35,144 bases of DNA. It comes from Pirellula sp. GTDB lineage: Bacteria > Planctomycetota > Planctomycetia > Pirellulales > PNKZ01. The notes beneath the pieces were generated by a model, which ran no database searches, was not told the origin of the DNA, and was given only the letters and a program-made list of their open reading frames with translations. Positions 1 through 35,144 of this stretch are shown here, in pieces. A program made the translations under genes and the position numbers. Location of the stretch: assembly GCA_013822735.1 (NCBI GenBank), contig PNKZ01000031.1, forward strand, positions 17,501 through 52,644, in the 5' to 3' direction. Positions within the stretch are counted from its first letter, which is position 1; the number at the start of each line of letters is the position of its first letter.

Positions 1-137
1 AACATCGTAGAATTCCAGTGCAAACCGGTACGATCCCGGGCGAATAGCGCTCACTTTCCGCACCAGCGCTCGTTTGCTCTCGCTTTGCGACCCTATACAC
101 AGTCCGAATCCAACTTTCTCTCGGAGATTCTCCCCCG

Positions 138-884
138 ATGCGCACTTCGAACCCGGCCCTCAGCGACAAAGCGTTTCAAATGGCAATCGACTACGGCTCG
201 CCTGCCGCGGCCTCGTCGATGACCCTGCAAGGCACCGTCATCAAGACCGCGATTTTGCTCGGAACTGCCGTCATTGCCGCGGCTTTTAGCTGGAATCAGC
301 TCGTCAACGGCGGCGACAACGCCAAGCTCCTGATGATCGGCGGGGCCATCGGCGGTTTCGTGGCGTCGCTCATCGTCATCTTCAAGCCGACCACGGCACC
401 GTGGGCGGCTCCGTTGTATGCCGTGTGCGAAGGGCTCTTTCTCGGCGCCATCTCCGCGACGTACGAAACGCTCTACGACGGCATCGTCGTGCAAGCCGCG
501 CTGCTCACCGCCGGAACGCTCGGCGCACTATTGCTCGCCTACACCACGCGCATCATTAAGGCGACGGAGAATTTCAAACTCGGCGTCACGGCCGCGACCG
601 GCGGCATTGCGTTGGTGTATGTCCTCAGCATGATTCTCTCGTTTTTCGGCGTGAAGATTCCATACCTCCACGAGTCAGGCCTGGTCGGCATCGGCATCTC
701 GATGTTCATCGTCGCCGTGGCCGCGCTGAATCTCGTGCTCGATTTCGACTTCATCGAAAACGGCGCCGCCCGCGGTGCCCCGAAGTACATGGAGTGGTAC
801 GGCGCGTTCGGCCTAATGCTGACGCTCGTGTGGCTCTACATCGAGATGCTCCGCTTGCTGGCGAAACTGAGCGACCGTCGTTAG
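138..884 (+). CDS. Bax inhibitor-1 / YccA family membrane protein
   Basis: Predicted inner-membrane protein of 248 aa, within the usual size range of the family. The first 35 residues are polar. About seven hydrophobic segments follow, with the Gly/Ala-rich pattern typical of BI-1/YccA proteins, including an EGLFLGAIS stretch near residue 94 and an FDFIENGAARGAPKYMEW stretch near 203 ahead of the last helix. Family members act as pH-sensitive Ca2+ leak channels or FtsH-interacting stress proteins; which applies here cannot be read from sequence. GGAG at 124-127 lies 10 nt before the ATG and supports this start. It is followed by the dps promoter region and appears to be transcribed alone. Confidence 0.88.
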   Translation: MRTSNPALSDKAFQMAIDYGSPAAASSMTLQGTVIKTAILLGTAVIAAAFSWNQLVNGGDNAKLLMIGGAIGGFVASLIVIFKPTTAPWAAPLYAVCEGLFLGAISATYETLYDGIVVQAALLTAGTLGALLLAYTTRIIKATENFKLGVTAATGGIALVYVLSMILSFFGVKIPYLHESGLVGIGISMFIVAVAALNLVLDFDFIENGAARGAPKYMEWYGAFGLMLTLVWLYIEMLRLLAKLSDRR

Positions 885-928
885 ACGCCGTTTTTTGCGG
901 CATTTCCGCTCCCCCTACCCGCCGCCGA

Positions 929-958
929 CCGCTCGCCTAGAATCTCTCAGGCGAGCGG
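929..958 (+). promoter_or_regulatory. Inverted repeat overlapping a TAGAAT box upstream of dps
   Basis: A perfect 10-bp inverted repeat, CCGCTCGCCT (929-938) and AGGCGAGCGG (949-958), encloses a 10-nt centre. TAGAAT at 938-943 matches the -10 hexamer seen before other genes in this window. No good -35 is visible. If TAGAAT is the -10, the repeat spans the promoter rather than the transcript, which suits an operator. There is no T-run, so a terminator for the preceding gene is less likely. Confidence 0.45.
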
Positions 959-991
959 CCGTCAGTGCATCACCGTATTCGGAAATCAACC

Positions 992-1477
992 ATGAAGCTG
1001 AACCCCACCAAGAACGATTTGTCTGCGGAAGTACGAACGAAGGCGGTCACACTGCTGCAAGCACGGCTGGCCGATTGCACCGATTTGCAATCGCAAACCA
1101 AGCAGGCCCATTGGAACGTGAAGGGCCCCGACTTCATCGCGCTCCACAAACTCTTCGACGAGATCTACGAAGACGTCGGTGATTACGTCGATGAAATTGC
1201 CGAGCGCGGCGTTCAACTCGGCGGCACGATGTACGGCACCGTACGCGCTACGGCCGCGAAGACGTCGCTGCCGGAATATCCGTTGGAAATCAAATCCTGC
1301 CGCGACCACGCAGCCGCTCTTTCGACGGCGCTCGCGACCTTCGGCAAGCTGGCCCGAGCCGCGATCGACGAATCGACGCAGTTCGGCGATGCCGATACGG
1401 CCGACCTCTTCACCGGCATCTCTCGCGGCATCGACAAATGGGTCTGGATGGTCGAAGCCCATTTGCAGAACGACTAG
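992..1477 (+). CDS. dps: Dps family miniferritin (DNA starvation/stationary phase protection protein)
   Basis: Protein of 161 aa close to E. coli Dps along its whole length. Dps forms a 12-subunit cage that oxidises Fe2+ with H2O2 and stores the ferric core, protecting DNA. The inter-subunit ferroxidase residues are all present: His40 (in KQAHWNVKG), His52, Asp56, Asp67 and Glu71, matching E. coli His51, His63, Asp67, Asp78 and Glu82. The C-terminal part keeps the DADTADLFTGISRGIDKWVWMVEAHL pattern region. I chose the ATG at 992 because the N-terminus then aligns with Dps; an upstream in-frame ATG at 965 would add nine residues. The E. coli Lys-rich N-terminal DNA-binding tail is short here. 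An inverted repeat sits just upstream. Confidence 0.93.
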   Translation: MKLNPTKNDLSAEVRTKAVTLLQARLADCTDLQSQTKQAHWNVKGPDFIALHKLFDEIYEDVGDYVDEIAERGVQLGGTMYGTVRATAAKTSLPEYPLEIKSCRDHAAALSTALATFGKLARAAIDESTQFGDADTADLFTGISRGIDKWVWMVEAHLQND

Positions 1478-1574
1478 TAAAGTCAAAACTCAGAAGACAA
1501 AACGCTCGACAGTTGCATTTCCCGCCGTTTTGCCTGTTGAATTTTGCATTTCCACTTTCACCCCGAGACGTCGC

Positions 1575-2192
1575 ATGGATGTTTTCTCCGCAATCGAGCA
1601 GCGCCGCAGCATTAAGCATTACGACACGTCGCATCAAATGACGCCCGAGGAAGAGCGCCGCCTGCTGGAACTGGCGCTGCTCTCGCCGACGTCGTTCAAT
1701 ATTCAGAACTGGCGATTCGTCGTACTGCGTGATCCGGCGGTCAAAAAGCAAGTGCGGGCCGCAGCCTGGAACCAAGCACAGATCGAGGAGGCGCAACTCA
1801 CGCTCGCGCTCTGTGCCGACCTCAAGGCTTGGGACAAAGCACCGGAGCGTTACTGGCGTACCGCGCCCGAAAAAACGCAGCAAATGCTCGTGCCGATGAT
1901 TCGCAAAACATATCAGGATCGAGAGCAGCTGCAGCGGGACGAAGCCATGCGCAGCGTCGGCATCGCAGCACAAACGTTGATGCTGGCCGCCAAGCAATTG
2001 GGCTACGACAGCGGCGCTTTGGTCGGCTTCGATCCAGACGCCGTCGCGAAGATTATCAACCTCCCGCCGGATCACGTGATCGGCATGCTGCTCGTAATCG
2101 GCAAGAAAAAGATCGACGCGTACGGTCGCGGCGGCCAATTGCCGTACGACGAAGTGGTGCTCAACGACCGCTTCCCGGATGCAACCGCGTGA
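1575..2192 (+). CDS. Nitroreductase family protein (FMN-dependent oxidoreductase)
   Basis: A 205-aa protein of the usual nitroreductase length. The N-terminus has the FMN-phosphate-binding RRSIKHYD motif (residues 10-17). The LLSPTSFNIQNWRFVVL segment (about 36-52) matches the Ser/Pro-x-N-x-Q-x-W block that packs on the flavin, and the C-terminal third has the AAQTLMLAAKQLGYDSG helix and a GMLLVIGK strand. Family members are homodimers reducing quinones, nitro compounds or enones with NAD(P)H; the substrate here is unknown. It lies 97 bp after dps. Its TGA overlaps the GTG start of the next gene, so those two are probably translationally coupled. Confidence 0.87.
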   Translation: MDVFSAIEQRRSIKHYDTSHQMTPEEERRLLELALLSPTSFNIQNWRFVVLRDPAVKKQVRAAAWNQAQIEEAQLTLALCADLKAWDKAPERYWRTAPEKTQQMLVPMIRKTYQDREQLQRDEAMRSVGIAAQTLMLAAKQLGYDSGALVGFDPDAVAKIINLPPDHVIGMLLVIGKKKIDAYGRGGQLPYDEVVLNDRFPDATA

Positions 2193-3094
2193 TACCGCGA
2201 ATTTTCGCCGCTACAGCGAAATGGATGTTGGCCTGCGCGGCGGTGTTCGCTGCGACAAGCGACGCGATTGCCGAAGATGCCGGGCAATTACTGCTCTGCG
2301 CAGGCGGCAGTGAATTATTCGTCGTCGACGCCAGATCCGCGGAATCAGGCACGATCAGGAAGCTCTGGAGTTGGAGCGGCGAAACGGCCGTCGGCCTTGC
2401 CGACGCCGAACGCCCGCGATTTCGCAACCTGGACGAATGCCGCGCCGTCGCCGACGGCCGCAAGATCCTGATCACCGCATCCAATAGCGGCTGTGCGCTG
2501 CTGAGCTATCCCGCGGGCGAGATCCTCTGGCAAGCCTCGGTGACGAATGCCCATTCGATCGAACTATTGCCGCGCGAGCGGGTCGTCGTCGCCAGTTCGC
2601 TGAGCGGCGATGCGCTCGTCGTTTTCGATCTGGCCACTTCGCAAAAGCCGCTTTATCGCACGCCGCTCCGTTCGGCACATGGCGTCGTCTGGGACCCGGC
2701 AACCGAACGATTGTGGGCACTCGGATTCGACGAATTGCGCACCTATCGCTTGGAAAATTGGGAAACCGCCCAGCCGAGCCTGTCGCTCGACGAAACGTTT
2801 CCGCTGCCCGACGACGACGGCCACGACCTTCGGGCCGTGCCGCACGGCAACGACCTGGCGTTGACGACTGCAAAATCGGTTCTGCTCTTTGATCGGTCAA
2901 CGAAGAAGTTCCGCAAGCATCCACAAGTGCCGCAACTCGAACACGTCAAATCGCTCGACGTGCATCCCGCGACCGGCCGCGTCGTCGTGGGGAGATGGAG
3001 TAAAGAACTCTCGCTCTTCGAACCGGAGGGCGTCATTACGTTCACCGAAAACCGGCCCTACAAGATCCGCTGGTTTGCCGGCGCCGCTCCTTAG
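2189..3094 (+). CDS. Secreted beta-propeller-like protein of unknown function
   Basis: The GTG at 2189 overlaps the preceding stop codon and gives 301 aa with a credible signal peptide: basic start, hydrophobic WMLACAAVFAA, cleavage near Ala28. An alternative ATG lies at 2225. The mature part shows repeated strand patterns such as ELFVVDARS, CALLSYPAGEILWQA, ALVVFDLATS, LRTYRLENWE and SVLLFDRSTKKF, each with a small-residue turn, as in YncE/WD-like propellers. It may belong to the DUF6528-type group, but I could not verify that. No catalytic motif is seen. Overlap with the nitroreductase gene suggests co-expression; a functional link is not evident. Confidence 0.7.
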   Translation: MIPRIFAATAKWMLACAAVFAATSDAIAEDAGQLLLCAGGSELFVVDARSAESGTIRKLWSWSGETAVGLADAERPRFRNLDECRAVADGRKILITASNSGCALLSYPAGEILWQASVTNAHSIELLPRERVVVASSLSGDALVVFDLATSQKPLYRTPLRSAHGVVWDPATERLWALGFDELRTYRLENWETAQPSLSLDETFPLPDDDGHDLRAVPHGNDLALTTAKSVLLFDRSTKKFRKHPQVPQLEHVKSLDVHPATGRVVVGRWSKELSLFEPEGVITFTENRPYKIRWFAGAAP

Positions 3095-3211
3095 CGAGAT
3101 GGCGTCTCAGCTCGCCACTATTTGCGATAAGAGTTTTTGTTGTCGCGAAGAAGCAGCGTTATGCTGCTGGGCGAGGCAGAGAACTTGGCAACCATTTCAA
3201 GGAGACCTACC

Positions 3212-4570
3212 ATGCGACGGCATCGGCATCACGGTCTGACACTGTTGGCGACGGCTTGTTTTGCGATCGCGGCGATTTTTGCGAATCACGTCCAAGCGGT
3301 GCCGCCCAACCAGCGCGAGCAAAAAGTTCGCGCCGATAAGGCGAACGTCGAAAAAGACGAGAACTGGATCTACGACGATTGGGACAAGGCGGTCGCGGAA
3401 GCGAAGTCGTCGGGCAAGCCGCTGTTGGTCGTGCTGCGCTGCATCCCGTGTGAAGCATGCAGTAAGTTCGACGACGAGGTCGTGCGCCGCAATGAAACCG
3501 TGCGGGCGTTGATGGATCAATTCGTCTGCATTCGGATCGTGAAGGCCAACGGCCTCGACCTCAATCTGTTTCAGTACGACTACGATCAATCGTTCCATGC
3601 GTTCTTGATGAATGCCGACGGCACGATTTACGGCCGCTTCGGCACGCGCAGTGAGAGCAAAGACGAAACGCAGGACATGACGATGCAGGGCTTTGCCCGC
3701 GCGCTCGAGTTGGCGCTGGCCTGGCACAAGCAGTCTCCCGAGCAAAAGGAACTCTTCGCGGCAAAGCACGGCCCGAAGCCGCTCGTGGAGCGGCCGGAGC
3801 AATATCCGCTCTTGAGCGGCAAGTACGATTCCAAACTCGACTACGAAGGAAACAAGCTCGTCCAAAGCTGTATCCATTGCCACCAGGTGCGCGAAGCGGA
3901 GCGGCACTACTACCGCGAATCGGGCAAGCCGATGCCGGAGAACGTGCTCTATCCCTATCCGCTGCCGAAGGTGATCGGGCTCACGATGAATGCTTTGGAA
4001 GCTGCAGAGGTGAAGAGCGTTGCCGAAGGCTCGCCGGCCGCGAAAGCCGGCTTAAAACCGGGCGACCGCATTCAAAAGTTTGGCGGCGACCCGATCCTTT
4101 CGATCGCGGATATGCAGTGGGTGCTCCATCGCTGTGCTTCGGCAGGTAGTTTGCCGTTGCAGGTAAAGCGCGGAGAGCAGACGGCCGATCTTGTGCTCGA
4201 CCTGCCCGAAGGTTGGCGAACGAAGTCGGATATCTCTTGGCGGGCCACGAGTTGGGATCTGCGCCGGATGGCATTCGGTGGGATGAAAATGAAATCGATG
4301 ACCACCGAAGAGCGGGCACCGCTGAAACTGCCGGACGATCGCTTGGCCCTGTTGATCGAGCATGTCGGCCAATACGGCGACCATGCCAAAGCGAAACAGG
4401 CCGGCTTCGTGAAGGGAGACGTGCTGGTGAAATATGCGGGCTCGACAGAGCCGGCGACGGAAACGCAGCTCTTGGCGAAGTCGATGCAGGAGCACAAGCC
4501 CGGGGACAAAATTCCGGTGACCGTTTTACGCAACGGCAAAGAAATTGAGCTGAAGATGCCGGTGCAATAA
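3212..4570 (+). CDS. Secreted thioredoxin-fold / CxxCH / double-PDZ protein
   Basis: 452 aa with a strong Shine-Dalgarno (AAGGAGA, 3199-3205). The signal peptide covers about residues 1-29. A thioredoxin-like domain (about 50-175) carries CIPCEAC, with Cys77, Cys80 and Cys83 at the usual active-site position after a LLVVLR strand. A CIHCH sequence (Cys220, Cys223, His224) is a c-type haem attachment motif, or possibly a metal/redox site. Two PDZ domains follow: about 255-335 (GSPAAKAGLKPGDRI) and 378-450 (AGFVKGDVLVKYAG). The architecture matches what I recall as the planctomycete Trx7/PDZ (seleno)protein family, some members of which have selenocysteine; this one has Cys. Likely a periplasmic thiol redox or protein-quality role. 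Inference only. Confidence 0.8.
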   Translation: MRRHRHHGLTLLATACFAIAAIFANHVQAVPPNQREQKVRADKANVEKDENWIYDDWDKAVAEAKSSGKPLLVVLRCIPCEACSKFDDEVVRRNETVRALMDQFVCIRIVKANGLDLNLFQYDYDQSFHAFLMNADGTIYGRFGTRSESKDETQDMTMQGFARALELALAWHKQSPEQKELFAAKHGPKPLVERPEQYPLLSGKYDSKLDYEGNKLVQSCIHCHQVREAERHYYRESGKPMPENVLYPYPLPKVIGLTMNALEAAEVKSVAEGSPAAKAGLKPGDRIQKFGGDPILSIADMQWVLHRCASAGSLPLQVKRGEQTADLVLDLPEGWRTKSDISWRATSWDLRRMAFGGMKMKSMTTEERAPLKLPDDRLALLIEHVGQYGDHAKAKQAGFVKGDVLVKYAGSTEPATETQLLAKSMQEHKPGDKIPVTVLRNGKEIELKMPVQ

Positions 4571-4581
4571 ACCAAACGAGT

Positions 4582-4657
4582 CCTGTAGGGAACGCCCTCC
4601 GTGGCGTTCCGCGACTTGCTTAGTACTCGGAACGCCGCGGAGGGCGTTCCCTACAGG
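4582..4657. repeat. Palindromic repeat, family A, copy 1 (complete)
   Basis: Two 30-nt arms (4582-4611 and 4628-4657) are inverted with one mismatch and flank a 16-nt loop. The arm begins CCTGTAGGGAACGCCCTCC. A second complete copy is at 6271-6342 and a single arm at 27913-27940. It lies between the PDZ protein and the radical SAM gene, where it could also act as a transcript end, although no T-run follows. Confidence 0.9.
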
Positions 4658-4682
4658 GGCGTGAAACTCTAAGATCGTCGGG

Positions 4683-5663
4683 ATGAGTGAAACTGTGCTA
4701 CATGCCGCGGCGACGGCCTTGCGCGAGGCGCCAACTTGGCGCGACGCCGGGTTGCGCTACTTCAGCTACAACTATTATCTCCGGCAGTTGTACGGTCGAC
4801 GGATTCACAAAGTGAGCATCGACGCAGGGTTCACCTGCCCGAACGTCGACGGCACGGTGACCACCGGCGGCTGCGTCTTCTGCGACAATCGGAGCTTCAG
4901 CCCGAGCCGAAGGTTGCCACGTAACGGAATCGCAGGGCAAATTGAGGAAGGAATTAAGCGGATCAAGTTCCGCTACAAGGTCGACGATTTCCTCGCCTAC
5001 TTCCAGCCGGCGACGAACACCTATGCGCCGGTCGCCAAGCTGCGCAGGCTCTACGAAGAAGCGCTGGCCGTGCCGAAGATCGTGGGCCTGGCGATCGGTA
5101 CGCGGCCGGATTGCGTGCCGCCGGACGTACTGGACCTGATCTCGGAACTCGCGGAGCGGCATTACGTTTCGCTCGAGTACGGCATGCAGTCGATGCACGA
5201 CCGCTCGCTCGACTGGATGAACCGCGGGCATCACCACGATTCGTTCCTCGATGCGGTCGAGCGAAGTCGCGGACGGGGCTTCGAGATTTGTGCGCATCTG
5301 ATTCTCGGCATTCCCGGGGAATCGCACGAAGACATGCTGGCGACGGCCCAGGAAATTGCTCGGCTGGGGATCGACGCCGTAAAGTTGCATAACCTCTACG
5401 CCGTGAAAGATACGCCGCTGGCCGAACAGGTCGAATCGGGGCGGGTCACGCTGATGGAACGGGACGAATACGTGCGCACGGTCGTCGATATTCTGGAAAT
5501 CCTGCCGCCGGCGATGGTCGTGGAACGGGTGAGCGGGGAATCGCCGCCGAATTATCACGTCGGCCCGGCATGGTGCTTGGACAAGCCGGCGCTCAAAGAG
5601 GCGTTGGAAGCGGAGTTCTCGCGGCGCGAGACGTACCAGGGACGCTGCTATTCGCAGGCTTAG
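4683..5663 (+). CDS. TIGR01212/YhcC-type radical SAM protein
   Basis: 326 aa, close to the length of E. coli YhcC. The RFSYNYYLRQLYG-like start and KVSIDAGFTCPNVDG lead to a cysteine cluster Cys52-x11-Cys64-x2-Cys67 (GGCVFC). This is the spacing for the [4Fe-4S] cluster that cleaves S-adenosylmethionine in this subfamily. AIGTRPDCVP, EYGMQSMHDRSLDWMNRGH and HLILGIPGESHEDML are hallmark Elp3-like radical SAM blocks. The substrate of YhcC-type enzymes is not established to my knowledge. The ATG at 4683 is preceded by repeat A rather than a clear Shine-Dalgarno. It stands alone between repeat A and rnpB; a GC-rich hairpin (5665-5682) after the stop could end the transcript. Confidence 0.9.
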   Translation: MSETVLHAAATALREAPTWRDAGLRYFSYNYYLRQLYGRRIHKVSIDAGFTCPNVDGTVTTGGCVFCDNRSFSPSRRLPRNGIAGQIEEGIKRIKFRYKVDDFLAYFQPATNTYAPVAKLRRLYEEALAVPKIVGLAIGTRPDCVPPDVLDLISELAERHYVSLEYGMQSMHDRSLDWMNRGHHHDSFLDAVERSRGRGFEICAHLILGIPGESHEDMLATAQEIARLGIDAVKLHNLYAVKDTPLAEQVESGRVTLMERDEYVRTVVDILEILPPAMVVERVSGESPPNYHVGPAWCLDKPALKEALEAEFSRRETYQGRCYSQA

Positions 5664-5768
5664 CCGCCGCGTCCACGCGGCGATTCCAGCGCGACGCCGA
5701 AACGCAGATCATCGGTCGTGGCCGACCGGGCTAAGCGGTGTTCTTCCGCGTCTGGTAAACTGGCTCTC

Positions 5769-6238
5769 GTTCAGAGCGAACCAGACGATCGCCGGTCGAG
5801 TGCTGCTTTGATCCCCTCGTGGGTTCAATGGCGGCGCGGCGGGAGGAAAGTCCGGGCTCCGTAGGACGCCGTGGTGGGTAACTCCCACCGACTGCAAGGT
5901 CCGGGAATAGTGCAACAGAAAGCAAACCGCCGATCGCGCTGCCGCGGGCAACCGCCGGAAGTGCGAGGTAAGGGTGAAACGGTGAGGTAAGAGCTCACCA
6001 GCGGTTCGGGTGACCGGCCGGCTAGGTAAACCCCACGGGGAGCAAGGTCAAACAGGTGGGAGTGTTTCGCACAGGCCTCGGCCGGTGCGAGGCCGCGACT
6101 TGGTTCGAGTCGTTCGACCACCGGGTAGGCTGCTGGAGCCGGCGAGCAATCGTCGGACTAGAGAAATGATCGTCGCTTTCCGCAAGCCGCAAGGCCTGCG
6201 GGAGGGACAGAACCCGGCTTATCGGTTCGCTCTGAACG
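5769..6238 (+). ncRNA. rnpB: RNase P RNA, bacterial type A
   Basis: Catalytic RNA that trims tRNA 5' leaders. The ends pair perfectly: CGTTCAGAGCGAACC (5769-5783) is complementary to GGTTCGCTCTGAACG (6224-6238), forming P1. Conserved blocks are in order: GAGGAAAGTCCGGGCTCC (5843-5860, 5' side of P4), GTGCAACAGAAAGCAAACCG (5910-5929), the GGTAAGGGTGAAACGGTGAGG block (about 5969-5989), and GAGGGACAGAACCCGGCTTA (6202-6221, 3' side of P4). These fix the plus strand. At about 470 nt it is longer than the 377-nt E. coli RNA, so some helices are extended. A possible -10 (TAAACT, 5756-5761) lies just upstream. Confidence 0.96.
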
Positions 6239-6270
6239 TTTTTGTTGTTGCCGTTATTGCTTTGCTCGGC

Positions 6271-6342
6271 TGTAGGGAACGCCCTCCAAGGCGTTCCGAG
6301 CACAACATTGGTCGCGGAACGCCACGGAGGGCGTTCCCTACA
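6271..6342. repeat. Palindromic repeat, family A, copy 2 (complete)
   Basis: Arms of 28 nt (6271-6298 and 6315-6342) are inverted with two mismatches around a 16-nt loop. They are nearly identical to the copy at 4582-4657. This copy lies between the 3' end of rnpB and the palindromic terminator. Confidence 0.9.
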
Positions 6343-6370
6343 GAAGCAAGACCAACAGCGAAATCAACGC

Positions 6371-6403
6371 AAAAAGCCCAGGGAAAGCTTTCCCTGGGCT
6401 TTA
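6371..6403. terminator. Bidirectional intrinsic terminator between rnpB and the RHH gene
   Basis: A perfect 30-nt palindrome runs from 6373 to 6402, with core AGCCCAGGGAAAGCTTTCCC. It has an A-run on its left flank and TTT on its right, so it can form a hairpin with a U-tract on either strand. It lies downstream of rnpB on the plus strand and of the convergent RHH gene on the minus strand. Confidence 0.8.
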
Positions 6404-6439
6404 GTGCTGATTCCGAACGTTCGCGTTCCGAGCCTAAAC

Positions 6440-6844
6440 CTAGGCGCGGATGGCGACCGGCAGCTTCGAATCCGTCGGAACGAGTTCGCTTTCGACCATT
6501 TGAAGCAGCTTCGTGATGCAAAGCTTGTTCATGCTGGTGTGGCGATCGTGGGCCTCGGCCCGAAGCGACTCGTGCAGGCTCGCCGGGAGGCGGACCGTGA
6601 TAACGCGGGTCGGCTCACGGCTGTTGGCCGCTTCGTCGCCCCGTTCGCGGAGCTTGGCGACCATCGTCTGGATGTCGTTGTACTCTTCGCTCTGTTCGAA
6701 CTGCGCCAAAGCTTCCGGGCTCGGGAAGGCTTCGCGGACGATGCCGCCGACGCCGAGTACTTCGCGGAAGAAGGTGACCCAGTCGGGCTGTTGGGTAAAC
6801 AACTCTTGGGCAACCTTGATGACTTGCGTTTCTTTCTCTCCCAT
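6440..6844 (-). CDS. Ribbon-helix-helix domain protein, putative regulator
   Basis: 134 aa. Residues about 79-115 (TRVITVRLPASLHESLRAEA onward, then MNKLCITKLLQ) fit the Arc/MetJ/HicB ribbon-helix-helix pattern: a beta strand with alternating polar residues, a Pro, and two helices. Residues 1-70 form a separate alpha-helical part containing FFREVLGVGGIVREAFPSPEALAQFEQSEEY, not recognised. AAGGAGAG (complement of 6853-6860) is a good Shine-Dalgarno and fixes the start. No partner toxin gene adjoins it, so an antitoxin role is not supported; a DNA-binding regulator is more likely. An inverted repeat upstream at 6912-6953 could be its own operator. Confidence 0.75.
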   Translation of the reverse strand: MGEKETQVIKVAQELFTQQPDWVTFFREVLGVGGIVREAFPSPEALAQFEQSEEYNDIQTMVAKLRERGDEAANSREPTRVITVRLPASLHESLRAEAHDRHTSMNKLCITKLLQMVESELVPTDSKLPVAIRA

Positions 6845-7204
6845 GACCGATTCTCTCCTTGATTCTTTTCTTGAAACGGGCGGTGAATTCCTTTTCCAGC
6901 GGCCACGCGGGCTACTGTTTGACGTAAATGTATTTTGCAGTCAATACCAGTAGCGAAAGTCCCTGCGGTGATAGCACTTACAGCATTCGCGAGTGCTTGC
7001 ACTGAAAGCAGGCAGTGCTGCCTGGGGCGGGCTCGCGATAGCACTGCTCAAAAAGCAGGCACGCCATTTTTCCCACTCAGACAAGTGTCCAGTTCAAACA
7101 ACTGTCAAATTCGGCAATCTTTGCCAAGGCGGTAGTACCGCTTGGCCGATCTCTAACGAGAATAGGGAACTCGCTCCAGAAGTCGTCAACGACGGAAGCA
7201 ACGC
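6845..7204. promoter_or_regulatory. Intergenic region with two candidate operators
   Basis: This 360-bp stretch separates the divergent RHH gene and SLC13 permease gene. CTACTG...CAGTAG (6912-6917, 6948-6953) encloses TTGAC...GTCAA (6919-6923, 6940-6944) around an AT-rich centre that is unusual in this GC-rich DNA. On the minus strand TTGACT (complement of 6939-6944) could be a -35. An imperfect palindrome GCCAAGGCGGTA-G-TACCGCTTGGC lies at 7123-7146, about 60 bp before the permease. No convincing gene is seen. Confidence 0.4.
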
Positions 7205-8977
7205 ATGGGCTGGCAAGGCTGGTATACGATCGCGGTCCTCTTTCTGACCCTCGGACTGCTGGCATGGGGGAAGACTGCGCCGGCCGCCATCATGTGGGGA
7301 GCCGTGGCGCTGCTCTACGGTGCCGGAATCCTGAATGAGACGACGGCACTGTCGGGGCTCGCCAACGAAGGGATGGTGACCGTCGCGGTGCTCTATATCG
7401 TCGGTGCCGGCATCTCCGAAACCGGGGCGATCGACTTTCTGGCCCAACGGGTGCTTGGGAGCCCTAAGTCGCAAACGGCCGCCGTCGCGCGACTGATGCT
7501 GCCGACGGCCGCGATTTCGGCGTTTATCAACAACACGCCGCTCGTCGCGATGCTGATTCCCATCGTGAACGATTGGGCCAAGAAGAATCGGGTGCCGGTC
7601 TCGAAGCTCATGCTACCGCTGAGCTATGCGGCGATTCTTGGGGGAACATGCTCGCTGATCGGTACCAGCACGAACTTGGTCGTCAGCGGGCTCTATAAAC
7701 AGCACTTTCCCGGCCAATCGATCGGCATGTTTGATATCTCCTGGGTCGGTATTCCAGCGGCTTTGGCGGGGTGCGCGTTTGTGATCTTCACCAGCAAGAA
7801 GCTCCTTCCCGATCGTCGGCCCGCCCTCAGTCAACTGGCTGATCCACGTCAATATACGGTCGAAATGCTCGTCGACCCGTCGAGCCCCCAGGTGGGCAAA
7901 ACCATCGAAGAGGCCGGATTACGCCACCTGCCGGGGGTCTACCTCGCCGAAATCGACCGCGACGGAATCGTTCTGCCCGCCGTCGCTCCCGAAGAGCGGC
8001 TGCGAGCCAACGATCGGTTGGTGTTCGTCGGCGTGATCGAATCTGTGGTCGATTTGCAACGAACGCGCGGGCTGATGCCCGCGACCGACCAGGTGTTTAA
8101 GCTCGATTCGCCTCGCTCGCAACGGTGCCTCATCGAAGCCGTGGTGTCGAACACCTGCTCTCTCGTCGGTCAGACGATTCGCGACGCTAAGTTTCGCTCG
8201 ACTTATAACGCCGTGGTTTTGGCGGTGGCCCGCAATGGCGAGCGGCTTTCAGGCAAGATCGGCGATATCGTAGTCACGACGGGTGACACCTTGCTGCTCG
8301 AGGCGCATCCTTCGTTCGTCAATCAGCATCGCAATAGCCGCGATTTTTTCCTGGTGAGCCAGCTTCAGGACTCGCATCCGCCGAAGCACGATAAGGCCGG
8401 CATTGCACTAACAATTCTCATAGGGATGATCGTGGCCGCCGGCTTCTCTCTGCTGCCAATGCTTCAGGCGGCGGTAATTGCCGCGGCTTTGATCCTACTG
8501 ACCGGATGCTGCTCCGTCGAACAGGCGAAACGCAACCTGAATTCCGACGTGCTGCTTGCCATCGCTGCTTCGCTTGCCATCAGCAAGGGGCTCGAAGTGA
8601 CTGGCGCCGCCAAGTTCATGGCCGAGAGCATGACGAGCGCCGCAGCCGGGTCCGATTGGCTCGCGCTGGTGATGATCTACCTGGGAACGGTTTTGGTTAC
8701 CGAGGCCGTGACGAACAACGCAGCCGCCGCACTAATGTTTCCGCTCGCCGTCGCCACTGCAGGTAAACTCGAAGCCAACCATTTCCCGTTCGTCATCGCC
8801 GTGATGATGGGAGCTTCGAACGGCTTTGCCACCCCAATCGGGTATCAGACAAATCTCATGGTTTATGGTCCGGGGGGCTACCGCTTTAGCGATTACCTCC
8901 GGATTGGCATTCCGCTCGATATTCTCGTGGGAATCATCACCGTGGCCCTGGCGCCGCTGGTTTGGCCGTTTCACTAG
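7205..8977 (+). CDS. SLC13/DASS family anion permease with two RCK_C domains
   Basis: 590 aa. Two blocks of hydrophobic helices (residues 1-200 and about 400-590) flank a soluble insert with two RCK_C/TrkA-C-like domains. The first is about 215-290 (MLVDPSSPQVGKTIEEAGLR...), the second about 300-375 (EAVVSNTCSLVGQTIRDAKF...). The first membrane half has the family NNTP motif (109-112) and GTSTNL (153-158). The second has EAVTNNAAAALMFP and GYQTNLMVYGPGGY, the matching inverted-repeat ion-site motifs. Such proteins take up sulfate, dicarboxylates or other anions with Na+. The RCK_C insert suggests SAC1/YfbS-like carriers, and the ligand sensed is unknown. Start: ATG 7205 with GGAAG about 6 nt upstream. 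Confidence 0.88.
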   Translation: MGWQGWYTIAVLFLTLGLLAWGKTAPAAIMWGAVALLYGAGILNETTALSGLANEGMVTVAVLYIVGAGISETGAIDFLAQRVLGSPKSQTAAVARLMLPTAAISAFINNTPLVAMLIPIVNDWAKKNRVPVSKLMLPLSYAAILGGTCSLIGTSTNLVVSGLYKQHFPGQSIGMFDISWVGIPAALAGCAFVIFTSKKLLPDRRPALSQLADPRQYTVEMLVDPSSPQVGKTIEEAGLRHLPGVYLAEIDRDGIVLPAVAPEERLRANDRLVFVGVIESVVDLQRTRGLMPATDQVFKLDSPRSQRCLIEAVVSNTCSLVGQTIRDAKFRSTYNAVVLAVARNGERLSGKIGDIVVTTGDTLLLEAHPSFVNQHRNSRDFFLVSQLQDSHPPKHDKAGIALTILIGMIVAAGFSLLPMLQAAVIAAALILLTGCCSVEQAKRNLNSDVLLAIAASLAISKGLEVTGAAKFMAESMTSAAAGSDWLALVMIYLGTVLVTEAVTNNAAAALMFPLAVATAGKLEANHFPFVIAVMMGASNGFATPIGYQTNLMVYGPGGYRFSDYLRIGIPLDILVGIITVALAPLVWPFH

Positions 8978-9109
8978 CCGGGAGTCTCAACACGGTTAAG
9001 GGTTGGCAAAACGCCGGGGCCGCTCTACCTTCACGGGTTCACATAGTTGCTCCCGGCACCGAGCGCCGGGACGAACTCAATCGCCCCCTGAACCTGCGCC
9101 AGAGCATTC

Positions 9110-9676
9110 ATGTCGCTTCGCAATCAATACATGACGGTGCCGCCGGGCACCGACATCCCGTCGGTCGTCAACGCCATCGTTGAAATCCCCAAGGGTCGGC
9201 GCAGCAAATTCGAAGTCGATAAGGCTACCGGCCTGATTCGCTTAGACCGGTTCTTGTACTCGTCGAGCCACTATCCCGGCGACTATGGCTTCATTCCGCA
9301 AACGCTGGCGGAAGACGGCGACGCGCTCGACATCCTCGTGATGGTGAACGAGCCGACGTTCAGCGGCTGCTTGATTCAGGCCCGGGTCGTCGGACTCTTT
9401 CGCATGAAAGATCGCGGGCTCAACGACTACAAGGTGCTCGCGGTACCGGATACCGATCCGTTGTTCGGCGAATACAAAGACCTCCAGGATGTCGCGGGGC
9501 ACTATTTGCGCGAAGTCGAGCACTTCTTCGCGACCTACAAGCAACTCGAAGGCATTCACATCGAGACCGGCGGTTGGGACAAAGCGTCGGTGGCGACGGC
9601 AACCGTAAAAGAATCGGTTTTGCGATACGAGCGATCACTCGATGTCGGCATGGTAGATCCGCCGATCGAAACTTAG
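9110..9676 (+). CDS. ppa: Inorganic pyrophosphatase, family I
   Basis: 188 aa, typical for a soluble bacterial family I enzyme that hydrolyses PPi to two phosphates and pulls biosynthetic reactions forward. Visible motifs are VEIPKGRRSKFEVDKATG (substrate-binding Lys/Arg), RFLYSSSHYPGDYGFIPQTL, and the signature DGDALDILV with its metal-binding aspartates, where Ala replaces the usual Pro/Glu. Also present are NDYKVLAVPDTDP and the FFATYKQLEG segment. It lies 132 bp after the permease and converges with the symporter gene, only 7 bp apart, with no visible terminator between them. Confidence 0.95.
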   Translation: MSLRNQYMTVPPGTDIPSVVNAIVEIPKGRRSKFEVDKATGLIRLDRFLYSSSHYPGDYGFIPQTLAEDGDALDILVMVNEPTFSGCLIQARVVGLFRMKDRGLNDYKVLAVPDTDPLFGEYKDLQDVAGHYLREVEHFFATYKQLEGIHIETGGWDKASVATATVKESVLRYERSLDVGMVDPPIET

Positions 9677-9683
9677 CGTGCCG

Positions 9684-11048
9684 TTAGTCGAGGGCTCGCT
9701 CCGGTATCGACTTATCGCCGCGCTCTTCCGTGCGTGAAACGCAGGCCGCGAGCACCAAGTCGCCGGTGACGTTCAGCGTTGTGCGGCACATGTCGAGCAA
9801 CCGATCGACTCCAAGGATCAGTGCAATGCCCTGGCTCGGCACGCCGACCGTCTTGAGCACGATGATGATGAGCGGTATCGACCCGCCGGGAACGCCGGCC
9901 GTGCCGACGCCGGCCAACACGGCCATGAGCACCACCGTGATTTGCTGCATCAGCGTCAGTTCGACGCCGAACACCTGCGCCAAGAAGAGCACGACCACGC
10001 CTTCAAACAGCGCCGTGCCGTTCTGATTGGCCGTCGCACCGACGGTCAATACAAATTGCGAGACCTCGGGCTTGAGCTTTAATTCCTCGCGGGCCACGCG
10101 CAGCGAGGTGGGCAACGTCGCATTGCTGCTGCTCGTGCCGAAGGCCGTAAAGATTGCTTCGGAAACCTGCTTAAAAAAAGTGATCGGCCGGAGCCGCGCC
10201 GAAGTGACGAGCAAAATCGGATAGACGACGAACATCTGCAGGCCGAGGCCGAGCAAGACCGTGGCGACGAAGCGCAAGAGGATCAACAAGATATCGAGGC
10301 CCATTTGCGACGTGACGGAGAACAACAAACAGGCCACGGCATAGGGGGCGAGCTTCATCGCGAAACCGATCACGGTCATCGAGACGTCGAACATCCCCTG
10401 GAGCACCTGCACCAGCGGCTGAGTGCGCTCGGGCGACATCGTGATGGCGACGCCGATCACGAGCGAAAACACCATCACGGCGAGCATGCCGTTGCCGGGG
10501 CTCGAGCCGTCGACGGCGCCGACCATCTCTTGCAGCGGGTTTTCCGGCAGCAAATCGAGTAGCGTATCACGAACGTTTTTGGCCTTTTCGGCCTTCGCTT
10601 CCGAGGTGCCCGCCTGCGGTGAGAACCGTTCGTTGAGTTGCTGCTGTTGATCGGGCGTGAGGCTAGCGCCGGGCTGAAGTAGTCGCACCAGCCCGATGCC
10701 GATCGCCACGCTTGAGAGCGAAAGAATCATCGTGAATCCCAGCGTACGCAATCCCACGCGACCGAGCCGGCGCACGTCGCCGAGTTCCATCACGCCGAGC
10801 GTCAGCGCCGAAAACACGAGCGGCACTACGACCATGATGACGAGCCGCAAGAACACTTTACCGAGCGGCTCCGCGACGTTGATCGCCGCCCCACGAATAA
10901 CGCCTGCCGCAGCCGGAGATTTCGAAGCGGCGAAGTTGGCGATCAGGCCGACGACCGCGCCGACGACCAAGCCGATCAAAATTTTTGTGTGTAGCGGAAT
11001 TCCACGAGAATGCTTCTCAGGTTGCGTCACGAAATCCTCGCAATTCAT
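9684..11048 (-). CDS. Dicarboxylate/amino acid:cation symporter (DAACS family)
   Basis: 454 aa, multi-spanning membrane carrier of the GltP/DctA family that couples uptake of glutamate, aspartate or C4-dicarboxylates to Na+ or H+. The C-terminal signature is intact: Ser-rich TSSSN (305-309), NQNGT (341-345, the NMDGT-type cation site), GVPGG (385-389), and DRLLDMCRTTLNVTGD (415-430). Asp419, Arg422, Thr423 and Asn426 correspond to the substrate-binding residues of GltPh. The Arg suggests an acidic substrate. A Gln/Ala/Lys-rich loop (about 130-165) interrupts the middle. About 15 hydrophilic residues precede the first helix. The transcription unit appears single-gene. Confidence 0.92.
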   Translation of the reverse strand: MNCEDFVTQPEKHSRGIPLHTKILIGLVVGAVVGLIANFAASKSPAAAGVIRGAAINVAEPLGKVFLRLVIMVVVPLVFSALTLGVMELGDVRRLGRVGLRTLGFTMILSLSSVAIGIGLVRLLQPGASLTPDQQQQLNERFSPQAGTSEAKAEKAKNVRDTLLDLLPENPLQEMVGAVDGSSPGNGMLAVMVFSLVIGVAITMSPERTQPLVQVLQGMFDVSMTVIGFAMKLAPYAVACLLFSVTSQMGLDILLILLRFVATVLLGLGLQMFVVYPILLVTSARLRPITFFKQVSEAIFTAFGTSSSNATLPTSLRVAREELKLKPEVSQFVLTVGATANQNGTALFEGVVVLFLAQVFGVELTLMQQITVVLMAVLAGVGTAGVPGGSIPLIIIVLKTVGVPSQGIALILGVDRLLDMCRTTLNVTGDLVLAACVSRTEERGDKSIPERALD

Positions 11049-11207
11049 GGAGGCGGCGGCACCACAACGGCCGTTTGCCGCGATGAGGGGCGCATTCTAT
11101 CGTGCCCCTGCGTCAATCGCACTACCCGGAGCCCACGTCGGCAGCTAGACTTCCCAACGTCCTCATTGCGTTCGATTTTGTTCGTCGCCACCCCGTATTC
11201 GCCCGAC

Positions 11208-11924
11208 ATGGAAGACTTTTTCGATCAGATCTGGAAGCTTTTGGCGACGTTCGTCGATCCTCGCAACCTGCGCACCCCGGAAGTTTACGTTCGCGCGCTA
11301 GAGCAGCCCGGCGTGATGTGGGCCGCGTTTATCGCGGTGAACCTAATCATCTTTACGGAGACCGGCTTGCTGATCGGCTTCCTGCTGCCGGGAGATTCGC
11401 TCCTGGTCGTCACCGGAATCGTGGCCCGTAGCGCCGATTGGCCGATCATTCCGTTGACGATTTCCCTGTGCGCCTCCGCGATCATCGGCGACACGATCGG
11501 TTACGCGATCGGTTCCAAAGCCGGCCCGGCGATCTTCAATCGTCCTGAAAGTCGCTTCTTTCGTCGCGATCACTTGCTCGCGGCCAAGGCCTATTACGAA
11601 CGTCACGGCGGCAAGACGATTATCATCGCGCGTTTTATTCCCCTGATTCGCACGTTCGTGCCGGTCGTCGCCGGTGCGGCCCGCATGGAATATCGATCGT
11701 TCCTGGCATTCAACGTGCTCGGCGGCATCGGTTGGATCGTCAGCATGATTCTCATCGGCTACATGCTTGAGCCGCTGCTGCGACAATTTTTCGGCGAACA
11801 GTTCCAGATTGCGAAGCACATCGACAAGGTCGTGATCGTCGTCGTGTTTCTATCGATCTTGCCGATACTTACCAAGGGATTTCGCCATTGGCGCGAGACC
11901 CGTGCGGCGAAGGCAAACTCGTAA
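11208..11924 (+). CDS. DedA family membrane protein (SNARE-associated/VTT domain)
   Basis: 238 aa. The VTT/DedA core is clear: FTETGLLIGFLLPGDSLLVVTG (acidic residue plus LPGD, about 45-66), GDTIGYAIGSKAGPAIF, then the amphipathic FYERHGG-like segment and ARFIPLIRTFVPVVAGAARMEYRSFLAFNVLGGIGW with the conserved Arg residues. DedA proteins are undecaprenyl-phosphate or phospholipid flippases important for envelope integrity. The start at 11208 gives a normal length; reading on upstream in frame is possible but adds unconserved residues. It converges with the MFS gene downstream. Confidence 0.92.
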   Translation: MEDFFDQIWKLLATFVDPRNLRTPEVYVRALEQPGVMWAAFIAVNLIIFTETGLLIGFLLPGDSLLVVTGIVARSADWPIIPLTISLCASAIIGDTIGYAIGSKAGPAIFNRPESRFFRRDHLLAAKAYYERHGGKTIIIARFIPLIRTFVPVVAGAARMEYRSFLAFNVLGGIGWIVSMILIGYMLEPLLRQFFGEQFQIAKHIDKVVIVVVFLSILPILTKGFRHWRETRAAKANS

Positions 11925-11960
11925 AGCCGCGATGATCCGCTTTCGGCCAGCCGAAGCACA

Positions 11961-13208
11961 TCACGTCCCGCGGCGCATCGGCGCCCTGCGCGAAACGCCG
12001 AAGTACACGATTCCCGCGAGCAGGATCAGCAACCCGACGATCCCGAACATCGCCCCGTAGTTGGGCCCCGTTTCACTTCGCGTGATCGTGAGAATTGCCC
12101 CGGCCAGCGGCGCGCCGACAAGCGTACCGACGTCGAACATCGCCAGCACCAGCGTGGTGCCGGTTCCGCGCCAACGCCCCGGAAATGCACCGCTGCCCCC
12201 GGCAACGACTGCCGGAAACAAGCTGGCGTGCGCTACGCCGATAAAGAGCGCCGGCAACACTAGGTGCCAGGTCTCGCGCACCGGGATGAGCGACCACAGT
12301 CCGATAACCAGCGCCCCGATCCCCAGCGCAATCATCGGTCGTATTCCCAATCGATCGGGCACCCGCCGCATCAAGATGCGCGCCACGAAAGCCACGGGCG
12401 GATACAGATTGAAGAAAACCATCAATCCGTTGGAGAGGTCGATGCTCTCCATATATGTCACCAGAAATACCGTCGGCAAGTTCAAGCCGATGCCCGTAGC
12501 AATGCTCATCAGCAAAATCAGGCCCGGGTTGTAACGCCGAATGAGCCACCAGAGCGGCGGCCCTCGCCGAGAGAGCTTGCGCGGAACGTGGCCGTGCGTC
12601 GCCCCGAGCGTACAAAAGAACGAGATCGTACCGAGTGCCGCGGCCGCGAGAAATACGGCGTCGATTCGTTCTCGGGTGATAGCGCCGGGTCCGACGATCA
12701 CGCGCCCTAGCGCCGTTCCCGCCATCATGCCGACGAAGCCGGACGTCCCCAACGTGCCGATCACTTCCGCCATGCGCGCAATCGGCGCGCGGCCTGATAC
12801 ATACGCGATCGAAGCGCCGAAAATTCCCGCGCAGCTCGATTGATACGCGATGCGTAACAGGTAGATCCAGGGCGTATCGACGCGCGTCACCGCCAGGTGC
12901 AGCAAACAACAAGTGACGTAGCCCACGTTCGAGACCAGCCAAACGCGCCGCGGGCCGAAGCGATCGATTCCCACTCCTTGAGCGAAGCGCATCAAGATCC
13001 CGCCGACCATGCCGGTGCCGACGATCCAGCCGACATTCCATTCTTCGCCGCCGATCGACTCGATGAACTCCCCGTATACGAATAGCAGACTGACCGACAC
13101 CATCATCGAGAAGTTGGCGGCGTAGCTAAACCAGAAGGGGCGGCCGAAGCCGGTGTCGGCGGAGGAGCGCCCCTCGGTGACCGGTTCGACGCCGAGCGTT
13201 TCGGACAT
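11961..13208 (-). CDS. Major facilitator superfamily transporter
   Basis: 415 aa from the ATG at 13208; a GTG at 13247 would add 13 residues. About 12 hydrophobic helices are visible. The loop between helices 2 and 3 carries the MFS motif A-like GVGIDRFGPRRVW (78-90), and a related MRRVPDRLGIRP follows in the second half. The substrate is not identifiable; the pattern is that of general drug/sugar/organic-acid MFS carriers. No Shine-Dalgarno is clear for either start. The gene ends 37 bp from the convergent DedA gene and its promoter faces the glycosyltransferase gene. Confidence 0.85.
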   Translation of the reverse strand: MSETLGVEPVTEGRSSADTGFGRPFWFSYAANFSMMVSVSLLFVYGEFIESIGGEEWNVGWIVGTGMVGGILMRFAQGVGIDRFGPRRVWLVSNVGYVTCCLLHLAVTRVDTPWIYLLRIAYQSSCAGIFGASIAYVSGRAPIARMAEVIGTLGTSGFVGMMAGTALGRVIVGPGAITRERIDAVFLAAAALGTISFFCTLGATHGHVPRKLSRRGPPLWWLIRRYNPGLILLMSIATGIGLNLPTVFLVTYMESIDLSNGLMVFFNLYPPVAFVARILMRRVPDRLGIRPMIALGIGALVIGLWSLIPVRETWHLVLPALFIGVAHASLFPAVVAGGSGAFPGRWRGTGTTLVLAMFDVGTLVGAPLAGAILTITRSETGPNYGAMFGIVGLLILLAGIVYFGVSRRAPMRRGT

Positions 13209-13418
13209 GGCGATGCTTGCGGCGTTTGGCCGACAAAAGAGACGCACGGGCAGACGCCGCGCGACGGGGCGGAGGCTCGGTAGTATAGCGTTCCGCCGCC
13301 ACGCTCGGCATTGCGAAACGACGCCGCCGAACCGATTCCGCCGCAGGATCGCCCGAGATTGTGCGGCGAATGAATGCGGCTTTACGCCTTCCCGGGGTTC
13401 GACTAGAGTTGCTCAATT

Positions 13419-13456
13419 CCGGCTTTATGTAAGTTCTCCGGCTTTATGTAAGTTCC
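13419..13456. repeat. Tandem 19-bp direct repeat before the glycosyltransferase gene
   Basis: Two head-to-tail copies of CCGGCTTTATGTAAGTTC plus one variable base (13419-13437 and 13438-13456) end 18 bp before the start codon. The repeated unit is AT-richer than its surroundings. It could be a slippage duplication or a pair of regulator or promoter sites. Confidence 0.85.
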
Positions 13457-13474
13457 TCAAGCACCGCCTGCCTG

Positions 13475-14212
13475 ATGCCTCTCGCCGAAACGACGCTGAT
13501 CAATATCGCGACCTACAACGAAATTGAGAACCTGCCGCACCTAGTGGAGGAGATCTTTCGTTTTGCTCCGGATGCGCATGTACTCGTGGTCGATGACAAT
13601 TCGCCGGACGGCACCGGCCAATGGGTCGACGAACTCGCGGCGCGCGACGAGCGCGTACATTGCTTACACCGCTCCGGCAAGCTTGGCCTCGGCACGGCGA
13701 TCATGGAGGGGATGAAGTACGCGGTCGAGCACGGCTATCGCTACCTCCTCAATATGGACGCCGACCTAAGCCATCATCCCCGCTACTTGCCGGCAATCAT
13801 CGCTGCGATGGAGCCGGCCGGCGCGCCGCCGGTCGATCTGGTGATCGGCTCGCGTTATATCTCGGGCGGAGGCGTCGAGCACTGGCCGCTCAAGCGTGTT
13901 TTAATGAGTGCGGCCGTGAACATGTACGCCCGGTGGCTCTTGTGGCTCAGTCCGCACGACACCAGCGGCGGCTACCGCTGCTACCGAGTAAAGCTGCTCG
14001 GCAAGCTCAAGTTCGACGAGTTCATTTCGACCGGCTATTCGTTTCAACAGGAAACGCTGTGGCGATTGAAGCGGCTCGGCGGCCGATTCGCGGAAGTGCC
14101 GATTTTGTTCTGCGACCGCGTGAAGGGATACAGCAAGATCAACATGCGCGAGGCGCGCCGCGCGCTGGCGATTATCGCGCGGTTGTCCGTAACGAATTGG
14201 ACAGGTTTGTAG
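13475..14212 (+). CDS. Polyprenol monophosphomannose synthase-like GT2 glycosyltransferase
   Basis: 245 aa GT-A fold enzyme. Key blocks are ATYNEIENLPHLVEEI, VVDDNSPDGTG (38-48, nucleotide binding), SGKLGLGTAIMEGMKYA, the metal-binding NMDADLSHHP (Asp95-Ala-Asp97), GSRYISGGGVEHWPLKR and DTSGGYRCYR. These match dolichol/polyprenol-phosphate mannose synthases, which transfer mannose from GDP-mannose to a lipid phosphate. There is no C-terminal membrane domain, so it is a soluble or peripheral single-domain form. The epimerase gene follows after 32 bp, suggesting an envelope-glycan operon. The sugar specificity is inferred from family only. Confidence 0.88.
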   Translation: MPLAETTLINIATYNEIENLPHLVEEIFRFAPDAHVLVVDDNSPDGTGQWVDELAARDERVHCLHRSGKLGLGTAIMEGMKYAVEHGYRYLLNMDADLSHHPRYLPAIIAAMEPAGAPPVDLVIGSRYISGGGVEHWPLKRVLMSAAVNMYARWLLWLSPHDTSGGYRCYRVKLLGKLKFDEFISTGYSFQQETLWRLKRLGGRFAEVPILFCDRVKGYSKINMREARRALAIIARLSVTNWTGL

Positions 14213-14244
14213 ATCGACGTGGGCCGCACGGAGGTTCGTGACTC

Positions 14245-15210
14245 GTGAACATACTCGTCACCGGCGGCGCCGGGTTTATCGGCAGCCGACTTATCGAACG
14301 CCTGCTCCGACACGAACACGCGCAGATCACCTGCCTCGACAATTACAACGATTACTACTCGCCGCACCTCAAGCGCGAGAACGTGCAGGCCTTCGCCGGT
14401 AACGCCCGCGTACGAATGATCGAAGGTTCGTTCACCGACGCAGCAGCGATGCGAGCTCTGTTTCAAACGAACAAGATCGAATACGTCGTCCATCTCGGCG
14501 GTTACGCGGGCGTACGTTACAGCGTCGAGAATCCATTTCCCTATGAGCAACACAACGTCGGGGGCACTCTCGCGCTGCTCGAAGCCGCACGTTACGAACC
14601 GGTACGCCGATTCTTACTGGCCTCGTCCTCGACGGTCTATGGGCGCAACGCCGTGGCGCCGTTTCAGGAAGACGCCTTTCTCGGCACGCCCCTGAGCCCT
14701 TACGGCGTCAGCAAGCGGGCCGCGGAATTGATGTGCCTGACTTATCTCGACCTATTTCGCGTCCCCGTCGTCTGCATTCGGCCCTTTAGCATTTACGGGC
14801 CGCGATTACGCCCCGATTTGGCGCTAACGATTTTCGCGCAGGCCATCCTCGACGGCCGCCCGTTGCCCCTCTTCGGCGACGGCTCCATTCGCCGCGATTT
14901 CACCTACGTCGACGACTTCTGCGACGGCCTGGAAGCCGCACTCACGGCCGACGGCGTCGTCGGCGAGGCAATCAATCTCGGACACGACGAGCCGGTTTCC
15001 ATTCGCGAAGTAATCGCCGCGCTAGAACGAGCGCTTGGCCGCACGGCGGCGATCGAACGGTTGCCGGAACGCCCGGGCGAAATGCCGGTAACGCACGCCG
15101 ACCTCACTAAAGCTCGCCGATTGCTCGGCTACTCGCCCGCGACAAGCTTCGAAGACGGCGTGGCCCGTTTCTGCGAGTGGTTTGTGCGGCGCGCGCAGTC
15201 GATCACGTAG
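14245..15210 (+). CDS. NAD-dependent nucleotide-sugar epimerase/dehydratase (extended SDR)
   Basis: 321 aa from a GTG start with GGAGG (14230-14234) 10 nt upstream. The Rossmann motif GGAGFIGS (7-14) binds NAD. Catalytic residues lie in ASSSTVYG (Ser127-129) and the YGVSK motif (Tyr153, Lys157). The VVHLGGYAGVRYSVENP segment resembles the HLAAQAGVRYS block of UDP-glucuronate 4-epimerases. RPFSIYGPRLRPDLA and RRDFTYVDD are typical of the group. Probable substrate is a UDP-hexuronate or UDP-hexose, used by the neighbouring glycosyltransferase pathway. It converges with the IorB-like gene. Confidence 0.9.
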   Translation: MNILVTGGAGFIGSRLIERLLRHEHAQITCLDNYNDYYSPHLKRENVQAFAGNARVRMIEGSFTDAAAMRALFQTNKIEYVVHLGGYAGVRYSVENPFPYEQHNVGGTLALLEAARYEPVRRFLLASSSTVYGRNAVAPFQEDAFLGTPLSPYGVSKRAAELMCLTYLDLFRVPVVCIRPFSIYGPRLRPDLALTIFAQAILDGRPLPLFGDGSIRRDFTYVDDFCDGLEAALTADGVVGEAINLGHDEPVSIREVIAALERALGRTAAIERLPERPGEMPVTHADLTKARRLLGYSPATSFEDGVARFCEWFVRRAQSIT

Positions 15211-15251
15211 CGAGTGAGACGTCGATCACCTTTCACCAAGTCGCAAACGAC

Positions 15252-15848
15252 TTACCAGGCGACGGCGAAGAAGTGGTCGACCGCAGCTTGCGATAACTGA
15301 CTCGGCACATGCTGCGGCACGATGTGTCGCCAGAGCGAGTCGTGAAACGGCAAGCGGCGACTTATCATGCCGAGAGCCCGCACGGCGGAGAGGGCGCCGA
15401 CGGCGTGCCGATCCTGCGGCGAGTCGGCGTGAGATCCGAACTGTGCCTTGCCGTTGAGATCGCGGCGCCATGCAGGCACTCGATCCGTCGCCAAGATGTA
15501 AAGGTCTTCGGGCGACTTGAGCAAGTGCGCGAAGGCCAGCGCCGCCTCGACGTTCCAAGCCACGACCAAATCGGCCGGCTCAACGACATCGACGAGGCCG
15601 GGCCGCGAAGCCCCTTGTTCCATCCGCACGACGTGCAAGAAGCCGTCGCGCGGCGCGGCGGAATTGGCCGAGCGTGCCGAAATTCGGCGATCTCGGACCA
15701 CGGCATGCCGCGCCGCTTCCGCCACATGCGCGAGGATGTCGGCCGCGAGCCCGACACCGTGCCCCAGCGGCCCGATGAAAATAGCGGTCACCGCCGAATT
15801 TTTCGGCGGGGGCGCAGAGAAGCCCTCGGAAAATCGCATCCGTACCAT
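15252..15848 (-). CDS. Divergent 2-oxoacid:acceptor oxidoreductase gamma/IorB-like protein, orphan
   Basis: 198 aa, the length of an IorB or POR gamma subunit. AIFIGPLGHGVGLAADILAH (22-41) parallels the GxGGQGV-xxA motif that starts these subunits. DGFLHVVRME (68-77) lies where RGG-S-V-x-H-V-R is expected. EPADLVVAWNVEAALAFAHLL (90-110) matches the E-x-x-A block, and GALSAVRAL...LPFHDSLWRHI...VPSQLSQAAVDHFF (151-194) resembles the family C-terminus. The RGG cofactor-proximal motif is lost. No alpha subunit or ferredoxin domain gene adjoins. It may be a functional relic, a repurposed fold or a decaying gene. Homology is inferred by eye. Confidence 0.5.
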   Translation of the reverse strand: MVRMRFSEGFSAPPPKNSAVTAIFIGPLGHGVGLAADILAHVAEAARHAVVRDRRISARSANSAAPRDGFLHVVRMEQGASRPGLVDVVEPADLVVAWNVEAALAFAHLLKSPEDLYILATDRVPAWRRDLNGKAQFGSHADSPQDRHAVGALSAVRALGMISRRLPFHDSLWRHIVPQHVPSQLSQAAVDHFFAVAW

Positions 15849-16283
15849 GAGCGCATCCTGGCCGCAGGTCGGCGTGACGGATCTTGAGCGCGTGCTCGTC
15901 CGACAAGCGCATTCCGGCGGCGAAAGCAGTTCCCAAACTCAACGAAACCAAACGGACGTTACGACAAATGTACGGCGGCGAGCCGTCGCGGAAGTTGCGG
16001 CACTACCCATGCAGCAGGCTTCCCGTTGCGCACCACCTACACCCTAAACCGACTCCACGTGAGACTCGCCCTACCCAGAGCTTGCCTCGCGCTACCTTGA
16101 GTCGATCGCGGAGAGATGACGCGGCAATCGTTCGTCGAAACTTCGTAAGCGTCTACCCACGCCTACGAATCGGAGTATTACAGCCGAATACGCGAAATGC
16201 GTCAAACCAATTTGCACAACCGCCTGCGGAATTACGGAGCCGGCAACGCATCCGAGTTCTTACCGAATTGCAAGAATCGTCCG
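15849..16283. other. Gene-poor stretch, no convincing feature
   Basis: 435 bp between two minus-strand genes. Open frames here have low-complexity Arg/Pro/Ser-rich translations and no family signal. No hairpin with a T-run, tRNA or repeat copy was recognised. It may hold promoter DNA for the IorB-like gene or decayed coding sequence. Confidence 0.4.
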
Positions 16284-18077
16284 CTACGGCCCGGTTTTCG
16301 ACGCTTCACGCCCCCCGCGCTCGCGCCACCACATTTCCACGGCGGCCCGCCCTTCCGGTCGCGTAAACCGGAATCCGGGGTTTTCTAGGTCGATGAGTTC
16401 CGGAAACTCGTGTCGTTTGAGCGCGAACTCCGACTCCGAACCGCCGGTGGCACGCACCAGCACCGCGGCAACGCTGGCTCCGACATCGGCGACGTCCGGT
16501 TCGCGAATGTTGATCGCGTCGGTCGAAGCAATGTGCTCGGCAAGCCAAGCATCGCGCCCCGGCCACCGATAGCGCTCGGCGACCACCAACAGCGCCACCC
16601 AATCCATGCGATACGGCGTTTCCTCGACGGGGAGCAGTACCAACTTTCGGTCGATAGCCTTTTGCAGCGCGACGCCGGCGGATGCCGTGCCGATGCGCGA
16701 AAGTTGATAACAGAACAAACCATGACTGCTGCCGTTGCCGAACGCGGTCGGCGAATCGTGCGGAATGCGCTCGTCGGGCACCGTGGTCAAATAGTCGGCG
16801 GCAAACAGCGAGACCTCTTCCGGATCGAGCACGGGAAGCATGTCAAGTTCCCGACTCACGAGTCGGTGCTTTTCTTCCAACCAGCGGCGACACGTATTGC
16901 GCGTGATCGCCTTACGGCGGACGGCGTCGAGCGTCTGTTGGCGCTCGCGCGACAGGTGCGTCGGCACTTCGTACTGATACGCCAAACGTCTTCGCGGCGT
17001 CGGCAAGTTTTTCAAATGAAACTGGGCGCCGTCTTGCAAACTCGACGGATGCGGGAAGAAAACTCCGACCGGCCAATCGCCGGGCGATAGGGAGTTGCCG
17101 CTGACGCAATGTGCCGTGCGATCGTCGCAGCGATCAAAGAGACTCGGCTTGGGCGCATTGGCCGGCTGATTCGGTACGCCGAGGATCAGATGCTGGATCG
17201 CCTTATGCTCCCCTCCTTCCCAGAACTCGGCCACCATCGCCGGACGGGACCAATCGTAGACCGTTTGCAGCCGCTCGACGGCATCCAAAGGAAGCGATGA
17301 CGCTTCGGCGGCCTTCCATCGTTTTTCAAGAATGGCGCGCAAACGCGGGAGGAGGTCGTCGCGCGCGAGCAAAAACAAAAGTTCACGCTCCGCCGTTGCA
17401 TGCCCATGCACCGCATCGGCCCCCTTGTCGCCATTTCCGCCCGCTCGAAGCAATTGGTCGATCAACGCTTCGATGTCGGCATCGGCAACCTCGCGCAATT
17501 CCCCCGGCTTCGGTTCGTGCTGCAACCAGGCCGACCACACTGCATCCCAAACAACCTCCAATCGCCGGCGCGTATCGAGCGAAATGCGACTCGTGGCCAG
17601 CCGGCTCTTGGTGCGATCCACCAGTACCGGCAGATTGCGAGTTTCACCGGCGGCCGCCGTCAAACGAGCCTGGGCCGCATCGCGACGTGCAAACTCGGCG
17701 GCATCCAGCGCGCGTAGAAGCGAGTCGACCTCGACAGCGTCGAGCGTCGCCGCGCCCCTGGCGTCCGGCGGACCCGGCGGAAGGGCTTGCCGCAACTCGG
17801 CCAATAGTTCACGGGCTTCCAAGTCGACATCGAGCGCGGGTGCTCGCCGGGAGATTCCTTCGTTCACGAGTGCGGCGCCATCCGGCGTCGCCGCCAATCG
17901 CAAAAGAGCGCGCGACGCCGCCTCTCGGGCCGAGAAATCGTCGGAAGCAAGCGTCTCGAGATGGCGTTCGACTTCGGCCAAGGTCGCCGTCGGCGCGGCT
18001 GCGTTTTGCGCGAATGCGCCGCCGCAGCTCACCGCCAAAAGCAGCGCCGTCGTCACAAGTCCTGTTACACGGAGCAT
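16284..18077 (-). CDS. Secreted HEAT-repeat-like protein of unknown function
   Basis: 597 aa with a signal peptide (hydrophobic LVTTALLLAVSCGGAFA, cleavage near residue 23). Residues about 30-100 look like HEAT-type helical hairpins (ERHLETLASDDFSAREAASRALLRLA), a pattern common in planctomycete secreted proteins. The long C-terminal part (about 250-590) contains Trp-, His- and Arg-rich segments such as PGDWPVGVFFPHP and HDSPTAFGNGSSHGLFCYQLSR, and is not recognised. Two short DxE-like acidic runs occur but no catalytic signature. No transmembrane segment follows the signal, so it is periplasmic or exported. It is a single gene; the SGNH hydrolase gene upstream on the same strand has its own terminator. 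Confidence 0.8.
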   Translation of the reverse strand: MLRVTGLVTTALLLAVSCGGAFAQNAAAPTATLAEVERHLETLASDDFSAREAASRALLRLAATPDGAALVNEGISRRAPALDVDLEARELLAELRQALPPGPPDARGAATLDAVEVDSLLRALDAAEFARRDAAQARLTAAAGETRNLPVLVDRTKSRLATSRISLDTRRRLEVVWDAVWSAWLQHEPKPGELREVADADIEALIDQLLRAGGNGDKGADAVHGHATAERELLFLLARDDLLPRLRAILEKRWKAAEASSLPLDAVERLQTVYDWSRPAMVAEFWEGGEHKAIQHLILGVPNQPANAPKPSLFDRCDDRTAHCVSGNSLSPGDWPVGVFFPHPSSLQDGAQFHLKNLPTPRRRLAYQYEVPTHLSRERQQTLDAVRRKAITRNTCRRWLEEKHRLVSRELDMLPVLDPEEVSLFAADYLTTVPDERIPHDSPTAFGNGSSHGLFCYQLSRIGTASAGVALQKAIDRKLVLLPVEETPYRMDWVALLVVAERYRWPGRDAWLAEHIASTDAINIREPDVADVGASVAAVLVRATGGSESEFALKRHEFPELIDLENPGFRFTRPEGRAAVEMWWRERGGREASKTGP

Positions 18078-18201
18078 TACTCGTCACATCGCCCGATTGC
18101 AAACGCGGGAGGTTCGATCGCTACGCATATCATAGGCTTCCGGCGCTAAGCGGACCATGCGATCCCGGGCGTCGCTCTGATTCGTCGTCGAATCCGGCAA
18201 C

Positions 18202-18244
18202 AAAAAAGGGAGTTTGCCGCGACTATGTCGTGCGGCAAACTCCC
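18202..18244 (-). terminator. Intrinsic terminator of the SGNH hydrolase gene
   Basis: Reading the minus strand, GGGAGTTTGCCGC (complement of 18232-18244) pairs perfectly with GCGGCAAACTCCC (complement of 18208-18220) over an 11-nt loop. A run of six T follows (complement of 18202-18207). It lies 32 bp after the stop codon. Confidence 0.92.
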
Positions 18245-18275
18245 CATACTTTGGACGCTGTCCCGACCAGGGCGA

Positions 18276-19061
18276 CTACTTGCTGCCCAGCAGTTCGTTG
18301 AGCTTCGGCAAGATGCTCGTGGCCCAGATCTCGTACCCTTCCGGGCTCAAGTGCAACAGATCCGGCATGATCTTTTTCTCGAGCACGCCGTCGGCCGTGA
18401 GGAATTTCGGGCCGATATCGAGATAGAAAACGTTCTTGCCGTCGTCGAGCGACTTAACGATGTTGTTCGCGCCGGTGTTCGTCTTGCGCAGGGCATCGTT
18501 GTTGTCGGCGCCGCGCGGGAAGATCGCGAGCAACAGAATCTTCGTTTCCGGCAGCTTCTCGCGCAGCTTGGCAACAATGGCCTTGATGCCGTCGGCGATT
18601 TGCTCCGATGTATTCGTGCGCGAGTTGTTCGTGCCGATCATGATGACGGCCACCTTCGGCGTGATCCCCTTGATATTGCCGTTGTCGAGCCGCCACAGCA
18701 CGTGCTCCGTGCGATCGCCGCCGATACCGGCATTCATCGGCTTCAGCGGGGCGAAATGCTTTTCCCAAGCGGCCTTGCCGTTTGTTTCCCAGCCTTGGGT
18801 GATCGAGTCGCCGAGAAAGATCACGTCGACTTGGCCCGGCACGGCGCGGCTATTGATCAAGTTGTGTCGGTCGATCCACTTACCTTCGCGCGGGACCGGA
18901 GTGACCGATTCCTTCGGACCGGCGGGAACCGGAGGAACAACTTTCTTGGCGGGCGCCGGAGCGGCGGGCGCTGCTGGAGCGGAAGTTTGCGCGACGGCGA
19001 AGTTCGCGATGGCCATCAGGCCGATCAGGGCAAAACCAAAGGCGAAACGGTGCAGTTTCAT
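18276..19061 (-). CDS. Secreted SGNH/GDSL-family hydrolase (PAF-acetylhydrolase-like)
   Basis: 261 aa. The signal peptide is about residues 1-24, followed by an Ala/Pro linker (27-50). All SGNH blocks are present: block I FLGDSITQGW with nucleophile Ser86, block II AGIGGD (111-116), block III GTNN (143-146) and block V DLLHLSPEG with Asp234 and His237. The layout resembles the mammalian PAF-AH 1B alpha subunit family and bacterial acyl/acetyl esterases of glycans or lipids. Likely an exported deacetylase or esterase; the substrate is unknown. It is divergent from the phosphofructokinase gene and followed by a strong terminator. Confidence 0.9.
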   Translation of the reverse strand: MKLHRFAFGFALIGLMAIANFAVAQTSAPAAPAAPAPAKKVVPPVPAGPKESVTPVPREGKWIDRHNLINSRAVPGQVDVIFLGDSITQGWETNGKAAWEKHFAPLKPMNAGIGGDRTEHVLWRLDNGNIKGITPKVAVIMIGTNNSRTNTSEQIADGIKAIVAKLREKLPETKILLLAIFPRGADNNDALRKTNTGANNIVKSLDDGKNVFYLDIGPKFLTADGVLEKKIMPDLLHLSPEGYEIWATSILPKLNELLGSK

Positions 19062-19339
19062 GGGGCGAGCATCTCCAATGGGAATGGTGCGGGAATGCCG
19101 TCAGGCGCGGCAAAGGTCGCATAATGCGACCGGCGGGAAGCCGTAAGTCTAACGACGAATGTGGCAGTTTGCACCATGCGGCACGGGAAAGTTCCTTCAG
19201 GCCCGCGGACGGTCGAACTTTGACCTACGGTTGGAGGCCGGTTCGTAATCCGTCGACGGCCGCGCTTCGCTGCGCGTCGACGCTGACGCGCCATTCGCTC
19301 CGCACCCCCGAACACTGAACTCTGAATTAAGAACCAAAA

Positions 19340-20509
19340 ATGAAACGTATCGGCGTACTCACCAGCGGCGGCGATTGTCCAGGCCTCAATGCCGTGATTC
19401 GCGGAGCTGTAAAAAGCTCGCAACAGCTCGGCTACGAGTGCGTCGGGTTTCTGCGCGGCTACGAAGGGCTCGTCGATCCGGTTACCTATAAGCAACTCAA
19501 CAACAAAAACACCTCCGGCATCCTGAACCAAGGGGGCACTATTCTGGGCTCCACGAACAAGGGACGCTTCGTAGCCCGGAGCGGTGTCGACAATCGCGAA
19601 GAGCTCGACATCGAACTGCTTGCCGGCGTGAAGGTGACTTGCGAGCAACTTGATATCGAAGGACTCGTCTGCATCGGCGGGGACGGCTCGCTCGCCATCG
19701 CGCAACAATTCCACGAGTTCGGCATTCCGGTCGTAGGCGTACCGAAGACGATCGACAATGATCTCTCGGCGACCGCTTACACATTCGGCTTCGATAGCGC
19801 CGTCGCTTGTGCGACGGATGCTCTCGATCGATTGCACACGACCGCCGCCGCGCACGACCGCGTGATGGTGTTGGAAGTCATGGGGCGCCACGCCGGATGG
19901 ATCGCGCTGCATGCCGGAATCGCCGGCGGCGGCGACGTGATCCTGGTCCCGGAAATTTCTTGGAACTTCGAAGGGGTTTGTAAGAAAATCATCGAACGGG
20001 AGCAGCAAGGGAAGCACTTTACGCTCGTGGTCGTCGCCGAAGGGGCTCACTTGCCGGACGGCGGCATGGTCACGCGCGAACGCCGGGCGGAGAACAAACA
20101 AGCGGCGCTCGGCGGCATCGGCAACGTCGTGGCCGCGGAAATCCAAACACGTCTCGGACGTGAAACCCGCTGCGTGGTCCTCGGCCACTTGCAACGGGGC
20201 GGCCCGCCGACGACCTTCGACCGCGTGCTGGCGACGCAGTTCGGCGCTTTCGCGGTCGACCTGATTCATCGCGGCGAATTCGGCCGAATGGTCTGCTTCA
20301 ATCCGCCGTCGATCGAAAGCGTTTGGATTACCGACGCCGTGAGCAAGCTCCGCACCGTCGACCCGACCTGCTCTGCCGTAAAAGCGGCTCGCGCGCTCGG
20401 CATCAGCTTCGGCGACTGCGGCACTAAGGGAAGCCCGTTTGCCGCGGTGGAGAAGGCCTCGGCCGAACGCCCAGAAGAAGCGGAAGCAGGATTCGTCGCC
20501 GCACGGTAG
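19340..20509 (+). CDS. 6-phosphofructokinase (ATP type predicted)
   Basis: 389 aa. Phosphorylates fructose 6-phosphate in glycolysis. The N-terminus is GVLTSGGDCPGLNAVIRG. Gly116 in GGDGS (113-117) corresponds to E. coli Gly104, which marks ATP use; PPi enzymes have Asp there. Lys136 in VPKTIDND (134-141) corresponds to E. coli Gly124 and is the residue seen in PPi-type and some actinobacterial-type enzymes. Catalytic Asp139 and substrate Thr137 are kept, as are MGRHAGWIAL and GHLQRGG. It is therefore a mixed-signature member, of the group III kind. A candidate promoter (TTGACC at 19220, CGTAAT at 19244) lies in the divergent 278-bp spacer. The C-terminal ~25 residues are Glu/Ala-rich. Confidence 0.92.
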   Translation: MKRIGVLTSGGDCPGLNAVIRGAVKSSQQLGYECVGFLRGYEGLVDPVTYKQLNNKNTSGILNQGGTILGSTNKGRFVARSGVDNREELDIELLAGVKVTCEQLDIEGLVCIGGDGSLAIAQQFHEFGIPVVGVPKTIDNDLSATAYTFGFDSAVACATDALDRLHTTAAAHDRVMVLEVMGRHAGWIALHAGIAGGGDVILVPEISWNFEGVCKKIIEREQQGKHFTLVVVAEGAHLPDGGMVTRERRAENKQAALGGIGNVVAAEIQTRLGRETRCVVLGHLQRGGPPTTFDRVLATQFGAFAVDLIHRGEFGRMVCFNPPSIESVWITDAVSKLRTVDPTCSAVKAARALGISFGDCGTKGSPFAAVEKASAERPEEAEAGFVAAR

Positions 20510-20628
20510 TTCGCCGACCCGCGAAAATCACGCGATCGTTGCGGGGCCTGATTGTGAGTCCGGCGTCGGGTGGGTATTCTCGAACACTTCCGCGTGTCGA
20601 AATCCCTCCCGCGCTTGAGCAGCTTACC

Positions 20629-21942
20629 ATGCGTCTCCTTTCGCTTTTTCGGCGACTCCCCGCGATTCTCCATCTTAGCCTCGGCGTGGTGTTTACCTCG
20701 TCGCTGCTCATCGGCTCGGCTGCGGCTGCGGCTGCGACGATCGAATACGACATCACGGTCTCCGCCGGCAAGCACGATCGCGCCAATACGCCAATTCGCG
20801 TTCCGTTCGATCTGCCGAAGGGAAGCGAGTCGTCCACGGTTTGGCTGCAAGGCGCCGACGATGCCGTGCCCGGCCAGTGGACGGCAACCGGGCTCGCCTC
20901 GGAAGCCGACGGGTCGACGAGCGGCGAGTTGCACTTCGTTCTCCCCGCGCTCAAGGCCGGCGGCTCAACCACCTTGCGACTGACCGTCGGCGCGGATTCG
21001 GGCACAAGTGAGTCCGCAGCGAAGTCTCGCGAAACATTTGCTTGGAGCAGCGAGAAGCCGGGCGAAACCGAACTGCGCTTCGCCGGCCAAGGGGTGCTCC
21101 GCTACGTGCATCCGAAGCTCGACGAAACCGACGCGAAAACGCGCGAAGCGACGTACAAGCCCTTTCATCACGTCTACGCGCCCGATGGGTCGCGCGTCGT
21201 CACGAAAGGTCCCGGCGGACAATTTACCCACCATCGCGGATTGTTCTTCGGCTTCAATCGCGTGACCTACGGCGACGGCCTGAAGTGCGACGTCTGGCAT
21301 TGCAAAGCCCCGGCTTTTGAAGGGCACGAGAAGTTCGTCGGCAAGGAAGAAGGCTTCGTGCTCGGTCGGCACCAAGTGCAGATCGGCTGGCACGGCGCTA
21401 AGGGAGAAAAGTTTGCCGACGAGCAACGCGAACTCACCGTCTACAACGCCGAGCCGGGACAGTTTATCGAGTTCCGATCGCTGGTCACGACGACCGGCGA
21501 ACCGATCACGCTCGACGGCGATCCGCAGCACGCCGGCTTCCACTTCCGCGCCGACAACGAAGTCGCCGAGAAAACCAAAGCTGAAACCTACTACCTTCGC
21601 CCCGACGGCAAAGACAAGCCGGGCGCCACGCGCAATTGGGACGCCAAGTCGAAGAACCCCCAAGCGACCAACGAAGCCTGGAAGGCGCTGAGCTTCGTAC
21701 TCGGCGGCAAACGCTATTCGACGCTGTACCTCGACCACCCGTCGAACCCGAAAGAAGCCCGGAGCAGCGAACGGGACTACGGTCGCTTCGGCACGTATTT
21801 CGAATACCAGATCACGCCGGAAGAGCCGCTGCGCGTGCGCTACCGCGCGATCGTCAAAGAGGGGGAGTTCACGGCCGACGAGGCCGCGGCGCTCAGTGCC
21901 GATTTTGTCGAACCGCCGCAGGTCGTGGTCAAGCGGCGCTAA
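20629..21942 (+). CDS. Secreted PmoA-like (DUF6807-type) protein
   Basis: 437 aa from the ATG at 20629, chosen because it gives a signal peptide (basic MRLLSLFRR, hydrophobic core, cleavage in the Ala run near residue 35). Residues 40-135 form an Ig-like beta-rich part (VPFDLPKG...TTLRLTVGAD). The rest shows the block typical of planctomycete PmoA-like proteins: YVHPKLDE, GGQFTHHRGLFFGFNRV (His201, His202), DVWHC, and HAGFHFRADNEVAEKT. A name linking the family to methane monooxygenase exists, but a methane role is not implied here; a carbohydrate-related role has been suggested by genomic context elsewhere. A weak promoter candidate is TTGTGA/TATTCT (20552-20580). Confidence 0.78.
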   Translation: MRLLSLFRRLPAILHLSLGVVFTSSLLIGSAAAAAATIEYDITVSAGKHDRANTPIRVPFDLPKGSESSTVWLQGADDAVPGQWTATGLASEADGSTSGELHFVLPALKAGGSTTLRLTVGADSGTSESAAKSRETFAWSSEKPGETELRFAGQGVLRYVHPKLDETDAKTREATYKPFHHVYAPDGSRVVTKGPGGQFTHHRGLFFGFNRVTYGDGLKCDVWHCKAPAFEGHEKFVGKEEGFVLGRHQVQIGWHGAKGEKFADEQRELTVYNAEPGQFIEFRSLVTTTGEPITLDGDPQHAGFHFRADNEVAEKTKAETYYLRPDGKDKPGATRNWDAKSKNPQATNEAWKALSFVLGGKRYSTLYLDHPSNPKEARSSERDYGRFGTYFEYQITPEEPLRVRYRAIVKEGEFTADEAAALSADFVEPPQVVVKRR

Positions 21943-22127
21943 GCGCTGCGCTCAAACCAATGCGGTAGGTCGATCATTCGCATTTGACCGAAGAAGCGAA
22001 TGCCGCATGTCTTGCAGCGAAACGGGCGACGCAAAATTGCGAGCAGTGGAACTTCGTACCAACGCACGCGCGAAGGCGTGATACGAGAATGCGGACAGTG
22101 CGGACAGCACGGAACGCGAATCGCCAT
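21939..22127 (-). CDS. Small zinc-ribbon protein
   Basis: 62 aa from the ATG at 22127; an upstream ATG at 22178 would give 79 aa. Counted on the longer form, Cys25-x2-Cys28 (CPHC) and Cys55-x2-Cys58 (CKTC) frame a basic segment, SRITPSRVRWYEVPLLAILRRPF, followed by RCKTCGIRFFG. This is a short two-knuckle zinc ribbon like many planctomycete small proteins. Role unknown; nucleic-acid binding is possible. Its stop overlaps the convergent PmoA-like gene by 4 bp. Confidence 0.65.
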   Translation of the reverse strand: MAIRVPCCPHCPHSRITPSRVRWYEVPLLAILRRPFRCKTCGIRFFGQMRMIDLPHWFERSA

Positions 22128-22497
22128 ATATTCTTCGAAATCTGTAAGGTGTGAACCGCGTGCGACGGCGGCAATCATCTAAGGCAAGTTGCGGTCGGGC
22201 GGCCGCAAAACGTCTGCTTCGCAGCACGTTGGGGGTCAGAGTAACCAGCGCGATTCATCCGTCAATGTGGATTGATTCGAGTTTGTCGAAATCGCGCTCC
22301 GGAGCACATCATGGCAGGGTGTGGGCGGTTCGTTGACACTCCCGTAACCGACTTCTAGAATCGCAGTTTCCCTCCTTTTTTTCGAATGCCTGATCGTTGC
22401 TTCGATTCGTCGCACGTGGTTCTCCATGCACGACGCGCGCCCATTCGAAATCAACGGATCGTGCCCGCAGCATCTATCGCTTCCTTTGGAGACCCGC
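22128..22497. other. Upstream region of acs and the zinc-ribbon gene
   Basis: About 370 bp between divergent genes. It holds the acs promoter (22333-22361) and a long leader of roughly 130 nt. I see no additional gene and no riboswitch I can recognise. Confidence 0.5.
22333..22361 (+). promoter_or_regulatory. Sigma-70-type promoter of acs
   Basis: A consensus -35 TTGACA (22333-22338) and a -10 TAGAAT (22356-22361) are separated by exactly 17 bp. This predicts a start near 22368 and a leader of about 130 nt. TAGAAT recurs as a -10 box elsewhere in the window. Confidence 0.8.
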
Positions 22498-24453
22498 ATG
22501 TCCGCCCCCACGTCCGGTAGCGTCGATACCGTCATGCAGGAATCGCGTCTGTTCCCTCCGTCGAAGGAATTCTCGTCGCGCGCCCGCATCGGAACCCAAG
22601 AGCAGTACGACGCACTTTGGAACGAAGCGAAAGACAACCCCGAAGGGTTTTGGGACAAGTACGGCAAAGAGCTCCATTGGTTTAAGCCCTACTCGAAAGT
22701 GCTCGAGTGGAAAGAACCGTTCGCCAAGTGGTTCGTCGGCGGACAAACGAACGCCTGCTACAACGCGCTCGACCTGCACCTCAACACGTCGCGGGCCAAT
22801 AAAGCGGCCATCATCTGGGAAGGGGAACCGGGCGACACCCGCGTCTTCACCTACCAAATGCTGCACCACGAAGTGTGCAAATTCGCCAACGTGCTCAAGA
22901 AGCTGGGCGTGAAGGAAGGGGAAGTCGTCTCCATCTACATGCCGATGATCCCCGAACTGGTCATCGCCATGCTGGCCTGCGCCCGCATCGGCGCGGTGCA
23001 CTCGGTAATCTTCGGCGGCTTCTCCAGCGAAGCGATCGCCGATCGCAATAACGACGCCAAGGCCACGATGGTCATCACGGCCGACGGCGGTTGGCGTCGC
23101 GGCACCGCCCTGCCCCTCAAGACCAACGTCGATACGGCCCTGGCCAAGTCGCCGACCGTGAAACATTGCATCGTCGTGAAGCGGCTCGGCATCGAGACGC
23201 ACATGAAAGACGGCCGCGACCACTGGTATCACGACTTGATGAGCGACGTCACGGCCGATTGCCCGGCCACGCCGCTGGATAGCGAAGCCCCGCTCTTCAT
23301 CCTCTACACGAGCGGCAGCACCGGCAAACCCAAGGGCATCAAACACACGACGGCCGGCTACAGCATCTGGACGAAGAAGACCTTCGAATGGGTCTTCGAC
23401 ATCCGCGACGAAGACGTCTATTGGTGCACCGCCGATTGCGGCTGGATCACCGGACACAGCTACATCAGCTACGGGCCGCTGACGGCCGGCGCCACGATGT
23501 TGCTCTACGAAGGCGCGCCCAACTGCCCGAACGAAGGACGCTTCTGGGAGCTTATCGAGAAATACAAAGTCTCCATATTCTACACCGCACCGACCGCCAT
23601 CCGCTCCTTTATCAAATGGGGCGATCAATGGGTCGACGGGCATGATCTTTCGAGCCTGCGGCTGCTCGGCTCGGTCGGCGAAGGGATCAATCCCGAAGCT
23701 TGGATGTGGTACTACAACAAGATCGGCGGCGGCCGCTGCCCGATCGTCGATACCTGGTGGCAAACGGAAACCGGCGGCGTGATGATGAGTCCCCTGCCGG
23801 GCGTTGTGGCGACGAAGCCGGGCAGCTGCACGAAGCCTCTGCCGGGCGTGGTACCGGAAATCGTCGACGACCACGGCAAGCCCGTCGAGCGCGGCCGCGG
23901 CGGCTGGCTCGTCCTCACGCAACCATGGCCCGGCATGCTCCGCGGCATTTGGGGCGACGACGAACGTTACAAGGAAGCCTATTGGAGCAAGGTGCCGCAC
24001 AAATACCTCGCCGGCGACAACTCGCGCTGCGATAGCGACGGCTACTATTGGATCATGGGGCGCATCGACGACGTGCTCAACGTCTCCGGCCATCGCCTCA
24101 GCACCATCGAAGTCGAGAGTGCGCTCGTCAGCCATCCGGCGGTTGCCGAAGCCGCAGCCGTCGGGCGGCCCGACCCGATCAAGGGCGAAGCCATCGCCGT
24201 GTTCGTCGTCATTCGCAAGGGAGAACCGAACGACGCCTTGAAAGCCGAATTGCGCAAGCACGTTCGCAAAGAGATCGGCGCACTGGCCCAACCGGACGAT
24301 GTTCGCTTTACGGCCTCGCTGCCGAAAACGCGCTCCGGCAAGATTATGCGACGCCTGCTGCGCGACATCGCGGCCGGCAAGGAATCGACCGGCGACACCA
24401 GTACGCTGGAAGACTTCACCGTACTGGCGAAGCTGCGGACCGACGAGGATTAA
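22498..24453 (+). CDS. acs: Acetyl-CoA synthetase (AMP-forming)
   Basis: 651 aa, the length of E. coli Acs (652). Converts acetate, ATP and CoA to acetyl-CoA through acetyl-AMP. Motifs in order are [12 protein letters not shown] (ATP P-loop-like A3), [44 protein letters not shown] (hinge and A8) and [15 protein letters not shown]. The last contains Lys615, which matches the catalytic lysine acetylated by Pat-type acetyltransferases in other bacteria. The start at 22498 has GGAG (22488-22491) 6 nt upstream and gives the family length; an earlier ATG at 22426 lacks this. The consensus promoter upstream implies strong expression. The kinase gene follows after 45 bp. Confidence 0.97.
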
Positions 24454-24469
24454 TCCGCCGCTCGCCAAC

Positions 24470-24496
24470 GGGCGATTGCATCTCGTACAATCGCCC
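24470..24496 (+). promoter_or_regulatory. Hairpin ending 2 nt before the kinase start codon
   Basis: GGGCGATTG (24470-24478) and CAATCGCCC (24488-24496) form a perfect 9-bp stem with a 9-nt loop, 2 nt before ATG 24499. It occupies the place where a Shine-Dalgarno should be. It could limit initiation or mark the end of the acs transcript, although no T-run follows. Confidence 0.55.
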
Positions 24497-24498
24497 AC

Positions 24499-25533
24499 AT
24501 GGACGCCGCTACACTCGATATCGAAGACCGCGCAGCTTGTGAGCGGTACCTCATCGCCGCGGGTCACGCGCGTGCCGGCGACGTCGTCGAACACAGATTG
24601 CTGGCCGGCGGCGTTTCCTGCCGTACGGTGCTCGTCGTCTTTGTCGACGGCCGCCGCTGGGTGCTGAAGCAAGCCCTCGCCAAGCTCCGCGTCCAGGCGG
24701 ATTGGTTCAGCGATCCGAACCGCATCCATCGCGAAGCCCTCGGCATGCGCGTACTCGGCGAACTCGCTCCGCCGGGCAGCATTCCCAAGCTCCACTTCGA
24801 CGATGAAACGCATCACGTCATCGGCATGGAAGCGGTGCCCGAGCCGCATGAGAATTGGAAAGCGATGCTGCTGGCGGGGAACATCGATCTCGATGCTTTT
24901 CGCGACTTTGGATATCTGCTGGGCGCAGTTCACTACGCCGGAAACGATCGCCGAGCGGAATTATCACGACTCTTCACCGATCAGAGCTACTTTGAGAGCT
25001 TGCGTTTAGAGCCGTATTACGGATTCAGCGCAACGCAGGAACCGCGTTCCACCTCCTTCTATTCCGCTCTGCTCTCCGATACGCGCGCCGTGCGGGCAAC
25101 GCTCGTACACGGCGACTACAGTCCCAAGAATATCCTAGTCGCGAATCATCGGCTGGTCTTACTCGATCACGAAGTGATTCACTTCGGCGATCCGGCATTC
25201 GATGTCGGGTTTGGGCTCACGCACTTACTGAGCAAGACGCATCATCTACCAGGATGGCGCGCACACCTGACGGAAGGCTGCCGCTATTTTTGGTACAGCT
25301 ACGAATCACTCGCGAACGATGCCGGATTGAATTCGCCCATGTTCGGCGAGCGTTGCGTGCGGCATACGCTCGGTTGTTTACTTGCCCGCGTTATTGGTCG
25401 GTCGCCGTTGGAGTATCTTTCGCAAGAGGAACGCGAGCGTCAGCGCGAAATGGTGGTGCGATTGATGCACGACATTCCGCGGAGTGTGCCGGAATTGATC
25501 GAACGATTCACAACAGTCATCGCAGCACATTAG
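24499..25533 (+). CDS. APH-fold phosphotransferase (aminoglycoside/choline-kinase-like)
   Basis: 344 aa with the protein-kinase-like APH fold. HRLLAGGVSCRT is the nucleotide loop, WVLKQA holds the ATP lysine (Lys57), and HREA carries a likely partner Glu79. HGDYSPKN (204-211) is the catalytic loop with Asp206 and Asn211, and LLDHEVIHFGDPAFDVGF holds metal ligand Asp223. Small-molecule substrates such as methylthioribose, choline, homoserine or sugars are typical. The phosphate acceptor is not determinable here, and no antibiotic-resistance role is implied. The last two codons and the TAG stop lie inside a palindromic repeat (25526-25636), so the C-terminus has been set by repeat insertion. 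The enolase paralogue follows. Confidence 0.85.
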   Translation: MDAATLDIEDRAACERYLIAAGHARAGDVVEHRLLAGGVSCRTVLVVFVDGRRWVLKQALAKLRVQADWFSDPNRIHREALGMRVLGELAPPGSIPKLHFDDETHHVIGMEAVPEPHENWKAMLLAGNIDLDAFRDFGYLLGAVHYAGNDRRAELSRLFTDQSYFESLRLEPYYGFSATQEPRSTSFYSALLSDTRAVRATLVHGDYSPKNILVANHRLVLLDHEVIHFGDPAFDVGFGLTHLLSKTHHLPGWRAHLTEGCRYFWYSYESLANDAGLNSPMFGERCVRHTLGCLLARVIGRSPLEYLSQEERERQREMVVRLMHDIPRSVPELIERFTTVIAAH

Positions 25534-25636
25534 CCCCCGGCGAGTCGCCGGGGGCGCACGACGAACTTCTACGAGTGACATTTGACAATTGAGTTAGCGT
25601 CCATTGCCCCCGGCGAAAGCGCCGGGGGCTAATGTG
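25526..25636. repeat. Two-hairpin palindromic repeat, family B (REP-doublet/MITE-like)
   Basis: The outer arms CACATTAGCCCCCGGCG (25526-25542) and CGCCGGGGGCTAATGTG (25620-25636) are perfect 17-bp inverted repeats. Each arm also forms its own hairpin: GCCCCCGGCG-AGT-CGCCGGGGGC (25533-25555) and GCCCCCGGCG-AAAG-CGCCGGGGGC (25606-25629). The pair brackets about 50 bp of AT-richer DNA. The layout resembles REP pairs moved by RAYT-type transposases. A related but different doublet is at 27828-27884. Confidence 0.88.
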
Positions 25637-25663
25637 TTGCGACGCCCTGGGAGCCACAAAAGC

Positions 25664-26932
25664 ATGTCCGTGATTCAGCAAGTTGCCGCTCGAGAGGTTC
25701 TTGATAGTCGTGGCCGGCCGACGGTTTGGGCTTCGGTGACATTGGATAGCGGCGCCGTCGGCGCCGCTTCCGTGCCGAGCGGAGCTTCCACCGGGCGGGC
25801 CGAAGCGCTGGAGCTGCGCGACGGCGACGCGGCCCGTTACGGCGGGCTCGGTTGTCGCAATGCCGTGGCCAACGTCAACGGCTCGATCCATCAAGCCCTC
25901 GCCCGCCGCACGATCGTTTCGCAGCAGATGCTCGACGAAGCGCTGCTCGGGCTCGACGGCACGCCGAACAAGTCGCGGCTCGGAGCGAACGCAATTCTCG
26001 CCGTGTCGCTGGCGTTCGCTCGTGCCCAGGCGGCGGAATTTAATCGGCCGCTCTATCGCCATTTTGCGGCGATGCTCGACAACCAGCCGCGCACGCTCCC
26101 GCGGATGACGATCAATCTGTTCAGCGGCGGCAAGCACGCCGGCGGGCAAGTCTGCATCCAAGACGTGCTCGTCGTCCCCACGGCGGCGACGACGATCGAC
26201 GACGGCCTCGCCGCGACCGCCGCCGTATATCAAGCCGCCGCGAAGCTGACGCAGGAGAAGTACGGCGCTCGGGCCCTCAAGGCTGACGAAGGAGGCCTCG
26301 CTCCGCCGTTTCCCACGACGGAGGCGATGCTCGCCGACGCCGTCGAAGCGATCCGCCGCGCGGGGTTCACGCCGGGGCGCGACGTGGCGCTCGCCGTCGA
26401 CGTCGCCTCGAGCCATTTCTATCGCGACGGCATCTATCACTTCGACGACATTCCGCTCATGTCGCGACAGATGATCGAGCTGGTCGCGGGCTGGCTCGAT
26501 AAGTATCCGATCGTGAGCCTGGAAGATGCGCTCGCCGAAGACGATTGGATTCATTGGCCCACCTTGCGGGCCGCTCTCGGCGACCGAGCCCTTACGCTCG
26601 GCGACGATTTTTTATGCACCAAACCGGAGCGAATTCGCCGCGCGATCGACGAAGGATGCGCGAATGCGTTGCTGTTGAAAGTGAACCAGATCGGGACGCT
26701 GAGCGAAGCGGCCGAAGCGCTGCGCACCGCTCGGTCGGCGGGCTGGCGCGTGACTGTGAGTGCACGGAGCGGCGAAACGGAAGATGACTGGCTCGCCGAT
26801 CTCGCTGTCGGCTGGAGCGGCGATCAAATCAAAGTCGGCTCGATCACGCAAAGCGAACGGCTCGCGAAATACAATCGCCTGCTGGCGATCGAGTCGGAAA
26901 CCAATTTGCCAGTCGTTAGCTGGCCGAATTAA
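25664..26932 (+). CDS. Enolase paralogue with altered active-site residues
   Basis: 422 aa, normal enolase length. Enolase interconverts 2-phosphoglycerate and phosphoenolpyruvate. By yeast numbering it keeps the Ser39 loop (GASTG, Ser42), His159 (His158), Glu211 (Glu209 in ADEGG), metal ligands Asp246, Glu295 and Asp320 (Asp246, Glu287, Asp314), general base Lys345 (Lys339 in LLKVNQIGTLSE) and Lys396 (Lys390). It differs at two active-site positions: Glu168 is Asp167 (IQD) and His373 is Ala367 (VSARSGETEDDW). KTGAPCRSER is KVGSITQSER. It may be a slow enolase or an enzyme with a different 2-hydroxyacid substrate. It follows an APH kinase gene but a repeat separates the two. I withhold the symbol eno. 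Confidence 0.85.
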   Translation: MSVIQQVAAREVLDSRGRPTVWASVTLDSGAVGAASVPSGASTGRAEALELRDGDAARYGGLGCRNAVANVNGSIHQALARRTIVSQQMLDEALLGLDGTPNKSRLGANAILAVSLAFARAQAAEFNRPLYRHFAAMLDNQPRTLPRMTINLFSGGKHAGGQVCIQDVLVVPTAATTIDDGLAATAAVYQAAAKLTQEKYGARALKADEGGLAPPFPTTEAMLADAVEAIRRAGFTPGRDVALAVDVASSHFYRDGIYHFDDIPLMSRQMIELVAGWLDKYPIVSLEDALAEDDWIHWPTLRAALGDRALTLGDDFLCTKPERIRRAIDEGCANALLLKVNQIGTLSEAAEALRTARSAGWRVTVSARSGETEDDWLADLAVGWSGDQIKVGSITQSERLAKYNRLLAIESETNLPVVSWPN

Positions 26933-26973
26933 GCGGCACGTATCTCCAGGTTTACGGGTTGCTCGGCCCGTGA

Positions 26974-27001
26974 TTGACGACCGTTACCTGGAGACGATAA
27001 T
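26974..27001 (+). promoter_or_regulatory. Sigma-70-type promoter of the EF-hand gene
   Basis: TTGACG (26974-26979) and GATAAT (26996-27001) are 16 bp apart, each one mismatch from consensus. They lie 42 bp before the EF-hand protein start. Confidence 0.65.
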
Positions 27002-27042
27002 GCTCAAAACGCTTTCCCCTGAGAGTTTTTGGGAGCATTCGC

Positions 27043-27288
27043 ATGCGCCACGTAGCCTTCGCTCTCGCGTATGTGCTGTTTGTCGGAACGACGAACGCTT
27101 CGTTCGCGGCCGACGTGAAAGACGCCGTACCGGCAAACGTGAAGCGACAGATCTTCCATCGTTATGATTTCAACCGCGACGGCAAACTAAGCATTGCCGA
27201 GAAGGGTGCTGCCCGTTTGGCGGTCGGCTCCGTGCGCCAAGCCAACGGCGTGAAGCGGAATAACAAAATCGTCCGTACAATTCGATGA
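27043..27288 (+). CDS. Small secreted EF-hand protein
   Basis: 81 aa. A signal peptide (hydrophobic VAFALAYVLFVGTT, cleavage near Ala22-Ala23) is followed by one canonical calcium-binding loop, DFNRDGKLSIAE (42-53). The ligands fit positions 1, 3, 5, 9 and 12, with Gly at 6 and Leu at 8. The C-terminal 25 residues are basic. A single EF-hand suggests dimerisation or a structural Ca2+ site; EF-hand small exported proteins are common in planctomycetes. A GGGAG sequence lies about 8 nt upstream of the ATG and a sigma-70 promoter further up. Function unknown. Confidence 0.72.
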   Translation: MRHVAFALAYVLFVGTTNASFAADVKDAVPANVKRQIFHRYDFNRDGKLSIAEKGAARLAVGSVRQANGVKRNNKIVRTIR

Positions 27289-27538
27289 CGATCGGTTTGT
27301 CTCATCGTAGTCAAGCGCAGTTTTGGGCCGGCCAAAAGTTGCCTGGAGATTGATTCGCCGCGTTGCTAACGTGACGAGTTGATCTTTGGCAATTGGAAAG
27401 TTGCAGGCACACGCCGTGTGCCGTCCGCAGAAGCTCCATTCCGCATTCTTCCGGCAAGGGAGATAGGGGGATGAGAAGGGGATGTGGGGAATAACAGGAA
27501 CAGCGAGCCGGGAGCGTGAGCGACTGGAGTCTTTATTT

Positions 27539-27624
27539 GTAGGGTGCGTCGAACGAAGTGAGGCCCACGCGGTTGTGCAACGTCGGCTTTCCGCGTGGGC
27601 CTTGCTTTGCCCGACCCATCCTAC
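27539..27624. repeat. Palindromic repeat, family C
   Basis: The outer arms GTAGGGTGCGTCG (27539-27551) and CGACCCATCCTAC (27612-27624) are inverted with two mismatches. The inner arms GGCCCACGCGG (27562-27572) and CCGCGTGGGCC (27591-27601) are perfect. It has the general form of a dispersed mobile palindrome. Confidence 0.75.
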
Positions 27625-27655
27625 GTCTAGCTCTAAGTTCTCGTCTCCATATCCC

Positions 27656-27785
27656 ACTTACGTCGACGATTGAAAACGCACTGCGCAGATAACGGTAACT
27701 ATCTGCGCACAACCTCAAAACCCACAAGGGGTGCGCAGATAACTCGAGATATCTGCGCAGGGCCAAAACGAGAATCGACGTAAGT
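27656..27785. repeat. Nested palindrome element: two internal palindromes within outer inverted repeats
   Basis: Outer arms ACTTACGTCGA (27656-27666) and TCGACGTAAGT (27775-27785) are perfect 11-bp inverted repeats. Inside are two palindromes with identical 10-bp arms, TGCGCAGATA-8 nt-TATCTGCGCA, at 27682-27709 and 27732-27759, spaced exactly 50 bp apart. The 8-nt centres differ (ACGGTAAC, ACTCGAGA). There is no ORF. Confidence 0.9.
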
Positions 27786-27827
27786 CGGATTTGCGAAGGG
27801 GTACTTACGGCGATTTCACAGGGTTAT

Positions 27828-27884
27828 ATTTAGCCCGCCGTCGGCGACGGCGGGCGCCCCCCGGTCGCTGACCGGGGGCTAAAT
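27828..27884. repeat. Two-hairpin palindromic repeat, family B-like
   Basis: ATTTAGC and GCTAAAT ends frame two hairpins: GCCCGCCGTC-GGC-GACGGCGGGC (27833-27855) and CCCCCGGTC-GCT-GACCGGGGG (27858-27878 with the flanking C/G). It shares the TTAGCC...GGGCTAA plan of the doublet at 25526-25636 but differs in arm sequence. Confidence 0.8.
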
Positions 27885-27912
27885 AGAAAGCGCATAAATA
27901 GAAGCCGCATCG

Positions 27913-27940
27913 CGGAACGCTACGGAGGGCGTTCCCTACA
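27913..27940. repeat. Palindromic repeat, family A, single arm
   Basis: A 28-nt sequence containing GGAGGGCGTTCCCTACA matches the right arm of the copies at 4628-4657 and 6315-6342. No matching left arm is present, so it is a solo arm. Confidence 0.85.
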
Positions 27941-27958
27941 GGCAACCGACATGTCGGC

Positions 27959-30900
27959 TTACGGCTCGACGCTCGCCTTCTTCGCTTCGCGCTCCGTGGC
28001 GTATTTCAGTTTCGGTTGCGGGCGGGCCTCGTACGCCTTCACATTCGCGGCGAGCACTTGCAGCGCCTTCTCAAGTTGCACGTCTTTTCCCGCGGGGAGT
28101 TGGCCCGGCTCCGGCCAGACGAGGACGTCGGGCACACAGCCGTGGAGTTCCATATCTTCGCCTGAGCCGGGGAGGAACCAACCCCGGAACGGAAACCGCA
28201 AGGTGCCGAGGTCCATGATCGAGACGGCTCCGGTACTTACCACGCCGCCGGCGGTCGGCACGCCCACGATGGGCCCGCGGCGCAGCGTCTTGATCGCGTG
28301 GCTGAAGATCTCCGCATTGGAGAAGCTGTTCTGGTTGCAAAGCACGACGATCGGCTTGTTCCACGTCGCATAGATTTTGCGATCTTGCGGATAGCCCGGC
28401 TTGCCGCCGCGCGGCACCGTGATGGCGTGGCGCGGCTGCGTCAGCATCGTCAGCAGATGGTCGGTCGTCGAGCCGCCGCCGTTTTCACGGACGTCGATCA
28501 CGAGGCCGTCTTTGCCCGAGGCTGCGGAGAAGAGTTCCTCTTCGAAGCGCAATAGGCTCGGCTCGTCCATGCCGGCGATGTGGACGTAGCCGAATTTCCC
28601 CTTGCTTGCCGTTTCGACGAAGCGGCGCGTGTCGCGCACCCACTTCTCATAGAGCAGTTTCGGCAAGAGGTCGTACGGAATCGGACGGACAATCACTTCC
28701 CGTTCTTCACCCTTCGCATTCTTCACCTTCAAGTGAATATCGCGGGCGAGCGGACCATTAAGCACCTTCGTCAGGTCCATCGCCGGATCGACCGCACGAT
28801 TGTCGATCGACACGATGATCTCGCCGGGGAGCAATCGGGAGCGGATTTCGTCCGTCGGCCCGTGGGGAATGACGTCGCGAATCTTGAGGCCGGGGCCCTT
28901 GTACGACGGATCGAAGCGGACGCCAAGATGTGCCGTCGGCGCCGACCAACCGCCGGGCTCAGAAGTCTTCGTCACGGAGTTCGGCAGGAAGCCCAAGTGC
29001 GAACCGTTCAGTTCGCCGAGCATCAGCACGACGATCGTCGTAAACGTAAGATCATCGGGAGATTTCGCGGCCGCATCGTGATACTTGCGACGGATCTCGT
29101 CCCAGTTCTTGTTGCCGAGCCGCGGATCGTACCAATGGTCGCGCATGGTGCGCCAGCACATGTCGAATGCAGCACCGTAGCGAGCGGCAAGATCGACCGT
29201 TTGCCGGGCCGTGAAACGATAGGCCGTCTGCTTGCCCGTCGAACTCACCGAAGCCGGTACGCCGTCGGCGAGCCACACGATTTGATTTCCTTCACTCAAC
29301 CAACGGGCGTTGGTTCCCATATCGGAGCAAAAATGCGACGGCGTGGTCGGCGACGGGAAGCTGACGGTGAACAAGCCTTTCTGGTCGCGAATGGTGCTTG
29401 TGAACGCAAGCTTCTTGGAATCCGGCGACCAGAAGAGTTCTTCTTCCACGGCGTCGGCAATGCGAATGGTACGCAAGCGCTCATGAAGGCCGTCGAAGTC
29501 GATCTGCACCGGGGTGGGCGACTTCGCCGTCGTGCTGGATGCGGAGGTCGGTGTCGTAGTCGTCGTTGCGGCAGAGGGAGTTGCTGCCGTTGTTGGTATA
29601 GCGGTCGCGGTCGCCGCCGCCTTTGTGGCCGAGGCAGTAGGTGTAGGAGGAGTCGTGGCGGTGGGAGTTGGCGAAGTTGTCGGTGTCGGCGTCGGTTTGC
29701 GTCGCGCTTTTTGCAGTTTTTCCAAGGCCGACTCGAGCGTCCGTTCGCGGGCGTCGGTTTCGGCGTCTTGTTTACGGAGCCAAACGTAATGGATATCCAC
29801 TTCTTCCCGCGCGCGCCGGCCTGTGAAGGCGATCACCTTGCCGTCGGGCGACCAAACGGGATTGCCGTCGTTGTCCGGATGACGGGAGATGTTGAACGGC
29901 GTGCCGGTGCCGTCGGCCGGACGGATCCAAACGTCGCGATTGAATTCCTCGTCGAACGCCGCGTAGACAATCCATTTCGCGTCGGGCGACCAATCGAATT
30001 GCGGTTCCTCCCACGCTTCGAAGATTTGCTTCGGATCGCCGCCGTCGGCTGCGCGGGTCCAAAGTTCGCCGCGGCCGCGCACGTAAGCAAAGCGTTTGCC
30101 GTCGGGAGCGAACTCGAGCGACGATTCGACATCGGCGTCGTGCGTCACGCGTTCGACCGGAAACTCATCGTTGCGCCACCAGAATCGTTTGGTGTTCTTA
30201 CGCTTCGCCCGCCAAATGTCGGCCTGGCCGTCGCGATCGCTGACGAACAGCAACGACTCGCCGTCGGGACTCCAACGAACATCGCGTTCTTCTTCCGGCG
30301 TGGCGGTGACTTGCCGCGGCTCGCGCAGCTCGGTGTCCATGACCCAAACGTCGCCGCCGGCGATGAACGCGATTTCGAGCCCGTCGTTGGTGAAATCGGC
30401 TTCGGCGGCTTTCGTCAGGCTCACACGACGTTCGGCCTCGGGCAAGTCGTCCACGTCGGCAAGAATGCGGATCTTGCGCGGCTCGACCTTCTCGGCAGGA
30501 TGGAAGGAATACAAATCGAAGAGCTTGCGAAAGACCAGTGTCCGGCCGTCGCGGGCGAGCGTGGGATAGGTGACTGCGTCGTCGGTGTAGTGGGTGAGTT
30601 GGCGGCCGACGCCGGCTTTCAGATCGTATTCCCAAAGGTTAAGAATGCCCGACTCACCGGAGATGTAGTAGAAGCCCGAGGCGTCGGGCTTCCACAGCGG
30701 CCAGCGGCAACCGCCCGCTGCGGCGACAATTTTGGTGAATTGCTTCGTCGTGAGATCGTAGCGCCAAATCTGCGCGTCTTGCGAACCGACATAACCTTTT
30801 CGCCACCAAGGCGCACCTTCACGCACGAAGAGCAATTGCTTGGCATCGGGCGAGAGCGACGCCTCGGTCCCGTAGTCGTCGAAGAGAAGTTGGTCGGCGC

Positions 30901-31372
30901 GTTGGTTCTTATGATCTTCGACGACGGCCGTTTGGAAAAAGCGCTCACCCTTCTTCCAACCATGATCGCGCGTTGCGCTGGTGAGCAAGTACTTGCCGTC
31001 GGGATACCAACCTTCGAGCGCGTAGCCGGCGGAGTGCGACGTTTGCCGAATCGGCTCGCCGCCCGCGGCGGGCATAACGAACACTTGCGGGCCCTCGCCG
31101 CGGTCGCCGATGAAGGCGAGTTGCTTTCCGTCGGGAGAGAACTTCGGCTGCTGATCGCGGCCGGTGTGCGTGGTCAGACGTCGCGCGGCGCCCCCCTTCG
31201 TCGCTACGGTCCAGATGTCGCCGCGCCAGGCAAAGGCGACGCGGGAACCGTCGGGCGAAAGATTGGGCTGCGAGGGGAGCAGCACGTCTTCAGCGGCCGA
31301 CGACGGCGCGAGGGTCGAGTTGAAAAGCGCGAGCAAGGTCGCGGCAATCGCGAACAGGCGGGGAGAGTTCAT
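27959..31372 (-). CDS. Tricorn-type S41 family peptidase, exported
   Basis: 1137 aa with a signal peptide (about 1-27). An N-terminal array of PD40/WD-like beta-propeller repeats (LSPDGSRVAFAW, FSPDGKQLAFIGD, WSPDGESLLFVSD and others) spans about 30-555 and resumes at about 625-720. A Thr/Pro/Ala low-complexity insert occupies about 558-622. The C-terminal part has the tricorn core: GELNGSHLG with His792, a PDZ domain (GLKIRDVIPHG, about 820-880) and the S41 protease domain with VIDVRENGGG and NQNSFSNAEIFSHA. Nucleophile Ser1016 lies in the latter. Tricorn homologues degrade peptides; the signal peptide places this one outside the cytoplasm. No Shine-Dalgarno is evident. It is divergent from the beta-barrel candidate. 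Confidence 0.92.
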   Translation of the reverse strand: MNSPRLFAIAATLLALFNSTLAPSSAAEDVLLPSQPNLSPDGSRVAFAWRGDIWTVATKGGAARRLTTHTGRDQQPKFSPDGKQLAFIGDRGEGPQVFVMPAAGGEPIRQTSHSAGYALEGWYPDGKYLLTSATRDHGWKKGERFFQTAVVEDHKNQRADQLLFDDYGTEASLSPDAKQLLFVREGAPWWRKGYVGSQDAQIWRYDLTTKQFTKIVAAAGGCRWPLWKPDASGFYYISGESGILNLWEYDLKAGVGRQLTHYTDDAVTYPTLARDGRTLVFRKLFDLYSFHPAEKVEPRKIRILADVDDLPEAERRVSLTKAAEADFTNDGLEIAFIAGGDVWVMDTELREPRQVTATPEEERDVRWSPDGESLLFVSDRDGQADIWRAKRKNTKRFWWRNDEFPVERVTHDADVESSLEFAPDGKRFAYVRGRGELWTRAADGGDPKQIFEAWEEPQFDWSPDAKWIVYAAFDEEFNRDVWIRPADGTGTPFNISRHPDNDGNPVWSPDGKVIAFTGRRAREEVDIHYVWLRKQDAETDARERTLESALEKLQKARRKPTPTPTTSPTPTATTPPTPTASATKAAATATAIPTTAATPSAATTTTTPTSASSTTAKSPTPVQIDFDGLHERLRTIRIADAVEEELFWSPDSKKLAFTSTIRDQKGLFTVSFPSPTTPSHFCSDMGTNARWLSEGNQIVWLADGVPASVSSTGKQTAYRFTARQTVDLAARYGAAFDMCWRTMRDHWYDPRLGNKNWDEIRRKYHDAAAKSPDDLTFTTIVVLMLGELNGSHLGFLPNSVTKTSEPGGWSAPTAHLGVRFDPSYKGPGLKIRDVIPHGPTDEIRSRLLPGEIIVSIDNRAVDPAMDLTKVLNGPLARDIHLKVKNAKGEEREVIVRPIPYDLLPKLLYEKWVRDTRRFVETASKGKFGYVHIAGMDEPSLLRFEEELFSAASGKDGLVIDVRENGGGSTTDHLLTMLTQPRHAITVPRGGKPGYPQDRKIYATWNKPIVVLCNQNSFSNAEIFSHAIKTLRRGPIVGVPTAGGVVSTGAVSIMDLGTLRFPFRGWFLPGSGEDMELHGCVPDVLVWPEPGQLPAGKDVQLEKALQVLAANVKAYEARPQPKLKYATEREAKKASVEP

Positions 31373-31661
31373 AGTGGCGTGTCTAGGTGCGGGCCAACAG
31401 GCGGGGCGTTGGTCTGATTATGCATGCACCCGCAAAGTTTTCCTATCTTTTGCGGCCTCGCATTTGGGATGCGGTTTTTGCCAAGAAAAGGGGCGATTAC
31501 GTCGCGACGACTTTGACGGTTGTACCAGTCATGCCGGGGGAAGGGGTTGATACTGATTTGCCGACGGTAACGGTTCCGATGACGTCAACAGATGATCCTC
31601 TCGCGGCAACGTGTTCGCACGTGGTCCGTAATCCGATTTCCAAGTGCCGGTAGGTCGAAAC

Positions 31662-33221
31662 ATGGCGATTTCCTGGAAAACCACGGCGGTGTTTCTGTGG
31701 GCCGCGGCGCAAGGTGCCGTGCTTTCCGCGCAATGGGGCTCCGGTCCCGCCTTTGGGCCGGCCGGTGCCGGCTTCTCGCCCAATACAAACTATGCGACGC
31801 CGCCGGTGGTCAGCTTACCGCCGACGCAGACACCGGCGGAGTTGCCGGTGCCTTCAAACGCCGCGCCGTCGAATGCCGCGCCGGCAACCGGGCCCACCAT
31901 TCCCGCGAACGCAGGCCAAGCGGTGATGCAGCCGTACAACCCGGTGCGAACGCAGCCGCCGGCAGCCGCGACGGCTCCGGGAAGCGCTCCGATTGCCACG
32001 CCGTATGTTCCGAGCCCGAACGCGGGCGGCACCATGGCTGCCAATGCGGGTCCGCAAAGCTACACGCTGCCGAACTATCCGGCGCCGAACAGTGCTACGC
32101 CAAACTACGGAGCGCCGAATTACAACACGGCATCCACCGCGCAACTTCCGATCGGCCAGCCGACCTACACGCAGACTCAGGTAACCACACCGCAATACGG
32201 TGGCCAGCCGATGCCGCCGGGAAATCTTACCCGCAGTGAGATCTCGCCCTACGCGAAGCCGCAGTCGCCGCCTTCGTTCACCACCTGGATTCCGACCAAG
32301 GTGGCAAGCTTGCTGCCGCACATCTCCAGCGGCGCCACGGCCCCGGCGCAATCGTCCATGCCGCAGCCCGGCTATAGTCCGTACGGCCAGCAATCGTGCG
32401 ATCCGAATGTTTGCTGTCCGCCGGCCGCGGGCTGCGCGCCGAGCGAAGGGATGTTCGACAATGTGGCGCTGATTTCAATGTTTGATGCGTTCAAGAATCC
32501 GGTCGATCTCGACGGACTCAACGCCAATTTCGGCAAGCGCGTCGGAGCATTCGGCGCGTTTCCGCTGTTGCGTGAGTGGGGCATCGGCGGCCAAATCGGC
32601 GCCACCGCGGGTTGGTATGATTGGCGCGGCTCGCAGTACACCGGCGACAACGATCGCTTTCAAAACTTCACGTCGGTCGGCATCTTCCAACGACCGTGCG
32701 GCGCGGGCTTCGGCTGGGGCATCACGCACGACTGGCTCTACGACGACTTTTACTCCGATATGCACTACAGCCAATTCCGCGTGGCCAGTTCTTATCAATA
32801 CGAACCGGGGAATGAAATCGGCGTTTGGGCCGCCCTGCCGCAAGCGCGCGACGAAGCCTTTATCGGCACGCCCGCGGTGCAAAACCGTTTCCAAACGTTG
32901 CTACAAGGCAACCTCTATTGGCGGCGGGTCTGGTGCGATTGGGCCTCCACGAACATATTCGCCGGTTTGGCGGAATCGCCGAGCGATATCTCGTACGGCT
33001 CCAACGTGCAGGTTGCCGTGAACAAGTATGTGGCAGTTACGGGAGCCGTCGAGTACGTGCTGCCCGGCTCGGGAGGCAATGTCGGCCGCCAAGAGGAAAT
33101 TTGGAATCTGTCATTCGGCATAACGATTTATCCGGGCAGCGCTATGCGAAACGCCCGTTCGCAATTCCGACCGTTCTTGCCAATGGCGGACAACGGCAAC
33201 ATGGCCGTCTGGCGCAAGTAG
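31662..33221 (+). CDS. Secreted Pro/Ala/Asn-rich protein with C-terminal beta-rich domain (DUF6666-like)
   Basis: 519 aa from the ATG at 31662; a GTG at 31644 adds six residues. The signal peptide is about residues 1-23. Residues 40-235 are Pro/Ala/Thr/Asn/Tyr-rich low complexity with loose repeats (NYPAPNSATPNYGAPNYN). A cysteine cluster CDPNVCCPPAAGC starts at Cys246. Residues about 270-510 alternate hydrophobic and polar residues with many Trp/Tyr/Gly (IGATAGWYDWRGSQY, NLYWRRVWCDWAST, NLSFGITIYPG), as in outer-membrane beta-barrels. I recall similar planctomycete proteins grouped as DUF6666, unverified. Likely an outer-membrane or surface protein with a disordered N-terminal region. Confidence 0.72.
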   Translation: MAISWKTTAVFLWAAAQGAVLSAQWGSGPAFGPAGAGFSPNTNYATPPVVSLPPTQTPAELPVPSNAAPSNAAPATGPTIPANAGQAVMQPYNPVRTQPPAAATAPGSAPIATPYVPSPNAGGTMAANAGPQSYTLPNYPAPNSATPNYGAPNYNTASTAQLPIGQPTYTQTQVTTPQYGGQPMPPGNLTRSEISPYAKPQSPPSFTTWIPTKVASLLPHISSGATAPAQSSMPQPGYSPYGQQSCDPNVCCPPAAGCAPSEGMFDNVALISMFDAFKNPVDLDGLNANFGKRVGAFGAFPLLREWGIGGQIGATAGWYDWRGSQYTGDNDRFQNFTSVGIFQRPCGAGFGWGITHDWLYDDFYSDMHYSQFRVASSYQYEPGNEIGVWAALPQARDEAFIGTPAVQNRFQTLLQGNLYWRRVWCDWASTNIFAGLAESPSDISYGSNVQVAVNKYVAVTGAVEYVLPGSGGNVGRQEEIWNLSFGITIYPGSAMRNARSQFRPFLPMADNGNMAVWRK

Positions 33222-33441
33222 CGCGCTTAGCCAAAGCGAGTGGAGTTACCGTCGGAACCGCGACGATCGTTACCGACGGCAAACCTATCGCGACGGAATC
33301 ACGCAAGTCGCAAGGCGCCGTGCTCCGCCGGGCGCTCGCGGCCGTTCCGTGCGGTATGTTTGTATAGCGGCAAAGTGCGTGCGTCGGTCGATTCACCGAC
33401 CGATGTCATGACCGCGCCGATCTTGCCGAGGACCGTAAGCC

Positions 33442-33825
33442 ATGCCGTCGTCGCAATTGGAAACCAGCGCGTTTCAACTCCCCTTGGCGACGTTGCAGCA
33501 TTTGCTGCAGGTCGGAGGTCTCGAGGCCGGCAAAGATCGCCGAACGGAACCTCGGTTTATGTTTTCGGCCCCCGTGCGGCTGCGTCCGCGCGATGCTGCA
33601 CGCCGGACGGTGCGAGGATTTGCCCGCGAAATCTCGAGATCCGGAATCGGCCTGCTGGCGGAAGAATCGCTGCATGCAGGCGACTTGTGTTGCTTGACCA
33701 TCGATCACTGTGAAGCGCCGCTGCTGCTTGAAGCGCAGGTCGTATGGTGTCGGCCGGCAGGCGACGGCTGGTATTTAGTCGGTTGCCGATTCGTCAGCGA
33801 AGCGCAGCCAACTTCGGCCGACTGA
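33442..33825 (+). CDS. PilZ-domain protein
   Basis: 127 aa. The core fits PilZ: basic RRTEPR (33-38, the RxxxR c-di-GMP phosphate-binding motif), then a beta strand and EISRSGIGLL (63-72, the (D/N)xSxxG motif with Glu in place of Asp/Asn), followed by alternating strands ending in VVWCRPAGDGWYLVGCRFV. PilZ proteins bind c-di-GMP and control motility, exopolysaccharide or adhesion. The conserved Arg and Ser are kept, so binding is plausible. It stands alone; a plain link to the neighbours is not visible. The 220 bp before it hold no clear feature. Confidence 0.78.
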   Translation: MPSSQLETSAFQLPLATLQHLLQVGGLEAGKDRRTEPRFMFSAPVRLRPRDAARRTVRGFAREISRSGIGLLAEESLHAGDLCCLTIDHCEAPLLLEAQVVWCRPAGDGWYLVGCRFVSEAQPTSAD

Positions 33826-34099
33826 CTGGCATCACGCGAATGATGCCGCGTCGAGCAACCCGGCGCGTTGCTCCTTTGCGGCGTTCGGGCGATTTCCGCT
33901 CCTTGCGAGCACAAGATCCGTCAGGCATCGATTCGGATTGTGGCGGTGCTGACGTCTGCGCAGGCCTGGCCGCTTCGTCTGGTCAGAAATCGTCCGTCGG
34001 AACCTTAGATCTTCGTTGCCGAGATCCGGCCCCTAATTAGCGTGGAATTCCGTCGCCGACTTCGGCGCGGTTTTCGAACACGATTTCAAGGGGCTTTCT

Positions 34100-34516
34100 A
34101 TGTCGGGCATTGCTCCCATTTCGGCAAACGTCTCTTTTGCATCGACTGGCGTGAGTGGCGCCGTTGCAATGGGTGGAACCTACGCGTCAGCGGGTTCAGA
34201 CGTCGCGGGCGCTTCGGCAACAGGCATGGCATCCGGTGCCCTCGGCATGCAGGTTGCCGGAAGCATGCAAGCCACGGCCGGTGCGGCGGGCATGGACCCC
34301 ATGGCCATGTTAGCGCTATCCCTCCTGATGCAAAAGGGCGAAAAGTCCGACGACAAGCAGGACCCGATGCAGATGTTGGCGATGCTCGCAATGATGGGCG
34401 GTACCCAGCAAGCAGGTCAATCATCGTCGATTTCGTTCTCAATGAGTACGTCGACCGTGCAACAAGCCTACGCCCCGGGCGCCGCGGCTTCGGTGAGCAT
34501 GTCGGCCCAGGCCTAA
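34100..34516 (+). CDS. Small Met/Ala/Ser-rich protein of unknown function
   Basis: 138 aa of unusual composition. Residues 1-60 are Gly/Ala/Ser/Val/Met-rich without charge. The middle carries two similar segments, DPMAMLALSLLMQ (about 66-78) and DPMQMLAMLAMMGG (about 88-101), separated by the charged KGEKSDDKQ. The C-terminus is Ser/Ala-rich. AAGGGG (34087-34092) precedes the ATG at a usable distance. No signal peptide, domain or family was recognised. Such low-charge, Met-rich helices could be a secreted or self-assembling protein; that is a guess. Confidence 0.6.
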   Translation: MSGIAPISANVSFASTGVSGAVAMGGTYASAGSDVAGASATGMASGALGMQVAGSMQATAGAAGMDPMAMLALSLLMQKGEKSDDKQDPMQMLAMLAMMGGTQQAGQSSSISFSMSTSTVQQAYAPGAAASVSMSAQA

Positions 34517-34529
34517 TGACGGCCCACGG

Positions 34530-34557
34530 TTGATCATCCCTAATTCGCGTCTAGAAT
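34530..34557 (+). promoter_or_regulatory. Sigma-70-type promoter before the last gene
   Basis: TTGATC (34530-34535) and TAGAAT (34552-34557) are separated by 16 bp, 60 bp before the GTG start at 34618. The -10 hexamer is the same as in the acs promoter. Confidence 0.6.
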
Positions 34558-34617
34558 AGCGATGCTTCGGCACCCAGCAGAGCATCGCAACCAGACCGAC
34601 GAAAAGCGAGGATCGCC

Positions 34618-35028
34618 GTGGGATTCAATCTCGATATCGACGTCTTCAAAGACCGGCTTAACAGCCTTCATGACGACGGGCGCAATAAGCACGACGTCGT
34701 CCATCGACTCTTTGATCAGCACGCCAAGCCCGACACGGAATGGCGTCAGCAAGACGACTTCTTCATTCATCACGTCACGCCGCAAACGAAGCTGATTCGT
34801 TTTCAGTTCGACGCCGATGTCGGCTCGTCGACCGGCCTAACGCCTGCCGAAATCCAAAAACGCATCGATGATCGGCTGCGATACGTGGATAAGTTCATGG
34901 CACTCATGACGGGCCCTACGGAAGAGTACCATCTCACGGTCGAAGAACGCCCGCACATCAACGACCCGGTCGCGCCGAATTCGGTGACCTATCACATTCA
35001 TGGTGCCGTGGTTCCGAAGGGAACTTAG
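34618..35028 (+). CDS. Hypothetical protein, unrecognised
   Basis: 136 aa from a GTG start with GAGG (34608-34611) 6 nt upstream. The sequence is soluble, charged and His-rich (HDVVHRLFDQHAK, DDFFIHHVTP, EEYHLTVEERPHINDP), with no signal peptide or membrane segment. Strand-like segments (KLIRFQFDADV, NSVTYHIHGAVV) alternate with a helix containing AEIQKRIDDRLRYVDKFM. No family was recognised. A well-placed promoter upstream and clean boundaries support a real gene. Confidence 0.65.
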   Translation: MGFNLDIDVFKDRLNSLHDDGRNKHDVVHRLFDQHAKPDTEWRQQDDFFIHHVTPQTKLIRFQFDADVGSSTGLTPAEIQKRIDDRLRYVDKFMALMTGPTEEYHLTVEERPHINDPVAPNSVTYHIHGAVVPKGT

Positions 35029-35096
35029 GCCGCGAAGTCAATCGTCACATCGCGTCAACGCAAACGACGATCCGCTACTCGCCGCGTACGACCAAG

Positions 35097-35144
35097 TACC
35101 CCCGATTGGAATCGAACCAACGACCTACGGTTTAGGAAACCGTC
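35097..35144 (-). tRNA. tRNA-Arg(CCT), 3' part, cut by the window edge
   Basis: Reading the minus strand, the anticodon arm ACGGT-TTCCTAA-ACCGT gives anticodon CCT (Arg). It is followed by a 5-nt variable loop, a T arm GTTGG-TTCGATT-CCAAT, acceptor strand CGGGGGT and discriminator A (35097). CCA is not encoded. The D arm and 5' acceptor strand lie beyond 35144. Confidence 0.93.

Follow-up and report, generated by a model that had tools for sequence, protein, structure and literature searches.

A repeat family of twin palindromes and helically phased outer motifs in Pirellula: a putative non-autonomous mobile element

The twin palindromes described here lie in a 35,144-nt stretch of Pirellula sp. 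DNA, which we call the window (G000:C31:17501-52644). On balance, we think it probable that they are part of a single copy of a family of non-coding intergenic repeats, a putative non-autonomous mobile element with a phased multi-site binding array. A trans-acting, sequence-specific protein, likeliest a recombinase or transposase, would bind both palindromes at their four TGCG-type half-sites and also the M sites that flank them; the resulting nucleoprotein complex, single, symmetric, and set on a fixed helical face, would mobilise the element. The arms would differ between species because the specificity of the protein drifts and just the matching copies keep working. An earlier note on this DNA had suggested a small non-autonomous mobile element or a multi-site binding array, and this suggestion is supported by the high copy number, by outer arms and a spacing that recur, and by an orthologous interval that lacks the element. 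In what follows, G000 is the genome of the window (6.88 Mb in 38 contigs), with gene content suggestive of a planctomycete, G001, G002, and G003 belong to the same genus, and G006 belongs to a different genus of the same family.

Anatomy of the element

The window copy is flanked by a small ORF (27043-27288), located downstream of an enolase gene, and by the 3' end of a tricorn-like protease gene. Its parts are as follows.

27656..27666, plus strand: motif M2, ACTTACGTCGA, the left outer arm, 16 bp ahead of P1 as counted on the 10-bp form ACTTACGTCG
27682..27709, unstranded: palindrome P1, with 10-bp arms and an 8-nt centre
27710..27731, plus strand: conserved 22-nt middle, CAACCTCAAAACCCACAAGGGG, which sets the orientation of the element
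27732..27759, unstranded: palindrome P2, 50 bp from P1
27775..27785, minus strand: motif M3, TCGACGTAAGT, the right outer arm, 16 bp past P2 as counted on the 10-bp form CGACGTAAGT
27803..27812, plus strand: motif M4, ACTTACGGCG, with one mismatch, the inverted partner of M3 (M3-M4 span, 37 bp)
27656..27812, unstranded: the whole element as seen in the window, by comparison with 41 own-genome copies
27959-31372, minus strand: tricorn-like protease gene

The palindromes are placed as the earlier note had described (27682-27709 and 27732-27759), with identical 10-bp arms (TGCGCAGATA/TATCTGCGCA), different 8-nt centres (ACGGTAAC and ACTCGAGA), and a start-to-start distance of 50 bp; the outer 11-bp inverted repeats, ACTTACGTCGA at 27656-27666 and TCGACGTAAGT at 27775-27785, are indeed perfect. 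The coordinates given there hold for these parts, but the element is larger, with additional M copies beyond the 11-bp arms (M4 at 27803-27812 in the window copy).

Along the strand of the middle, the order of the element is M1 (CGACGTAAGT), M2 (ACTTACGTCG), P1, middle, P2, M3 (CGACGTAAGT), and M4 (ACTTACGTCG). The palindrome pair is the core of an element of ~130-236 bp with two to four copies of the outer motif M: many copies have M1 to M4, and some have just M2 and M3, while the window copy has M2, M3, and M4, the M1 of many other copies being missing on its left. The distance from M1 to M4 is 209-236 bp in G001, and the minimal M2-M3 form is 130-136 bp; the palindromes are 28-29 bp long, and the middle is 22 nt in 92 of 98 parsed cores. 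As single-stranded DNA, the segment 27650-27795 is predicted to fold with -41.1 kcal/mol, versus -16.7 +/- 2.6 in shuffles (DNA parameters).

Copy number and distribution

The palindrome TGCGCAGATA-N8-TATCTGCGCA occurs in 81 copies in its own genome (at most 3 mismatches), versus 0 for the reversed-pattern control. The exact pair TATCTGCGCA-N(10-35)-TGCGCAGATA was found 40 times (control 0), with a gap of 22 nt in 39 and 25 nt in one, and the 11-bp frame ACTTACGTCGA-N(95-125)-TCGACGTAAGT 30 times exactly (control 0). The earlier note had proposed a check of copy number, spacing, and outer arms, and all three recur; it had held that a single occurrence without conservation in relatives would mean chance or decay, while many copies in the own genome and in relatives carry the design. 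The palindrome pattern never appeared in 100 dinucleotide shuffles of the window, even at 3 mismatches. Chance palindromes or decayed sequence, for which no support was found, are therefore rejected on the shuffles (0/100) and the 81 genome copies against a control of 0, and we give them practically no weight.

The elements lie outside predicted genes in 97 of the 98 parsed cases, as judged with a home-made gene caller. These 98 distinct oriented cores were kept from 131 rows in both orientations and had to begin with [TC]GCG, end with [CT]GCA, and pair at 6 or more of 9 arm positions per palindrome. Elements with damaged palindromes, for example L046, L050, and L063, fall outside the 98, as does a subfamily with a longer middle (L162, L166, and L167 in G000; L209, L212, L214, L215, L219, and L221 in G001). 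The middle of this subfamily is GTCGGAGCGCTTACCAACAAGGGG or near forms, and it is common to G000 and G001, whose main subfamilies differ. In the own genome, 41 elements were recovered from the fetched loci by a script keyed on the middle end plus one palindrome arm, and a broader parse found both inner M sites, with at most 2 mismatches, in 43 of 44 G000 cores, the exception being L045. Seven G000 contig ends (C4, C14, C18, C22, C25, C28, and C31) lie within ~150 bp of an element, so the element repeats probably break the assembly.

Exact M2-M3 frames were also present in G001 (14) and G003 (4), with a control of 0, and none was found in G002 or in eight genomes of other genera. Each genome has its own arms and middles, the arms being TGCGCAGATA in G000, of the TGCGCACT, TGCGTACT, TGCGTACAA, and TGCGTGCAA forms in G001, and TGCGCATCTA in G003. 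In G001, 19 copies (query included) make up one subfamily, in which 16 of the 18 others are 90-95% identical to the query and the remaining two are 88% and 82% identical. G003 is listed with 8% contamination, and two of its 8 cores are on contigs C117 and C251 (L201, L155), which hold G001-type elements; these contigs may be contamination because a neighbour protein on C117 is 99.7% identical to its G001 counterpart.

From 53 core sequences, those left of the 98 after near-identical cores had been removed, a covariance model was built, which matched 11 of 11 scored candidates in each of G000, G001, G003, and G006. The G006 arms are TGCGCGG-like, and by eye M motifs stand beside some G006 cores. 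Among 396 sampled genomes of the order, the core model matched 7 in all under stricter filters, which lose weak matches: the four just named and three others with one weak match each (E 1.5e-4 to 4.8e-4), and the two of these three that were inspected bore no resemblance to the element. Of the 396 genomes, 4 contain the exact M-pair pattern; in one of them, G080, the match is a single, longer hairpin that seems to be unrelated. Plasmid and phage collections gave no match at distant blastn sensitivity, and IMG/VR gave 0 exact matches. GTDB contigs gave 3, where about one would be expected by chance on rough arithmetic; because each 8-kb locus holds a single pair and no M motif (at most 2 mismatches) lies within 160 bp at any of them, we read all 3 as chance. 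No matching repeat family was found in a shallow search of open-licence literature, including excerpts of PMC3733652, PMC3116915, PMC12306157, and PMC10969869.

Helical phasing and mirror symmetry

The spacings of the element take few values. The 129 distinct M pairs of the fetched loci measured 37 bp (84), 48 bp (43), 47 bp (1), or 49 bp (1), with no other length within the allowed range of 20-75 bp, and the two motifs of a pair are separated by 17 or 28 nt. The gaps from M2 to P1 and from P2 to M3 are 16-18 or 27-29 bp, and those of M1 and M4 are 43-44, 53-56, or 66-67 bp, with one outlying M4 at 82 bp, which falls beyond the range of the symmetry count below. The spacings therefore change in steps of ~11 bp, that is, one helical turn, and we infer that a protein complex assembled on double-stranded DNA would require steps of about this size. 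Because the subfamilies are related, the independent steps are few, at least three by our reading.

The layout is also mirror-symmetric. Both inner M sites lay inside the search ranges in 94 of the 98 parsed elements, and their left and right gaps were equal within 1 bp in all 94; the outer gaps were equal within 2 bp in all 63 elements with both outer M sites. Spacer letters were mirror-identical at 38% versus 26% in shuffles for G000, 33% versus 24% for G001, and 28% versus 25% for six G003 elements. Since the left and right gaps agree while the letters are weakly mirror-similar, the lengths of the spacers are kept and their letters mostly are not.

Joint change of the half-sites

In a 53-row alignment, the two arms of each palindrome paired in 92.5% of cells, a value inflated by the finding of copies through their palindrome arms and by the pairing required of the cores, and 150 cells had changed on both sides versus 52.5 in shuffles. 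Two of the five within-palindrome measures did not exceed the shuffles (pairs with change on both sides, 12 versus 11.1; further pair types, 23 versus 23.9), and the other within-palindrome covariation measures are inflated by related copies. Pairing across the two palindromes, of outer with outer and inner with inner arms, reached 91.7%, with 145 cells changed on both sides, and here no pairing had been required, the requirement having been applied within each palindrome. Because covariation across the palindromes equals that within them, the four half-sites behave as one sequence changing together. The hairpin structure contained G-U pairs in 4 of 1060 cells. In 11 sister pairs, M and arm positions differed at 18/660 versus 207/715 in the spacers, a comparison covering 24 of the 41 copies, those with 16/16 spacing, all found by their arms. 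At arm position 5, in the orientation of the element, C.A exceeds T.G by 16 to 3 among copies that are related.

The helical steps, the joint change of the half-sites, and the few G-U pairs favour recognition of double-stranded DNA by a symmetric protein complex, rather than RNA hairpins, because an RNA stem needs no match between the palindromes and would be expected to show G-U steps. The earlier note had left open whether the arms are recognised as DNA sites or as RNA stems; the helical-step spacing and the joint change favour the former over the latter.

Evidence on mobility

The interval between the enolase and tricorn genes holds no element in G001 or G003 (excerpts of 1.1 and 1.2 kb, respectively). 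TGCGCA is absent from both excerpts, and the M-like 10-mers are one in G001 (1 mismatch) and two in G003 (2 mismatches). Target duplications, which the earlier note had proposed to look for, did not turn up convincingly: among 63 long and 14 short copies and over 36 offset combinations, there was no convincing target-site duplication at 2-9 bp, the 6 junction matches at 2 bp versus 2.2 expected being the best of the 36 combinations, and nothing at 3-9 bp was convincing. Within the fetched loci there was no coding or ORF-bearing copy, no related autonomous element with a transposase, and no recurrent neighbouring gene family beyond what seem to be ordinary paralogues. The neighbour scan covered 146 of 176 neighbour genes, each up to 333 aa, and the commonest 25 of 147 families, so that a lone transposase gene among the neighbours may have gone unseen; the genome-wide search for transposases covered one family (PF01797).

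Comparison of the G000 and G001 element neighbours gave seven gene matches at 74-93% identity, of which six agree in side and orientation, where one or two on any side or orientation would be expected by chance if each genome has ~5,500 genes, as we assumed. These shared neighbours are as compatible with the retention of old copies, or with insertion hot spots, as with free movement. At the best shared locus, elements with different arms (L048 in G000, L204 in G001) lie upstream of the same gene, which we take from its sequence to be RNase R-like; CSD2 and OB_RNB domains were found in two of the 146 scanned neighbours. The spacers at this locus are weakly similar on the left (ranks 25 and 32 of 674) and unremarkable elsewhere.

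Alternative explanations

The shared loci bring up a host-maintained binding array, in which a chromosomal protein, a nucleoid organiser or a regulator, keeps the copies and mobility is minor or past. We regard this as rather doubtful. The motif positions are intact while the spacers diverge (partly an effect of ascertainment), several G000 and G001 copies have an orthologous neighbour gene in common, with side and orientation preserved, and the RNase R-like gene has a copy upstream of it in both species, the arms being different, all of which such an array would explain; against it speak a copy number that varies between dozens (G000 and G001) and no detected copy (G002), a window interval that is empty in two congeners, and the weak similarity of the spacers even at the best shared locus. 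It is unlikely that the element is REPIN-like and travels as single-stranded hairpins with the help of a REP-associated tyrosine transposase (RAYT). Such an element would account for the paired inverted palindromes, the fixed spacing with a variable inside, and the lack of a convincing target duplication, REP-like hairpin repeats adjoin many copies, and Y1 transposase genes are present in all four genomes searched (G000, G001, G002, and G007). However, 0 of 22 Y1 loci (8 in G000, 4 in G001, 6 in G002, and 4 in G007, so 12 from the element-bearing genomes G000 and G001) had an M pair or a matching palindrome nearby, six having one isolated M-like 10-mer with one mismatch, neither a GTAG nor a CGTC tag stands beside the palindrome stem, and spacing steps of a helical turn are not expected of single-stranded hairpins.

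We consider it very improbable that the palindromes are the stems of a structured RNA (a leader, attenuator, terminator, or small RNA). The strong predicted fold (DNA parameters) and the pairing covariation would suit such an RNA, some copies have, by eye, a promoter-like motif on one side and the start of a gene on the other, and the C.A excess at arm position 5 would be G-U on the opposite strand. A scan for intrinsic terminators in the window copy found one weak consensus site on P1, on the minus strand, with the tail GTGCGTTTTC (0.3 expected in shuffles), and none on P2. On the other side are the 4 G-U cells of 1060, the covariation between the palindromes equal to that within, the mixed orientations of genes around the copies, and 11-bp steps for which RNA offers no rationale. 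A known Rfam RNA is rejected, since no family reached its gathering score in 27000-28500, where five matches were sub-threshold.

Comparison with known systems

The phased, putatively mobile family resembles several known ones in part, and we could not assign it to any of those compared. REPINs, as described in excerpts of PMC3116915, likewise have inverted palindromic ends around a length-sensitive spacer and are intergenic and non-autonomous. In contrast to them, the element has two full palindromes with two to four M sites, helical-step spacing, stems without a GTAG/CGTC tag, and no linked RAYT that we found. Its palindromes do have the size (28-29 bp, within 20-40 bp) and the copy number (81) of REP sequences; an unpaired tag was not seen by eye beside P1 or P2, the letters CGTC occurring in M, 16-29 bp away. 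The tagged REPs covered in excerpts of PMC3733652 are high-copy intergenic palindromes too, and CGTC REPs with stems of 8-9 bp and loops of 4-5 nt are reported there without a dedicated transposase, but the M pairs are separated by 17 or 28 nt instead of such loops.

The bacterial MITEs named in excerpts of PMC3733652 (ERIC, NEMIS, RUP, and Nezha) share with the element a length of 70-300 bp, non-coding sequence, inverted termini, and a position often beside coding sequences, but the element has no convincing target duplication (63 long and 14 short copies). Its fetched loci show no recurrent transposase ORF and no parent transposon was found there, and its conserved parts look more like phased internal sites than like terminal repeats of 15-30 bp; the ends are 11-bp perfect inverted repeats, often AATCGACGTAAGT...ACTTACGTCGATT in G001 (by eye). 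With neither the tag nor the linked RAYT of a REPIN found, and no convincing target duplication as in a MITE, the element was filed as neither. A CRISPR repeat, which the earlier note had set aside, does not fit, the 22-nt middle being common to the copies and each element having two palindromes. Lambda-type attachment sites combine inverted core sites with outer arm-type sites, as the element does; it differs from them in its dozens of dispersed copies with two palindromes each, and no integrase family was among the commonest 25 of 147 neighbour families.

The usual explanations of small intergenic repeats are single-stranded hairpins (REPINs) and transposon relics. A symmetric, helix-phased layout that outlasts a change of its recognition letters points instead to a double-stranded nucleoprotein machine. 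A bolder proposal, which we put forward tentatively, is that up to eight half-sites (four palindromic and at most four M) form one helically phased, mirror-symmetric platform, and that a protein whose specificity shifts between species drags along the half-sites of dozens of copies, perhaps with those at orthologous loci among them. The arms would then undergo concerted evolution across the genome, and the family would be a new class of dispersed bacterial element. If this is true, the joint turnover of binding letters in dozens of copies would make protein-site co-evolution directly testable in related species.

Sequences adjoining the element

Judged by eye, other REP-like hairpin repeats adjoin many copies, often the same repeat on the same side. 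In the window, a REP/BIME-like inverted repeat, GTAGGGTGCGTCGAACGAAG...CCCATCCTAC, occupies 27539-27624 and recurs next to several of the other copies. Another REP-like repeat, a double hairpin (TTTAGCCCGCCGTCGGCGACGGCGGGC...CCGGGGGCTAAAT), lies at 27824-27888 and is accompanied by a 15-bp direct repeat at 27880-27909; many copies have it on their right at a similar distance. The motif GGCCGGCCAAA was seen by eye upstream of genes at window 27326-27337 and at loci L048, L053, L058, and L204, sometimes followed by a TAGAAT- or TATAAT-like box, and looks like a shared promoter element.
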